Assembly (NCBI GenBank): GCA_021849425.1
Contig: JAJZSY010000004.1
Location: 62,001-126,000 of the forward strand
Source of the DNA: Pseudomonadota bacterium
GTDB lineage: Bacteria; Pseudomonadota; Alphaproteobacteria; Acetobacterales; Acetobacteraceae
Length of the DNA: 64,000 nt
Direction of reading: 5' to 3'
Shown: positions 1 through 64,000 of the stretch, piece after piece
Position numbering within the stretch: the stretch's first letter is position 1
How the letters are laid out: each line of letters starts with the position of its first letter
Notes under the pieces: model-generated
Told to the model about the DNA's origin: nothing
What the model saw: the letters and a program-made list of their open reading frames with translations, nothing else
Databases searched by the model: none
Program-made: the position numbers and the translations under genes

Positions 1-1700
1 CCATTCCGCTGACCCTGACGCGCGCGCGGCAGCCGGCGACAGCCGCGCCGACGCCGCTGCGCGCGCTGATCGAGGCGTTCGACTGGGAGACAACGGCGCT
101 CGGGCCGATCCGCTCGTGGCCGGCGATCCGCCGCCGCCGGATCGAGCTGATCTGCGCCTCGGATACCGCCATCGCCACCATGTGGGGGCGCGAGGGCGTG
201 CTGATCTATAACGACGCCTGCGCCGCGCTGCTGGGGCGGTGGCATCCGCGCAGCCTCGGGCGGACGGCGCGCGAGGCGCCGGGCGGGGTGCGGCGGCTGG
301 TTCGCGACATTCTCGGCCGCACCCTTGCGGGCGACTGCGTGATCCTGTCGGATCACTGCCTCGTCGCCGACCGGGACGGCACGCCGGAGCGGATCTGGCT
401 GAGCCTGTCCTCGGTGCCGATCATCGATGGCGCCGGGCGGATCGACGGCGCGCATGTCGTGCTGCGCGACACCACGGCGCAGATGCGCGGGCGCGAGGCG
501 GTGGAGGCGGAGCTGCGGCAGGCGCACAAGATGGACGCCATCGGCCAGATGACCGGCGGGATCTCGCACGATTTCAACAATATCCTGACCGGAATCCTCG
601 GCAATCTCGACATGCTCGCGGCACGGCTCGAACAGGGCGAGACCGAGGCCGCGCGGTCGTATCTCGAAGGCGCGCGCAGCGCCGCATCCCGCGCCGCCGG
701 GCTCACCCAGCGCCTGCTCGCGTTCGCGCGCCGGCAGACGCTGGCGCCGGACGTGATCGATATCGGCGCGCTGATCGAGGACATGCGCGAGCTGATCGAC
801 CGCATGGCCGGCCCGGCGATCGCGGTGCGGACATCGTGCCCGCCGGATATCCGGCCCGGCTTCTGCGACCGCAACCAGCTGGAGAACGCGCTGCTCAACC
901 TCGCGATCAACGCGCGCGACGCCATGCCGGAGGGCGGGGTGCTGACGCTGGACGCGGCGAACGCGGCGCTGGGCCCGCCGCCGCGCGGCCAGAGCCGGAA
1001 GGCCGGGGCGTATGTGCGGATCGGCATCGCCGATACCGGCTGCGGGATGACGGAGACGGTGCTGGCACAGGCTTTCGAGCCCTTCTTCACCACCAAGCCC
1101 GCCGGCCAGGGCACCGGGCTCGGCCTGTCGATGGTCTATGGCTTCGTCCAGCAATCGGGCGGGCATGTCGAGATCGCCAGCCGGATCGGCGAGGGCACAA
1201 GGGTCAGCCTGTTCATCCCCTGCCCTGCCCCGGACGCCTCGGCGGCGGCGACGACAGGAGAGGCGGCGGCGGCGGGCGATTCGGCGCCGCACGCGGCATG
1301 GCTGCCGGCGGGGCGCGATGTCGTGCTGATCGTCGATGACGAGGATGCGCTGCGGACGCTGCTGGCCGACATGCTGGGCGAGCAGGGATTCGCCGTGCGG
1401 CAGGCGGCGGACGCCGAATCCGGCCTCGACTGGCTGCGCGCGGATGCGGCGATCGGGCTGCTGATCGCCGATATCGGCCTGCCCGGCGCGATGAACGGGC
1501 TCGCCCTCGCCGCCCGCGCGCGGCAGATGCGGCCGGACCTGCCGGTTCTGTTCGTCACCGGCCTCGCCGGGGCGACGGGGCACAAGGCGGGGGGGCGGAC
1601 GGCGACGCTGCGCAAGCCCTTCACCTTCGACTGCCTGCGCCGGCAGCTCTTCCACCTGCTGCACGGCGATGCCGACCGGATGGACCGGCGGGCGGAGTGA
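1..1700 (+). CDS. Hybrid sensor histidine kinase with C-terminal receiver (5' partial)
   Basis: A two-component sensor that would autophosphorylate on histidine and pass phosphate to a fused receiver. The reading frame is open from position 3, so the start lies before the window. The region before the Met at 180 already reads as part of a PAS-like sensor (ALGPIRSWP, then the conserved LIYNDACAALLG). Order: PAS-like region; H-box GGISHDFNN with the phospho-acceptor His codon at 567; HATPase with N-box (ENALLNLAINARDAM), G1 (DTGCGM) and G2 (GTGLGLSM); then a receiver with the acidic DDE pocket, the phospho-acceptor Asp in LLIADIGLPG and the conserved Lys in LRKPF. The stop is at 1698-1700. The input signal is unknown. 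The convergent neighbour is a glycosyltransferase. Confidence 0.9.
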   Translation, partial: IPLTLTRARQPATAAPTPLRALIEAFDWETTALGPIRSWPAIRRRRIELICASDTAIATMWGREGVLIYNDACAALLGRWHPRSLGRTAREAPGGVRRLVRDILGRTLAGDCVILSDHCLVADRDGTPERIWLSLSSVPIIDGAGRIDGAHVVLRDTTAQMRGREAVEAELRQAHKMDAIGQMTGGISHDFNNILTGILGNLDMLAARLEQGETEAARSYLEGARSAASRAAGLTQRLLAFARRQTLAPDVIDIGALIEDMRELIDRMAGPAIAVRTSCPPDIRPGFCDRNQLENALLNLAINARDAMPEGGVLTLDAANAALGPPPRGQSRKAGAYVRIGIADTGCGMTETVLAQAFEPFFTTKPAGQGTGLGLSMVYGFVQQSGGHVEIASRIGEGTRVSLFIPCPAPDASAAATTGEAAAAGDSAPHAAWLPAGRDVVLIVDDEDALRTLLADMLGEQGFAVRQAADAESGLDWLRADAAIGLLIADIGLPGAMNGLALAARARQMRPDLPVLFVTGLAGATGHKAGGRTATLRKPFTFDCLRRQLFHLLHGDADRMDRRAE

Positions 1701-1721
1701 AGCCTCGGGGGGCTGCGCCGG

Positions 1722-2738
1722 TCAGGACGTTGCGAGGTGCCGCAGCGCCCGGGCCTGCTCGGGCCAGTTCGGCAGGCCGCGCGCGTGTTGCCAGGCGATG
1801 GCTCCCATCTGCGCGCGCAAAGCGGGGCTGAAGACGAGCCGGCGCATCGCCTTGCCGAGCTGAGCCACGTCATCCACCGGGGCGACGATTCCGGCACCGG
1901 TCGGGACCAGTTCGCCGGCCGCGCCACCCTCGGTGATGGCGACCGGCAGACCCCGCGCCATCGCCTCGGCGATCGCCATGCCGAACCCCTCGAACCTTGT
2001 GGCGAGGGCGAAGAGATCGGCTTCGGCCCAGGCGGCCTCGAGCGCGCTGCCGGCGAGCGGCCCGCGCCGCTCCACCTGGCTGGCGACGCCAAGCTCGGCG
2101 GCAAGCCGGTCGAGCCCCTCGGCATAGGCCGGGTCGCGCATTTCGCCGGCGATCACCAGCCGCCAGTCGAGATCGTGCAGCGAGGCGAGCGCGCGGATCA
2201 GGACGTCATGCCCCTTGCGATAGGTCAGCGTGCCGAGGGAGAGCACGGTGCACGGGCTGCCATCGGGCAGGACCGGGTTGAGCGTGCGGCATTCGTAGCG
2301 GTCGGTTCCCGGGACGAGAACGCTGATCCGGTCGCTCAGCACGCCGAATTCGGCGGACAGGCGCCCGGCGATCGGCGCGCTCGCGGCGATGACCCGGGCG
2401 AAGCCGGGCAGCGCCTCCCGCTCCAGCGCCTTGAAGGCCTGCCGCAGCTCTTCTGGCGTGCCGGGCTCGAGCGAGGTCGGGTGATGGATGAGGGCGAAGG
2501 CGCCGCGCGCCTGCAGCGCCGGGATCGCGGCGCGGGCATGGGCGAAGGCCGCGCCCTCCAGCAGGATCGGGCCATCCGGCCGCAGACGATCGGCGAAATC
2601 GGCGCCGACCGGTTGATCGAGCGCGAAGATCTCGGCGCCGCCGCCCGCCTCGCGCCAGGCGGCGAGCAGGCGGCGATGGTAGAACGAGGCCCCGGTCACC
2701 GAGTCGAACGGGGCTTCCGTGATCAGGATCAGCTTCAT
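1722..2738 (-). CDS. Glycosyltransferase family 4-type (GT-B fold)
   Basis: 338-residue protein of the glycosyltransferase 4/group 1 type, which transfers a sugar from a nucleotide-sugar donor. It opens with MKLILITEAPFDSVTGASFY, a Rossmann beta strand and glycine-containing acceptor loop. It has a central HHPTSLEPG segment and a C-terminal donor domain (LSLGTLTYRKGHDVLIRA, then FEGFGMAIAEAMARGLPVA with the E-x7-E nucleotide-sugar motif). It lies 66 bp downstream of the flgI-flgJ-flgN-like operon on the same strand and may be cotranscribed, so flagellin or surface-polysaccharide glycosylation is possible. The donor and acceptor cannot be read from sequence. No strong ribosome-binding site precedes the ATG. 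Confidence 0.85.
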   Translation of the reverse strand: MKLILITEAPFDSVTGASFYHRRLLAAWREAGGGAEIFALDQPVGADFADRLRPDGPILLEGAAFAHARAAIPALQARGAFALIHHPTSLEPGTPEELRQAFKALEREALPGFARVIAASAPIAGRLSAEFGVLSDRISVLVPGTDRYECRTLNPVLPDGSPCTVLSLGTLTYRKGHDVLIRALASLHDLDWRLVIAGEMRDPAYAEGLDRLAAELGVASQVERRGPLAGSALEAAWAEADLFALATRFEGFGMAIAEAMARGLPVAITEGGAAGELVPTGAGIVAPVDDVAQLGKAMRRLVFSPALRAQMGAIAWQHARGLPNWPEQARALRHLATS

Positions 2739-2804
2739 GCCCGGGCCATGCCACAGCCGGCCCGATCTGGCCAGAGATACGCGTTGGGAGGAGACGCGGC
2801 TGGA

Positions 2805-3212
2805 TCAGGCGCGCAGGCTGAAGGCGACCGGCGCAACCGGGCGGCCGGCGGCGTCCTGCGCGTAGGATTGCAGCGGCTCGACCGCGGCGCGGCTGGTGTC
2901 GAGCGCCTGCATGATCGTGCGGATCACGCGCTGCTGGGTCTCGATCGCACCGCGCAGAAGCGCGCCGTTGGCGCTGATCGCCGTGTCAAGGCGACGCTGC
3001 GCCGCCTCGGCCTGCCGGCGCTCGCGCGGCGGCAGCGCCGCGCCGGTTTCGAAGGCGGCCTCGAAATCGGCAATGGCGCCGCGCTTCGCCGCTTCCAGAG
3101 TGGCGCTGGAGGCGAAATCCTGCAGGGAGAGGAGGCGGTTTTCCTCTTCGAGGACGGCGGCGAGGGCGTTGGCGGCGGCGATGGGGCCACGAGCCGAGGC
3201 TTCGGTGTTCAT
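2805..3212 (-). CDS. FlgN-like flagellar chaperone (putative)
   Basis: 135-residue, mostly alpha-helical acidic/alanine-rich protein that starts 4 bp inside the end of the flgJ-type gene (translational coupling). Size, helical content, the position after flgI and flgJ, and an N-terminal segment (AANALAAVLEEENRLL) fit the FlgN/FlgK-L export chaperone family, which binds hook-filament junction proteins before secretion. That assignment rests mainly on context and general pattern; sequence identity in this family is low. It is the last clearly flagellar gene of the operon. Confidence 0.6.
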   Translation of the reverse strand: MNTEASARGPIAAANALAAVLEEENRLLSLQDFASSATLEAAKRGAIADFEAAFETGAALPPRERRQAEAAQRRLDTAISANGALLRGAIETQQRVIRTIMQALDTSRAAVEPLQSYAQDAAGRPVAPVAFSLRA

Positions 3213-3613
3213 GAGCCGGTTCCTGGGGATGCAGATGGGGATGGACTCGGGACGGAGGCGGAGGCGGCGGGCTGGGGTTTGGTGCTGTCGCGCTCGGCGA
3301 GGAGCGCCTTTTCGATCATCGGCGCGAGGCCGAGTCCGCCGCGCGCCTCGATCGATTTCGCGACCGCGTCGATGAAGAAGGGACGGAACGATTTCTCGAC
3401 CGCGCCGCCGCTGAACGGCGCCGCTGCGGAGCCGGCGGAGGCGAACATCGGCTTGAGCAGCTGGGCGATCGCCATCGCCTCGAATTTGTGGGCGGCGTGG
3501 ACGATGGCCTGATCGCTCATCGGCGCGGTGCCGCGGGCGGGCGGGGTCGCGACGGGCCGGGTGAGCGGATCGAGCGCGGCGCCGGCGGGGCCTGCGAGCG
3601 GGGTCAGGGTCAT
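3209..3613 (-). CDS. flgJ: Rod-binding protein, FlgJ N-terminal type
   Basis: 134-residue protein containing only the rod-binding domain of FlgJ, with the signature KFEAMAIAQLLKPMF (compare FEAxxLxQMLKxM) at about residues 48-62, followed by a conserved helix (MIEKALLAE). The muramidase domain of enterobacterial FlgJ is absent, as is usual in Alphaproteobacteria where a separate enzyme opens the peptidoglycan. It overlaps flgI by 4 bp upstream and the flgN-like gene by 4 bp downstream, so the three genes form one operon. Predicted role: capping or scaffolding the flagellar rod in the periplasm. Confidence 0.8.
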   Translation of the reverse strand: MTLTPLAGPAGAALDPLTRPVATPPARGTAPMSDQAIVHAAHKFEAMAIAQLLKPMFASAGSAAAPFSGGAVEKSFRPFFIDAVAKSIEARGGLGLAPMIEKALLAERDSTKPQPAASASVPSPSPSASPGTGS

Positions 3614-4764
3614 TGCACGACCAGCCGCGCCTGCAGGGCGCCGGCCGCCTTGATCGCCTGGAGGATGCTGATCATGTCGTGCGGCGCGACGCCGAGCGCG
3701 TTCAGGCTGGAGACCAGCTGTTGCAGGCTGATATTGCCCTGGACGATATCCATTCTCTTGCCCTTGCCCTTCTTGACGGAAATCGAGGTCTGCGCGGTCG
3801 AGACCGTGTTGCCGCCGGCCAGCGGGTTGGGCTGGCTGACCACCGGGGTGTTCTTCACGGTCACGGTGATGTTGCCCTCGTCGATCGCGACGGTGCTGAT
3901 GCGCACATTCGCGCCCATCACGATCGTGCCCGTCGCCTCGTCGACCACGACGACCGCGGGCGTGGAGGGCTGGACGCGCAGATCCTCGATATCGGCGAGA
4001 TTCTGCACGACGTTGCGGCCCTCGAGATCGAGGGTGATGGTGCGCGGATCATCGACCGTGGCGATGCCGGGGCCGAGACGCTCGTTGATGACGCGGGCGA
4101 TGCGCATCGCGGTGGTGAAATCGGGGTTGCGCAGTTCGAGCTTGGGCTGTTTCTGCGAGGCCAGCTTGAAATTGACCGAACGCTCGACGATGGCGCCGTT
4201 GGTGATCCGGCCGACGGTGGGCACGCCCTGGGTGAAGGAGGCATTCGCCCCCGCCGCCTGGATCGCGCCGGTGACCAGCGAGCCCTGGGCCACGGCATAG
4301 ACCCGGCCATCGGCGCCGAGCAGCGGGGTGACGAGCAGCGTGCCGCCGGTCAGGTCGGTCGCGTCGCCCATCGCCGAGACGGTGACGTCGATCGTCTCGC
4401 CGCTATGGACGAAGGCGGGCAGGTTCGCCGTGACCATGACGGCGGCGATGTCCTTGGTTTGCAGGTTCGCCGCCTGGCTCTGGGTGTTGACGCCGAGGCG
4501 TTCGAGCATGCCGATCAGCGACTGGCGGGTGAAGACCGAGTTGTTGAGCGAATCGCCGGTGCCCTTGAGCCCGACGACCAGGCCGTAGCCGACGAGCTGG
4601 TTGTTGCGGACCCCCTGGATGTCGGTGATGTCCTTGATCCGCACCTCGGCGAAGGCCGGGCGCGCGCAGGCGAACAGCAGATAGCACGCTGCCCAGAGCA
4701 GCAGCATCGCGGCGCGCCAGCGATGCCGGCCGCAGCAACAGATATCAAGGAAATTTCGGGTCAT
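3610..4764 (-). CDS. flgI: Flagellar P-ring protein FlgI
   Basis: 384-residue P-ring subunit, which forms the periplasmic bushing around the flagellar rod in the peptidoglycan layer. An unusually long N-terminal region with several Cys (residues 9-11) and Arg precedes the hydrophobic signal core. Cleavage is likely after the second Ala of RPAFA, giving mature EVRIKDITDIQG. The family hallmarks VGYGLVVGLKGTGDS and LLGADGRVYAVAQG are intact and the length is typical. Met20 is an alternative start that would give a more ordinary signal peptide. It heads the flgI-flgJ-flgN-like operon and is divergent from fliX across a 120-bp gap, the arrangement known from Caulobacter. Confidence 0.95.
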   Translation of the reverse strand: MTRNFLDICCCGRHRWRAAMLLLWAACYLLFACARPAFAEVRIKDITDIQGVRNNQLVGYGLVVGLKGTGDSLNNSVFTRQSLIGMLERLGVNTQSQAANLQTKDIAAVMVTANLPAFVHSGETIDVTVSAMGDATDLTGGTLLVTPLLGADGRVYAVAQGSLVTGAIQAAGANASFTQGVPTVGRITNGAIVERSVNFKLASQKQPKLELRNPDFTTAMRIARVINERLGPGIATVDDPRTITLDLEGRNVVQNLADIEDLRVQPSTPAVVVVDEATGTIVMGANVRISTVAIDEGNITVTVKNTPVVSQPNPLAGGNTVSTAQTSISVKKGKGKRMDIVQGNISLQQLVSSLNALGVAPHDMISILQAIKAAGALQARLVVQ

Positions 4765-4884
4765 CGGGCGCGATCATTTTGGTCACGCGGCGGAGTTTCG
4801 CAGGAAAAGGTTAATACTTTGCAGCTAAGAGACGGTCTGGCCGGATGAAAGCTGCGCGCCGGCATGGGGCGCGAGGAGGCGGGA

Positions 4885-5280
4885 ATGACACGGATTGCAG
4901 GACTGGGCGGGCCGGGCGGCATCGGCGGCACCGCGCGCGGCGGCAAGGCGAGGCCGGCCGGCGAGAGCTTCAGCCTCGCCGCCCCGGCGCAGCAGGAAAC
5001 CCCCGCGCTCGCGCCGGTCAGCGTCGCCGCGCTGATCGGGCTGCAGGACGAGAGCGGCGAGGCCCGCCAGCAGGGCGCGGCGCGGCGCGGCGGCGAACGC
5101 GCGCTCGGCGCGCTGGCCGCGCTGCAACGGGCGGTGCTGGGCGGCACCGCGCCCGATCTCGACGCGCTGGCGCGGAGCGCGGCGGAGATCGAGCTTCCGG
5201 CCGACCCGGCGCTGCGCGCCATCGTCGGCGCGATCCGCCTGCGCGCGCGGGTCGAACTCGCCCGCCACGGAAGGTTGTGA
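4885..5280 (+). CDS. fliX: Flagellar assembly regulator FliX
   Basis: 131-residue FliX, an alphaproteobacterial protein that couples flagellar basal-body assembly to class III/IV flagellar transcription (acting with FlbD in Caulobacter) and helps P-ring assembly. The start at 4885 is chosen over the in-frame ATG at 4864 because a perfect AGGAGG lies at 4874-4879 with a 5-nt spacer. The N-terminus is Gly/Ala/Pro-rich, followed by conserved helices (VAALIGLQDE; GERALGALAALQRAVLGG) and a C-terminal segment (ALRAIVGAIRLRARVELARHGRL). The divergent flgI/fliX gap (4765-4884) must carry both promoters. No sigma-54 or CtrA site could be read there with confidence. Confidence 0.9.
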   Translation: MTRIAGLGGPGGIGGTARGGKARPAGESFSLAAPAQQETPALAPVSVAALIGLQDESGEARQQGAARRGGERALGALAALQRAVLGGTAPDLDALARSAAEIELPADPALRAIVGAIRLRARVELARHGRL

Positions 5281-5401
5281 CTATAAGGTGAATTGCAGCC
5301 TCTCCGCCCTTGGCGGCGGCGGGCGGCACGGGTATAAGCCGCCAACCTGTGGCCTCACCCATACCGACCCCGGGGCCCGTGCGTTGGAGGAACTGACATT
5401 C

Positions 5402-5818
5402 ATGTTAATTACTCTTGCACCGGACTACATCCCGAGCGACGATGAAGAGTTCATGAACCCGACCCAGGTCGAGTTCTTCCGGCAGAGGCTGCTCCGCTGG
5501 CGGCACGACCTGCTGATGGAGGCGAACGGGACCCTCGCCAGCCTGTCCGAAGGCGGCATCCTGGAGCCCGACATCACCGATCGCGCGAGCGTGGAGACCG
5601 ACCGGGCGCTGGAACTGCGCACCCGCGACCGCGCCCGCAAGCTGATCGGCAAGATCGACCAGGCGCTGGCGCGGATCGAGGCCGGCACCTACGGCTATTG
5701 CGAGGAAACCGGCGAGCCGATCGGGCTGAAGCGGCTGATGGCGCGGCCGATCGCGACATTGTCGATCGAGGCGCAGGAACGCCACGAGCGGCAGGAACGC
5801 ATCCAGCGGGACGACTGA
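5402..5818 (+). CDS. dksA: RNA polymerase-binding transcription factor DksA
   Basis: 138-residue DksA, which enters the RNA polymerase secondary channel and works with ppGpp on rRNA and amino-acid promoters. The ATG at 5402 follows GGAGGAA (5386-5392). The coiled-coil tip acidic pair is visible (EPDITDRASVETD), then the globular TYGYCEETGEPIGLKRLMARP. Only one Cys (C100) of the canonical four zinc-finger cysteines remains; the other positions read T, S and A. As I recall, several alphaproteobacterial DksA proteins show the same loss and stay functional, so this is probably lineage-typical. It follows fliX with a 121-bp gap that can hold its own promoter. Confidence 0.93.
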   Translation: MLITLAPDYIPSDDEEFMNPTQVEFFRQRLLRWRHDLLMEANGTLASLSEGGILEPDITDRASVETDRALELRTRDRARKLIGKIDQALARIEAGTYGYCEETGEPIGLKRLMARPIATLSIEAQERHERQERIQRDD

Positions 5819-5849
5819 GGGGGCTTTTCAATCATCCGCGGCCGGCGGG

Positions 5850-9565
<3,716 letters not shown>

Positions 9566-9584
9566 GGCTCCGCGCCCCCCCGGG

Positions 9585-10493
9585 TCAGAGCAGGCCGAAG
9601 AGGAACCCGCCCGTGGCCTTCGGCTTTGCCGCGCCCGCCAGCAGCCCGTGGCGGCGCAGCGTGTCATAGGCGTGCAAATACCAGCGCGAGCCGGGATAGT
9701 TGTGGCCGAGCACGGCGGCATTGCGCCGCGCCTCCTTGACCAGGCCGAGATCGAGATAGCATTCCACCAGCCGGTCGAGCGCCTCGGGGGCGAAGGTCGT
9801 GGTCTGGTATTGCTGGACCACCACCTGATAGCGGCTGATCGCCGCGGCGTAGAGATTCTGCCGCTGGTAGAAGCGGCCGATTTCCATCTGGTGGCCGGCG
9901 AGGCGGTTCTCGACCAGGCGGAGCTTGATCCGGGCGTCGCGGGCATAGGCGCTGTCGGGGAAGCGGGAGACCACGTCCTGCAAGGCCTGGGCGGCTTCGA
10001 GGGTGAAGGTCTGGTCGCGCTGGACGTCCTCGATCTGCTCGTAGAAGCAGAGCGCCTTCAGGTAGTAGGCATAGGCCGCCTCGGGGCTTGCCGGGTGCAG
10101 CTCGATGAAGCGGTTCAGCGCGCTGACCGCGGAGTCGAAATTCTGCCGTCGGTATTGCGCGTAGCCCTGGAGCAGCTCGGCATGGCTCGCCCAGGTCGAA
10201 TAGGGGTAGTTCACCTCGATCTCGCCGAAGAGCTGGGCGGCCTTCTTGTTCTCGCCCTTGTGCAGCTGGGCGATGCCCTCGGCATAGAGCGCGTCGGCCG
10301 GTTGCAGCGGCTTGGCGGCGTGCTTGTGCGCGGCGGCGCCGGTCTTGGCGCTGCCGCCGAACAGGCCGCAGCCGCCGAGGGCGAGCGGCGAGAGCAGGAG
10401 CAGGGCCGGCAGCGCGCGCGGGCGGCGCCGGCGCGTGCGCGGCTGCGAGGGGGAGAAGCGGGCCGGCCGAGCCGGAGTCTGCGAATGCGTCAT
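9585..10493 (-). CDS. bamD: Outer membrane assembly lipoprotein BamD
   Basis: 302-residue BamD (ComL), an essential lipoprotein of the beta-barrel assembly machinery at the inner face of the outer membrane. The start at complement 10491-10493 gives MTHSQTPARPARF and an Arg-rich n-region, then a hydrophobic core and lipobox LGGC. TPR repeats follow (ALYAEGIAQLHKGENKKAAQLFGEIEVNYPYS, then repeats through SRFPDSAYARDARIK and the C-terminal NYPGSRWYLHAY). It is first of bamD-recN-ligA. Many Alphaproteobacteria have lpxC just upstream; it is not in this window, where rpsA is divergent instead. Confidence 0.93.
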   Translation of the reverse strand: MTHSQTPARPARFSPSQPRTRRRRPRALPALLLLSPLALGGCGLFGGSAKTGAAAHKHAAKPLQPADALYAEGIAQLHKGENKKAAQLFGEIEVNYPYSTWASHAELLQGYAQYRRQNFDSAVSALNRFIELHPASPEAAYAYYLKALCFYEQIEDVQRDQTFTLEAAQALQDVVSRFPDSAYARDARIKLRLVENRLAGHQMEIGRFYQRQNLYAAAISRYQVVVQQYQTTTFAPEALDRLVECYLDLGLVKEARRNAAVLGHNYPGSRWYLHAYDTLRRHGLLAGAAKPKATGGFLFGLL

Positions 10494-10875
10494 CGGGCCG
10501 GGCTTATAGCATGTGATTCGGCGCCGCGAAGCCTCTGGCCGGCGCGGGTGCCGCGAAAGGTGCGGGAAAGCTTGCAAAACCGGGTGAAAAAGCCTATTCC
10601 CGCGGCAACCGCGGACATGGTGTCCACGGCTTGTCGCCAGACCGTTGCCGGGACGACGTGGACTATCCCGGCCGGGTCGGCGCGCGGCGCTGCGGAATTC
10701 CCTCTCATGGAAATCCCGGCATGCCGGCGCCGCCTCGAAACGGTGCGCAACGGTGGCACCCGAAACCCCGTCCGGACCCGTCCGGACAGTCGTGACCGCA
10801 ACGGATGGAATTCCGGGCGGCGCGCCAGCCAAACCGGCCGCAAGACGGTCTCGTTTCAAGGATTCAAACCGCTTC
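10494..10875. other. 382-bp divergent bamD/rpsA intergenic region
   Basis: No convincing gene. This is the leader region of rpsA and the promoter region of bamD. It contains one plausible sigma-70-type promoter toward rpsA (10572-10600) and two copies of the self-complementary octamer GTCCGGAC at 10770-10777 and 10780-10787, exactly 10 bp apart and about 90-105 nt before the rpsA ATG. The long rpsA leader fits the known autoregulation of S1 in other bacteria, but no specific structure was established. Confidence 0.6.
10572..10600 (+). promoter_or_regulatory. Candidate sigma-70 promoter for rpsA
   Basis: TTGCAA at 10572-10577 as -35 and TATTCC at 10595-10600 as -10 with a 17-bp spacer, in an A-rich patch of an otherwise GC-rich intergenic region. 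It would give a leader of about 270 nt before the rpsA ATG. This is read by eye from consensus only. Confidence 0.4.
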
Positions 10876-12603
<1,728 letters not shown>

Positions 12604-12682
12604 ACCGGCGCGCGCCCGGCTCCGGCGCCATGCCGGGTCCGGGCGATGCCGGGCGGCGCTTTTGCACCGCAGGACCAACGGG

Positions 12683-12716
12683 AACGCCGCCCCCCAAGGG
12701 GCGGCGTTTGTTGTTG
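12683..12716 (+). terminator. Rho-independent terminator after rpsA
   Basis: Perfect 11-bp stem (AACGCCGCCCC at 12683-12693 pairing with GGGGCGGCGTT at 12698-12708), loop CCAA, then a T-rich tail TGTTGTTG. It lies 80 bp after the rpsA stop. The A-rich left edge is short, so activity in the opposite direction is less likely. Confidence 0.85.
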
Positions 12717-12769
12717 ACGGCGTTTGTTATTGGTGGGGGTTGCCGATGGCGGTCGGGCGAAGCGGCCGG

Positions 12770-13132
12770 TCAGGGCCAGCGCCCCTCGGCGCTTTCGATC
12801 TGGGCGCGGGTGGTCAGCCGGTAGGGGCCTTCGGCGATTTCCGGCGCGTGGTCCGGCAGTTTTTCGGGATCGGCCCAGCATTCGGGATCGCCCAGGGTCT
12901 GGGTGCAGTAGGGCGGCGGCCGCGGCGGGACGTATTTCGGCGCGCAATAGCTCTTGTCCCGGTCGAGCCGGACCATCGAGCAATCGCGCCCGGTGACCAG
13001 CGAGACGACCGCATCCGGCACGGTGCGGTGGATCGTGGTCAGCGTGACGACATTCGCGGCCACGGTGGCACCCGCACCGATGCCGCACCCGGCGAGCGGG
13101 ACCGCGCAGAGCATGACAAGCATTCGTCGCAT
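12770..13132 (-). CDS. Putative lipoprotein, conserved hypothetical
   Basis: 120-residue predicted lipoprotein: short basic n-region (MRRMLVML), lipobox LAGC, then a mature domain of unknown function with Cys pairs (GRDCSMVR, SYCAPK, PYCTQTLGDPECW). A Pro-rich segment and a conserved-looking C-terminus (LPDHAPEIAEGPYRLT) follow. The start is at complement 13130-13132; Met4 is an alternative. It appears similar to small lipoproteins seen in other Rhodospirillales, from memory. It is convergent with rpsA and divergent from the yfgM-bamB-der operon. No function can be assigned. Confidence 0.7.
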   Translation of the reverse strand: MRRMLVMLCAVPLAGCGIGAGATVAANVVTLTTIHRTVPDAVVSLVTGRDCSMVRLDRDKSYCAPKYVPPRPPPYCTQTLGDPECWADPEKLPDHAPEIAEGPYRLTTRAQIESAEGRWP

Positions 13133-13267
13133 TGCCGGTAGAATGCCATGAAAAAATGAAGACCCGGTTACGTTGCCCAACGTGCCGCGCGCGGCTATGG
13201 TCCGCCGCGAAAACCCGATCCAGCCCGCGGGATACCCCTCCCCGGCGCCAAGCGAGCGAGAGCCCGA

Positions 13268-13936
13268 GTGCCCGATATTTTCGATGAAGTCGCCGAAGAC
13301 CTGCGTGCCGAACGCACGCGTCAGTTCCTCGTCCGGTATGCCGGCGCGATGGCCGGCGCAGCACTGGTCGTGCTGGTCGCGATCGGCGGGTGGAAGGCGT
13401 GGCAGTGGCACCGCCACCTTCTCGATGTGCGGGCGGCGGAAGGCTACACCGCGCTGATCGCCGAGATCGGCCAGCAGGCCGGCGGGGCGACCAAGGCGGG
13501 CGATCTGGCCGATGCGAAGCGGCTTGCGGGATATGCCGCCAGCGCGCCGGCCGGCTATGCCAATCTCGCCCGGCTGCGCGCCGCCGCACTTTACGAGCAG
13601 GGCGGCGATGGCAAGGCCGCGCAACGCCAGTGGGCGGCGATCGCGGCACCGGGCAGCGGCGCGCTGCCGACGATCCGCGACCTCGCGATCCTGCTCGGCG
13701 CGCAGCACGAGATGGACGGCAAGAACGCCGCCGCCGCCCGCACCGGGCTGCAGACGCTGAACCGGCCGGGCAATCCGTGGCAGCCGCTGGCCCAGCTCGA
13801 CCTCGCCCTGCTCGACATCCACGCCGGCAAGACCGCCTCCGCCGGCGCCCTGTTGGCAGAGGTGAGCGCCAACCCCGCCTCCGCGCCCAATCTGCGCAAT
13901 CTCGCCCAGGGCCTGATTGCGAAACTGAAGGGATGA
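13268..13936 (+). CDS. Membrane-anchored TPR protein, YfgM family
   Basis: 222-residue protein with a single N-terminal membrane anchor (about residues 24-44, AGAMAGAALVVLVAIGGWKAW) and a periplasmic TPR_21-type domain of alpha-helical pairs. YfgM-type proteins are ancillary to the Sec translocon and periplasmic chaperones. The start is GTG at 13268 (PDIFDEVAEDLRAERT, the usual family opening). Its stop overlaps the bamB ATG (ATGA), and the order yfgM-bamB-der matches the conserved proteobacterial operon. Confidence 0.85.
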   Translation: MPDIFDEVAEDLRAERTRQFLVRYAGAMAGAALVVLVAIGGWKAWQWHRHLLDVRAAEGYTALIAEIGQQAGGATKAGDLADAKRLAGYAASAPAGYANLARLRAAALYEQGGDGKAAQRQWAAIAAPGSGALPTIRDLAILLGAQHEMDGKNAAAARTGLQTLNRPGNPWQPLAQLDLALLDIHAGKTASAGALLAEVSANPASAPNLRNLAQGLIAKLKG

Positions 13937-15294
13937 CCCGCCGGACCATGACCGATCTTCGCGCCCTTTCCACCATCGGGCGGCGCGGCGCGCTGCTGTC
14001 GTCGCTGGCGATGCTCTCCGGCTGCGGCCTGCTCTCCACCCCGCCGAAGCCGCCGGTGCCGGGCCGCAAGATCCCGGTGCTGCCGCCGCACAACCCGCTG
14101 CGGGTTGCCGCCGGGGCGCCGCCGGTGACGCTGCCGGCACCGCAGACGCGGACCGGCTGGGGCCAGGCCGGCGCCACCGCCGCGCACGATGCCGGGGTGA
14201 GCGCCCTGCCCGCGCGGCTGCGCATGGCCTGGCACGACGATATCGGCGCCGGCGCCACCTATCGCCGCACGCTGCACGCCGCCCCGGTGATTGCCGGCGG
14301 GCGGGTGTTCACCGTGGATGCCAATGGCGTGGTCGAGGCCCGCGCGATCGCCGATGGGCATCGGCTCTGGCGACATTCGATGCGCCCGCGGCACGACAAC
14401 AGCTTCGCCTATGGCGGCGGGCTCGCGGCGGATGACGCGGCGCTGTATGTCGCCTCGGGCTTCGGCCAGCTCCTCGCCCTCGATCCGGCGAGCGGCAAGC
14501 CGCGCTGGACGAAAACGCTCGACCAGCCGTTCCGCTCGGCCCCCGGGCTCGGCGGCGGGATGATCTTCGTCATCATGCTCGACAACACGCTCCAGGCCTT
14601 CGATGCGAAGACCGGCGCCTTCGCCTGGCGGTTCCCGACCGGGAGCGGCGCCGGCGGGTCGATGTTCGGCGCCGGCACGCCCGCCTATCAGGACGGCATC
14701 GTGGTCGCCGGCTTCGGCTCCGGCGTGCTGGCCGGGGTGAACGCGACCGGCGGGTCGGCGGTGTGGGAGCAGAGCCTGGCGGCGGGATACGCCCAGACCA
14801 ATCCGCTCGACGTCTCCAGCATCGTCGCGAGTCCGGTGATCGCCGGGGGGCTGGCGATCGCGACCGGGCTGGCCGGCACCACCGTCGCCTTCGACCTGCG
14901 TTCGGGCCGGCGGATCTGGAGCATCAGCGCGGGCGGCGGCGAGACCCCGGCGGTGGCCGGCGACTGGCTGTTCCTGCTGACCGAGGGCCAGCGCCTTGCC
15001 GCGATCCGCGTCGCGGATGGCGCTGTCGGCTGGGTGACCGACCTGCCTGCCTATGGCAACCCGGCGCAGCGCCGCCAGCCGCTGTCGTGGCATGGCCCGC
15101 TGGTGGCCGGCGCCGGGCTGCTGCTGACCGGCTCGGACCGGCGGATGATCGTGGTCGATGCGCTGGCCGGCAAACTGCTCACCCCGCCCGACCAGGGGCT
15201 GGCCCTCAATGGCGAGTCCGGCCTCGCCCCGATCGCCGCCGCGGGGACGCTGTTCGCGCTCACCCGCAACGCGGTGCTGACAGCCTATCGATGA
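13933..15294 (+). CDS. bamB: Outer membrane assembly lipoprotein BamB
   Basis: 453-residue BamB, the eight-bladed beta-propeller lipoprotein of the BAM complex. The N-terminus has a signal sequence and lipobox (SSLAMLSGC). PQQ-like propeller repeats follow, with recurrent motifs such as LYVASGFGQLLALDPASGKPRW and LQAFDAKTGAFAWRF. The start at 13933 overlaps the yfgM stop; an in-frame ATG at 13948 is an alternative. It overlaps der by ATGA at 15291-15294. Confidence 0.93.
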   Translation: MTRRTMTDLRALSTIGRRGALLSSLAMLSGCGLLSTPPKPPVPGRKIPVLPPHNPLRVAAGAPPVTLPAPQTRTGWGQAGATAAHDAGVSALPARLRMAWHDDIGAGATYRRTLHAAPVIAGGRVFTVDANGVVEARAIADGHRLWRHSMRPRHDNSFAYGGGLAADDAALYVASGFGQLLALDPASGKPRWTKTLDQPFRSAPGLGGGMIFVIMLDNTLQAFDAKTGAFAWRFPTGSGAGGSMFGAGTPAYQDGIVVAGFGSGVLAGVNATGGSAVWEQSLAAGYAQTNPLDVSSIVASPVIAGGLAIATGLAGTTVAFDLRSGRRIWSISAGGGETPAVAGDWLFLLTEGQRLAAIRVADGAVGWVTDLPAYGNPAQRRQPLSWHGPLVAGAGLLLTGSDRRMIVVDALAGKLLTPPDQGLALNGESGLAPIAAAGTLFALTRNAVLTAYR

Positions 15295-16646
15295 CCACCT
15301 CCCCTGCCCGCACCCCGCGGGTCGCGATCTGCGGGCGGCCGAATGTCGGCAAATCCACCCTGTTCAACCGGCTGGCGGGCAAGCGCATCGCGCTCGTCGC
15401 CGATGAGCCGGGCGTCACCCGCGACCGCAAGGAAGCCTGGGGCGAGCTTGCCGGGGTGAAGGTCCAGCTGATCGACACCGCCGGCCTTGAGGAAGCGCCG
15501 CCGGACACGCTGCCCGGGCGGATGCGCGCCTCGACCGGGACGGCGGTGGACGAGGCCGATCTCGTGCTGTTCGTGTTCGACGCCCGCGCCGGGCTGCTGC
15601 CGGAGGACCGGCATTTCGCCGCCTGGCTGCGACGGACGGGCAAGCCGGTCATTGTCGTCGCCAACAAGGCGGAGGGGCGCGGCGGCAGCAACGCGGCGCT
15701 GGAGGCCTATGCGCTCGGCCTCGGCGAGCCGGTGCCGGTGTCCGCCGAGCATAACGAGGGCGTGTCCGACCTGATCGACCGCATCATCGAGGCGCTGCCG
15801 GAAAGCGGGGCGGCGGAGGACGAGGATGGCGAGCGGCCGATGCATCTGGCCATCGTCGGGCGGCCGAATGCGGGCAAATCGACCCTGATGAACCGGCTGC
15901 TGGGCGAGCAGCGGGTGATCACCGGCCCCGAACCCGGCCTGACGCGCGACGCGATCGCCGCCGAACTGACCGATGCCACCGGGCGGCGCTACCGGCTGTT
16001 CGACACCGCCGGGCTGCGCCGGCGCGCGAGGGTCGAGGCCGGGCTGGAGAAGCTCTCCACCTCATCGACGATCGAGGCGCTGAAATTCGCCGATACGGTC
16101 GTTCTCGCCATCGACGCGCATGAGGGGCTGCACGACCAGGATTTCACCATTGCCCGGCTGATCGAGCGGGAGGGGCGCGCCTGCGTGATCGCGCTGACCA
16201 AATGGGACCTGGTGGAAGACCGCGACCGCACCCGCCGGGCCATTCTCGAACGGCTGGAGCATTCGCTCTCGCAGATGAAGGGGATCACGCTCGTGCCGCT
16301 CTCGGGCGAGACCGGCGAGGGGGTCAGGAAGCTGCTGCCGGCGGTGCGCGAGGCTGACCGGATCTGGAACACGCGGGTGACGACCGCTTCCCTCAACCGC
16401 TGGTTCGAGGGCGCGCTGGAGCGGTTTCCGCCGCCGCTGGTCGAGGGGCGGCGGCTGAAGCTGCGCTATATCACCCAGGTCAAGGCGCGGCCGCCGAGTT
16501 TCGCGGTGTTCGGCACCAGGGCGGAGCTGACGCCGGACAGTTACCAGCGCTACCTCGTGAACTCGCTGCGCGAGAAATTCGGCCTCGACGGCGCACCGAT
16601 CCGCCTTGCACTGCGCGGCACCAAGAACCCCTACGCCGACGAATAG
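15291..16646 (+). CDS. der: Ribosome biogenesis GTPase Der (EngA)
   Basis: 451-residue GTPase with two tandem G domains and a KH-like C-terminus, needed for 50S subunit assembly. First G domain: GRPNVGKS, DTAGLEE, and NKAE at the G4 position (VVANKAE). Second: GRPNAGKS, DTAGLRRRA, and TKWD. The C-terminal domain includes LKLRYITQVKARPPSFAVF and ends NPYADE. It is last of yfgM-bamB-der; a palindromic repeat lies 18 bp after the stop and could double as terminator. Confidence 0.97.
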   Translation: MTTSPARTPRVAICGRPNVGKSTLFNRLAGKRIALVADEPGVTRDRKEAWGELAGVKVQLIDTAGLEEAPPDTLPGRMRASTGTAVDEADLVLFVFDARAGLLPEDRHFAAWLRRTGKPVIVVANKAEGRGGSNAALEAYALGLGEPVPVSAEHNEGVSDLIDRIIEALPESGAAEDEDGERPMHLAIVGRPNAGKSTLMNRLLGEQRVITGPEPGLTRDAIAAELTDATGRRYRLFDTAGLRRRARVEAGLEKLSTSSTIEALKFADTVVLAIDAHEGLHDQDFTIARLIEREGRACVIALTKWDLVEDRDRTRRAILERLEHSLSQMKGITLVPLSGETGEGVRKLLPAVREADRIWNTRVTTASLNRWFEGALERFPPPLVEGRRLKLRYITQVKARPPSFAVFGTRAELTPDSYQRYLVNSLREKFGLDGAPIRLALRGTKNPYADE

Positions 16647-16664
16647 GCCGGCCGGCGCGCGGGC

Positions 16665-16713
16665 AGAGCATCTTTATCCGATCAGATGAGTCCATCTGAT
16701 CGGATGATGCTCT
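16665..16713. repeat. Palindromic intergenic element A (solo copy)
   Basis: 49-bp imperfect palindrome: AGAGCATC (16665-16672), three-T bulge, ATCCGATCAGATG (16676-16688), loop AGTC, CATCTGATCGGAT (16693-16705), GATGCTCT (16706-16713). It is identical over all 49 bp to 32036-32084. It sits between the convergent ends of der and the glycine-zipper gene, and its right end runs into the latter's TAG stop. It would form a 21-bp hairpin in RNA from either strand, but lacks a following T-run. Confidence 0.9.
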
Positions 16714-17272
16714 AGTATTGCCCGTTCTGGTAGCCGTTGCCCTGGTCATACGGGTTGCCCTGATTGTAGGGATTCCCCTGATTGTACGGGTTGCCCTGGT
16801 CGGGAGCGCCGTTGTTGTAGGGGGCACGGTGATCCTGCCGGTATTGGCCGTTCTGCGGATACTGGTTGCCCTGCCGGTATTGGCCGTTCTGCGGATACTG
16901 GTTGCCCTGCTGATACTGGCCGTCCTGCCGATATTGGTTGTCGTGGCGGTACTGGTCGCCTTGCGGCCTGTCGGGGCGGCGATAGGCGCCATAGGCGCCG
17001 GGCGGCGGGGCGGGTTGCGGGGTTGTCAGCGCGCCACCGAGGGCGCCGACCGCGCCGCCGATCAGCGCGCCGGTGGCTGGGCTGCCGCCGGTGGCTGCCC
17101 CGATCGCGGCCCCCGTGCCGGCGCCGATCGCCGCCCCGCCCAGGGCGCGCTGGCCGGGATCATAGGGGTTGGTGCAGCCGGCGAGCGCCAGCGCCGCGGC
17201 GACCACCGCGACGGCGGCGCCGGAACGCCGCAGAGAGCGGCGCGGGAAAAGGCGGGATGGGATCGGGGTCAT
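16712..17272 (-). CDS. Glycine-zipper lipoprotein with Q/N/Y-rich repeats
   Basis: 186-residue predicted outer-membrane lipoprotein. Signal sequence and lipobox (ALALAGC), a glycine-zipper segment (GGAAIGAGTGAAIGAATGG, then GALIGGAVGALGG) at about residues 43-82, then a low-complexity tail made of two repeat types: QNGQYRQGNQYP-like 12-mers and NPYNQG hexamers. Glycine-zipper lipoproteins of this kind insert into or brace the envelope; the function of the Gln/Asn/Tyr tail is unknown. The start at complement 17270-17272 has a strong GAGGAGGAG upstream. The stop codon TAG coincides with the end of palindrome A. Confidence 0.8.
   Translation of the reverse strand: MTPIPSRLFPRRSLRRSGAAVAVVAAALALAGCTNPYDPGQRALGGAAIGAGTGAAIGAATGGSPATGALIGGAVGALGGALTTPQPAPPPGAYGAYRRPDRPQGDQYRHDNQYRQDGQYQQGNQYPQNGQYRQGNQYPQNGQYRQDHRAPYNNGAPDQGNPYNQGNPYNQGNPYDQGNGYQNGQY
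16751..16909. repeat. Tandem DNA repeats in the glycine-zipper gene tail
   Basis: 18-bp units at 16751-16768 and 16769-16786 (plus a partial third) encode NPYNQG-type hexamers. Near-perfect 36-bp units at 16838-16873 and 16874-16909 encode the 12-residue QNGQYRQGNQYP-type repeats. Unit sizes are multiples of 3, so copy-number change would keep the frame. Confidence 0.85.
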
Positions 17273-17430
17273 GCTCTGCTCCTCCTCAGATCGGTCGCAT
17301 GACGTCCCGGCCCTGCCGGAATGGATGTCGCGCGGCCATAACGTCGTCATGACGGCGGGAGATGGCCCGGCGATGGTGGAAATGTGGCGATTGTGGAGCA
17401 GACGGCCCGCGCCGCGGGGGCGGAGCGGTC

Positions 17431-17550
17431 TGTCCGGCCGGATGGAAACATCCATTCGGACAGATGAGTCCCGCAGCGCCGCCGCTTGATGCTCTATTTA
17501 TCAATACCATAGAGCACTACATCCGATCCGGATGGATCGGAAAGTGCTCT
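17431..17550. repeat. Composite palindromic element (B intact, A degenerate)
   Basis: Element B at 17511-17550 is a 40-bp palindrome (AGAGCACT ... AGTGCTCT, with inner TCCGATCC-GGAT-GGATCGGA) and is the exact reverse complement of 31981-32020. A 15-nt linker at 17496-17510 matches 11 of 15 positions of the linker at 32021-32035. Beyond it is a decayed element A that keeps GATGCTCT (17488-17495) and CAGATGAGTCC (17461-17471) but has lost its inner arm. A separate hairpin (TGTCCG/CGGACA with GGATG-GAAA-CATCC inside, 17431-17462) overlaps the decayed part. The rest of the 276-bp gap 17273-17548 holds no gene and presumably the glycine-zipper promoter. Confidence 0.85.
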
Positions 17551-18778
17551 AAAGCGCGCCGCCGCGCCGGCCGATGGCGCCGCCGAGGCGTAGGCGCAGG
17601 GCGTTCAGCTTGATGAAGCCGGCCGCGTCCTGCTGGTTGTAGGCGCCCTCGTCGTCCTCGAAGGTGACCATCCGCGCCGAGTAGAGCGAGTTGGGGCTTT
17701 CGCGGCCGGCGACGATCACGTTGCCCTTGTAGAGTTTCAGGCGCACCCGGCCGGTGACGGAGTTCTGGCTGGCGTCGATCAGCGCCTGGAGCATGCGCCG
17801 CTCGGGGCTGAACCAGAAGCCGTTATAGATCAGCTCGGCATAGCGCGGCATCAGGCTGTCCTTCAGATGCGCCGCCTCGCGGTCGAGCGTGATGCTCTCG
17901 ATGGCGCGATGCGCCGCCAGCAGGATCGTGCCGCCCGGGGTTTCATAGACGCCGCGCGACTTCATGCCGACGAACCGGTTCTCGACGAGGTCGAGCCGGC
18001 CGATGCCGTTGTCGCGGCCCAGCTCGTTGAGCCTGGTGAGCAATGTCGCCGGCGAGAGCGCCTCCCCGTTCAGCGCCACCGAGTCGCCCTGGGCGAAATC
18101 GATGCTGATTTCGGTGACCACGTCCGGCGCCGCCTCGGGGCTGATCGTCCGCTGGTAGACGATCTCGTCCGGCGCCTCGGCGGGGTCTTCGAGGATCTTG
18201 CCCTCGGAGGAGGAGTGCAGCAGGTTCGCATCGACCGAGAACGGCGCCTCGCCGCGCTTGTCGCGGGCGATGGGGATCTGGTGCGCCTCGGCGAATTCGA
18301 GCAGCTTCGTGCGGCTGGTCAGGCTCCATTCGCGCCAGGGGGCGACGACCTTCACATCCGGCTTCAGCGCGTAATAGGCGAGTTCGAAGCGGACCTGGTC
18401 GTTGCCCTTGCCGGTCGCGCCATGGGCCACGGCGTCGGCCCCCACCGCCTCGGCGATCTCGATCTGGCGCTGCGCGATCAGCGGCCGGGCGATCGAGGTG
18501 CCGAGCAGGTACTGGCCCTCGTAGAGCGCGTTGGCGCGGAACATCGGGAAGACGAAATCCTTCACGAAGGTTTCGCGCAGATCCTCGACGAAGATTTCCT
18601 TGACGCCGAACATCTCGGCCTTGCGCCGCGCCGGCTCCAGCTCCTCGCCCTGGCCGAGATCGGCGGTGAAGGTGACGACCTCCGCCGCCCGCTCGGTCTG
18701 CAGCCAGCGGAGAATGACACTGGTATCGAGCCCGCCCGAATAGGCCAGCACAACTTTCTTTACGGTGTTTTCAGCCAT
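17549..18778 (-). CDS. argG: Argininosuccinate synthase
   Basis: 409-residue enzyme that condenses citrulline and aspartate with ATP to argininosuccinate in arginine biosynthesis. The PP-loop motif AYSGGLDTS is near the N-terminus, and the family blocks [13 protein letters not shown] and [13 protein letters not shown] are intact. The C-terminus ends in an Arg/Gly-rich GRRGGAL, and the stop TAG is formed with the first bases of palindrome B. argH is 676 bp upstream on the opposite strand, separated by a TlpA-like gene, so argG and argH are close but not one operon. Confidence 0.96.
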
Positions 18779-18853
18779 CGTTCTCTGTCCCGGTTCTGCC
18801 TCAGGCGCGGCCTATCAGCCGGATCGCGGCGGGGCAAGAGCCGGCGCGGCGGA

Positions 18854-19456
18854 TCAGGTCGACGTGGTGGGCGGTGCGGCGGGCGATTTCGGCCCGACCA
18901 GCCGGCGCAGCCGCGCGATGGTCGCCGGCGTGTCCCAATCCCCCGCCCCTTGCAGCGAGGCGACCATCTGCCCCGCGCGATCGACGATCACGGTGAAGGG
19001 GATGCCGCCGATGTTGAACGCATCGAGCGCGCTCGAACTCGGGTCGAGCAGCATCGGCACGCCGGTGATGTGATGGCGGGCGAAATAGGGGCGCACCGCC
19101 TTGATCCCCTGGCTGTCCACCGAGATCGGCAGGACGCGCATGCCATCGGCGCGGATTTTCGGGTCGAGCGCCAGCAGCGTCGGCAGTTCGGCGCGGCAGG
19201 GCGGGCACCAGGTGGCCCAGAAATTCACCACCAGCCCCTCGCCGCGGAAGGCGGCGAGCGTCATCCGCCGGCCGGAGGCGTCGAGGAAATGGAAATCCGG
19301 CACCGGCTGCGGCACCGTCGCGTCGAGATTGGGGCCGACATCCGGCAGCGTCATCGCCGCGGCGGATTTGCCGATCCCGGCGAGCGAAGTTAAGTCAGGC
19401 AGCACAAGACCCGCACCCAGTTGCGCGAACCGCCGCCGAGAAAGCCCGAAACGCAT
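18854..19456 (-). CDS. TlpA-like thiol:disulfide oxidoreductase, Tat-exported
   Basis: 200-residue thioredoxin-fold protein with active site WCPPC (residues 83-87) in [20 protein letters not shown] and the cis-Pro region [10 protein letters not shown], as in TlpA/ResA reductases that keep periplasmic thiols (e.g. cytochrome c or CuA maturation) reduced. The N-terminus has a twin-arginine motif ([11 protein letters not shown]), suggesting Tat export. The start codon (complement 19454-19456) overlaps the argH start codon on the other strand by two bases, so the two divergent genes share CATG and have no intergenic space. This TlpA-argH neighbour pairing is common in Alphaproteobacteria. Confidence 0.88.
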
Positions 19457-20900
19457 GACCGCCGATACCTCTTCCAAATCGAATACGACGAAGTCTGGTG
19501 CCGAACAGGCCGAAACGCAACCATCGAGCCTGCAATGGGGCGGGCGTTTCGCCGCCGGTCCCGCAGCCGTGATGCAGGCGATCAACGCCTCGATCGGGTT
19601 CGACCAGCGGCTCTGGCGCGAGGATATCGAGGGCAGCCTCGCCCATGCCGGCATGCTCGCGGCGCAGGGCATCATCTCGGCCGATGACGAGACGGCGATC
19701 CGCGCCGGGCTCGGCGAGATCGCCGGGGCGATCGCCGACGGCGCCTTCACCTTCGACCCGGCGCTGGAGGACATCCACACCAATATCGAGGCCTGGCTGG
19801 TCGCGCGGATCGGCGAGGCGGGGCGGCGGCTGCACACCGCGCGCAGCCGCAACGACCAGGTGGCGACCGATTTCAGGCTCTGGGTGCGCAAGGCGATCGA
19901 CAGTCTCGACGAGCAGGTGCGCGGGCTGATGCGCGCGCTGGCGGACCGCGCGGCCGAGCACGCGGCAACGATCATGCCCGGCTTCACCCATTTGCAGACC
20001 GCCCAGCCGGTGACGCTCGGGCATCATCTGCTCGCCTATGTCGAGATGCTGGGGCGCGACCGCGGCCGCCTCGCGGATGCGCGCCGGCGGCTGAACGAAT
20101 GCCCGCTCGGCGCCGCCGCGCTGGCCGGCACCACCTTCCCGATCGACCGCTTCATGACCGCCGCCGCCCTCGGCTTCGACCGGCCGACCGGGAATTCGCT
20201 CGATTCGGTGTCCGACCGCGACTTCGCGCTTGAATTCCTCTCGGCGCTCTCCATCCTCGCGATGCATCTTTCGCGTTTCGCCGAGGAGATCATCATCTGG
20301 ACCAGCGCGCCCTATCGCTTCATCCGGCTGTCCGACGCCTATACCACCGGCTCGTCGATCATGCCGCAGAAGCGCAACCCCGACGCCGCCGAGCTGGCCC
20401 GGGCCAAGGCGGGGCGGATTTTCGGCGCGCTCGCCGGGCTGCTCGCGGTGATGAAGGGCCTGCCGCTCGCCTATGCGAAGGACATGCAGGAGGACAAGGA
20501 GCCGGTGTTCGACGCCGCCGACGCCGCCGAGCTGTGCCTCGCCGCGATGACCGGCATGGTGCGCGACATGGAGCCTGACGCGGGGCGGATGCGCGCGGTG
20601 GCCGGCGCCGATTTCGCCACCGCGACCGACCTTGCCGACTATCTCGTGCGCGATCTCGGCCTGCCCTTCCGCACCGCCCATCACGTGACCGGGCAGATCG
20701 TGAGCGCCGCGGAGTCGCGCGGGCTCGACCTCGTCGCCCTGCCGCTCGCGGTGATGCAGGAGATCGAGCCGCGGATCACCGAGGCGGTGTATGATGTGCT
20801 GACCATCGAGGCCTCGGTCGCCGCGCGCCGCACCTTCGGCGGCACCGCGCCCGACAATGTCGCCCGCGCCGCGGCGCGCTGGCAGGAGGCGCTGGCATGA
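19455..20900 (+). CDS. argH: Argininosuccinate lyase
   Basis: 481-residue enzyme of the fumarase/aspartase superfamily that splits argininosuccinate into arginine and fumarate. The superfamily signature [25 protein letters not shown] and TFPIDR are present. ATG at 19455 gives a polar Ser/Thr/Lys leader of about 25 residues before the conserved LQWGGRF. No other in-frame start lies before that block, so the start, or one further upstream, seems forced. The stop overlaps the lptM ATG at 20897 (ATGA). Confidence 0.96.
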
Positions 20901-21025
20901 CCCGCGGGCTGCTGCTGGTTGTGCTGGCCTGCGCCGCCCTCGCCGCCTGCGGCCGCGCCGGAGCGCCCTCGCCGCCCGGCCCGGCGGGGCAGATCACCTA
21001 TCCGCACCAATATCCCTCCGAATGA
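20897..21025 (+). CDS. lptM: LptM-type small lipoprotein (YifL family)
   Basis: 42-residue predicted lipoprotein: [18 protein letters not shown] with lipobox LAAC, then a short Gly/Pro-rich tail ending YPHQYPSE. Its tiny size, lipobox and position between argH and lysA match LptM/YifL, which in E. coli assists maturation of the LPS translocon LptD/LptE. It overlaps argH by 4 bp upstream (20897-20900) and lysA by 4 bp downstream (21022-21025), so the three genes are translationally coupled. It is short enough to be missed by routine gene calling. The family assignment rests on context and lipobox. Confidence 0.8.
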
Positions 21026-22338
21026 TGAACGCCCTCACCCGCGACCAGGCCTGGCATCGGCTCGTCGCCGCCCGGCCGAACCTGTCCTTCCACGCGATGG
21101 ACGGGCTTTGCCTCGATGGCGTGCCGCTGGCCGCCATCGCCGCCAGCCACGGGACGCCGAGCTGGGTCTACAGCGCCGCAACGATCGAGGGGCGGCTCGC
21201 CGCCCTGCGCGCGTCCTTCACCGCCGAGGGGCTGACCCCCGCGATCCGCTACGCGGTGAAGGCGAACGACCATCTCGCCATCCTCGGCCTGGTGCGGGAA
21301 GGTGGCGCCGGGGCGGATGTGACCAGCGCGGGGGAGTTCGCCCGCGCCGCCGCCGCCGGGATCGCGCCGGGGGCGATGGTGTTCTCCGGCGTGGGCAAGC
21401 GGGAGGACGAGCTGCGCCGCGCGCTGGCCGCCGGCATCGGCCAGATCAACGTCGAAAGCGCCGAGGAGCTGGAGATGATCTCCGGCATCGCCGCGTCGAT
21501 GGGGGTTGCGGCACCGGTCGCGCTGCGGGTGAACCCGGATGTCGCGGCTGGCGGACACGACAAGATCAGCACCGGCCGCAAGGGCGACAAGTTCGGCATC
21601 GGCTTCGATGACGCGGGCGCGCTCTACCGCCGCGCCGCCGCCCTGCCCGGCATCGCGGCGGTCGGGTTTTCGACCCATATCGGCAGCCAGATCTTCGCCC
21701 CCGACGCCTTCGAGGCGGCGTATCGGCGGGTGCTCGGGCTGATCGGGGCGCTGCGCGGCGAGGGGCTCGCGCTGCGCCGCTTCGACCTCGGCGGCGGCTT
21801 CGGCATTCCTTATGACGACGGCGCCGCCTTCCCGCTCGCGGCGCAGGCGGCGATGGTGCGCCGCGTGCTCGGCGGCCATGATCTCGACCTGATCGTCGAG
21901 CCCGGCCGCTGGCTGGTGGGCCCGGCCGGCGTGCTGATCGCCCGGGTGACGCTGATCAAGCGCGCCGGGGCGGAGCGCTTCGTCGTGCTCGATGCCGGGA
22001 TGAACGACCTGATGCGCCCGGCGCTTTACGGCGCGCGGCACGGCATCGTCCCCATCGGCGCCGCCGATGCCGCGGGCGCGCCGCTGCCGGCCGAGGCGGT
22101 GGGGCCGGTCTGCGAGAGCAGCGACCGTTTCGGCACCCACGACCTGCCCGATCTCGCCCACGGCGCGCTGGTCGCGCTGCTCGATGCCGGGGCCTATGGC
22201 GCGACGATGAGCAGCACCTATAACGGCCGGCCGCTCGCCGCCCAGGTGATGATCGCCGATGGCGCGCCGCATCTGATCCGCCGGCGGCAGGCGCTCGACG
22301 ATCTCTGGCGCGACGAGATCGTGCCGCAGCGCCGGTAA
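21022..22338 (+). CDS. lysA: Diaminopimelate decarboxylase
   Basis: 438-residue PLP enzyme for the last step of lysine synthesis (meso-diaminopimelate to lysine). The alanine-racemase-type barrel carries the PLP Lys in IRYAVKAN, then VNPDVAAGGHDKISTGRKGDKFGI, HIGSQI, a glycine-rich phosphate loop DLGGGFGIPY and the catalytic CESSDRF. Two adjacent ATGs (21022, 21025) are possible starts; the first overlaps the lptM stop as ATGA. The stop TAA shares its last A with the ATG of the next gene. Confidence 0.95.
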   Translation: MMNALTRDQAWHRLVAARPNLSFHAMDGLCLDGVPLAAIAASHGTPSWVYSAATIEGRLAALRASFTAEGLTPAIRYAVKANDHLAILGLVREGGAGADVTSAGEFARAAAAGIAPGAMVFSGVGKREDELRRALAAGIGQINVESAEELEMISGIAASMGVAAPVALRVNPDVAAGGHDKISTGRKGDKFGIGFDDAGALYRRAAALPGIAAVGFSTHIGSQIFAPDAFEAAYRRVLGLIGALRGEGLALRRFDLGGGFGIPYDDGAAFPLAAQAAMVRRVLGGHDLDLIVEPGRWLVGPAGVLIARVTLIKRAGAERFVVLDAGMNDLMRPALYGARHGIVPIGAADAAGAPLPAEAVGPVCESSDRFGTHDLPDLAHGALVALLDAGAYGATMSSTYNGRPLAAQVMIADGAPHLIRRRQALDDLWRDEIVPQRR

Positions 22339-24659
22339 TGCCGGCGGCGCGCCTCGCCCGGCTGCGGCGGCGGGCGCGCCGCGTGCTGGTGGCCGAGGCC
22401 GTCGCCATCGCCGCGATGCCGCCCGCCGGGGTGATCGCGGTGTTCCTGATCGTCGGGCTCGCCGGATTCGGCGGCTGGCGGGCCGATCTCGCCGGCCTCA
22501 TCGCCCTCGGCCTCGCGCTGCGCCACGCCATCCGCCGCTATCGCCCACCCGCGGCGGAGGCCGCCGACCGCCGGATCGAGCGGGATTCCCGCCTGCATCA
22601 CCGCCCGCTCGCCGCCTATGGCGACGCGCCGGCGCTGGCCGGCGCGGCACCGCTCTGGGAGGCGCACCGCGCCCGCACCGATCGCGCGCTCGCCACCGCC
22701 ACGGTCGGCCTGCCGCGGCCGGATTTCGCCGCACATGATCCGTTCGCGCTGCGCTTTCTGCTCCTGCTCGGCCTGATCGCCGCCTGGGCCGCCGCGGGAT
22801 CGCGGGCCGGATCGCGGCTCGCGGCCAGTGTCGATTTCGCCTCGCCCTTCGCCCGCCCCGGCCTTGCCGTGCAGGCCTGGATCACGCCGCCGCGCTGGGC
22901 GGGGGCGACGCCGCGCCTGATCGGGGCGGGCTCGGGCAAGGTGACGGCGCTTGCCGGCTCGACGCTCGCCATCATCGTCACCGGCGCCGGCGATGCCGCC
23001 CCGGCGGCGTGGATCGGCGGCAAGGCGCTGGGGTTCGCCGGCATCGGCACCGGCAGCTTCCGCGCGCGGGAGACGCTCGACCGCACGACGACGCTGCGCA
23101 TCGGGCCGTTCTGGAACCGGATCGCGCGGGAGCGGATCACGGTGATCGCGCCGACGCCGCCGCGAATCGGCTTCGCCGCGCCGCCGGCGCCGACCGCGGC
23201 GGCGCGGCGCGTCGCCCTCGCCTGGCGCGGCGTCAGCCGCTACGGGCTAACTGCGCTGCGCCTCGTGCTGCGGCCGGTGGATGCGCCGGGCGCGAGGGCC
23301 GACCGCGCCGCGCTGCCGGTGGCAAAGCCGCATGGCGAGCGCATCGCCGGCAGCTCCCGGCTCGACCTGCTGGCCAGCCCGCTCGCGGGCATGACGGTGG
23401 ATGCCACGCTCGCCGCGGTGAACCGCGCCGGGCAAACCGGGCGCTCGGCGCCCGCGCGCCTCGCCCTGCCCGCCCCCGCGCTGCACGACCCGACGGCGCG
23501 GGCGCTGGAGGCGATCCGCCAGGCGCTGGCGCGCGGCGAACCGGGTCGCCCGGCGCTCGCCGCCCGGCTCGGCACCCTCGCCGCCACGCCGCCGGGCAAG
23601 CTGACGCCGGGCACACGCGCGGCGCTTGCGCGGTTCGCCGCCGGATTCGGCCCGACGGCCCCGGATTACGCACAGGCCGAGGCAGGGCTGTGGACGCTGG
23701 TGCAGCGCGCGGAACTCGGCACCGCCTACAAGGCGACGCGCCAGCTCGACGCGGCGGCGCAGACGCTGCATCAGGCGCTGGCGCGCGCCCTTGCAGGTCA
23801 CCGCATGGAGCGGGCGCGGTTTCAACAGCTGATGCAGCAGCTCGACCGGGCGATGCAGGCGCGGCAGGACGCGACAAAGCGGTCTGCGCGCGGCGATCAG
23901 GCACAGCAGGCGGCGCAGCGCACGGCGATCGACCGGCTGGCAAACCAGATCCGGCAGGAGCTGGCCTCCGGGCAGACGGCGCAGGCCGCGCGCGACATGG
24001 CAAGGCTCGGGCAGATGCTGAACCGGCTGACCGCGCCGCAGGCGAGCGGTTCGGCGGCGGCGCAGCAGCAACAGCAGCAGCGGCAAGCGGCCGCGCGCCG
24101 GCTTGCCGCGATCATGCGCGAGGAGGCGAAGCTGATGGACCGGACCGCGCGGCGCGGCGCGATGCCGGCACCGGGCGGCCAGCCCGCTTTGCCCGCGCAG
24201 CAAGGCGCCGCCGGCCTCGCGCAGCGGCAGGAGACGCTGCGCCAGCAGCTCGCCGACGCCGCCCGGGCGATGCAGGGGGAAGGTCTGCCGGGCCAGTCGA
24301 CGCTCGGCCAGGGCCAGCGGTCGATGACCGCCGCGCGCGACGCGCTTGGCACCGGCGACATTCCGGCGGCGCTCTCCGGCGAGCGGCAGGCGATCGCCTC
24401 GCTGCAACAGGCGGCGGGCGCGCTGGCGGCGATGGCGGGGCAGAACCCGGCGGGCGGAGGCCCGGTGGCGGCGGGGCAGAACGCGTCCGGCGGCGAGGGC
24501 GCGTTCGGCAACCAGAACGCCAGCGATGTCAGCCTGGGCAAGGCGGGGCTGCATTCGGCGGCGCGGCAGATCGAGAACGCGCTGATCCACCGCGACCAGA
24601 GGCCGGGCCTGCCGACGGACGCGCACCGCTATTACGGCAGGCTGCTGGGGAGCGAATGA
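22338..24659 (+). CDS. DUF4175 / TIGR02302 family membrane protein
   Basis: 773-residue protein with two or three N-terminal membrane segments (about residues 24-62 and 135-155), a mid-section of extracytoplasmic beta-rich character, and a long Gln/Ala-rich, probably coiled-coil C-terminal half (RQQLADAARAMQGEG, poly-Gln near 24063-24080). It ends HRYYGRLLGSE, typical of the family. It is regularly found after lysA in Alphaproteobacteria. Function unknown; an envelope role is suggested by topology only. ATG overlaps the lysA stop by one base. Confidence 0.85.
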   Translation: MPAARLARLRRRARRVLVAEAVAIAAMPPAGVIAVFLIVGLAGFGGWRADLAGLIALGLALRHAIRRYRPPAAEAADRRIERDSRLHHRPLAAYGDAPALAGAAPLWEAHRARTDRALATATVGLPRPDFAAHDPFALRFLLLLGLIAAWAAAGSRAGSRLAASVDFASPFARPGLAVQAWITPPRWAGATPRLIGAGSGKVTALAGSTLAIIVTGAGDAAPAAWIGGKALGFAGIGTGSFRARETLDRTTTLRIGPFWNRIARERITVIAPTPPRIGFAAPPAPTAAARRVALAWRGVSRYGLTALRLVLRPVDAPGARADRAALPVAKPHGERIAGSSRLDLLASPLAGMTVDATLAAVNRAGQTGRSAPARLALPAPALHDPTARALEAIRQALARGEPGRPALAARLGTLAATPPGKLTPGTRAALARFAAGFGPTAPDYAQAEAGLWTLVQRAELGTAYKATRQLDAAAQTLHQALARALAGHRMERARFQQLMQQLDRAMQARQDATKRSARGDQAQQAAQRTAIDRLANQIRQELASGQTAQAARDMARLGQMLNRLTAPQASGSAAAQQQQQQRQAAARRLAAIMREEAKLMDRTARRGAMPAPGGQPALPAQQGAAGLAQRQETLRQQLADAARAMQGEGLPGQSTLGQGQRSMTAARDALGTGDIPAALSGERQAIASLQQAAGALAAMAGQNPAGGGPVAAGQNASGGEGAFGNQNASDVSLGKAGLHSAARQIENALIHRDQRPGLPTDAHRYYGRLLGSE

Positions 24660-24679
24660 GGCGGGCGGCCGAAACACGA

Positions 24680-24707
24680 AAGGCCGCCGGCGGGATGCGG
24701 CGGCCTT
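24680..24707. terminator. Hairpin between convergent DUF4175 gene and nrdA
   Basis: 10-bp stem AAGGCCGCCG (24680-24689) with CGGCGGCCTT (24698-24707) and an 8-nt loop, in the short convergent gap. No T-run follows, so efficiency as an intrinsic terminator is uncertain. Confidence 0.5.
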
Positions 24708-24736
24708 CGGGCGGGCTTCCGGCCCAATCCTGCTAT

Positions 24737-24781
24737 TGCCGATCTTGCGACTGCCAATCTTGCGACTATCAATCTCTCTAC
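24737..24781. repeat. Three 15-bp tandem repeats at the nrdA 3' end
   Basis: Units 24737-24751 and 24752-24766 differ at one base (TGCC[G/A]ATCTTGCGAC); a diverged third unit spans 24767-24781 and reaches the nrdA stop codon. Probably slippage-derived. Confidence 0.75.
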
Positions 24782-26652
24782 TGGCAGGCGAGGCATTCCT
24801 CGTAATCGGTGGTGCTCGCCGCGGCGGCGGGCGGCACCTTGGCGGCGGGGGCGGCCTCGCCATGCTCGTGGCGCTGCACCTTCTCGCTCACCGTATCGGC
24901 CCGCTGGATCGACAGCGAGCGGCAGTAATAGAGCGACTTCACGCCCTTCTTCCAGGCCTGATAGTGGATCTGGTGCAGGTCCCGCTTGTGGACATTGGCG
25001 GGCAGGAACACGTTGATCGACTGGCTCTGGCAGATATGCGGCGTGCGGTCGGCGGCGTGCTCGATCACCCAGCGCTGGTCAAGCTCGAAAGCGGTCTTGA
25101 AGACGGCCTTCTCGTCATCGGTGAGGAAGTCGAGATGCTGGACCGAGCCCTTGTTGACGGTGATGTTCGACCAGGTTTCCTCATCGTCGCGGCCCTTGGC
25201 GGCGAGGAGAAGCTGGAGGTGGCGGTTGCGCACCGAGAAACTGCCGGAGAGGGTTTTCTGCAGGAACACGTTGGCGGCGATCGGCTCGATGCCGGGGCTG
25301 GAATTGCCGGCGATGATCGAGATCGAGGCGGTCGGCGCGATCGCCATCTTGTGGGAGAAGCGCTCCATCACGCCATATTCGGCGGCATCCGGGCAGGGCC
25401 CGCGCTCTTCGGCGAGCTTGCGCGAGGCGGCATCGGCGCCGGCGCGGATGTGGCGGAAGATGCGGATGTTCCAGGCCTTGGCCATCGCGCTCTCGAAGGG
25501 GATGTTGAGCGATTGCAGCAGCGAGTGGAACCCCATCACGCCGAGGCCCACCGAGCGCTCGCGCATCGCCGCGTATTTGGCGCGGGCCATCGAATCGGGC
25601 GCGTTGTCGATGAAATCCTGCAGCACGTTGTCGAGGAAGCGCATCACGTCCTCGATGAATTGCGGGTTGTCGTGCCATTCGAGCCAGGTTTCGAGATTGA
25701 TCGAGGACAGGCAGCAGACGGCGGTGCGCTGCTGGCCGTGCTGGTCGAGCCCGGTGGGCAGGGTGATCTCGGCGCAGAGATTGGAGGTTTTCACCTCGAG
25801 GCCGGCGAGCTTGTGGTGCTCGGGCCGGGCGTTGTTCACATGGTCGCCGAAGATGATGTAGGGCTCGCCGGTCTCGATCCGGGCGGTGAGGATGCGGATC
25901 CAGAGCGAGCGGGCCGAGACGGAGCGGACATGCGCGCCATCCTTTGGCGAGGTGAGCGGCCACATCTCGTCCGCCTCGACGGCGCGCATGAACGCGTCGG
26001 AGACCAGGATGCCGTGATGCAGGTTGAGGGCCTTGCGGTTCGGATCGCCGCCGGTGGGGCGGCGGATCTCGATGAATTCCTCGATTTCGGGATGCGAGAT
26101 CGGCAGGTAGACGGCGGCCGAGCCGCGGCGCAGCGAGCCCTGGCTGATCGCCAGCGTCAGGCTGTCCATCACCCGGATGAAGGGAACGACGCCGGAGGTC
26201 TTGCCGTTCTGGCCGACCTTCTCGCCGATCGAGCGGAGATTGCCCCAGTAGGAGCCGATGCCGCCGCCCTTGGAGGCGAGCCAGACATTCTCGTTCCAGA
26301 GATCGACGATGCCTTCCAGACTGTCCGACGCCTCGTTGAGGAAGCAGGAGATCGGCAGGCCGCGCTTGGTGCCGCCGTTCGACAGAACGGGCGTCGCCGG
26401 CATGAACCAGAGCTTGCTGATGTAGTCATACAGCCGCTGGGCGTGCTCGGCGTCGTCGCCGTAATAGGAGGCGACGCGGGCGAACAGGTCCTGATAGCTC
26501 TCGCCGGGCATCAGATAGCGGTCGTTCAGCGTGGCGCGGCCGAACTCGGTGAGCAGGGAATCGCGCGTGCGGTCGATCCTGATCTGATGGCCCCCGCGGA
26601 TCTGCACGTCGGTATCGAGCAGGGCGGGCTCGGGTCGGTTGATCGCGTTCAT
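24778..26652 (-). CDS. nrdA: Class Ia ribonucleoside-diphosphate reductase, alpha subunit
   Basis: 624-residue large subunit that reduces ribonucleotides to deoxyribonucleotides using the NrdB tyrosyl radical. Redox Cys in RGLPISCFLNEAS and CCLSSINLE, the active-site NLCAEITLP region, and the C-terminal redox pair in ECLACQ are visible. The finger-loop SMARAKYAAMRERSVGLGVMGFH is conserved. It is shorter than the E. coli protein and lacks a clear N-terminal ATP-cone, the activity-control domain. The start is at complement 26650-26652 (MNAINRPEP) with GAGGAG about 13 nt upstream. It is controlled by an apparent NrdR box pair at 26687-26734 and is separated from nrdB by 3.8 kb. Confidence 0.94.
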   Translation of the reverse strand: MNAINRPEPALLDTDVQIRGGHQIRIDRTRDSLLTEFGRATLNDRYLMPGESYQDLFARVASYYGDDAEHAQRLYDYISKLWFMPATPVLSNGGTKRGLPISCFLNEASDSLEGIVDLWNENVWLASKGGGIGSYWGNLRSIGEKVGQNGKTSGVVPFIRVMDSLTLAISQGSLRRGSAAVYLPISHPEIEEFIEIRRPTGGDPNRKALNLHHGILVSDAFMRAVEADEMWPLTSPKDGAHVRSVSARSLWIRILTARIETGEPYIIFGDHVNNARPEHHKLAGLEVKTSNLCAEITLPTGLDQHGQQRTAVCCLSSINLETWLEWHDNPQFIEDVMRFLDNVLQDFIDNAPDSMARAKYAAMRERSVGLGVMGFHSLLQSLNIPFESAMAKAWNIRIFRHIRAGADAASRKLAEERGPCPDAAEYGVMERFSHKMAIAPTASISIIAGNSSPGIEPIAANVFLQKTLSGSFSVRNRHLQLLLAAKGRDDEETWSNITVNKGSVQHLDFLTDDEKAVFKTAFELDQRWVIEHAADRTPHICQSQSINVFLPANVHKRDLHQIHYQAWKKGVKSLYYCRSLSIQRADTVSEKVQRHEHGEAAPAAKVPPAAAASTTDYEECLACQ

Positions 26653-26686
26653 CGCAGTTGCAGCTCCTCGGTTCGGCGTGTCGCTA

Positions 26687-26734
26687 TCACTACATATTGG
26701 GCACGCCTCGCGCAATCGACACTAGATCAAGTTG
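26687..26734 (-). promoter_or_regulatory. Paired NrdR boxes upstream of nrdA
   Basis: In nrdA orientation, box GCCCAATATGTAGTGA (26702-26687) and box CAACTTGATCTAGTGT (26734-26719) match the consensus acaCwATATatwGtgt at about 12 and 11 of 16 positions. Starts are 32 bp apart (16-bp gap), the known three-helical-turn NrdR spacing. They lie 35-82 bp before the nrdA ATG, where a repressor would block the promoter. The remaining 26653-26973 intergenic sequence holds this site, the aspC terminator and a tandem repeat, but no gene. Confidence 0.7.
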
Positions 26735-26875
26735 GTCCAAAAAATTTCTCTTGCCCCGAGTCGATGCGGCGGCAAGACTGTAGTTCACTTTTTGTTCCAA
26801 AGTAACCCCGAAACCGTCCGCCGGCAAGCGGAATCCCCGGCAAGACGGGCTGCCGGCAAGACGGGCCGAACGAAA

Positions 26876-26903
26876 GACCCGCGCGAATGGCATCGCGCGG
26901 GTC
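26876..26903 (-). terminator. Rho-independent terminator after the aminotransferase gene
   Basis: Perfect 11-bp stem GACCCGCGCGA (26876-26886) / TCGCGCGGGTC (26893-26903) with a 6-nt loop, 71 bp after the aminotransferase stop. On the minus strand the stem is followed by TTTCGTTC, a short T-rich tail. It separates aminotransferase transcription from the nrdA promoter. Confidence 0.75.
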
Positions 26904-26915
26904 CGGCATCCGAGG

Positions 26916-26963
26916 GGTCGGGCGGCAGGCGGGTCGGATGGCAGGCGGGTCGGGCGGCAGGCG
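26916..26963. repeat. Three 16-bp tandem repeats
   Basis: GGTCGGGCGGCAGGCG at 26916-26931 and 26948-26963 flank a two-mismatch copy at 26932-26947, between the aminotransferase stop and its terminator. Confidence 0.8.
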
Positions 26964-26973
26964 GCGGCCGCGC

Positions 26974-28422
<1,449 letters not shown>

Positions 28423-28460
28423 TCAGGACGGCCCGAACCGGGCAGGAGCAGGTTTCCGAC

Positions 28461-29342
28461 ATGAACGACACGCAAGCGGCCGCACCGGCCCCGACCAGCT
28501 TCCGCCGCGCACCGTTTTTCACCCTCTCGGCCGATCGCGGGTGGGGACAGCGGACCAGTCTCGCCCTCGCCGACCTCGCCGAGGGCGCGCGGCTCTGGCA
28601 GCTGGTCTGGACGCTCGCTTTCTACGACATCAAGCTGCGCTATCGCGGCTCGGCGCTGGGGCCGTTCTGGCTGACGATCTCGACCGGCGTGCAGGTCGGC
28701 GCGATGGCGTTTCTCTACGGCGTGCTGTTCCACACCGACATCCATACCTACCTGCCCTATCTCGCGATCTCGCTGGTGCTGTGGACCTATCTCAACACGC
28801 TGATCTCGGAGGGGAGCACCTGCTTCACCCAGACCGACACGCTGATAAAGGGCACGCGCATGCCCTTCAGCGTGCATGCCGCGCGCAACGTGGTGCGCAA
28901 CACCATCGTGCTCGGGCATAACCTGATCGTGATCGTCGTCGTGTTCCTCATCATGGGCGTGCATCAGAGCCTGTATTCGTTGCTGGCGATCCCCGCCCTC
29001 GCGCTGTGGATGATCGACGCGCTGGCGATCTCGCTGCTGATGGGCGCGCTCTGCGCGCGGTTCCGCGACCTGCCGCAGATCATCCTCTCGGTGATGCAGA
29101 TCGCCTTCTTCATCACCCCGGTGATCTGGTACGCGAAGGTGCTGGACAGCCACCCGATCGGCCGGCTGCTGGTCGATCTCAACCCGTTCTATCCCATCCT
29201 CGAAATCCTGCGCGCGCCGCTGCTCGGCACGCCGGTCAGCACGCGGCTGGTGCTCGCTGCGATCGGCGTCTCGGCCCTGCTGGTCGGGGTCGCGGCAATC
29301 GGCTTCGCGCGGATGCGCGGCCGCGTGGCCTACTGGGTCTAG
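28461..29342 (+). CDS. ABC-2 type polysaccharide export permease (Wzm-like)
   Basis: 293-residue inner-membrane protein with about six membrane segments and the ABC-2 exporter signature in the first cytoplasmic part (YDIKLRYRGSALGPFW), as in Wzm/KpsM/RfbA permeases that export O-antigen, capsule or teichoic-type glycans. ATG at 28461 is preceded by GGAGCAGG. The partner ATPase follows after 3 bp. Isolated from any glycan synthesis cluster in this window, so the substrate is unknown. It starts only 67 bp after tRNA-Gln. Confidence 0.88.
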   Translation: MNDTQAAAPAPTSFRRAPFFTLSADRGWGQRTSLALADLAEGARLWQLVWTLAFYDIKLRYRGSALGPFWLTISTGVQVGAMAFLYGVLFHTDIHTYLPYLAISLVLWTYLNTLISEGSTCFTQTDTLIKGTRMPFSVHAARNVVRNTIVLGHNLIVIVVVFLIMGVHQSLYSLLAIPALALWMIDALAISLLMGALCARFRDLPQIILSVMQIAFFITPVIWYAKVLDSHPIGRLLVDLNPFYPILEILRAPLLGTPVSTRLVLAAIGVSALLVGVAAIGFARMRGRVAYWV

Positions 29343-29345
29343 ACC

Positions 29346-30155
29346 ATGGCATATCTGACCGCCTTCGACATCTCGGTGGATTTCCCGCTCTATCACGGGG
29401 ACAGCCGGTCGCTGAAGAAAACCCTGCTCGGCCATGCCTCCTCGCGCTTCGCCCAGGACCGGCGCAGCCGCCCGGTGGTGCAGGCGCTGCGCGACATTTC
29501 CTTCTCGCTGAAAACCGGCGACCGGCTGGGGCTGATCGGCTCGAACGGCTCGGGCAAGACCACCCTGCTGCGCGCGCTCTCGGGCATCTACCAGCCGACC
29601 GCCGGCTCCCTGTCGATGGAGGGGCGGCTGCAATCGCTGCTCGACCCCGGGCAGGGGATGAACCCCGACCTCACGGGGCGGGAGAATATCCGCCTGCGCG
29701 GGCGCTTTCTCGGCCTGCCGCGCCCGGAGATCGACCGGCTGGAGGCGGATGTCGAGGATTTCTCCGAACTCGCCCAGTTCCTCGATCTGCCGGTGCGCAA
29801 CTATTCCTCCGGCATGGTGGTGCGCCTCGCCTTCGCGATGGCGACGGCGTTTCCCCCCGAGATCCTGCTGATGGACGAGTGGATTCTTGCCGGCGACGCC
29901 GCCTTCATGGAAAAGGCGCGCGCGCGGGTCGAGGGCATGGTGCGCCATGCCGACATTCTCGTGCTCGCCAGCCACAGCCCCTCGATCCTGGTGGAATGGT
30001 GCAACCGGCTGCTCTGGCTGGAGGGCGGGCGGATCCGCGCCGATGGCCTGCCGATGCAGGTCCTCGCCGACTATCTGCCGCCGCAGCAATATGACGAGCT
30101 GCTCGCCGCGCATGGCCGGACCAATGCCGCCGACAGGCTGCCGGCACAGGACTGA
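29346..30155 (+). CDS. ABC transporter ATPase, polysaccharide export (Wzt-like)
   Basis: 269-residue ATPase partner of the upstream permease. Walker A GSNGSGKTT, Q-loop region SLLDPGQGMNPDLTGRENI, signature NYSSGMVVRLAFAMA (a YSSGM variant typical of Wzt/KpsT/TagH exporters), Walker B EILLMDEW and H-loop LASHSPS. It lacks the C-terminal carbohydrate-binding domain of the longer Wzt proteins. A long N-terminal region before Walker A (about 40 residues) also fits this subgroup. Confidence 0.9.
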   Translation: MAYLTAFDISVDFPLYHGDSRSLKKTLLGHASSRFAQDRRSRPVVQALRDISFSLKTGDRLGLIGSNGSGKTTLLRALSGIYQPTAGSLSMEGRLQSLLDPGQGMNPDLTGRENIRLRGRFLGLPRPEIDRLEADVEDFSELAQFLDLPVRNYSSGMVVRLAFAMATAFPPEILLMDEWILAGDAAFMEKARARVEGMVRHADILVLASHSPSILVEWCNRLLWLEGGRIRADGLPMQVLADYLPPQQYDELLAAHGRTNAADRLPAQD

Positions 30156-30180
30156 ACCCTGGCCCGGGCCGCCGCGCTCT

Positions 30181-30227
30181 CCACAACATCTTGTGGATAA
30201 ATACTCCATGACTACAACATGGGGTGA
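30181..30227 (+). promoter_or_regulatory. Paired NrdR boxes upstream of nrdB
   Basis: CCACAACATCTTGTGG (30181-30196) and CTACAACATGGGGTGA (30212-30227) resemble acaCwATATatwGtgt and start 31 bp apart, standard NrdR spacing. TTGTGG (30191-30196) and TACAAC (30213-30218) could be -35/-10 elements with a 16-bp spacer overlapping both boxes. The pair lies about 230 bp before the nrdB ATG, implying a long leader. The remaining 30228-30454 holds no recognisable gene; it has a small hairpin near CCCCATACTGGGG at about 30282-30294. Confidence 0.65.
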
Positions 30228-30454
30228 AAAACCGGATCAAGTTTCGCGCTGGCGGGTTGCCGGATCATGGCCCTGCCCCCATACTGGGGTCAGCGAATCA
30301 GACCGGTGATGACGAGGGTCGGCCATCGCGGCCAAGTGATCCTGACGATGAAGCAAGGGTGTCTGCGCGCCCCGCCGTCAGGGGTCGCTCGCCACCCTCG
30401 CCGCCGGCCGCACCGCCTGATGTCTGTCTCTCACGCCCGCAAGGATCGTCCCGA

Positions 30455-31471
30455 ATGTCCGTCACCCTGCCCGATACCGCCGCCCCCATTCCGGTCGAGA
30501 CGCCGGCGCATTTCGACCTGCTGACCGAAAACCCGGTCTACAAGCCGTTCCGCTACCCCTGGGCCTATGAATCGTGGCTGACCCAGCAACGCGTCCACTG
30601 GCTGCCGGAGGAAGTGCCGCTCGCGGATGACGTGAAGGACTGGCACAAGAACCTCACCGAGGGCGAGCGCAACCTGCTCACCCAGATCTTCCGCTTCTTC
30701 ACCCAGGCGGATGTCGAGGTGAACAACTGCTACATGAAGCATTACAGCCAGGTGTTCAAACCGACCGAGGTGCTGATGATGCTCTCGGCCTTCTCGAACA
30801 TCGAGACCATCCACATCGCCGCCTACTCGCATCTGCTCGACACGATCGGCATGCCCGAAGTCGAATACTCGGCCTTCCTCAAATACAAGGAGATGAAGGA
30901 CAAGTACGACTACATGCAGGAATTCCGGGTCGACTCGAAGCACGAGATCGCCAAGACGCTGGCCGCCTTCGGCGCCTTCACCGAGGGGTTGCAGCTCTTC
31001 GCCTCGTTCGCGATCCTGCTGAACTTCCCGCGCTTCAACAAGATGAAGGGAATGGGCCAGATCGTCTCATGGTCGGTGCGCGACGAAAGCCTGCACTGCC
31101 TGTCGATCATCCGGCTGTTCCGCACCTTCGTCGCCGAGAATCCGGAAATCTGGACCGAGACGCTGCGCCAGGAACTCTATACGTGCTGTGCCACCATCGT
31201 CGAGCATGAGGACGCCTTCATCGACCTCGCCTTCGAGCTTGGCGCGGTGGAGGGGCTGACCGGCGCCGAGGTCAAGCGCTATATCCGCTACATCGCCGAC
31301 CGCAGGCTGTTGCAGCTCGGGCTCGACCCGCTCTTCCATGTCGACAAGAACCCGCTGCCCTGGCTCGACGAGATGCTCAACGCGGTCGAGCACGCGAATT
31401 TCTTCGAGAACCGCGCCACCGAATACAGCAAGGCGTCGACGGTCGGCACCTGGGAAGAAGCCTGGACCTGA
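30455..31471 (+). CDS. nrdB: Class Ia ribonucleoside-diphosphate reductase, beta subunit
   Basis: 338-residue radical-generating subunit with a di-iron site. Ligands are readable as D86, E117 and H120 in SNIETIHIAAYSH, with the radical Tyr124, and later in EGLQLFASFA and SVRDESLHCLSI. C-terminal NrdA-binding tail (TVGTWEEAWT) is intact. The start at 30455 (MSVTLPDTAAP) has only a weak AAGGAT. Regulation by NrdR is suggested by the box pair at 30181-30227. nrdA lies upstream on the other strand, so the two subunits are made from separate transcripts. Confidence 0.95.
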   Translation: MSVTLPDTAAPIPVETPAHFDLLTENPVYKPFRYPWAYESWLTQQRVHWLPEEVPLADDVKDWHKNLTEGERNLLTQIFRFFTQADVEVNNCYMKHYSQVFKPTEVLMMLSAFSNIETIHIAAYSHLLDTIGMPEVEYSAFLKYKEMKDKYDYMQEFRVDSKHEIAKTLAAFGAFTEGLQLFASFAILLNFPRFNKMKGMGQIVSWSVRDESLHCLSIIRLFRTFVAENPEIWTETLRQELYTCCATIVEHEDAFIDLAFELGAVEGLTGAEVKRYIRYIADRRLLQLGLDPLFHVDKNPLPWLDEMLNAVEHANFFENRATEYSKASTVGTWEEAWT

Positions 31472-31498
31472 GCTGACCGGCACGGCCGGGAACACGCC

Positions 31499-31693
31499 TT
31501 ACGCCGCGGTGTCCTCGCTCTCGCGCTCCTGCGGGAGCGCGGGACGGGTGGGGAGACCCGCGTCACGCCCGCGGTGGCGGCGATAGGGGAAGAGCTGCGG
31601 CCAGAGCAGCCGGTCCTCGGGCGGCAGGGATCGCGTCTCGGAGCGCGATCCGGGGCGGTCGGGCGATGGCGTTTTATCGGCAAGAGCTGACAT
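31499..31693 (-). CDS. Small hypothetical protein
   Basis: Possible 64-residue protein, convergent with nrdB, with an Arg/Pro-rich sequence containing DRLLWPQLFPYRRHRGRDAG and a charged end. No signal peptide or membrane segment, no family recognised, and only a weak AGG before the ATG. It may be real because the frame spans a stretch with no other explanation, but codon evidence alone cannot settle it. Confidence 0.35.
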   Translation of the reverse strand: MSALADKTPSPDRPGSRSETRSLPPEDRLLWPQLFPYRRHRGRDAGLPTRPALPQERESEDTAA

Positions 31694-32213
31694 GGCGACC
31701 TGTCGTGAGTTTATGGACGTGCTGCCGCGAACCCGGAGCGCGGCCAGGGCAGCAATAGGCGGACGGCGTTAACAAACCATTTCGCGAACGGTTCGCGAGC
31801 CGGAAACGATACGGATAGCTCCCACTCTTGTTTTGTTAGGGCAACGTCCGGCCCCGCCTGCCGGGCATCTGACTTTATCCTGTTGATAATGGTTGTATCC
31901 CTGCCAAAACGGACAGGATCATCCCATCGGGTAGTCGCGGGAGCCCCGAACGGCGGCGGCCGTTCGTGACGCGCGCTTCTAGAGCACTTTCCGATCCATC
32001 CGGATCGGATGTAGTGCTCTATGATATTGATATTCAGAGCATCTTTATCCGATCAGATGAGTCCATCTGATCGGATGATGCTCTAACAGGCGGCATCGTG
32101 GAGACAAATGAAGACTTGATGTCATTTTCCCCATGTCGGCTGCCCCATGTCGGCCGCGGCGCGCCGCGATCTCTCCGCTTGGTGCCGTGCGGCCGCGCTG
32201 ATATGGTCGTGCC
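31694..32213. other. 520-bp intergenic region with palindromes
   Basis: No gene. Contains a 17-bp perfect palindrome at 31782-31798 (TCGCGAAC-G-GTTCGCGA) just after GTTAACAAACC, a moderately AT-rich stretch (31800-31915) that could carry a promoter, the 104-bp composite repeat (31981-32084), and a direct repeat of CCCCATGTCGGC near 32129-32155 shortly before the methyltransferase gene. Confidence 0.6.
31981..32084. repeat. Composite double-palindrome element B-linker-A (intact)
   Basis: Element B (31981-32020, 40 bp; identical to the reverse complement of 17511-17550), 15-nt linker ATGATATTGATATTC (32021-32035), element A (32036-32084, 49 bp; identical to 16665-16713). A and B share the ends AGAGCA/TGCTCT and the inner TCCGATC...GATCGGATG, so they look like diverged members of one family. 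The overall plan (about 100 bp, two large palindromes, intergenic) recalls RIME elements known from Rhizobium, though the sequence differs from what I recall. Confidence 0.9.
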
Positions 32214-33425
32214 ATGCGCCAAACGCAGCCCGCCTCTGCCGCGGACTCTGCCCTGGTTCGCGACATTCTCGACTTCGCCGCGCTCGGCAGCGCGACGAGC
32301 CACGAACGCGCCGAGGGAATCGACTATTTCATCAATGCGTTCTGGACCGCCGGGCAGCGCCAGGCGCATGCGATCCACGAGATTTCCTATCGCGCCTGTT
32401 TCAAGCCGCAACTGCCGGAATTCTTCATCGCCCGCCTCACCGCGCCCGGCGACCTCGTTTTCGACCCGTTCATGGGCCGCGGCACCACGCCGTTGCAGGC
32501 CGCGCTGATGGGCCGCCGGGCCGGCGGCAACGACATCAGCGGGCTTGCGGCGATGCTATGCCGCCCGCGGCTGCGACCGGTCGGGACCGACGCGGTCGAG
32601 GCGGCGCTGCGCGGCGTCGACTGGTCGCGCGGCGCGGTCCGCCGCCCCGAGTTGCTCGCCTTCTACCACCCGGCGACCATGGCCCGGCTCGAGGCGCTGC
32701 GGGACTGGATCGGCGAGCGCGCCCCGCCGGGCGACGACAGCCCCGATCCGGTCGTGGACTGGATTCGCATGGTGGCGATCAACCGGCTCGCCGGCCATTC
32801 CCCCGGCTTCTTCTCGGGCCGCTCGATGCCGCCCAACCAGGCGGTGTCGGTCGCGGCACAGCTGCGGATCAACGCCCGGCTCGGCCGCGCGCCGCCGGAG
32901 CGCGATATCGCCGCGCTGATCCTGCGCAAATCCCGCACCCTGCTGCGCGACGGCGCGGTGCCGCAGGGCGCGCGGCCCCGCCTGTCCACCGGACCGGCCT
33001 GGGATGTTCCGCTCGACGCCGGCGCGGTCGCGCTCGCCGTCACCTCGCCGCCATTTCTCGATGTCGTCGACTACGCGGCGGACAACTGGCTGCGCTGCTG
33101 GTTCGCCGGGCTCGATGCCGGCGCCGCGGCGCTCGGCCAGCACCGCGGCGCGGCGGGCTGGACGGCGATGGTCCGGCGGGTGCTCGCCGAGCTGGCGCGG
33201 CTGGTGCGGCCGGGCGGGCATGTCGCCTTCGAGGTGGGCGAGGTGCGGGGCGGGCGCATCCTGCTCGAACGGCAGGTCTGGCAGGCGGCGGCGGAGCTGC
33301 CGTTCGAGCGGCTGGGCGTGCTGGTCAACCGGCAGCTTTTCACCAAGACGTCGAATTGCTGGGGGGTGAGCAATTTCACCCGCGGCACGAATTCAAACCG
33401 CGTCGTCCTGCTGCGCCGGCGCTAG
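32214..33425 (+). CDS. Amino-DNA methyltransferase-like protein
   Basis: 403-residue SAM-dependent methyltransferase. Motif I is DPFMGRGTT (residues 84-92), next to GNDIS; the catalytic motif IV is TSPPF (277-281). The order motif I, about 185 residues, motif IV is alpha-like, and the insert could recognise the target. SPP fits exocyclic amino (N4-cytosine or N6-adenine) methylation. An N-terminal Trp/His segment (AFWTAGQRQAHAIHEISYRACFKPQLPEFFI) precedes motif I. No restriction enzyme or specificity subunit is nearby, so it is a solitary enzyme; an RNA substrate is not excluded. It ends at CTAG, shared with the convergent nitrilase stop. Confidence 0.75.
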   Translation: MRQTQPASAADSALVRDILDFAALGSATSHERAEGIDYFINAFWTAGQRQAHAIHEISYRACFKPQLPEFFIARLTAPGDLVFDPFMGRGTTPLQAALMGRRAGGNDISGLAAMLCRPRLRPVGTDAVEAALRGVDWSRGAVRRPELLAFYHPATMARLEALRDWIGERAPPGDDSPDPVVDWIRMVAINRLAGHSPGFFSGRSMPPNQAVSVAAQLRINARLGRAPPERDIAALILRKSRTLLRDGAVPQGARPRLSTGPAWDVPLDAGAVALAVTSPPFLDVVDYAADNWLRCWFAGLDAGAAALGQHRGAAGWTAMVRRVLAELARLVRPGGHVAFEVGEVRGGRILLERQVWQAAAELPFERLGVLVNRQLFTKTSNCWGVSNFTRGTNSNRVVLLRRR

Positions 33426-34225
33426 CAGGCCGCGATGGCGCCGTAGAGCGCCGGCCGGCGGTCGGCCAGCAGCGTGTCGCGCCGGCGGGTTTCGGCCAGA
33501 TGGCCAGGGTCGATCCGCGCCATCAGCCTCGTCGGCGTCGCCCCGGCCCGGGCCAGCACCGCGCCATCCGGCCCGCAGATCGAGGATTGGCCGATATAGT
33601 CGAGGCCCGGCTCGCGGCCGCAGCGATTGGCATAGGCGATGTAGACCTGGTTCTCGTAGGCGCGGGCCGGGATCAGCGCTTCCGCCACCACGTGATAGGG
33701 CGGCATCAGCGCCGTCGGCACCAGAACGAGATCGGCCCCCGCCAGCGCCATCACCCGCGCGGTTTCGGGGAATTCGATGTCGTAGCAGATCGCCACACCA
33801 AGGCTCAGCCCGCGCCAGGCGACCAGCGGGAACCCCTCGCCGCGCACGGCGAACATGTCGCGGTCGAGATCGCCGAAGAGATGCGCCTTGCGATAGATCA
33901 GCCGCACGCCGCCGGCCTCGTCGATCAGCGCCGCGCTGTTGGCGACCGCATCGCCCACAAGCTCGGGGAAGCCGAGACAGAGCGCGATGCCGTGCGCGGC
34001 CGCGATCTCCCGCGCCCGGGCCAGTTCCGGCCCCTCGGGGTCGAGGGCGAGGGCGCGGGCCCGCGCCGCGCCGAGATTGTAGCCGGAGAGAAACAATTCG
34101 GGCAGCACCAGCAGGTCGGCGCCGGCGGCGGCGGCCTCCCGCGCCTCGGCGGCGAGCAGGTCGAGCCCGGCCACCGGATCGGCGAACCGCCCCTCGGTCT
34201 GGCAGAGGGCGAGCGTGATGGCCAT
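33422..34225 (-). CDS. Carbon-nitrogen hydrolase (nitrilase superfamily)
   Basis: 267-residue amidase/nitrilase-superfamily enzyme with the complete catalytic triad: E43 (VLPELFLSGYN), K113 (IYRKAHLFGDLD) and C147 (AICYDIEFPETAR). Members hydrolyse amides, carbamoyl compounds or nitriles; the substrate here is unknown. The start is at complement 34223-34225 (MAITLALCQTEG). The stop overlaps that of the convergent methyltransferase gene by 4 bp. Confidence 0.9.
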   Translation of the reverse strand: MAITLALCQTEGRFADPVAGLDLLAAEAREAAAAGADLLVLPELFLSGYNLGAARARALALDPEGPELARAREIAAAHGIALCLGFPELVGDAVANSAALIDEAGGVRLIYRKAHLFGDLDRDMFAVRGEGFPLVAWRGLSLGVAICYDIEFPETARVMALAGADLVLVPTALMPPYHVVAEALIPARAYENQVYIAYANRCGREPGLDYIGQSSICGPDGAVLARAGATPTRLMARIDPGHLAETRRRDTLLADRRPALYGAIAAC

Positions 34226-34288
34226 GCCCCGTTCAATAGACCCGCCGCGGCAGCGGGGCAATCGGCGCGCGGGGCGCCGCATTCCCGC

Positions 34289-34519
34289 TCACATCGGCGC
34301 CAGGACCAGCTGGTCGCCCCTGCGGGCGATCGCCCCCATCCGCGCCCCGGCGGCGCCCGAGGCCATCACGATGTCGCCCGGCGCGATCAGGTCGGCGGCC
34401 GGGCCGAAGAAGCCGACATCCCCGAGCGTGTCCAGCGCCCCCTCCCCCGCGCGGTAGTGCCAGAGGGTGAAGCCGTTGGCATAGGCGAGGACGGAAAGGT
34501 TGCGCAGGATGAAAGCCAT
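34289..34519 (-). CDS. Small conserved protein, phage-associated type
   Basis: 76-residue protein starting MAFILRNLSVLAYANGFTLWHYRAG, then GDVGFFGPAADLIAPGDIVM. From memory, the pattern YANGFTLWHY...GYF..A.DM...GD.I recurs in small proteins near phage or phage-like structural genes in Alphaproteobacteria; no function is known to me. The start at complement 34517-34519 has a good GAGGAGA. Divergent from a phage-type repressor with a LexA-type box (34563-34577) 44 bp upstream, so damage-induced expression is possible. Confidence 0.65.
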   Translation of the reverse strand: MAFILRNLSVLAYANGFTLWHYRAGEGALDTLGDVGFFGPAADLIAPGDIVMASGAAGARMGAIARRGDQLVLAPM

Positions 34520-34562
34520 GGTCTGTCTCCTCAGCGTGACCACCGGCCGGGCTGGCCGATGT

Positions 34563-34577
34563 GAACAAAACAAGAAC
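34563..34577. promoter_or_regulatory. LexA-type (SOS) box, GTTC-N7-GTTC on the minus strand
   Basis: GAAC-AAAACAA-GAAC on the plus strand equals GTTC-N7-GTTC on the minus strand, the alphaproteobacterial LexA direct-repeat consensus. It lies in the 153-bp AT-rich gap between the minus-strand 76-residue gene (44 bp from its ATG) and the plus-strand repressor gene (96 bp from its ATG). It could also be the operator of the neighbouring repressor. Confidence 0.5.
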
Positions 34578-34672
34578 AAGATAACCACAGGTTGTATTCG
34601 ACGCAATAGTTAACTGTTCGTTTACCGCAAATCTTTCTTCCCAAACCGGGTAAATCCGTTAAGAACAACGCG

Positions 34673-35506
34673 ATGCAGCATGACGATATCTGGCGTGCGA
34701 TCGACGCCCTGGCGGCGCAGCGCGGGCTCTCGGCCTCCGCCCTCGCGCGCAGCGCCGGGCTCGACCCGACCAGTTTCAACCCCTCCAAGCGGCGCGCGCC
34801 GGATGGGCGGCTGCGCTGGCCATCGACCGAGAGCATCGCCAAGATCCTCGCCGCCAGCCAGACCGGGTTCGAAACCTTCGCGGCACTGGCCGCCGGCAGC
34901 GCCATCGCGATTACTGACACGGCACCAGCCGCGATTACTGACGCGGCACCAGCCGCGATTACTGACGCGGCACCAGCCGCGATTACTGACGCGGCACCAG
35001 CCGCGATGATCCCCGACGAACCGCCGGCGGAAGCAGAGCCCGCAACGCCTGACGAACCGCCGCCCGAAGCGCTCGGAGGGACCGACGCCGCCCAGCCCGG
35101 CACGGTCTGGGGCGCGGTGCCGGTGATCGGCCTCGGCGCGGCCGATGGCGGGGCCTTCGACGAAGAGGGCTATCCCGGCGGCACAGGCTGGCGGCGTCTG
35201 GAACGGGTCATTGCCGAGATCGGCATCGTCGATGATCCGCATCTCTTCGCCCTCGCGGTGGAGGACGAGTCGCTGGAGCCGGTCTGCCGGCGCGGCCATG
35301 TCGTCATCGTCTCGCCGGATGCGCCGGTGCGGATGGGCGATCTCGTGGTGGCCCGTCTTGCGTCGGGCGGCCTCGTCCCCGGCCGCCTGCTCCGCCGCAC
35401 CATCTCGCGGATCGACCTTGGCGGGCTCAACCCCGCCGTCCCGCCGCGCGACTTGCCGGCCGAGGCGGTCGTCGCACTCCAGCGCATCATATGGGCCAGC
35501 CAGTAG
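34673..35506 (+). CDS. HTH transcriptional regulator with S24 (LexA/CI-like) domain
   Basis: 277-residue regulator: XRE-type helix-turn-helix at about residues 5-65 (LSASALARSAGLDPTSFNPSKR), a linker of about 75 residues with four AITDAAPA-like repeats, then an S24 domain. The Ser position is present (VEDESLEPV, S200), but where LexA has the general-base Lys (VKRL) this protein reads PGRLLRR, so self-cleavage is doubtful and the domain may only dimerise. This makes a direct RecA-triggered switch less likely. A short ATG-proximal region lacks a clear Shine-Dalgarno sequence. It is followed by pyrB 45 bp later. Confidence 0.85.
   Translation: MQHDDIWRAIDALAAQRGLSASALARSAGLDPTSFNPSKRRAPDGRLRWPSTESIAKILAASQTGFETFAALAAGSAIAITDTAPAAITDAAPAAITDAAPAAITDAAPAAMIPDEPPAEAEPATPDEPPPEALGGTDAAQPGTVWGAVPVIGLGAADGGAFDEEGYPGGTGWRRLERVIAEIGIVDDPHLFALAVEDESLEPVCRRGHVVIVSPDAPVRMGDLVVARLASGGLVPGRLLRRTISRIDLGGLNPAVPPRDLPAEAVVALQRIIWASQ
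34907..35002. repeat. Four 24-bp tandem repeats in the repressor linker
   Basis: Four consecutive 24-bp units starting GCGATTACTGAC at 34907, 34931, 34955 and 34979; the last three are identical and the first has one base change. Each encodes AITDAAPA. Being a multiple of 3, copy-number change alters linker length without a frameshift. Confidence 0.95.
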
Positions 35507-35551
35507 ACCGCGCTCTTCCCGCCGGCGCGGCGGGGCTGTAAGGAGACCGTC

Positions 35552-36487
35552 ATGCGGTTGCCGACGCGACATCTCCTGGGAATCGAAGGCCTTCACCCGC
35601 GCGACATTTCCGCCCTGCTCGACCTCGCCGAGAGCTATGTGCTGCTCAACCGGTCGGGCAAGACAAGGCGGGACGTGCTGCGCGGGCGGACCCTGATCAA
35701 CCTGTTCTTCGAGGATTCCACCCGCACCCGCACGAGTTTCGAGCTTGCCGGCAAGCGGCTCGGCGCCGATGTGATCAACATGTCGGTCTCGACCTCCTCG
35801 GTCTCCAAGGGCGAGACCCTGCTCGATACCGCGGCGACGCTGAACGCGATGAACTGCGACCTGCTGGTGGTCCGCCACAAGGCCTCCGGCGCGCCCGCCC
35901 TGCTCGCCCAGAAGGTCGATGCCGCGGTGATCAACGCCGGCGACGGGATGCACGAACACCCGACCCAGGCGCTGCTCGACGCGCTGACGATCCGCCGCAA
36001 CAAGGGCACGCTCGCGGGCCTCACCGTCGCCATCTGCGGCGATATCGCGCATTCCCGCGTCGCCCGCTCGAACCTGCTGCTGCTCACCGCGATGGGCAGC
36101 CGGGTGCGCGTGGTCGGCCCGCCGACGCTGATCCCCGCGGGGATCGACCAGTTCGGCGCCAGCGTGTTCCACGACATGCGCGAAGGCCTGCGCGACGCCG
36201 ACATCGTGATGGCGCTGCGGTTGCAGACCGAGCGGATGAGCGCCGGGCTGATTCCCAGCGCGCGCGAATTTTTCACCTTCTACGGGCTCGACGCCGCCAA
36301 GCTCGCCGTGGCGAAGCCGGACGCGCTGGTGATGCATCCAGGCCCGATGAATCGCGGCGTCGAGATCGACAGCCAGGTCGCCGACGACGCCGCCCGCTCG
36401 GTGATCCGCGAGCAGGTGGAGATGGGCGTCGCCATCCGCATGGCGGTGCTCGACGTGCTGGCCAGGACGGCGCTCGCCCATGCATGA
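35552..36487 (+). CDS. pyrB: Aspartate carbamoyltransferase catalytic subunit
   Basis: 311-residue ATCase, which forms carbamoyl-aspartate in pyrimidine synthesis. Carbamoyl-phosphate loop [15 protein letters not shown], the 80s-loop Ser/Lys region ([13 protein letters not shown]), [12 protein letters not shown] and MHPGPMNRG are all intact. ATG follows AAGGAG. It overlaps the dihydroorotase-like gene by 8 bp. No regulatory pyrI is present; instead the downstream DHOase-like protein may serve as a structural partner, as in Pseudomonas. Confidence 0.96.
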
Positions 36488-37766
36488 CACGCCCCCCGAC
36501 ACGCTGATCCGCGGCGCGCGGATCGTCGATCCCGCCACCGGCCACGATGCGGTGGGCGACCTGCTGGTCCGCGACGGCATCATCGCCGATTTCGGCGCCG
36601 GCCTCGGCCGGCCGGATGGCGCGGTGATCGTCGATGCCGCCGAGCAGATCCTCTGCCCCGGCCTGGTCGATGCCCGCGCCTCGCTCGGCGAGCCCGGCTA
36701 CGAATACCGCGAGACCATCGCCACCGCCGCCGAGGCGGCCAATGCCGCCGGCATCACCACCATCGCCGTGCTGCCGGACAATATTCCCGCCACCGACGAC
36801 CCCGCCCTGGTCCGCGCGCTGGCCGGCGCCGGCGCGGCGACCGGCCGGCTCACCATCGCCCCCTACGGCGCAGCGACGCGGGGCTGCAAGGGCGAGATGA
36901 TCGCCGAATACGGCCTGCTGCGCGCGGCCGGCGCGGTCGCCTTTTCCGATGGCGCGCGGGCGATCGGCCCGGCCGGGCTGATGCGCCGCGCCCTGTCCTA
37001 TGCGCGCGGCTTCGGCGCCATGATCGTGCAGCATCCCGAGGAGCCGAGCCTCGCCGCCGGCGGTGCGGCGACCGCCGGGGCGCGGGCGACGCTGATGGGC
37101 CTGCCCGGAATCCCCGCCTGCGCCGAGGCGATGATGGTCGCGCGCGACATCCGCCTTGCCGAACTCACCGGCGGCGCGGTGCATTTCGCGCATGTCTCGA
37201 CCGGCGAGGCGCTCGACCTGATCCGCGGCGCGAAACGCCGGGGCCTCGCGATCACCTGCGACACCGCGCCGCCCTATTTCGACCTCAACGAGAACGCGAT
37301 CGGCGATTTCCGCACCTATGCGAAACTCTCGCCGCCGCTGCGCAGCGAGGCCGACCGGCTCGCGGTGTGCGCCGCCCTCGCCGATGGCACGATCGACGCC
37401 GTGGTCTCCGACCACCAGCCGCGCGACGCCGACGACAAGCGCCTGCCCTTCGCCGAGGCCGCCCCCGGCGGCGCTGGGCTCGCCACCCTGCTCGCGGTGA
37501 CGCTGGCGCAGGTGCAGTCCGGCGGGCTCGGGCTGATCGCGGCGCTCTCGCTGCTGACCGACCGGCCGGCCCGGCTGTTCGGGCTGGATGCCGGGCGCAT
37601 CGCCCGTGGTGAAGCGGCCGATCTCTGCCTCTTCGCCCCCGAGCGCCCCTGGCGGATCGAGGCCGGCGCCCTGCCCGGCAAGGCGCAGAACACGCCCTTC
37701 GACGGACGGCCGGTCGAGGGTGTGGTCACCGGCACGTGGAAGGCCGGGCGGCGGGTGCACGGATGA
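36480..37766 (+). CDS. Dihydroorotase-like protein, probably non-catalytic (PyrX type)
   Basis: 428-residue amidohydrolase-fold protein that would usually be labelled dihydroorotase PyrC. The metal-binding HxH after the first strand is replaced by A65-R-A67 ([21 protein letters not shown]), and the PHH motif reads APPYFDL. HFAHVST and SDHQP remain. Loss of three metal-ligand His residues argues against activity. Coupling to pyrB (8-bp overlap) suggests an ATCase-associated structural subunit like Pseudomonas PyrX (PyrC'). An active dihydroorotase would then be encoded elsewhere. It overlaps plsY by ATGA. Confidence 0.85.
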
Positions 37767-38341
37767 TCGCGCTCTACGCCCTGCTCGGCTATCTGCTCGG
37801 TTCGATCCCGTTCGGCCTGCTGCTGACCCGGGCGGCCGGGCTTGGCGATGTGCGGCGGATCGGCTCGGGCAATATCGGGGCGACCAACGTGCTGCGCACC
37901 GGGCGCAAGAGCCTCGCCGCCCTGACCCTGCTGCTCGATGGCGGCAAGGGTGCTGCCGCCGTGCTGCTCGCCGGCCATGCCGGCAGCGCCGCCGCCGATC
38001 TCGCCGCCCTGTTCGCGGTGATCGGCCATCTCTACCCGGCCTGGCTTGGCTTTCGCGGCGGCAAGGGGGTGGCGACCGGCCTCGGCGTGCTGCTCGCCCT
38101 CGCCTTTCCCGTCGGCGCCGCCTGCTGCCTGATCTGGCTGGGCATGGCCTTCTGGCGGAAGATTTCCTCCCTCGCAGCACTGACCGCCTTCGCCGCCGCC
38201 CCGCTTCTCGCCCTGCTCGCCGGGCGCGGCCACGCGGCGCTGGTCGCCCTCGCCATCGCCGCCCTCGTCGTGTTCAAGCACCGGGCGAACATCGCGCGGC
38301 TGCGCGACGGCACCGAGCCGAGGATCAGGCTCTCGGCGTGA
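37763..38341 (+). CDS. plsY: Acyl-phosphate:glycerol-3-phosphate acyltransferase PlsY
   Basis: 192-residue inner-membrane enzyme with five or so membrane segments; it makes lysophosphatidate in phospholipid synthesis. Conserved loops are readable: [63 protein letters not shown], and KHRANIARL. The start overlaps the previous stop (ATGA) and its stop overlaps the dprA GTG (GTGA), so it is tightly coupled on both sides. Confidence 0.95.
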
Positions 38342-39459
38342 GCGATCCGGCGACGCTTCTGCGCCTGATCCGCACCGAGGGCGTGGGGCCCCAGACCTTC
38401 CGCCGCCTGCGCGAGCGCTTCGCCAGCCCCGAGGAGGCGCTTGACGCGCTGCCCGACCTCGCCCGCCAGGGCGGGCGGCGGGGCGGCCTGCGCAGTCCCA
38501 GCCTCGCCGAGATCCGCCGCGAACTCGACCGCCACGCCGAACTCGGCGCGAGCCTGCTCTTTCTCGGCGATGCCGACTATCCGCCGCTGCTCGCTTTGCT
38601 GCCGGACGCGCCGCCGGTGATCGCGGTGAAGGGCGACATCGCCCTGCTACGCCGGCCGGTCGTCGCCGTGGTCGGGGCGCGCAACGCCTCGGCCAATGGG
38701 CGGCGGATCGCCGCCGACATCGCCGGCGACCTCGCCGCCGCCGGGCATCCGGTGGTCTCGGGCCTCGCCCGCGGGATCGACGCCGCGGCGCACGCGGCGG
38801 CACTGCGCGAGGGCGGCACCATCGCCGCCATTCCCGGCGGGCTCGACGTGGTCTATCCGCCCGAGCACCGGGACCTGCAGGCGAGGATCGCCGAGGCCGG
38901 CGCGGTCATCGCCGAGGCACCACCGGGCACCGCGCCGCTCGCCCGGCATTTCCCCAAGCGCAACCGCATCATCGCCGGCCTCGCCCTCGGCGTCGTCGTC
39001 ATCGAGGCGGCGCTGCGCTCCGGCAGCCTGCTGACCGCCCGCTATGCGCTGGATTACGGCCGCGAGCTTTTCGCCGTGCCCGGCTCGCCGCTCGATGCGC
39101 GCGCCCGCGGCGGCAACGACCTGATCCGCCAGGGCGCCGGGCTCGTCGAATCCGCCGCCGACATCCTCGCCAACCTGCCGCTCACCCCCGGCGCGCCCTT
39201 TGCCGGCGCCCGGCAACCCGCCCTGCGGCCGGGCTTCGCCGAACCGGCGGCGGCACCGCCCGAGACCAGCGAGGTGCTCGACCGCGCCCGGCGCGAAATT
39301 CGCAAGCTGCTCTCCGCCAGCCCCGTCAGTGTTGACGAACTGTCACGGCACTGCCAGTTCTCCACACCGGTCATCGTTGCCGTGCTGGCCGAACTCGAAC
39401 TCGCCGGCCGGCTCGAAACCCTGCCGGGCAACCGGGTCTGTCTGCTCTCAGAGTGCTGA
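38338..39459 (+). CDS. dprA: DNA processing protein DprA (Smf)
   Basis: 373-residue protein that loads RecA on incoming single-stranded DNA during natural transformation. The start is GTG at 38338, overlapping the plsY stop. N-terminal SAM-like region ([17 protein letters not shown]), Rossmann core with [40 protein letters not shown]-like [10 protein letters not shown] and [22 protein letters not shown], then a C-terminal winged-helix DML1-like domain ([17 protein letters not shown]). The gene is complete. dprA next to topA is a widespread order. Confidence 0.95.
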
Positions 39460-39478
39460 ACGGGACACCGCGCTGAAC

Positions 39479-42145
39479 ATGAATGCCATCGTCGTCGTCG
39501 AATCTCCGGCCAAGGCCAAGACGATCAACAAATATCTCGGCGACGGATTCACCGTGCTCGCCTCCTTCGGCCATGTCCGCGACCTGCCGCCCAAGGACGG
39601 CTCGGTGCGCCCGGACGAGGATTTCGCGATGTCGTGGGAGGAGGACGCCCGCGGCGACCGGCAGGTGGCCGCCATCGCCAAGGCGCTGAAAGGGGCGGAC
39701 ACGCTCTACCTCGCCACCGACCCCGACCGCGAGGGCGAGGCGATTTCCTGGCATGTCCGCGCCATGCTCGAGGCGCGCAACGTGCTGAAGGGCAAGCAGG
39801 TTCACCGCATCACCTTCAACGAGATCACCAAGTCGGCGGTGCAGGCCGCACTCCGCGCCCCGCGCGACCTCGACACCCCGCTGATCGAGGCCTATCTCGC
39901 CCGCCGCGCGCTCGACTACCTGGTCGGCTTCACCCTCTCGCCGGTGCTCTGGCGCAAGCTGCCCGGCAGCAAGAGCGCCGGGCGCGTGCAGTCGGTCGCA
40001 CTGCGGCTGATCTGCGAGCGCGAGGCCGAGATCGAGCTGTTCCGCCCGCGCGAATACTGGACCATCGAGGCCGAGTTCCGCACCCCGGCCGGCGCGCCGT
40101 TCCGCGCCCGCCTCACCCATCTCGACGGCCGCAAGCTCGACCAGTTCGACCTCGCCGACAAGGCGGCCGCCGATGCGGCGAAGGCGGCGGTGGAGCGCGG
40201 CGCGTTCAGCGTCGTCTCGATCGAGAAGAAGCGCGTCCGCCGCAACCCGCCGCCGCCCTTCACCACCTCGACCCTGCAACAGGACGCCTCGCGCAAGCTG
40301 CACATGACGGCGCAGGCGATCATGCGCACCGCCCAGCAGCTCTACGAGGGTGTGGAGATCGGCGGCGAGACGGTGGGCCTGATCACCTACATGCGAACCG
40401 ATGGCGTGCAGATGGCGCGCGAGGCGATCACCGCCGCCCGCCAGCAGGTGAAGGACGCGTTCGGCGCGAACTACCTGCCCGCCGCGCCGCGCGAATACCA
40501 GTCGAAGGCGAAGAACGCGCAGGAAGCCCACGAGGCGATTCGCCCGACCGATTTCACCCTCACCCCCGAGCGCGCCGCCCGCCACCTCTCGCCCGAGCAG
40601 GCGCGGCTCTACGAGCTGATCTACAAGCGCGCGCTGGCCTCGCAGATGCAATCGGCCGAGCTTGACCAGACCACGGTCGAGCTTGCCGATGGCGCCGGCA
40701 CCACGCTGCGCGCCACCGGCTCGATCCTCGCCTTCGACGGTTTCCTCAAGCTCTACCGCGAGGGGATGGACGAGGACCCGGAGGACGAAACCGCGCGGCT
40801 GCTGCCGCCGATGGCGAAATCCGACCCGCTCGCCGGCGGGCCGGTGGCCGCCGAACAGCATTTCACCCAGCCGCCGCCGCGCTTTTCCGAGGCCACCCTG
40901 GTCAAGCGGATGGAGGAGCTCGGCATCGGCCGCCCCTCGACCTATGCCTCGATCCTGACCGTGCTGCGCGAGCGCAACTATGTGCGGATGGAGAACCGCC
41001 GCTTCATTCCCGAGGATCGCGGCCGGCTGGTCACCGCCTTCCTGGTCAGCTTCTTCGCCCGCTATGTCGAGACCGGCTTCACCGCCAATCTTGAAGAGAA
41101 GCTCGACGAGGTCTCCGATGGCCGGCTCGACTGGCGGGCGGTGATGCGGGATTTCTGGGCCGATTTCTCCGGCGCCGTCGAGCAGATCAAGGATCTCAAG
41201 ATCTCCGACGTGATCGACGCGCTGGATGAGGAACTCGGGCCGCATTTCTTCCCCGCCCGCGAGGACGGGTCCGACCCGCGGGTCTGCCAGGCCTGCGGCA
41301 GCGGCCGGCTCGGCCTGCGGCTCGGCCGCTTCGGCGCCTTCATCGGCTGCTCGAACTATCCCGAATGCCAGTATACCCGCCGCCTCGCCGTCGAGGGCGG
41401 CGAAGACGAGGGCGACCAGCTGCGCGACGGGATGAAGCTGCTCGGCGAGACCGCCGAGGGCATTCCGGTCACGCTGCGGCGCGGCCCCTATGGCCTCTAT
41501 GTCCAGCTCGGCGAGCCGGACCCGGAGGACAAGAAGGCGAAGCCCCGCCGCGCCGCCCTGCCGCGCGGCATGAGCGGCGAGACGATCACGCTGGACCAGG
41601 CGATCGGCCTGCTCTCGCTGCCCCGCGTGGTTGGCGTGCATCCGGAAACCAAGCAGGAGATCCAGGCCGGCATCGGCCGGTTCGGCCCCTATGTGAAGAT
41701 GGGCCCGATCTTCGCCTCGCTCGACAAGGATGACGACGTGCTGGCCGTCGGCCTCAACCGCGCGGTGATGGTGCTGGCGAAGAAGCAGGAAGGCATCCGC
41801 GATCTCGGCCCGCACCCGAAGGACGGCGAGAGCGTGACCGCGCGCAAGGGCCGCTTCGGCCCCTATGTCCAGCACGGCAAGACGGTCGCGACCCTGCCGC
41901 GCGGCAGCGAACTCGGCGCGGTGACGCTGGACGAGGCGGTCGCCCTGCTCGCCGAGAAGGGCAAGACGCTGGCGCCGCGCGGCCGCAAGGGCGCCAAGCC
42001 GGCAGCAAAGTCGAAGGACGCGGCGGCGCCGAAAGCCGCCGCCAAGCCGAAACCAGCCGCGAAGCCGAAGGCCGCTGCGAAGCCGAAGGCGGCCGCCACC
42101 AAGGCTAAGCCTGCCGCCCGCAAGGCCGCGCGCTCCGGCGGCTGA
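39479..42145 (+). CDS. topA: DNA topoisomerase I
   Basis: 888-residue type IA topoisomerase that relaxes negative supercoils. TOPRIM at the N-terminus (VVVESPAKAKTI; DPDREGEAISWH), the active-site Tyr in GLITYMRTD, PGSKSAGRVQSVALRL, a four-Cys zinc finger (CQACGSGRLG...GCSNYPEC), further C-terminal repeats of the GRFGPYV type, and a Lys/Ala/Pro tail (KPKAAAKPKAAATKAKPA) resembling a histone H1 tail that probably strengthens DNA binding. ATG at 39479 lies 19 bp after dprA; the two are cotranscribed in all likelihood. Confidence 0.96.
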   Translation: MNAIVVVESPAKAKTINKYLGDGFTVLASFGHVRDLPPKDGSVRPDEDFAMSWEEDARGDRQVAAIAKALKGADTLYLATDPDREGEAISWHVRAMLEARNVLKGKQVHRITFNEITKSAVQAALRAPRDLDTPLIEAYLARRALDYLVGFTLSPVLWRKLPGSKSAGRVQSVALRLICEREAEIELFRPREYWTIEAEFRTPAGAPFRARLTHLDGRKLDQFDLADKAAADAAKAAVERGAFSVVSIEKKRVRRNPPPPFTTSTLQQDASRKLHMTAQAIMRTAQQLYEGVEIGGETVGLITYMRTDGVQMAREAITAARQQVKDAFGANYLPAAPREYQSKAKNAQEAHEAIRPTDFTLTPERAARHLSPEQARLYELIYKRALASQMQSAELDQTTVELADGAGTTLRATGSILAFDGFLKLYREGMDEDPEDETARLLPPMAKSDPLAGGPVAAEQHFTQPPPRFSEATLVKRMEELGIGRPSTYASILTVLRERNYVRMENRRFIPEDRGRLVTAFLVSFFARYVETGFTANLEEKLDEVSDGRLDWRAVMRDFWADFSGAVEQIKDLKISDVIDALDEELGPHFFPAREDGSDPRVCQACGSGRLGLRLGRFGAFIGCSNYPECQYTRRLAVEGGEDEGDQLRDGMKLLGETAEGIPVTLRRGPYGLYVQLGEPDPEDKKAKPRRAALPRGMSGETITLDQAIGLLSLPRVVGVHPETKQEIQAGIGRFGPYVKMGPIFASLDKDDDVLAVGLNRAVMVLAKKQEGIRDLGPHPKDGESVTARKGRFGPYVQHGKTVATLPRGSELGAVTLDEAVALLAEKGKTLAPRGRKGAKPAAKSKDAAAPKAAAKPKPAAKPKAAAKPKAAATKAKPAARKAARSGG

Positions 42146-42169
42146 GCCGGCCGCTTCCTGTTCGGCTTG

Positions 42170-43288
42170 CTATTCCGCCTCTGGACCGGGCCGGACGATC
42201 CGCCCGCCCGCGAGCGGCGCGGGCACGCCCGTCGTCTCCGGCAGCGAGAGCGGCAGCCCGCGCAGGGCGCGGACCGCGAGAAACCCGAAGCACTGCGCCT
42301 CCAGCGCGTCGCCATCCCAACCCGCCGCCTCGACCGGCTCGACCGGGGCGGCGAAGTGCCGGCGCAGCGCGTCCATGATCGCGGCATTGTGCCGCCCGCC
42401 GCCGGCCACCAGCACGCGCAGCGGCGGCGCCGGCAGCGGCGCGGCCGCGATCGAAGCGGCGGTGAAGGAAGCGAGCAGTGCCGCGCCGTCCTCGGCGGAC
42501 AATCCCTCCATCGCGTGCGCGAGGCGGGGTGAGAAGTGCAGCCGGTCGAGCGATTTCGGCGCCGGCCTCGCGAACCAGGGATCGTCCATCAGCCGCGCGA
42601 GCCGCGCCTGATCGACCCGTCCGGCGGCGGCCATGGCGCCGTCAGCGTCGAAGGCGGCGCCGGTGCGCAGCCGCACCCAGTCATCCAGCGGGCCGTTGCC
42701 GGGGCCGGTGTCGCAGGCGAGCACCTCGCCCCGCGGCCCGAGCCAGGTGATGTTGGCGACCCCGCCGATATTGACCACCAGCAGCGGCTTCTCCAGCGCC
42801 GCGGCGAGGGCGGCGTGAAACAGCGGCGCCAGCGGCGCGCCCTGCCCGCCGGCGGCGACATCGGCGCCGCGGAAATCATGCACTACCTTCAGCCGCGTCT
42901 TGTGCGCGAGATGCGCCGCATCGCCGATCTGCCAGGTCCGCCGCCGGTCGGGGTCGTGCAGGATGGTCTGGCCGTGGAACCCCACCACATCCGCCCGGCT
43001 CGCCACCATCGCCACCGCCTCGGCATGGCGGTCGGCCAGCAGGCGGTCGAGCGCGCGGAGTTCCGGGTCGTCGGCGGCAAGCCCTGGGGCGGCATCGAGC
43101 AGGGCGCGCAGCCGGGCGCGGAGCGGCTCTTCGTAGAACAGAGTCGCCGAGCGGCCGGTGGCGAGGATGCGCTCGCCATCGGTCCGGATCACCGCGGCGT
43201 CGACCCCGTCGAGCGAGGTGCCGCTCATCAGGCCGATCGCGTGCAGCGCGGCGCCGTCGTTAGCGGTCTGGAAACCTGTTTCGGGCAT
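42170..43288 (-). CDS. anmK: Anhydro-N-acetylmuramic acid kinase
   Basis: 372-residue kinase that opens and phosphorylates 1,6-anhydro-MurNAc in peptidoglycan recycling. GLMSGTSLDGVDAAVIR at the N-terminus, GFHGQTILHDP, VVHDFRGADVAAGGQGAPLAP, NIGGVANIT and DTGPGNGPLDDW are the family blocks. The start is at complement 43286-43288 (MPETGFQTAND). Convergent with topA, divergent from a GT87-like gene by 57 bp. Confidence 0.93.
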   Translation of the reverse strand: MPETGFQTANDGAALHAIGLMSGTSLDGVDAAVIRTDGERILATGRSATLFYEEPLRARLRALLDAAPGLAADDPELRALDRLLADRHAEAVAMVASRADVVGFHGQTILHDPDRRRTWQIGDAAHLAHKTRLKVVHDFRGADVAAGGQGAPLAPLFHAALAAALEKPLLVVNIGGVANITWLGPRGEVLACDTGPGNGPLDDWVRLRTGAAFDADGAMAAAGRVDQARLARLMDDPWFARPAPKSLDRLHFSPRLAHAMEGLSAEDGAALLASFTAASIAAAPLPAPPLRVLVAGGGRHNAAIMDALRRHFAAPVEPVEAAGWDGDALEAQCFGFLAVRALRGLPLSLPETTGVPAPLAGGRIVRPGPEAE

Positions 43289-43345
43289 GTCTTGCTTATC
43301 CGCCGCGGCGGCGGGGTTTACAAGCAGTGGAACAAAGGATCGGAC

Positions 43346-44587
43346 GTGGACCCTCGCGCGGCGCGCGGCAGCTTCCGCCCGGCGGTGAACGGGCGAACCT
43401 TCCTGCCCTGGCTGGTGCTCGGCATCGCCAGCCTCGCCTGGCTGGCGCCGGCGCGGGCGACGCTGCATCTGCTGGGCGTGATCGCCGCCGCCGTGCTGGC
43501 GGGCCGGCACGTGGTGCCGGCGGTGCTGCCGAGCGATTTCTTCGCCTTCTGGCCGGCCGCGCATATCGCCGTCTCGGCCGCGCCGGCGTCGCTCTACACG
43601 CCGTCGCGCTTTCTCGGCTGGACCGCGGCGCATGTGGGACCGGGGCTGCCGGGCTTCATGCAGTTCTTCTACCCGCCGCCGGCGCTACTCGCGATGCTGC
43701 CGCTGGCCCCGCTCGCACCCGGCGCCGGCCTGCTGGTGTGGACGATCCTGATCGCCCTGCCCTGCCCGTTCCTGCTGCGCCGCGCCGGCGCGCCCTGGCC
43801 GGTGATCGCGGCGGGGCTGCTCGGGCCCGCTTCGCTCACCGGCGTGTCGATCGGCGAATTCGGCCCGCTCTCGGGCTGCCTGTTCATCGCCGCCCTCGCC
43901 GCCGCATCGGCGCGGCGGAGGGACGCGGGGGCGCTGTTCGGCCTGCTCTCGCTCAAGCCGCAGGCCGGGCTGCTCGGCCCGGTCGTGCTGCTCGCCCGCG
44001 GCGACTGGCGGGGCCTTGCCACCGGCGCGGCGCTGGCCGCCGCCCTGGCCGCCGCGATCACCCTGGTCACCGGCCCGGCGATTTGGGCGGCGTGGCTCGG
44101 CCGCGGCATGGCGGCGGCGCACGCCCATCTCATCGCCCCGTTCCCGGCGGGCTACGAGCTGAACGGCGTTTCGGTGTTCTGGATGGCGCGCAGCCTCGGC
44201 GCCGGCGTGACGCTCGCCGGCGCGGCCCAGGCCGCCGCCGCGCTGGCTGCCGCGCGCTGGTGCTGGCGGGCCTGGCGCATCCCGGCGCCGGACCCGATTG
44301 CCCGCGCCGCACTCACCGTCTGCCTCACGCTGCTCGTCACGCCCTATGCCTATGTGAACGACATGACCGGGGTTTCGGTCATGACCGCGTGGCTCGCCTG
44401 GCGGCGCGGCCGGCTGGAGCCGGCGGATGCGCTGCTCTGGCTCTGGCCGGTGCTCGGCCCGCTGATGGCGAGCCTCGCGCATGCCGAGGTCGCCCCGCTC
44501 GCGATCCTGCTCGGCGCCCTGCGCGCCGCCCGCGCGGCCGGCGGAATTGGCACGCCGGCCCCCGCGTGCTACCCCGCGCCCATCTGA
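43346..44587 (+). CDS. Polytopic membrane glycosyltransferase, GT87/DUF2029-like
   Basis: 413-residue protein with about ten membrane segments. Start GTG at 43346 is preceded by AAAGGAT. After the first segment it has [13 protein letters not shown] and then a long periplasmic-type loop with [15 protein letters not shown]. The pattern (S)DF..FW.A......G....Y..............F.YPP is typical of GT87/DUF2029 enzymes that move sugars from polyprenyl-phosphate donors. The catalytic Asp is likely in SDFFAFW. The glycan target is unknown. It lies between anmK and tyrS, which are often direct neighbours in this class. Confidence 0.8.
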
Positions 44588-44630
44588 AGACCCACAGGCC
44601 GATTGCGGCCACCCCGACCACGGCGGAACC

Positions 44631-45884
44631 ATGCCCATGAGCGATACCGGCGATTTCCTGCGCGAGGCAGAAGCGCGCGGCTACATTTTCCAGTGCACCG
44701 ACACCGAGGGGCTGCGCGAGGCGATGCGCGCCGGCCCGATCGCCGGCTATATCGGCTTCGACTGCACGGCCGACAGCCTGCATGTCGGCCACATGATCCA
44801 GATCATGATGCTCCGCCTGCTGCAGAAGCACGGGCACAAGCCGGTCGCCATTCTCGGCGGCGGCACCACCCGCATCGGCGACCCCTCGTTCCGCGAGGAA
44901 GCCCGCCAGCTCCTCACCGAGGAGCAGATCGCGCTCAACATGGCCGGTATCCGCGACAATATCGCCGCCTATCTGCGCTTCGGCGACGGCCCGTCCGACG
45001 CCATCATGGTCAACAACGCCGACTGGCTGGACACGCTCGGCTATATCGACCTGCTGCGCGAGGTCGGCGTGCATTTCAGCGTCAACCGCATGCTCTCCTT
45101 CGATTCGGTCCGCTCGCGGCTGGAGCGCGAGCAGGGCCTCACCTTCCTCGAATTCAACTACTCGATTTTGCAGGCCTATGATTTCCGCGAGCTGAACCGC
45201 CGCCATGGCGTGGTGCTGCAGATGGGCGGGTCGGACCAGTGGGGCAACATCGTCCAGGGCATCGACCTCGTCCGCCGCACCGACGGCAAGCAGGTCTATG
45301 GCCTGACCGCGCCGCTGATCACCACCGCCTCGGGGGCGAAGATGGGCAAGACCGCGGCCGGCGCCGTCTGGCTCTCGGCCGCACGGCGCAGCCCGTTCGA
45401 CTACTGGCAGTTCTGGCGCAACACCGAGGACGCCGATGTCGGCCGCTTCCTCCGCCTGTTCACCGACCTGCCGCTCGGCGAGATCGCCCGGCTCGAGGCG
45501 CTGCAAGGGGCCGAGATCAACGAGGCGAAGAAGATCCTCGCCACCGAGGCGACCGCGCTCTGCCACGGGCGCGCGGCCGCCGAGGACGCCGCCGAGACCG
45601 CGCGCCGCACCTTCGAGGGCGGCGAGGCGGCGGAGACGCTGCCGGGGATCGACATTCCCGCCGCCGAGCTTGCAGCCGGCATTCCCGCCTTCGCCCTGCT
45701 GGTTCGCGCCGGTCTTGCCGCCAGCAATGGCGAGGCGCGCCGGCTGATCCGCGGCGGCGGCGCGCGGCTGAACGACGCCCCGATCGCCGACGAGGCGCAC
45801 ACGGTCACCCTCGCCGACGTGATCGACGGCGCGGCCAAGCTCTCGGCCGGCAAGAAGCATCACCGCCTGGTCCGCCTGGCATGA
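44631..45884 (+). CDS. tyrS: Tyrosyl-tRNA synthetase
   Basis: 417-residue class I synthetase. HIGH-type motif H51-V-G-H54 ([10 protein letters not shown]), tyrosine pocket region [11 protein letters not shown] and [16 protein letters not shown]-type loop as KMGKT ([14 protein letters not shown]), and a C-terminal S4 domain ([19 protein letters not shown]). The KMGKT variant belongs to the alphaproteobacterial subset. ATG at 44631; an in-frame ATG at 44637 is possible. Overlaps sufE by ATGA. Confidence 0.96.
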
Positions 45885-46318
45885 GCGCGCCGCCCTTCGT
45901 CGTCCCCGCGCAGGAAAGTGCTTCCGCGGCGATCGCCGCCCTGCGCGACGAGCTGTTCCTGTTCGATGACTGGATGGACCGCTACCAGTTCATCATCGAG
46001 CTGGGCCAGGCGCTGCCCGCCTTCCCCGAGGCGCTGAAGACCGAGGAGCGGCTGGTGCCCGGCTGCCAGAGCCGGGTCTGGCTGGAGCCGAAGCTTGAAG
46101 GCGGCAAACTCTATTTCGCCGGCGCGTCGGACGCCGCCATCGTCAGCGGCCTCGTCGCCATGCTGTTGCAGGTCTATTCCGGCCGCACACCGGCGGAGAT
46201 CCGCGCGACACCGCCGGATTTCCTCAAGGACTGGGGGCTGATCGGCGCCCTGTCCGGCAATCGCGGCAACGGTGTTGCGGCGATGGCCGAGCGCATCCAG
46301 CGCTTCGCCGCCTCATGA
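45881..46318 (+). CDS. sufE: Cysteine desulfuration protein SufE
   Basis: 145-residue SufE, which takes persulfide sulfur from the cysteine desulfurase SufS and hands it on for Fe-S cluster assembly. The acceptor Cys lies in [12 protein letters not shown]; the family blocks [16 protein letters not shown] and YSGRTPAEI are present. The start overlaps the tyrS stop. No suf operon is in the window. The stop abuts the convergent GT2 stop within TCATGA, a 6-bp overlap. Confidence 0.92.
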
Positions 46319-47296
46319 CCCCGGCGACGAATCGCCGCCGCTGATCCCGCGCACGATATAGAGCGGCCGCTGCTTGCTCTCTTCATAGAGCCGGCCGAGA
46401 TATTCGCCGATCATGCCGAGGGCGATGAGCTGCACCCCGCCGAGGAACAGGATGGCGACCAGCAGCGAGGGATAGCCCTGCACCGGATTGCCATAGACGA
46501 GCTTGCGAAAGATCGTCACCGCGGCATAGACGAAGGCAAACAGCGAAACGGCGAAGCCGAGATAGGACGCCAGCCGCAGCGGCGCGCTGGAAAACGAGGT
46601 CACCCCCTCCAGCGCGAAATTCCATAGCTTCCAGTAGGTCCAGCTCGTCCGCCCGGCATGGCGCGGGGCGCGGTGATAGGTGATGGTGGTGGTGCGGAAG
46701 CCGATCCAGGCGAACAACCCCTTCATGAACCGCCGCCGCTCCGGCAGCCGCTTCAGGGCCTCCAGCGCCGGCCGGGCGATCAGGCGGAAATCCCCGGTAT
46801 CGCGCGGGATCGGCACGTCGCTCAGCCGGTTCATCACCCGGTAGAACATATGCGCGGTGAAACGCTTCACCGCGCCGTCGCCCTCACGCGAGACCCGCGT
46901 GGCGTTGACCACGTCGTAGCCCTCGCGCCATTTCGCGAGCAGCGCCGGAATCGCCTCGGGCGGGTCCTGCAAGTCGGCGTCGAGTGGAATCGCCACCGCG
47001 CCGCGCGCATGGTCGAGCCCGGCGGTCAGCGCCGCCTCCTTGCCGAAATTGCGCGACAGGTCGATCACCCGCACCCGCGCATCGCGCGCAACCAGGCCCT
47101 GAAGGGCGCCGAGCGTCGCGTCGCGGCTGCCGTCATTCACGCAGACCAGCTCCCAGCTCTCGCCGCTGCCGTCGAGCACGGCGGCGAGCCGCTCGTAAAG
47201 CGGCGCCACATTGCCGGCCTCATCGTGAAACGGCACAACGACCGAAACCGTGACCGGGCTTGCCTGTGCCGACACGATCTTTTCCTCCTGCGCCAT
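46313..47296 (-). CDS. GT2 glycosyltransferase, polyprenyl-phosphate sugar synthase (GtrB/DPM1-like)
   Basis: 327-residue protein: GT-A catalytic domain (VSVVVPFHDEAGN; CVNDGSRDAT; DADLQDPPEAIP with the metal-binding DxD; RFMKGLFAWIGF) followed by two C-terminal membrane helices (LASYLGFAVSLFAFVYAAV; LLVAILFLGGVQLIALGMIGEYLGRLYEE). Such enzymes make undecaprenyl-phosphate hexose that GT87/GT39-like transferases use. The chosen start is complement 47294-47296 (MAQEEKIVS), but an upstream in-frame Met at about 47348 with AAGGAG further upstream is also possible. It lies downstream of the DUF2142 gene on the same strand. Confidence 0.85.
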   Translation of the reverse strand: MAQEEKIVSAQASPVTVSVVVPFHDEAGNVAPLYERLAAVLDGSGESWELVCVNDGSRDATLGALQGLVARDARVRVIDLSRNFGKEAALTAGLDHARGAVAIPLDADLQDPPEAIPALLAKWREGYDVVNATRVSREGDGAVKRFTAHMFYRVMNRLSDVPIPRDTGDFRLIARPALEALKRLPERRRFMKGLFAWIGFRTTTITYHRAPRHAGRTSWTYWKLWNFALEGVTSFSSAPLRLASYLGFAVSLFAFVYAAVTIFRKLVYGNPVQGYPSLLVAILFLGGVQLIALGMIGEYLGRLYEESKQRPLYIVRGISGGDSSPGS

Positions 47297-47423
47297 ACGC
47301 CGGCGCCATTTACCTGTGCGCGCCACGAGCGCGGCATCCGGCGCCATCACAACCAGAGCGCGAGTTGCTCCTTTTACCGACAAACCGGCGCCGCGGCAAA
47401 CCGGCGCCTCTCCCGGTTCGGGC

Positions 47424-47453
47424 AACGATCAGTAAAAGAAACGATCAGTAAAA
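47424..47453. repeat. 15-bp tandem duplication at the DUF2142 gene stop
   Basis: AACGATCAGTAAAAG occurs at 47424-47438 and again at 47439-47453. The second copy holds the stop codon (TCA on the plus strand, 47445-47447) and last residues of the DUF2142 gene; the first copy is downstream, untranslated. Confidence 0.85.
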
Positions 47454-48920
47454 GATCCGGGCGAAGATCTGCGGCAGAACGGCGAGATCGGCCAGCGCCA
47501 TGACCACCGCCGGCAGCGCGGCCAGCGTCTCGATCGCCCGCCGCCCATCCTCACTGCCCGGCGCCCAGCCCGGACCGGGCCGAACGAATGCCAGAAACGG
47601 CAGGATCACCAGGAAATACCGCCCCTGGATGCCGTCGATCCGGTCATACCCGGTATAAGTCCAGCTCAGATAGACCGCCATCATCACCGCCCACACGCTG
47701 CCCAGCACCAGCAGCGCGGCGAGCCCGGCATCGCGCGCCGCGCGGCGTTCGGCGGGGCCGGCAAGCATCGTGCCGATGAAGGCGGCGAGCAGGGCGAGGC
47801 CCCATCCCCGATATTGCCAGCGTGGCAGCGTGACCGAAAGCCAGCCGAGAACGCCGATCGCCTCGCGCAGGTAGACCAGCGCATGCGCGGCGAGGTCGCG
47901 AACCGGCAGCAGGAGCGCCGCGCCGGGATGCGCGATGAGGCCGCGCAGATTGTCGGCCGGATCGACTGAGGTGAACAGCAGGTCGTGCGGTCCGGGCCAG
48001 AGCGGCCCCGGATGATAGGGGGGCGCGTAATAAAGCGGGGCGGAGGCGACATGTCGGATGACGACGATCCAGATCAGCGGCGGCACCGCCAGCAGCGACA
48101 GCCGAACCAGGAGAGCGCGGCGCCGCGGCTGCGCCAGCGGCAGCAGGCCGAGGAACAGCAGCAGCCCGTAGGGCGGCTTGGCCATGATCACGAGACAGAG
48201 CAGCAGGGCGGCGAGCCGGCGCCGGCCCGGTTCGCGCGCCGGATCGCTTGTCAGCAGCGCCGCCGCCAGCGCCGCCGCGCCGATAAGCTGGCCGTCGATA
48301 TCGAAGGAGGCGGCCAGCGACATCGTCATCGGCAGCATCTGCGTCGCGAAGAGCAGGGCATGACCCCACCGTGCGAGCGCCAGCGCCGCGGCCCCCATGG
48401 CCAGAAACGCCGCCAGCATCATGACCCGGCCGAGCAGCACCGTCCGCCAGGGAGACAGGCCGGCGAGCCGGCCGAACCCGAGCCCGATCGTCGCCGGAAG
48501 ATAAAGCGCCGGAAAATAGGTGACGGTATTCGGGCAGTCGAAGAACGTCGTGCGGCGGGACCACCGCACCGCCCGCGCCTCGGCCATTTGCGCCGGCGAA
48601 ACCCGCTTGTTGCCGACCCCGTGCTCCAGCATCACCTGCCAGATTCTGACGGTGGCGATATCGGTGATCACCCCGGAAAAGACCTGGTGCAGGTGGGGAT
48701 GGCTGACCCGATGGCCGAGAAGCTGACCGTAGAGCAGCCCGTCGGCGCGGGCGAGCTGGGTCGGCTCGTCGGCCACCTGGCCGATCGGCGTGAGGAAGGC
48801 CAGCTCGGCGCCGGTGGCCAGTCCGAAACAGAGGAACAGCGCAACCAGCCGGCGCGGCCGGGCCAGGGTGCAGATCAGGGACCAGAGGCGCCGCAAAAGG
48901 CGCAGGAGATGGTTCGACAA
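47445..48920 (-). CDS. DUF2142 family polytopic membrane protein
   Basis: 491-residue protein with about eleven predicted membrane segments and the family pattern IGQVADEPTQLARADGLLYGQ, the acidic periplasmic loop typical of polyprenyl-phosphate-dependent GT-C enzymes. TFFDCPNTVTYFPALYLPA and YTGYDRIDGIQGRYFLVILPFL are further family blocks. The start appears to be TTG (complement 48918-48920): no ATG or GTG lies in frame before the first membrane segment. It pairs with the neighbouring GT2, a donor synthase, suggesting a glycan-decorating module. The substrate is unknown. Confidence 0.8.
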   Translation of the reverse strand: MSNHLLRLLRRLWSLICTLARPRRLVALFLCFGLATGAELAFLTPIGQVADEPTQLARADGLLYGQLLGHRVSHPHLHQVFSGVITDIATVRIWQVMLEHGVGNKRVSPAQMAEARAVRWSRRTTFFDCPNTVTYFPALYLPATIGLGFGRLAGLSPWRTVLLGRVMMLAAFLAMGAAALALARWGHALLFATQMLPMTMSLAASFDIDGQLIGAAALAAALLTSDPAREPGRRRLAALLLCLVIMAKPPYGLLLFLGLLPLAQPRRRALLVRLSLLAVPPLIWIVVIRHVASAPLYYAPPYHPGPLWPGPHDLLFTSVDPADNLRGLIAHPGAALLLPVRDLAAHALVYLREAIGVLGWLSVTLPRWQYRGWGLALLAAFIGTMLAGPAERRAARDAGLAALLVLGSVWAVMMAVYLSWTYTGYDRIDGIQGRYFLVILPFLAFVRPGPGWAPGSEDGRRAIETLAALPAVVMALADLAVLPQIFARIFY

Positions 48921-49121
48921 TGGAAATGTCCAAATCCAGCATGCGGGCCTCGCCGCCGCGCCGGGCGGCGGACTTCGGCTCCGGATAATGACCGGACTAT
49001 GTGCGTGGGGTGAAGGAATGGCAAGCCGGCCGGCGCAAGGGCGCCAGCGGGCGCGCGGCCGCGTTGCCTTTACGCCACTTGTTTGCCAAGTGAGGCCGCA
49101 CCTTCAACCGCCGGAGCCGCC

Positions 49122-49970
49122 ATGACCCTGCTGACCGCAATCCTGTTCGCCTTCCTGCAAGGCGCCACGGAACTCTTTCCCGTCTCCAGCCTTGGCCATG
49201 TCGTGATCGTTCCCGCCCTGCTGCACTGGCGGATCGACCAGGCGGCGCCGTCCTTCCTGCCCTTCGTCGTGCTTCTGCATGTCGGCACCGCGACGGCGCT
49301 GCTGCTGTATTTCTGGCGCGAGTGGTGGGCAATGTTCGTCGGCCTGCTCGGCCGCGGCAACCCCGGCGAGGTGGACGCCCAGCGCGGCCTGCTGCTGCGC
49401 CTCGTCGTCGCCACGCTGCCCGCCGTGATCATCGGCTTCGCGCTGAAAAAGCCAATCCAGCACCTTTTCGCCAGTCCCGAGATCGCCGCCGCCTTCCTCA
49501 TCGCCAATGGCGCGGTGCTGGTGATCGGCGAAAGGCTGCGCCGGCACCGCGCCGGCAACGGATTCGGCATCGGTCAGATGACGCTGCGCGACGCCGCCAT
49601 CATCGGCCTGTTCCAGTGCCTCGCCTTTCTGCCCGGCCTGTCGCGCTCGGGCTCGGCGATCGTCGGCGGCCTGACCCGCGGGCTCGACCACGAGGCCGCC
49701 GCCCGCTTCGCCTTCCTGATGGCCACCCCGGTGATCGCGGGCGCCGCCGTGGTCGAGGTGCCGCATCTGCTGCACCACGCCGCCGCCGCGCGCGGCATGT
49801 TCGGCACCGCCGTGATCGCCGCCATCGTTGCCGGGATCGTCGCCTATCTCTCGACCGCCTTCCTGATGCGCTATTTCCGCGATCACGACCGCTGGGCGCT
49901 CGGCCCGTTCGCCATCTACTGCGCCGTCCTCGGCGGGCTGAGCCTGATCCTGATCCCCTTCGGCGCCTGA
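49122..49970 (+). CDS. uppP: Undecaprenyl-diphosphatase UppP (BacA)
   Basis: 282-residue membrane phosphatase that regenerates undecaprenyl phosphate from its diphosphate for peptidoglycan and other glycans. Catalytic motifs QGATELFPVSSLGH near the N-terminus and PGLSRSGSAI later are intact, with about eight membrane segments. A 6-bp inverted repeat (CACTTG-N5-CAAGTG, 49076-49092) lies 30-46 bp before the ATG. The stop TGA shares its A with the ATG of the next gene. Confidence 0.94.
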   Translation: MTLLTAILFAFLQGATELFPVSSLGHVVIVPALLHWRIDQAAPSFLPFVVLLHVGTATALLLYFWREWWAMFVGLLGRGNPGEVDAQRGLLLRLVVATLPAVIIGFALKKPIQHLFASPEIAAAFLIANGAVLVIGERLRRHRAGNGFGIGQMTLRDAAIIGLFQCLAFLPGLSRSGSAIVGGLTRGLDHEAAARFAFLMATPVIAGAAVVEVPHLLHHAAAARGMFGTAVIAAIVAGIVAYLSTAFLMRYFRDHDRWALGPFAIYCAVLGGLSLILIPFGA

Positions 49971-51145
49971 TGGCGACCGCGCGCCCCGACATCGTCCGGC
50001 TGATGGGCGCGCGCGGGGCGCGCAGCATCGCCCAGGGCGCGCTGGTGGTCGATTTCGCGCTCTATGTCACCAGGCTCGGCTGGAGCGCGACGTTCCTCGG
50101 CGTCGTCTTCGCGCTGTCGATCCTGTTCGCCGTGGCGGTGACGACGCTGGTCGGCCCGGCGAGCGACCGCTTCGGCCGCAAGCGCTTCGTTCTCGTCTAT
50201 GAGGCGATTTCGGTGCTCGCATCGCTGATCGGCCTGCTCACGCCGGCGGCACTGCCGCTCGCCTTCGCCGCGGTGATCGGCGGCTTCGGCCGCGGCGCGA
50301 ACGGCGCCGCCGGCCCGTTCGCGCCGGCGGAACAATCCTGGCTGTCCGGCCTGATCGAAAAACGGGAGTTCGGCAGCGTGCTGTCGATCAACACCGCGAT
50401 CGGGTTTTTCGGCATGGGGATCGGCGCCGTGCTCGCCGGGCTGATCGGCGCATCGCGGCCGATGTTCGCCTTGCCGCTCGCCGCCTCGCTCATCGCCACA
50501 ATGCTGCTCGCCCTCACCCCCGATCCGCCGCGCAAGCCCGAAGCCCGGGCGGAGCGGCATGAGGAGGTGTCGAAGGCGGAGAACTCCCTGCTCTGGAAAC
50601 TCGCCGGGCTCAACGTTCTCAACGGCACCGGAATCGGCCTGTCCGGCCCGTTCATCTCCTGGTGGTTCGCCGCCCGCTTCCATGCGGGGGCCGCGGCCAT
50701 CGGCCCCGCGCTCGCCATCGCCTTCGCCGCCGCCGGCATCGCGGCCCTGACCACCGGGCGGCTGACCCGGCGGCTCGGCACGGTGCGCGCGGTGGTGCTG
50801 ATGCGCGGCATCGGGCTGGTCAGCCTGTTCGCCCTGCCCTTCTCGCCGAGCTTCGGCGTGGCTCTCGTCGTCTACGCCCTCCGCTCCGCCTTCAACCGCG
50901 GCACCGCCGGGGCGCGGCAGGCGGTCGCCCTCGGCCTCGTGCGCGGCGAGCGGCGGGGGCTTGCCGCCAGCGTCAACACGATCTCGGTGCTGCTGCCGCG
51001 CGGCGTCGCCCCGGCGCTGGCCGGCGTGCTGTTCGAGTCCGGCGCCCTCGCGGCCCCCTTCCTGCTCGCCGGCCTGTTCCAGGGCGCCTATCTGTTCATC
51101 TATCCCCGCGTCTTCGGACGCCACGATCCATCGAGGTCCGCATGA
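49970..51145 (+). CDS. MFS transporter
   Basis: 391-residue major facilitator protein with 12 predicted helices. The loop 2-3 signature appears as VGPASDRFGRKRF, and a central charged loop (PPRKPEARAERHEEVSKAEN) separates the halves. The N-terminal part (GALVVDFALYVTRLGWSA) and ARQAVALGLVRGERRGLAASVN resemble drug/sugar efflux MFS proteins. The substrate cannot be predicted. It is coupled to uppP upstream (1-bp overlap) and to the SGNH hydrolase downstream (ATGA). Confidence 0.85.
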   Translation: MATARPDIVRLMGARGARSIAQGALVVDFALYVTRLGWSATFLGVVFALSILFAVAVTTLVGPASDRFGRKRFVLVYEAISVLASLIGLLTPAALPLAFAAVIGGFGRGANGAAGPFAPAEQSWLSGLIEKREFGSVLSINTAIGFFGMGIGAVLAGLIGASRPMFALPLAASLIATMLLALTPDPPRKPEARAERHEEVSKAENSLLWKLAGLNVLNGTGIGLSGPFISWWFAARFHAGAAAIGPALAIAFAAAGIAALTTGRLTRRLGTVRAVVLMRGIGLVSLFALPFSPSFGVALVVYALRSAFNRGTAGARQAVALGLVRGERRGLAASVNTISVLLPRGVAPALAGVLFESGALAAPFLLAGLFQGAYLFIYPRVFGRHDPSRSA

Positions 51146-51891
51146 TCCGTCGCCTCTGCCTGCTGCTGGCGTTGCTGCTTCCCTTCACCGCCCAGGCCCG
51201 CGTCAATCTCGCCGCCGTGCCGATCGGGCGGATGGACCTGCCCTGGTGGCGGCACCGCTTCGAGCACACGAAGCAGGAGGCGCGCGCGCATCCCGGCGCG
51301 CGGCTGGTCTGGCTCGGCGATTCCATCACCGAATACTGGCACCGCGAGGGGAAGCACCGCTACCAGCAGATCCTGCCGATCTGGCGGCAGTATTACGGGC
51401 GCTACGACGCGCTGAATTTCGGCCTGATCGGCGATACCACGGCGAGCGTGATCTGGCGGATCGACCATGGCGAGTTCGCCGGCCTGCATCCCAGGCTCGT
51501 CGTGCTGCTGATCGGCGCCAACAATCTCGGCCGCACCCATTGGGGCGCGGACCAGACGGTGCCGGGAATCGAGGCGGTGGTGCGCGATCTGCACCGCCAC
51601 GTCCCCGGCGCGCACGTGCTGCTGCTGGGTATCCTGCCCTCGATCCGCTCGGCCTGGATCAGGGCGCAGACCCGGATCATCAATGAAGATCTCGCCCGCC
51701 GCTATGCGCGCAGCGATCTCGTGACGTTCCGCGATGTCGGCCACGTGCTGGAAACCGGCGGCCGCCCCGACCCCGCGCTCTATGTCGACCCACGCATGCA
51801 CCCGCCCGAACCCGCCCTGCACCCCGATGCCGAGGGCATGCGCCGGATCGCCGTGGCCTTGCAGCCGACGATCACCCGCCTGATGCGCTGA
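51142..51891 (+). CDS. SGNH/GDSL-family hydrolase, exported
   Basis: 249-residue protein with a signal peptide (MIRRLCLLLALLLPFTAQA) and an SGNH esterase fold: block I WLGDSITEYW (catalytic Ser), block II Gly in LNFGLIGDTT, block III LLIGANNLG (Asn) and block V ALHPDAEGM (His, with a preceding Asp). The fold resembles platelet-activating-factor acetylhydrolase-like enzymes that deacetylate glycans or lipids in the periplasm. Coupling to an MFS gene and uppP suggests envelope work; the substrate is unknown. Confidence 0.85.
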   Translation: MIRRLCLLLALLLPFTAQARVNLAAVPIGRMDLPWWRHRFEHTKQEARAHPGARLVWLGDSITEYWHREGKHRYQQILPIWRQYYGRYDALNFGLIGDTTASVIWRIDHGEFAGLHPRLVVLLIGANNLGRTHWGADQTVPGIEAVVRDLHRHVPGAHVLLLGILPSIRSAWIRAQTRIINEDLARRYARSDLVTFRDVGHVLETGGRPDPALYVDPRMHPPEPALHPDAEGMRRIAVALQPTITRLMR

Positions 51892-51900
51892 CCGCCCGGC

Positions 51901-53742
51901 TCAGATCGCGCCCCAGGGCACGAAGGCGATCGCCAGCAGGCCCACGACCAGCGCCGCGAGATAGCCCCAGATCGTCTTCAGGGCCCGGTTCGGGTCGATA
52001 TCGGTCATGATCCCGGCGGCGTAATAGCCAAGCCCGACCGGCGGCGCGAACAGGCCGATGCCCATCGCGAGGATGACGATGATGCCATAGCGCACATCGC
52101 CGACATGCAGCGTGCGGGCGATGGGAAACAGGATCGGCCCGAACAGCACCAGGATCGGGATGCCCTCGAGAATGCTGCCAAGCACGATCATCAGGACAAT
52201 CGAGCCCAGCAGGAAGCCGTAGCGCCCGCCCGGCAGGGCCAGCATCAGCCTTGTGATGTCATCGGCGAAACCGGACTGGGTCAGCGTCCAGCTCATCGCG
52301 GTGGCCACCGCGATGATGAACATGATCGCCCCCGACAGCCCGACCGCCTTCGCCGCGCAGTCATACAGCGCCGCCGGCCGGAACCCGCCATAGAACACGA
52401 CCCCGAGGACGATCGCGTAGATGGTGCCGATGGTGGCGACCTCGGTCGCGGTGGCGATGCCGTCGATCACGGCGAAGCGGATCACGAAGGGCAGCGCCAG
52501 CGCCGGCAGGCCGTAAAGGAAGCTCCGCACGATGCGCCGCGCCGGCACGCGCGGCGCCGAGGCCACCGCATCAGCCCCCGCCCAGACCCGCGAGAGCAGC
52601 GCCAGAATGACCGCCAGCAGGATGGCCGGCATCAGCCCCGCAGCGAACAGCGCCGAGATCGAGGTGCCGGTGACCGCGCCGATGATGATCAGCACGATCG
52701 AGGGCGGGATCGTCTCGGCCATCGCGCCGCAGCACGAGACGACCGAGAGAATGTGCCCCTCGTCGATCTTCTGCCGCCTCATCTCCGGCACCACGATCGG
52801 CGCGACCGCCGCGAGATCGGCCGTCTTCGCCCCCGATATGCCGGAGACGAGCAGGATTCCGCCGATCAGCACATAGAACAGCCCGCCCTTCACCGGACCG
52901 ATCAGCTCGGTGAGAAAGCGCATCATCGCCGGCGCAAGGCGTGTCACGGTCAGCAACCCGCCGAGCAGCACGAACAGCGGCACCGCAAGCAGGATGATCG
53001 ACGAGGTGCCCTGCTCCACCTGGCTCGCCATCACCGCGAGCGGCGCGCTCTGCGTGACCATCAGGTAGAAGCTGGTGCAGAAGCCGAAGGCGAAGGCGAT
53101 CGGCACGCCGGCCAGCACGGTCGCGAACAGCATCGCGACGAAGACGAAGATCACCTCCGGCAGCGTGTCGGCGGACAGGGCCCGGCCGGCCAGCCACGCC
53201 GCGCCGACGATGACCGCCGCCCCCAGCGCGCCGCGCCAGACATCCGCGCCCCGATGCGCGAACAGGTCACGCAGCAGGAAGAGCACGATCAGCCCGAAAC
53301 CCGCCACCAGCCCCGCGGCCTCCCAGGCGCTGGAAATGCCGAGCTGCGACAACGATGACAGCCGCTCGACCCGCAGGAAAACGAGGCTTGGCCCGATCAT
53401 CGCCAGCGCGGCGACCAGCTGGACCACATCCGCCCCGGCGCGGAGTCGGGACTGCCAGCGCGCCGGCAGACTGTGCACCAGCGCCGTCATCCGCATGTGC
53501 CGGTCGTCGCGCACCGCGATCGCCGCGCCGATCATGGTCAGCCAGACGAAGACCAGCCGGGCGAATTCCGTCGACCAGATCAGCGGATGAACGAACACCG
53601 TGCGCGCGATGATGCCGGCGAACAGCACCAGCACCTCCGCCGCCAGCAGCGCGACGCCAACGCCGTCGAGCACGGCACCGGCACGCCTCGCGACCGGCCG
53701 GCGAATCCTGCCGGACGCCATGGTTGCAGAACATGCTTGCAT
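51901..53742 (-). CDS. TRAP transporter fused permease (DctQ-DctM)
   Basis: 613-residue fusion of the small (DctQ-like, residues about 1-185, with IWSTEFARLVFVWLTMIGAAIAVRDDRHMRM) and large (DctM-like) membrane subunits of a TRAP system. The large part has VFVAMLFATVLAGVPIAFAFG, the SGISGAKTADLAAVAPI and ETIPPSIVLIIIG signatures, and ends FAPPVGLGYYAAG. TRAP systems use ion gradients for high-affinity uptake of organic or sugar acids, or polyols. The start at complement 53740-53742 has GGGGGAGAG. The binding protein is encoded 122 bp upstream. Confidence 0.92.
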   Translation of the reverse strand: MQACSATMASGRIRRPVARRAGAVLDGVGVALLAAEVLVLFAGIIARTVFVHPLIWSTEFARLVFVWLTMIGAAIAVRDDRHMRMTALVHSLPARWQSRLRAGADVVQLVAALAMIGPSLVFLRVERLSSLSQLGISSAWEAAGLVAGFGLIVLFLLRDLFAHRGADVWRGALGAAVIVGAAWLAGRALSADTLPEVIFVFVAMLFATVLAGVPIAFAFGFCTSFYLMVTQSAPLAVMASQVEQGTSSIILLAVPLFVLLGGLLTVTRLAPAMMRFLTELIGPVKGGLFYVLIGGILLVSGISGAKTADLAAVAPIVVPEMRRQKIDEGHILSVVSCCGAMAETIPPSIVLIIIGAVTGTSISALFAAGLMPAILLAVILALLSRVWAGADAVASAPRVPARRIVRSFLYGLPALALPFVIRFAVIDGIATATEVATIGTIYAIVLGVVFYGGFRPAALYDCAAKAVGLSGAIMFIIAVATAMSWTLTQSGFADDITRLMLALPGGRYGFLLGSIVLMIVLGSILEGIPILVLFGPILFPIARTLHVGDVRYGIIVILAMGIGLFAPPVGLGYYAAGIMTDIDPNRALKTIWGYLAALVVGLLAIAFVPWGAI

Positions 53743-53864
53743 CGTTTCTCTCCCCCCGGTCGTTCCGCTCGCGCGGCGCCGCGTTTTCTTGTCGCCGCTT
53801 TTGCGCGTCCCGCAGGGCGGACGGTTCGGGAGCCTCATCCCACCGTCCGCCGCCGGGTGCGGCC

Positions 53865-54881
53865 CTATTCGAGGGGGCCGGCCGTCTTTTCGAGCAGGCC
53901 CCAGGCCTCGGCGCCGAATGTCCGCTTCCAGTGCGGATAGTATTTCGCCTTGCCGAGCGCGCTGCGGAACGTCGCCTTGTCGACATCGAGGATGTTCATC
54001 CCCTTTGCCGCCAGCTTCGCTTTCAGCGAGCTGCCGAGATCGGCGATATCCTGCCGCTCCGCATGCCCCGCCTTGCCGAATTCCGCGGTCACGATGTCCT
54101 GCCATTTCGCCGGCAGCCGCGCGAAAGCCGGCTTGTTGCCGATGATCAGATAGCCATCCCAGGCGTGCTGAGTCATGCTCAGATATTTCTGCACGTCGTA
54201 GAGCTTCGCCGTGTAGATGATCGGCAGCGGATTTTCCTGGCCATCGACCACGTGATTTTCGAGCGAGGTATAGACCTCGCTGAAATCGATCGCGGTCGGC
54301 GCAGCACCAAACGCGGCGAACATCGACGAGAGGATCGGCGCCGGCGGGACGCGGATCTTGAAATTGTGCAGGTCCGCCGGCGACTTCACCGGCTTGGTGC
54401 CGGAGGTGACGTTGCGGAAGCCGTTCTCCCAGCTCGGCCCGATCTGATGCATGCCGTGGGCGTCGATCTTCCTCGCGATATAGGCGCCGAGCGGACCGTC
54501 GACCGCTGCCCACACATCCTTCGGCGTCAGGAAGGCGTAGCCGATATTGACGATGCCGGCTTGCGGTATCGTCGTTGCCAGAACGGAACTTGCCATGTTC
54601 ATGATCTGGATGCCGCCGAGCCTGGTCTGCGCGATCAGCTGCTTGTCGGTGCCGAGCTGTGCGGCGGGGTAGAGCTTGATATCGAGCCCGCCACCGGTCG
54701 CCTCGCGGATCGCCTTGATCGCCTGCGCCGCGCGGATGTTCACCGGATGGCTCGGCTCCTGGCCGGTGGCCATCTTCCAGCGGAACTGCGCGGCATCGCC
54801 CCTGCGGGTCAGGATCGTGACGGCCGGCACGGATGCCGCCCCCGCAAGCAATGTGCGCCGGCGGATCGTGTTATTGCTCAT
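53865..54881 (-). CDS. TRAP transporter substrate-binding protein (DctP type)
   Basis: 338-residue periplasmic binding protein. The signal sequence has a twin-arginine-like motif (TIRRRTLLAGAASV), common for DctP proteins in this group. Mature blocks include GQEPSHPVNIRAAQ, YPAAQLGTDKQLI, the conserved ligand-Arg region FKIRVPPAPI, and SEVYTSLENHVVDGQENP. The ligand cannot be deduced; the neighbouring transketolase and SDR suggest a sugar, polyol or keto-sugar derivative. Confidence 0.92.
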   Translation of the reverse strand: MSNNTIRRRTLLAGAASVPAVTILTRRGDAAQFRWKMATGQEPSHPVNIRAAQAIKAIREATGGGLDIKLYPAAQLGTDKQLIAQTRLGGIQIMNMASSVLATTIPQAGIVNIGYAFLTPKDVWAAVDGPLGAYIARKIDAHGMHQIGPSWENGFRNVTSGTKPVKSPADLHNFKIRVPPAPILSSMFAAFGAAPTAIDFSEVYTSLENHVVDGQENPLPIIYTAKLYDVQKYLSMTQHAWDGYLIIGNKPAFARLPAKWQDIVTAEFGKAGHAERQDIADLGSSLKAKLAAKGMNILDVDKATFRSALGKAKYYPHWKRTFGAEAWGLLEKTAGPLE

Positions 54882-54932
54882 CGTTGTTTCCTCCTTTCGA
54901 AATGAATCAGACCGGGCTTTGATGTTGGCGTT

Positions 54933-55937
54933 TCAGAGCCACGCCCTGATCTGCCGCGCCATCGCTTCGGCCGAAATACCGTAGCGGTCGTGCAGGGTCG
55001 GCAGCGCGCCGGCGGCCAGGAACGCGTCCGGCAGGCCGATCTGGCGGAACCGGGGCGCGATGCCGGCGCGCAGCATTCCCGCCGCCACGGCCTCGCCAAG
55101 CCCGCCGACGACCGTGTGGTTTTCGGCAACGACGACGAGGCGCCCGCTTTTGCCGGCGGCGGCGAGGATCGTCGCGAGATCGAGCGGCTTGATCGTCGCC
55201 GCGTGCAGCACCTCGACACCGATGCGGTCCGCCTCCAGCATCTCGGCGGCTTGCAGCGCGCGCATGGTCGCAAGCCCGGTCGAGATCACCAGAACATCGT
55301 TGCCGGTCCGGATCGTCTTCGCCGTCCCCAGCTCGAACGTATAGCCATACTCGTCGAGAATCAGCGGCACGTTGCCACGCAGCAGCCGCATGTAGACCGG
55401 CCCGTCATGCGCCGCGATCGCCGGTGTCGCCTGCGCGATCTCGTGCGCGTCGGCCGGATCGACGATGGTGAGATTCGGCATGCCGCGGAAGATCGCGATA
55501 TCCTCGGTCGCCTGATGGCTCGGCCCGTAGCCGGAAGTCAGGCCCGGCAGGGCGCAGACGATCTTCACGTTGAGCCGTTCTTCGGCGATCGCCATGCAGA
55601 TGAAGTCATAGGCGCGGCGGGCGGCGAACACGGCATAGGTGGTCACGAAGGGCAGCGCCCCCTCGCGCGCGAGTCCAGCGGCGGCCGACATCAGCAGCTG
55701 TTCGGCCATGCCCATCTGGTAGAAGCGCTCCGGACAGGCCTTCGCGAAAATGTGCAGGTCGGTATATTTCGCAAGATCGGCGGTCAGGCCGACGATCTCG
55801 GGGCGGGTCTTCGCCAACTCGACGAGCGCGTTGCCGAACGGCGCCGGCGCGGTGCGCTGGCCGGGGGCGGCGATCGAGGCGATCATCGCCGATGTGGTCA
55901 GGCGCGGCTTCGCCGCCTGCGTCGGTGCGGTGCTCAT
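54933..55937 (-). CDS. Transketolase, C-terminal subunit
   Basis: 334-residue protein corresponding to the pyrimidine-binding and C-terminal domains of transketolase (TPP-dependent 2-carbon transfer). The Glu that activates TPP is in RFYQMGMAEQLL; SGYGPSHQATEDIAI, VVDPADAHEI and the C-terminal AENHTVVGGLGEAVA are present. Split transketolases of this kind often act in catabolic clusters rather than the pentose phosphate pathway. Its start overlaps the N-terminal subunit stop by one base. Confidence 0.9.
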   Translation of the reverse strand: MSTAPTQAAKPRLTTSAMIASIAAPGQRTAPAPFGNALVELAKTRPEIVGLTADLAKYTDLHIFAKACPERFYQMGMAEQLLMSAAAGLAREGALPFVTTYAVFAARRAYDFICMAIAEERLNVKIVCALPGLTSGYGPSHQATEDIAIFRGMPNLTIVDPADAHEIAQATPAIAAHDGPVYMRLLRGNVPLILDEYGYTFELGTAKTIRTGNDVLVISTGLATMRALQAAEMLEADRIGVEVLHAATIKPLDLATILAAAGKSGRLVVVAENHTVVGGLGEAVAAGMLRAGIAPRFRQIGLPDAFLAAGALPTLHDRYGISAEAMARQIRAWL

Positions 55938-56833
55938 CACGGGGCCTTTCCGCTGAAACTGGCGTCGAGCAGGTCGATCGCCTGCTGCCACTCCTCGGGC
56001 TCGACGCGGAGGAAGTGGTTGCGCTCGCGGGTTTCGAGGAAGGGTACGCCCTTCGCCATCCGAGTGTCGCAAATCACGATGCGTGGCGCTGCGACTTTGG
56101 CGGCGCGCGCGGCGTCGAAGGCGGCGGCGACGGCGTCGATATCGTTGCCGTCGACGCGCTGGGTATGCCAGCCGAAGGCACGGAAGCGCTCATGCAGCGG
56201 CTCGCGCGACGACATCGCCGAGGACGGTCCGTCCGCCTGCTGGTCGTTGACATCGACGATGCCGATCAGGTTGTCGAGCCGCCAGTGCGCCGCCCCCATC
56301 ACGCCTTCCCAGATCGAGCCCTCGTTCAGCTCGCCGTCGGAAAACAGGGTGTAGACGAAGGCATCCGATGTTTTCCGCTTCAGGCCGAGCGCCATGCCGA
56401 CCGCGATGCCGACGCCGTGGCCGAGCGAGCCGCCGGTAATCTCCATGCCCGGCGTATAGGCGGCCATGCCCGACATCGGCAGGCGACTCTCGTCGGCGCC
56501 ATAGGTCTCGATTTCGCTCTCGGGCAGAATCCCCGCCTCGATCAGCGCCGCATAAAGCGCGATCGCATAATGACCGATCGACAGCAGGAAGCGGTCGCGC
56601 CCCTCCCAGCGCACGTCGTCCGGCCGGTAGCGCAGCGCATGGAAATAGGACACCGCGAGCACATCGGCGATGCCGAGCGCCTGCGCGATATAACCCTGCC
56701 CCTGCACCTCGCCCATCCGCAGCGCGTGACGGCGGATGCGATAGGCCCGCTCGCGCAGCGAAACGTTGGAGCCGGCATGGGGGAAGCCATCGTCGCGGGC
56801 GTCCGGCGACGAGACCGGTTTCGAGAAGGACAT
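55937..56833 (-). CDS. Transketolase, N-terminal subunit
   Basis: 298-residue TPP-binding subunit. TPP/Mg motif GDGELNEGSIWEG ... NLIGIVDVND (here FSDGELNEG), GGSLGHGVGIAVGMALG and catalytic His blocks (SIGHYAIALYAAL) are intact. Together with the following gene it makes one active transketolase. It starts 29 bp after the SDR gene stop in the same direction. Which ketose it uses is unknown; no kinase or isomerase is seen nearby, so a non-phosphorylated or unusual substrate is possible. Confidence 0.9.
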   Translation of the reverse strand: MSFSKPVSSPDARDDGFPHAGSNVSLRERAYRIRRHALRMGEVQGQGYIAQALGIADVLAVSYFHALRYRPDDVRWEGRDRFLLSIGHYAIALYAALIEAGILPESEIETYGADESRLPMSGMAAYTPGMEITGGSLGHGVGIAVGMALGLKRKTSDAFVYTLFSDGELNEGSIWEGVMGAAHWRLDNLIGIVDVNDQQADGPSSAMSSREPLHERFRAFGWHTQRVDGNDIDAVAAAFDAARAAKVAAPRIVICDTRMAKGVPFLETRERNHFLRVEPEEWQQAIDLLDASFSGKAP

Positions 56834-56862
56834 GGCGCAGAATTCCCGACGCTGTTTCTGGA

Positions 56863-57612
56863 TCAGTGGATCAGCATGCCGCCATTGACGTCGATCACCG
56901 CGCCCGTGACATAGGCGGAGAGATCGGAGGCGAGGAACAGGAAGATCCGCGCCACGTCCTCGGCGGTCCCGAGCCGGCCGATCGGAATCCCCTTGAGGAT
57001 CTCGGCGCGCATCTCCTCGGTCAGCTTGCCGCCGGTGATCTCGGTCTGGATCAGGCCGGGCGTCACCGCATTCACGCGGATGCCGGCGGGGCCGAACTCC
57101 CGCGCCATCGCCTTGGCGAGGCCGAGCACGCCGGCCTTCGCCGCCGAATAGTGCGGGCCACCGAAAATGCCGCCGCCGCGCTGCGCCGAAACCGACGACA
57201 TGCACGCGATCGAGCCGCTGCCGCGCGCGCTCATATGCGGCAGCAACGCCTGGCTGAGATGGAACACGCCGGTGAGGTTGACGTCGAGCACCCGTTCCCA
57301 GTTCCGCGCCTCGATCTCCAGCAGCCGTAACGGCTCGGTGATGCCGGCATTGTTGATCAGGATGTCGACCTGGCCGAACGCGGCAAGGACCCGGCGCGCC
57401 GCCTCATCGCAGGCTGCCCGATCGGTGACGTCGCAGGCCACGCCGAGATGCGAAGCGCCGAGCGACGCCGCTGCCTCGTCGGAAGCCCCCTGATCGAGAT
57501 CGAGAATGGCGACCCGCGCGCCGTGCTCGGCGAACAGCCGCGCGGTTGCGAGGCCGATCCCCTTCTTGCTCGCGCCACCAGATATGATCGCGGTCTTGCC
57601 GTTGAGCAGCAT
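56863..57612 (-). CDS. Short-chain dehydrogenase/reductase (SDR)
   Basis: 249-residue classical SDR. Cofactor motif SGGASKKGIG (residues 11-20), an acidic residue after the second strand (DLD) favouring NAD, NNAG (87-90), and catalytic Ser139/140-Tyr155-Lys159 (MSSVSAQ ... YSAAKAG). Likely oxidises a hydroxyl of the imported compound to give the ketose for the transketolase that follows, but that is inference from operon order. First gene of the five-gene operon SDR-tktN-tktC-dctP-dctQM. Confidence 0.9.
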   Translation of the reverse strand: MLLNGKTAIISGGASKKGIGLATARLFAEHGARVAILDLDQGASDEAAASLGASHLGVACDVTDRAACDEAARRVLAAFGQVDILINNAGITEPLRLLEIEARNWERVLDVNLTGVFHLSQALLPHMSARGSGSIACMSSVSAQRGGGIFGGPHYSAAKAGVLGLAKAMAREFGPAGIRVNAVTPGLIQTEITGGKLTEEMRAEILKGIPIGRLGTAEDVARIFLFLASDLSAYVTGAVIDVNGGMLIH

Positions 57613-57656
57613 GCGTTTCCTCCGTGTATCCGGAGCGGAGAAAAGCGCCGGGAGAA

Positions 57657-57703
57657 TGAAATTTCAAACGGATAATTTGCATGAATTGGTGAATTCGGTT
57701 CAT
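57657..57703. promoter_or_regulatory. Candidate operators in the SDR/LysR divergent gap
   Basis: The 101-bp divergent gap is AT-richer than its surroundings. It contains the perfect palindrome TGAAATTTCA (57657-57666) and a larger imperfect dyad ATGAA-N13-TTCAT (57681-57703). Both fit LysR-type operator geometry, with the second close to the lysR start (autoregulation site) and the first toward the SDR gene. Read by eye. Confidence 0.45.
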
Positions 57704-57713
57704 CTCTCCCGCC

Positions 57714-58613
57714 ATGCTGAACACGATTCCGCTGTCGATGCTGCGCGCCTTCGAGGCCGCGGGGCGCACCGGCTCCTTCCGCGCCGCCGCCGCCGAACTC
57801 AGCCTGACGCCGAGCGCGGTGAGCCACGCGATCCGCAAGCTCGAAGACCTGCTCGGCGTCCGGCTGTTCCTGCGCCAGGCCAGGACGATTGAGATGACCG
57901 CCGAGGGACAGACGCTGATGCGCCATGTCGCCGAGGCGTTCGACACGCTGCGCCGGGGGATGCAGTCCGTCTCCACCCGCGCGCCGCGGCTGCTGCGCCT
58001 CCATGTCGCGCCGAGTTTCGCGACCCAGTGGCTCGCACCGCGGCTGCAGCGCTTTCTCGCGGCGAACCCGCAGGTCGAGGTGCGGATCGCCGCGAGCACC
58101 GACTATGCGCGGTTCAGCGACGGCGCCTTCGACGCCGACATCGTCTACGCCGCGGCGCCGACCGCGCGGGTGGTGCCGGGCATGGTGCGGATTTCACTTG
58201 GCGAGGAAACCGTGACACCGCTCTGCGCGCCGGCGCTCGCGAGGCGGATTGCGGGGCCGGGCGATCTGGTGCGGGAAACGCTGATCCACAGCGACAACAA
58301 GATGCTGCGCTGGCCCGACTGGTTCGCCGCCAACGGGCTGAGCACGCCGGCGCCGCACGGGCTACGCTTCGACCGCAGCTTTCTCGCCATCAGCATGGCG
58401 GCCGATGGGTTGGGTGTCGCGCTCGAATCGACCAGGCTGGCGGAACGGGAGATCGCCAGCGGCCGGCTGGTCGCGCCATTAGAGGGGCGCTCGGTCGACC
58501 TGCATTATCTCGCGCATTTCCTGGTCTATCCGCAGCCGAGCCAGGCGAATCCGCTGATCGCGCGGTTTTCAGCCTGGCTACAGCAGGAACTCGCCGGACC
58601 GGCGGGGCGGTGA
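57714..58613 (+). CDS. LysR-family regulator (GcvA-like)
   Basis: 299-residue LTTR. N-terminal winged helix (LSMLRAFEAAGRTGSFRAAAAELSLTPSAVSHAIRKLEDLLGVRLF), then an effector-binding domain with the GcvA/AmpR-type features (LRLHVAPSFATQWLAPRLQRF; FDADIVYAAA). Divergent from the SDR-transketolase-TRAP operon, which it most likely controls. It ends 1 bp from the convergent lysS stop. Confidence 0.92.
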   Translation: MLNTIPLSMLRAFEAAGRTGSFRAAAAELSLTPSAVSHAIRKLEDLLGVRLFLRQARTIEMTAEGQTLMRHVAEAFDTLRRGMQSVSTRAPRLLRLHVAPSFATQWLAPRLQRFLAANPQVEVRIAASTDYARFSDGAFDADIVYAAAPTARVVPGMVRISLGEETVTPLCAPALARRIAGPGDLVRETLIHSDNKMLRWPDWFAANGLSTPAPHGLRFDRSFLAISMAADGLGVALESTRLAEREIASGRLVAPLEGRSVDLHYLAHFLVYPQPSQANPLIARFSAWLQQELAGPAGR

Positions 58614-58614
58614 G

Positions 58615-60174
58615 TCAGCGGGCGAGACCCTGCTCGATCAGGCCGATCGTGGGGGCGATGCCGTAGAGGGCGATGAAGCCGCCGAAGCGGGGGCCTTCGC
58701 TCTGGCCGAGCAGGACCTGGTAGAGGCAGCCGAACCATTCGCGCAGGCTGGCGAAGGGGTGGCGCTTGCCGACATCGTAGAGCAGGTTTTGCAGCGCCTC
58801 GGCATCGGCGTCGTCGGGGATGGTTTTCAGCCCGTCGACGAGGTCGAGCAGGGCGGCGCGCTCCAGCTCGGTGGGGGGGCGGTATTGTTTCGCGGGCTTG
58901 ATGAAGTCCTGATAATACCGCACCGCGAAATCGACCAGGCGGGCGAGGAAGGGGGCAGAGTCGGGCGTTGCCTCGGGCCGGTAGGCGCGGATGAAGCCCC
59001 AGAGCAGGTCGGGGGTTTCGGCGTTCACCACCGAGGCGAGGTTGAGCAGCATGGCGAAGGGGATCGGGCTGCTCGACGCGGTGGGGATGTCGCCGCCATG
59101 GATGAACCAGGCGGGATTGTCCTCTGCCCTGCCCTTGCCCTCGCGCAGATTGTCCTGGCGGGTCAGGTATTCGTCGGTGGCGCGGGGGATGACGTCGAAA
59201 TAGAGGCGCTTGGCGCGCTGGGGTGAGGCGAACATGAACTGGCCGAGGCTTTCGGCCGGGGCGTAGGTGAGCCATTCCTCGACCGAGAGGCCGTTGCCCT
59301 TCGACTTGCTAATCTTCTGGCCGTGCTCATCGAGGAAGAGTTCGTAGGTGAAGCTTTCGGGCGGCTCGGCGCCGAGGGCGCGGACGATGGCGCTGGAGAG
59401 GCGGACGGAATCGATCAGGTCCTTGCCGGACATTTCGTAGTCGACGCCGAGGGCGAACCAGCGCATCGCCCAGTCGGCCTTCCATTGCAGCTTGGCGCCG
59501 CCATCGAGGATCGAGGTTTCGTGGGCGATGCCGGTTTCCGGATCGCGCCAGGTGACGGTTGCGGCATCGACATCGACCTCGTCGATCGCGACCTGCATGA
59601 CCTGGCCGGTGCGCGGGTGGAGCGGGAGGATGGGCGAGTAGGTGGCCCGGCGCTCGGGGCCGAGGGTGGGGCGGATGATGTCGCGGATGGCATCGTGCTT
59701 CGCGGCGACGGCGCGCAGCGCGTCGTTGAAGCGGCCGGAGGTGTAATATTCGGTGGAGGAGGCGAATTCGTATTCGAAGCCGAAGGAATCGAGGAAGGCT
59801 TGCAGGCGGGCGTTGTTGTGGGCGCCGAAGCTCGGGTGGGTGCCGAAGGGATCGGGCACGCGGGTGAGCGGCTGGCCGATGAACTCGCGCAGCATGTCCT
59901 GCTGCGGGACATTGCCGGGGACTTTGCGCAGGGCGTCCATATCATCGGAGAAGGCGAGCAGCTTCGAGGGCAGGCCGGTGAGCCTGGTGAAGGCGAGCCT
60001 GATCCAGGAGGTGCGGGCGACCTCCATGAAGGTGCCGATATGGGGCAGGCCGGAGGGGCCGTAGCCGGTTTCGAACAGGGCCGTGGTTTTTCCCGATTTG
60101 CGCAGGCGATGGACGACGCGTTCGGCTTCGCGGAAGGGCCAGCTCGTGGGGGTATCGGCTTCGGACTGTGTCAT
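58615..60174 (-). CDS. lysS: Class I lysyl-tRNA synthetase
   Basis: 519-residue LysRS of the class I (archaeal/alphaproteobacterial) type rather than the common class II enzyme. HIGH-type motif GLPHIGTF after TGYGPSG, and KMSKS-type KISKSKGN are present; GDIPTASSSPIPFAMLLNLASV and the C-terminal YQDFIKPAKQYRPPTELER match the class I LysK family. Class I LysRS is scattered in Bacteria, including many Rhodospirillales and Rhizobiales. The start is at complement 60172-60174. Confidence 0.95.
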   Translation of the reverse strand: MTQSEADTPTSWPFREAERVVHRLRKSGKTTALFETGYGPSGLPHIGTFMEVARTSWIRLAFTRLTGLPSKLLAFSDDMDALRKVPGNVPQQDMLREFIGQPLTRVPDPFGTHPSFGAHNNARLQAFLDSFGFEYEFASSTEYYTSGRFNDALRAVAAKHDAIRDIIRPTLGPERRATYSPILPLHPRTGQVMQVAIDEVDVDAATVTWRDPETGIAHETSILDGGAKLQWKADWAMRWFALGVDYEMSGKDLIDSVRLSSAIVRALGAEPPESFTYELFLDEHGQKISKSKGNGLSVEEWLTYAPAESLGQFMFASPQRAKRLYFDVIPRATDEYLTRQDNLREGKGRAEDNPAWFIHGGDIPTASSSPIPFAMLLNLASVVNAETPDLLWGFIRAYRPEATPDSAPFLARLVDFAVRYYQDFIKPAKQYRPPTELERAALLDLVDGLKTIPDDADAEALQNLLYDVGKRHPFASLREWFGCLYQVLLGQSEGPRFGGFIALYGIAPTIGLIEQGLAR

Positions 60175-60258
60175 GCGCTGCGTTTAGGATCGGCGCGCGG
60201 CCGGGTCAAACGCGGGATCGGGGCATGGGTATGCGGCCGGGCGCGGGGCGCCGGCTCG

Positions 60259-60885
60259 TCAGGTGCGGGAGCGACGTGGGGGGATGAAGCGGCGGTCTGG
60301 CGGGCGGGGCCAGGGGGTGACGGGCTTGCCGCCGGGCGGCTGCGCGGGGCGCGGCGCCGCGGGGTTCATGCGGGTGTATTGGGCCGCGCTTTCGGGTGGA
60401 GGCGAGGGCATTGGCCCCGGAGGTAGCGCGGGTTTGGGGCGGGGTTTGCGCGGCCGGGGCGGCAAGGCGAGGAGCGGCGGCGGGCGGATGCCGAGCGTGT
60501 GGCAGAGGGGGCGGAGGATGCGGCCGGCGGCGGGGGTTGCGGCGATGAAGGCGTGCGCGTCTGGCGCATCGAGCAGGGCGCGGAGCTGGGGTGCGAGGGA
60601 TGCGGCGGCGGGAAAGGTGATGCGGAGCCAGCCGAAGCCGCGCGGCAGGGGGGACTTCGCGCCGCCGCATCGCTCGCGGTGGGGGCGATGACGCGGCGGG
60701 GCGGGCGCTCTGGCGGCGAGGGATTCGAGCCGGGCGCAGAGGCGGCGCAGGCGGGTCCAGGCGAGGATGGTGACCGGGCCGCCGCGACGCCAGCGCAGGC
60801 CCTCGGCGGCGACGCAGGCGCAGAGCGCGGCGATGAAGCCGACGAAGCGGGGCAGAAAGCCCTGCGGTGCGGAGGTTGCCGTCAT
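60259..60885 (-). CDS. Conserved hypothetical protein, Pro-rich C-terminus
   Basis: 208-residue protein of unknown function. N-terminal segment with a hydrophobic stretch (LPRFVGFIAALCACVAA), a middle with the conserved-looking FGWLRITFPAAASLAPQLRALLDAPDAHAFIAATPAAGRILRPLCHTLGI, then a Pro/Arg-rich tail with PPRPRKPRPKPALPPGP. From memory, the middle block recurs in Acetobacteraceae proteins of unknown role. The start is set at complement 60883-60885; an in-frame Met at 60921 is possible. It follows lysS upstream on the same strand. Confidence 0.65.
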   Translation of the reverse strand: MTATSAPQGFLPRFVGFIAALCACVAAEGLRWRRGGPVTILAWTRLRRLCARLESLAARAPAPPRHRPHRERCGGAKSPLPRGFGWLRITFPAAASLAPQLRALLDAPDAHAFIAATPAAGRILRPLCHTLGIRPPPLLALPPRPRKPRPKPALPPGPMPSPPPESAAQYTRMNPAAPRPAQPPGGKPVTPWPRPPDRRFIPPRRSRT

Positions 60886-61008
60886 TTTTTCCAACAAGCA
60901 TGGCCGGCGGGGGGTGGGCAAGGACCTTGCGCCCGGCGTTACGCCGGATTTCGGAACGGCGGTGTGGGGTGGCGGGATTGTCGGGCGGCGGGATCGTGGG
61001 GCGGCGGG

Positions 61009-61545
61009 TCAGGTGTTGGGCGGATGGGACGATATTTCCATGCCGATCCGCACGCGCCCTTCGGCGCTGGCGCAGCGCCGCCGGGCATAGGCGTCCTGAC
61101 CGGGCGAGACGGCCTTGCCGTCGATCAGCAGGAAGTGGCCGCTGACCGGCTGGAGATGAAACAGGCCGACTTCCGCATCGTTTATATATACGTTTTTTAT
61201 TATATTTGAACTATACGCCATGTCGACAATGAGACGGCAGGCATTTTGGGATACATTTGCGATCGTTACCTTGTAATCATTTATGGTTACGGGCGTCACG
61301 ATGATATGAAGATGTCTTGATGTCTGATTTATATAATCAACTGTATGTATAAACTGACCTGTCCCCATATACATCAAGTCTAATGACTGATAAAAATAGA
61401 CAATACTCTTTCTGGATTGGAAATGATTATAATCTAATGAATATAAATTTCCGAAATATACATAATTTTCAAAAACGACGATTGACGCAGCAATCATTGT
61501 TCCGATCAAAAAACCAAAAAATAGCCATTTCATTGTATCCAGCAC
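61009..61545 (-). CDS. Type IVb pilin-like membrane-anchored protein (tentative), mosaic composition
   Basis: 178-residue protein: one N-terminal membrane helix (about residues 6-26) and an extracytoplasmic domain with two Cys (C103 in VSQNACRLIV, C158 in RRRCASAEG). The pattern strand-NV..xC....., a short loop, strand, and a C-terminal C resembles the C-terminal domain of PilS/TcpA-type pilins, but the N-terminus lacks a clear prepilin site, so the call is tentative. Start GTG at complement 61543-61545 is preferred because GGAG lies about 6 nt upstream; ATG at 61533 is the alternative. Codons for residues 1 to about 120 are very AT-rich (25% G+C counted at 61381-61440); the rest has normal GC (70% at 61021-61080). 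Confidence 0.5.
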   Translation of the reverse strand: MLDTMKWLFFGFLIGTMIAASIVVFENYVYFGNLYSLDYNHFQSRKSIVYFYQSLDLMYMGTGQFIHTVDYINQTSRHLHIIVTPVTINDYKVTIANVSQNACRLIVDMAYSSNIIKNVYINDAEVGLFHLQPVSGHFLLIDGKAVSPGQDAYARRRCASAEGRVRIGMEISSHPPNT

Positions 61546-61951
61546 GACCGACTCCGTTTCATTTTTTGCTTTTTTATATCTTGATTGTGTAGATATGCTT
61601 ATATTATTAACAATTTTATACAGTTGTTCTGTGAATGATTAGATCGCTAAGGATGTGCGCGGGGACGGCGCGAGGGCGTTTGCCGGCGACGATCGGCAGC
61701 GGCCGCATGTGCAGAAGCCGGTGAGGTTTCAGGGGCGGAATTGGTGTGCGGCGGCGTTCTTCACCGAGGCGCGGCGGATGCGGGCGTCGCTGTCGCGGAT
61801 CGCGGATCGAACCTGGCTCCGGTCGACCCCGCGTATGAGCAGTGATGGACCGCAGCGCTCAAGGCGGAGATGGAGACAAGGCGGCAACGGAAGCTGCCAG
61901 CGACATTTCCGTGGGGAGAGATCGACGTCGAATACGAGAAGGCTGCGCCGC
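61546..61951. other. 406-bp AT-rich region plus gene remnant
   Basis: No intact gene. 61546-61650 is extremely AT-rich (17% G+C counted at 61561-61620) and probably carries the promoter of the pilin-like gene. 61650-61951 is GC-rich again and reads as broken protein-like pieces in more than one frame (for example AALKAEMETRRQRKLPATFPWGEIDVEYEKAAP after an in-frame stop near 61850), suggesting a decayed gene of unknown identity. Confidence 0.5.
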
Positions 61952-62515
61952 TTACGCGGGCAATAGCCCGGCTGCGCGATAGCCGTCGATCAACCTGTCG
62001 TAGAGCCCGATATCCGCGCGGCTGCGCGCGATGAGTTGGGCGCCGGCGACGGCGGCGAAGATGGATTGCGCCCGCTGCTCACTGTCTGGGACACTAGTCA
62101 CGGCCGCGGCGGATAGGACCTTGCTCAGCCACGCCACGTTGACATCGGCAAAGGCCTGAACCTCCCGCTTCACTGCTTCGGGCAAGTCATCGTATTCGGC
62201 AGCCATGAAGCTGCACAGGCACATGCGGTTCTCCGTCGCCAGCGCCTTTCGAAACAGCTCGGGATATCGATGCAGGCAATGGATGAGATCCGAGGTGTCG
62301 GTCAGCATCGAATCGAGACAAGACGATGTGTCCTCCCAATAGCGCCTTGCTATCGCCGCGCCGAGATCGGCCTTGCTTGGGAAGTGGTAGTAGATGCTCG
62401 CGGCCTTGATACCCACCTCGTCCGCGAGATCACGGAAATTCAGGCCGCTATAGCCATGCGCCTGAGCCCTCCGTCTGGCCGCCGCGAGGATGGCCTCCCG
62501 CGAGTTCGAGTTCAT
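61952..62515 (-). CDS. TetR-family transcriptional regulator
   Basis: 187-residue repressor. N-terminal helix-turn-helix (SREAILAAARRRAQAHGYSGLNFRDLADEVGIKAASIYYHFPSKADLG), then a ligand-binding helical domain with two nearby Cys (NRMCLCSFMAAEYDDLP), a feature of some electrophile- or thiol-sensing TetR proteins. The start at complement 62513-62515 has AGGAAGTGAGG upstream. Divergent from a glutathione transferase gene, with two matching operators in between, so it almost certainly represses that gene and itself. Confidence 0.9.
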   Translation of the reverse strand: MNSNSREAILAAARRRAQAHGYSGLNFRDLADEVGIKAASIYYHFPSKADLGAAIARRYWEDTSSCLDSMLTDTSDLIHCLHRYPELFRKALATENRMCLCSFMAAEYDDLPEAVKREVQAFADVNVAWLSKVLSAAAVTSVPDSEQRAQSIFAAVAGAQLIARSRADIGLYDRLIDGYRAAGLLPA

Positions 62516-62536
62516 TGAGTGCCTCACTTCCTGTTC

Positions 62537-62556
62537 TCTATCAAGTGATGGATAGA
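62537..62556. promoter_or_regulatory. TetR operator 1 (tetR-proximal)
   Basis: Perfect inverted repeat TCTATC-AAGTGATG-GATAGA, 22 bp from the tetR ATG. It matches operator 2 at 16 of 20 positions, with the same 6-8-6 geometry. Confidence 0.75.
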
Positions 62557-62589
62557 CATTGACCGCAGCAATTTGAAGTCGCATATATA

Positions 62590-62609
62590 TCTACCAATTG
62601 ATAGGTAGA
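62590..62609. promoter_or_regulatory. TetR operator 2 (GST-proximal)
   Basis: Perfect inverted repeat TCTACC-AATTGATA-GGTAGA, centred 53 bp from operator 1. It ends 8 bp before the in-frame ATG at 62618, which would leave no room for a ribosome-binding site clear of the repressor and supports the later start at 62660/62663 for the GST gene. Confidence 0.75.
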
Positions 62610-62659
62610 GCGATACCATGCGTTCCGAGATCACTCAATCTGACGCACCTAAACGGCCG

Positions 62660-63314
62660 ATGATGAAAATTCATGATTTCCCAAGGGGGCCTTATCCAGC
62701 ACGGGTCCGTATCGCTTTGGCTGAGAAAAACCTTCAATCACGCGTCCAATTTCAGGTGATCGATCTTTATAAAGGCGAGCATAAGAGGCCTGCGTTCCTC
62801 GCCTCCAAGAACTACTCCGGCACGGTTCCAGTGCTCGAACTCGATGATGGGACTATGATCGCCGAATGTACGGCCATTACCGAATATCTCGACGCGCTCG
62901 ATGGCACACCGACTCTCACCGGCATGACACCACGTGAAAAGGGTCTGATTCACATGATGAACAAGCGTGCCGAACTGGAGTTGCTCGACGCTGTCAGCGT
63001 CTATTTTCATCATGCCACACCAGGGCTTGGACCCGACGTCGAGATTTATCAGAACGCCGAGTGGGGGCTCCGTCAGCGCGACAAAGCTGTGAGGGGGATG
63101 CACTACTTCGACGGTGTTTTGAGAACACAACCGTTCGTTGCCGGCGAGGTGTTCTCGATGGCCGACATTACGGTCATCGCCGGTCTTATCTTTGCTGGGG
63201 TTGTGAAGCTGCCGGTGCCTGCGGCAGTGCGAGGCGCTTCAAGCTTGGTACGCAAGCATGCAGCAGCGCCCAAGTGTAAAGAACCGGGTAACGATGTCGG
63301 AACCGGCGAGGTAG
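62660..63314 (+). pseudogene. Glutathione S-transferase, frameshifted near the C-terminus
   Basis: GST with N-terminal thioredoxin-like domain (MKIHDFPRGPYPARVRIALAEK; SGTVPVLELDDGTMIAECTAITEYLD) and helical C-terminal domain (AGEVFSMADITVIAGLIFAGVV). The frame is intact until about 63224. There one extra base (in GCGGCAGTGC) shifts translation; in the next frame the normal ending CEALQAWYASMQQRPSVKN...SEPAR resumes and stops at 63312-63314. Without the shift it would be a normal GST of about 217 residues. As it stands, the frame runs on to 63676, antisense to prfC, with an unrelated tail. This could be a recent mutation or a sequence error. Start by homology at 62660 or 62663. Confidence 0.8.
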
Positions 63315-63449
63315 CGCCACCGACTGACAGGCTTGTCCGAACCCGACCGCGACAGGTCCACGCCTGCTGGATGCCTGTCTCCAGGACTATCCGATGCGAC
63401 CAACAGTGTCAGACTTGGGTCGACAGCTGCCGTTCAATTGCCGTCATCC

Positions 63450-63473
63450 CCTCCCCCGCCGAAGCGGGGGAGG
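63450..63473. terminator. Hairpin between GST remnant and prfC
   Basis: Perfect 10-bp stem CCTCCCCCGC (63450-63459) / GCGGGGGAGG (63464-63473), loop CGAA. It lies 7 bp after the prfC stop (minus strand). There is no T-run after it, but its position in the convergent gap fits a bidirectional terminator; a similar C-run/G-run hairpin is a common intergenic feature in Alphaproteobacteria as I recall. The rest of the gap 63315-63449 holds nothing recognisable. Confidence 0.55.
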
Positions 63474-63480
63474 AGCAAAA

Positions 63481-64000
<520 letters not shown>

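Follow-up and report, generated by a model that had tools for sequence, protein, structure and literature searches.

A CIR-type composite repeat from the genus of Acidiphilium multivorum, probably a miniature element moved by an IS630-type transposase

RIME, an intergenic repeat of the alphaproteobacterium Rhizobium, consists of two large palindromes, and the BIME and REPIN elements that go with RAYT are repeated palindromes at the 3′ ends of genes. Within the IS630 family of insertion sequences, IS870 is a member that targets CTAG. The Caulobacter CcrM-associated intergenic repeats (CIR) of Chen and Shapiro (2003; via PMC2229807 and PMC10969869) are described as units of ~110 bp with two inverted-repeat arms and a linker, GANTC at or in the loop, and TA ends (PMC2229807). 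The same 2007 review names GANTC as the recognition sequence of CcrM and sets CIR apart from other repeats, including RUP, by the arms and linker; its account of CIR leaves target duplication and mobility unexplained. RUP of Streptococcus pneumoniae, an intergenic repeat of 107 bp with a TA-containing target and ends like those of IS630-Spn1, stands in that review's account of RUP as the only bacterial repeat with a known link to an insertion sequence (PMC2229807). As for the IS630 family itself, the transposase of its member ISY100 alone moves DNA into TA in vitro, duplicating the TA, and the reference list of the same paper carries a 1991 title by Tenzen and Ohtsubo on the preference of IS630 for TA in CTAG (PMC2170065). 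Br-REP1 and Br-REP2 are described from Bradyrhizobium, and the Br-REP1 consensus includes both GAATC and GATTC (PMC5082802). Our literature search, which covered titles and the starts of abstracts, returned no work linking CIR or RIME to IS630.

The composite repeat considered here lies in a stretch of 64,000 nucleotides, called the window. It shares with CIR, as described, a length of ~110 bp, two arms joined by a linker, TA termini, intergenic position and an alphaproteobacterial host. By description only, it is also like RIME in plan and like RUP in size, intergenic position, TA-containing target and IS630-like ends. The parts of the composite and its relatives in the window are as follows, the boundaries of the two TA dinucleotides being set by the ends of copies in named genomes and by empty sites.

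31980 to 32085, + strand: complete composite with its two terminal TA dinucleotides (TA GAGCA...TGCTC TA)
31980 to 31981, no strand: left TA, a putative target-site duplication, within CTAG at 31979-31982
31981 to 32020, + strand: arm B, an imperfect palindrome (AGAGCACT...AGTGCTCT) with a loop that has no GANTC
32021 to 32035, + strand: 15-nt linker joining arms B and A
32036 to 32084, + strand: arm A, an imperfect palindrome (AGAGCATC...GATGCTCT)
32059 to 32063, + strand: GANTC site at the arm A loop, which reads GAGTC in this copy; CcrM recognition sequence (PMC2229807)
32084 to 32085, no strand: right TA, a putative target-site duplication
16665 to 16713, + strand: lone arm A after der
17488 to 17550, − strand: second B-linker with a remnant of A, at argG

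The initial annotation had described identical copies of both arms and a conserved linker, and its window coordinates were confirmed: arm A (49 bp) is identical at 16665-16713 (+) and 32036-32084 (+), arm B (40 bp) is identical at 31981-32020 (+) and 17511-17550 (−), and the linker at 32021-32035 agrees with that of the argG locus at 11 of 15 positions, as counted by eye. The argG locus keeps a remnant of A, with 17488-17550 aligning to query positions 1-63 of the 104-bp unit. All 104 bp of the window composite are 100% identical to G000:C62:11898-12001. There is no transposase gene inside these 104 bp, which bears out the earlier statement that the element has none of its own and distinguishes it from IS630-family elements. 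A search with Rfam at gathering scores over 16-33 kb of the window gave one tRNA and no match in the element region.

The host genome, a draft assembly from an acid-loving bacterium, is grouped in a genus that includes Acidiphilium multivorum, and the closest genome found is that of A. multivorum AIU301 (G007), whose ArgG is 98% identical to that of the window. The argG stop codon TAG (17549-17551, −) comes from the B edge of the element; in A. multivorum the argG stop is TAA and there is no element at that place. Similarly, the right end of the lone arm A, TCTAG, gives the TAG stop of a convergent Gly-zipper (PF13441) ORF (16712-17455, −). The initial annotation had noted this solo arm after der. 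It is probably a remnant and not an independent unit, because TA is missing from its left side and the corresponding place in A. multivorum is occupied by another hairpin pair, now decayed, as judged by eye. Directly downstream of the window composite lies a DNA methylase gene (PF01555, N6_N4_Mtase; 32214-33425, +). The spacer between nrdB and this methylase gene is wholly different in the two species, and its version in AIU301 (L084) seems, by eye, to contain a tRNA-like segment. That spacer was considered as an empty counterpart of the window locus and set aside, being element-free yet otherwise unalignable, with no boundary obtainable.

At least 84 matches to the 104-bp unit were obtained in the host genome (2.9 Mb, 65 contigs), of which at least 43 span at least 83 of the 104 positions; the remaining matches are shorter, and many of them are arm A against its own reverse complement. 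The list was drawn from 40 scored candidates out of 108 at first look, so that copies are missed, among them two of the window's own, the lone A and the one at argG. Three of the 43 long matches are A-linker-A arrays and not B-linker-A, and contigs C7 and C64 open with the same sequence and possibly represent a single region entered two times. One other copy, L001, is 100% identical to that of the window. The linker is 15 nt long in most of the own-genome copies listed, L018 having one several nt longer. These data establish a dispersed family and not a local duplication, and they agree with the proposal of the initial annotation that the two arms move together, joined by a fixed linker. Tandem arrangements and a second composite hairpin family were also observed at the following places.

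Host genome, C58:970-1091; C23:217457-217625; C7:1-206; C25:93077-93284: tandem arrays, either A-linker-A ~65 bp apart or whole composites ~104 bp apart
L065:730-849, L066, L070, L071 and L072 of G007, and the right flank of L011 of the host genome: second composite hairpin family of ~118 bp, with ends AGTGTCC...GGACACT or similar

Contigs C7 and C64 start inside a tandem array. The ~118-bp family abuts the B-linker-A element with one TA common to both, the order element-118 bp-element occurs at three places in G007, and relatives of this second family are found on plasmids of A. cryptum JF-5 and A. multivorum.

Copies of the element are also found beyond the host genome. A full-length copy (88.5%) is carried by a plasmid of A. 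multivorum JZ-6, and a DNA match was detected in 17 of 80 genomes searched as relatives (host genome included), among which several match arm A only and G066 matches over just 24 bp, possibly by chance. When named genomes were scanned with the first 16 bases of arm A followed by GANTC, at least 103 stretches were retrieved, of which 80 are listed, with about two chance matches expected on a rough estimate. Within the Acetobacteraceae, the listed stretches come from an uncultured MAG, which has the largest share, and from Nguyenibacter, Gluconacetobacter sacchari, Acidomonas, Brytella and Roseococcus; the others come from Rhodospirillales MAGs, a Proteobacteria MAG, a Bradyrhizobiaceae MAG and a Devosia MAG, in addition to two Bacteroidota MAGs whose stretches have no hairpin. 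Many of the listed Acetobacteraceae stretches share one layout, in which a first arm bounded by TAGAG...CTCTA is followed by ~15 nt of linker and then by arm A. Arms with the same start and TAGAG ends occur in the Acetobacteraceae, the Rhodospirillales MAGs, the Bradyrhizobiaceae MAG and the Devosia MAG. Plasmid searches gave no match with a Bradyrhizobiaceae-type copy, and with a Nguyenibacter-type copy the sole match was arm A of the JZ-6 plasmid copy. The likening to RIME-type repeats was apt at the level of the RIME description, whereas the addition that lineage and sequence are different was too strong, the same 16-base start, plan and TAGAG ends being present in other alphaproteobacteria.

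The mode of insertion can be addressed from the ends of the copies and from sites where the element is absent. Among 56 parsed copies from named genomes (L139 parsed twice; drawn from the at least 103 stretches, 80 of them listed; 36 of the 56 with two first-arm types seen in one Acetobacteraceae MAG, and so not independent across taxa), TA is present at both ends in 50, and 44 of these 50 read C-TA...TA-G. The left end is CTA in 52 and the right end TAG in 44, and the flanks farther out look random. Five sites filled in the host genome, L009, L012, L014, L049 and L051, are empty in A. multivorum G007. Each empty site has a single TA, and its filled counterpart is bounded by TA on either side, except that filled L012 and L051 each have one end with a single decayed base. 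For L009, the two flanks overlap on the G007 sequence by 4 bp, reading CTAG, and the net insertion is 101 bp. For L014, the target is TTAA and the filled ends are TTAG and CTAA, indicating that the duplication is TA and not four bases. The pre-insertion targets at the five sites are CTAG, CTAT, TTAA, CTAA and GTAG. Of 17 joined-flank pairs, four gave clean empty sites (L012, L014, L049 and L051); the L016 site is filled in both species, and the L052 match across the junction is weak (71% identity), lacks TA and is interrupted at the junction by a gap of 7 bp; it lends the TA rule no support and may not be a true ortholog. For the other 11 pairs, either a single flank matched, the flank was a repeat (L001), or no clear match emerged. 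L057 was rejected as an empty site since its flanks are not contiguous in G007. The element is best read as having been mobile since the split from A. multivorum. One could also suppose that CTAG belongs to the element's own ends and that insertion has no target specificity, as CTAG stands at both ends of most of the 56 parsed copies; this is extremely improbable, because TA is already there in all five empty sites and L014 duplicates TA only.

Many copies lie at stop codons. The TAG at the element's edge is the stop of a coding-like frame at 14 of 15 edges of host-genome copies, 5 of 5 in G007 and 28 of 31 in named genomes, where a coding-like frame was required to have at least 60 codons and a GC3 minus GC2 of at least 0.25 and to run to the element edge. 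The edges tested numbered 58 (30 copies), 18 (9 copies) and 99 (52 copies), respectively. Against a null of one third, the binomial p values are 2e-6, 4e-3 and 6e-11, for copies that are not fully independent. The host-genome test used 30 of 44 loci, with arrays, contig ends and cut or repeated copies excluded beforehand (L008, L013, L015, L018, L021, L024, L025, L027, L050, L053, L058, L060, L061 and L062); from the G007 set, L064 was excluded, as were the second copies of L065, L066 and L070. At empty L009, L012, L049 and L051, a native stop, TAG or TAA, is found at the same position, as at argG. The tetranucleotide CTAG is rare in the 64-kb window, with 6 occurrences observed against 49 (Markov) or 180 (composition) expected. 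By simple gene calls, three of the six coincide with stop codons. Two of the six form element ends, of which one is at a stop; among the four outside elements, two are at stops, one being common to two convergent genes. On this small CTAG count, a CTAG-preferring transposase could find gene ends without further targeting. As CTAG is preferred while it is avoided in the window and half of its occurrences there are at stops, insertion would often fall on stop codons, and at several loci the gene is seen to be spared because the element ends begin with TAG on both strands, by which the stop stays in place. One CTAG of the window, at 33422-33425, forms the overlapping stops of two convergent genes, in an arrangement like that of empty L009 in A. 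multivorum, and would be a natural target of the element.

The ends of the element led the comparison to insertion sequences of the IS630 family. In a search for inverted-repeat pairs at IS630 loci, in which TA ends were required and the remainder was free, 14 of 30 loci from the bacterial family showed a pair; 13 of these start with TAGAGC, the fourteenth being weak. The 13 TAGAGC-tipped elements are 1031-1098 bp long, and 10 of them lie in a C...G context. At loci from the genus, 13 of 30 have such a pair; TAGAGC begins 5 of them and other sequences begin 8, some being weak, and these mixed starts suggest that TAGAGC marks a subgroup of IS630. G007 carries both the composite and an IS630 element with TAGAGC tips. 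The closest terminal repeats (L250_R, L259_R, L265_L and L275_L) agree with one or both ends of the composite at 15-16 of 18 positions. Beyond TAGAGC, the agreement between insertion-sequence and element ends is moderate, with means of 5.5 and 6.0 of 12 positions (n=36 ends), compared to 3.4 of 12 at 335 other TAGAGC sites, a control that may contain undetected element copies. For four of four protein pieces tested, the best NCBIfam match is IS630, with two above the cut-off. The composite and CTAG-targeting IS630 members are alike in TA duplication and CTAG preference, and its TAGAGC tips are shared by IS630 elements found here.

Of 13 genomes from the genus, 12 have IS630-family matches (DDE_3). 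The exception is the host draft, which at 94% completeness gave no match to DDE_3/IS630 and none to a transposase fragment from a TAGAGC-ended copy. Across the family, this fragment matched in 101 of 200 genomes. The distribution of such transposases does not follow that of the element, with matches in 7 of 13 listed element-positive genomes versus the 101 of 200 overall, and G001, G007 and G009 are not among the element-positive genomes listed with a fragment match. We infer that an IS630-type enzyme moves this element.

A RAYT or BIME-type mechanism, raised initially, is not supported. The composite has in common with BIME, REPIN and Br-REP elements that repeated palindromes lie at the 3′ ends of genes, and its two related hairpins, short linker, CTAG at the outer hairpin feet and many copies could suit a REPIN-like element moved by RAYT or another IS200/IS605-type (Y1) transposase acting on hairpins. 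An IS200/IS605 tnpA gene (L216:2519-2935) even lies 65 bp from the full-length copy on the A. multivorum JZ-6 plasmid. Y1_Tnp (PF01797), however, has no match in the 94%-complete host draft, where no RAYT gene was found, or in G007, and among the 80 relatives it occurs in 2 of 17 element-positive versus 13 of 63 element-negative genomes, showing no association. Elements of the IS200/IS605 type are not known to duplicate their target on insertion, and the TA duplication at the empty sites would not be expected of them, nor is it a feature shared with BIME and REPIN. TA duplication at CTAG-like sites together with IS630-like ends points to a DDE transposase rather than RAYT, and the hairpin-acting enzyme is very unlikely to be the mover.

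The inner structure of the element is that of two strong hairpins. Folded as RNA, the window copy is predicted to form both at −60.3 kcal/mol (z −9.1), a value equalled by 0 of 200 shuffles. Across 37 distinct 47-base arms, whose selection fixed 16 bases at the start and 5 at the end but left the inner 3′ side free, two-sided changes keep several inner-stem pairs paired; for example, pair 22-29 is C-G in 20 and T-A in 15, and pair 20-31 is A-T in 16 and G-C in 15. GANTC is present at the arm A loop in 28 of 46 host-genome copies, 11 of 12 in G007, 0 of 6 in G046 and 8 of 13 in other genomes. All four bases occur at its N position, and in 3 of the 28 the site is shifted by one position (GAATC). 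GANTC is therefore recurrent, not universal, and in this respect the composite differs from CIR, a substantial share of the copies studied here lacking the loop GANTC. Arm A variants with two stem GANTC sites (GAATC and GATTC) were seen in L122, L135, L141 and other Bradyrhizobiaceae MAG loci, and recall Br-REP1 of Bradyrhizobium. An IHF site in the linker, raised by the recurring TATCAA, was rejected as the second half of the consensus is absent. A protein with a RAMA domain (PF18755) is encoded on contig C54 of the host genome, and among 14 control genomes this domain was found in Caulobacter only. It is consistent with a CcrM-type enzyme and a better CcrM candidate than the methylase beside the element. 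A role of the hairpins in RNA stability or termination, or of GANTC in cell-cycle methylation, would be a candidate function.

These properties also bear on whether the composite is a functional, vertically kept 3′-end or regulatory module, acting as a terminator, a stabiliser of RNA or a CcrM signal, for which recombination and gene conversion, and not transposition, would be the main means of spread. The stop-codon position, the strong hairpins with their paired changes, GANTC at one loop, the RAMA-domain protein and the filling of L016 in both species would all be in line with such a module. Vertical maintenance is nevertheless difficult to reconcile with five empty sites showing TA duplication, with two identical copies on different contigs and with occurrence across families, and by eye no T run follows the window copy, unlike in a classical terminator. 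We consider a module of this kind quite unlikely as the main explanation.

Collectively, TA at both ends, the five single-TA empty sites, the CTAG preference, and the IS630 tips and target indicate that the element is very probably a CIR-type composite repeat and a non-autonomous MITE, mobilised in trans by an IS630-type transposase into TA, preferably CTAG. In the proposed mechanism, the outer ends TAGAGCA...TGCTCTA would serve as terminal inverted repeats for an IS630-family transposase, which would be supplied in trans and is the enzyme presumed to act. Judging from studied relatives, this transposase may excise the element by cut and paste and then join it into TA, preferably inside CTAG, with duplication of the TA. 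Given the avoidance of CTAG in the window and its occurrence at stops, insertion would often take place at stop codons, where the terminal TAG, present on both strands, would replace the stop in place and spare the gene, as seen at several loci. Two strong hairpins, one often with GANTC, would then be left behind the gene, to judge by the sequence and the predicted fold.

The anatomy of CIR is known, and what is new is the mobility reading. TA duplication, a CTAG-like target, stop-codon position and the IS630 link all go beyond the CIR description, and the composite adds, for its own branch, pieces that this description is missing. Empty sites with TA duplication, together with IS630 tips and target, make the question of CIR mobility directly testable, and the match of the element's ends to those of IS630 suggests a clue to the movement of a long-puzzling group of bacterial repeats. 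The position at stop codons shows how a mobile element that favours a rare tetranucleotide can be directed to the ends of genes while doing little damage, and such insertions could provide ready-made 3′ ends. It is possible, and we put it forward tentatively as rather doubtful, that the whole CIR/RIME-type class of alphaproteobacteria consists of IS630-derived miniature transposons, stop-codon specialists that install a two-hairpin 3′ end often with a CcrM methylation site. If this is true, each insertion would swap a stop codon without changing the protein and would add to the gene a two-hairpin 3′ end, often with a CcrM site.
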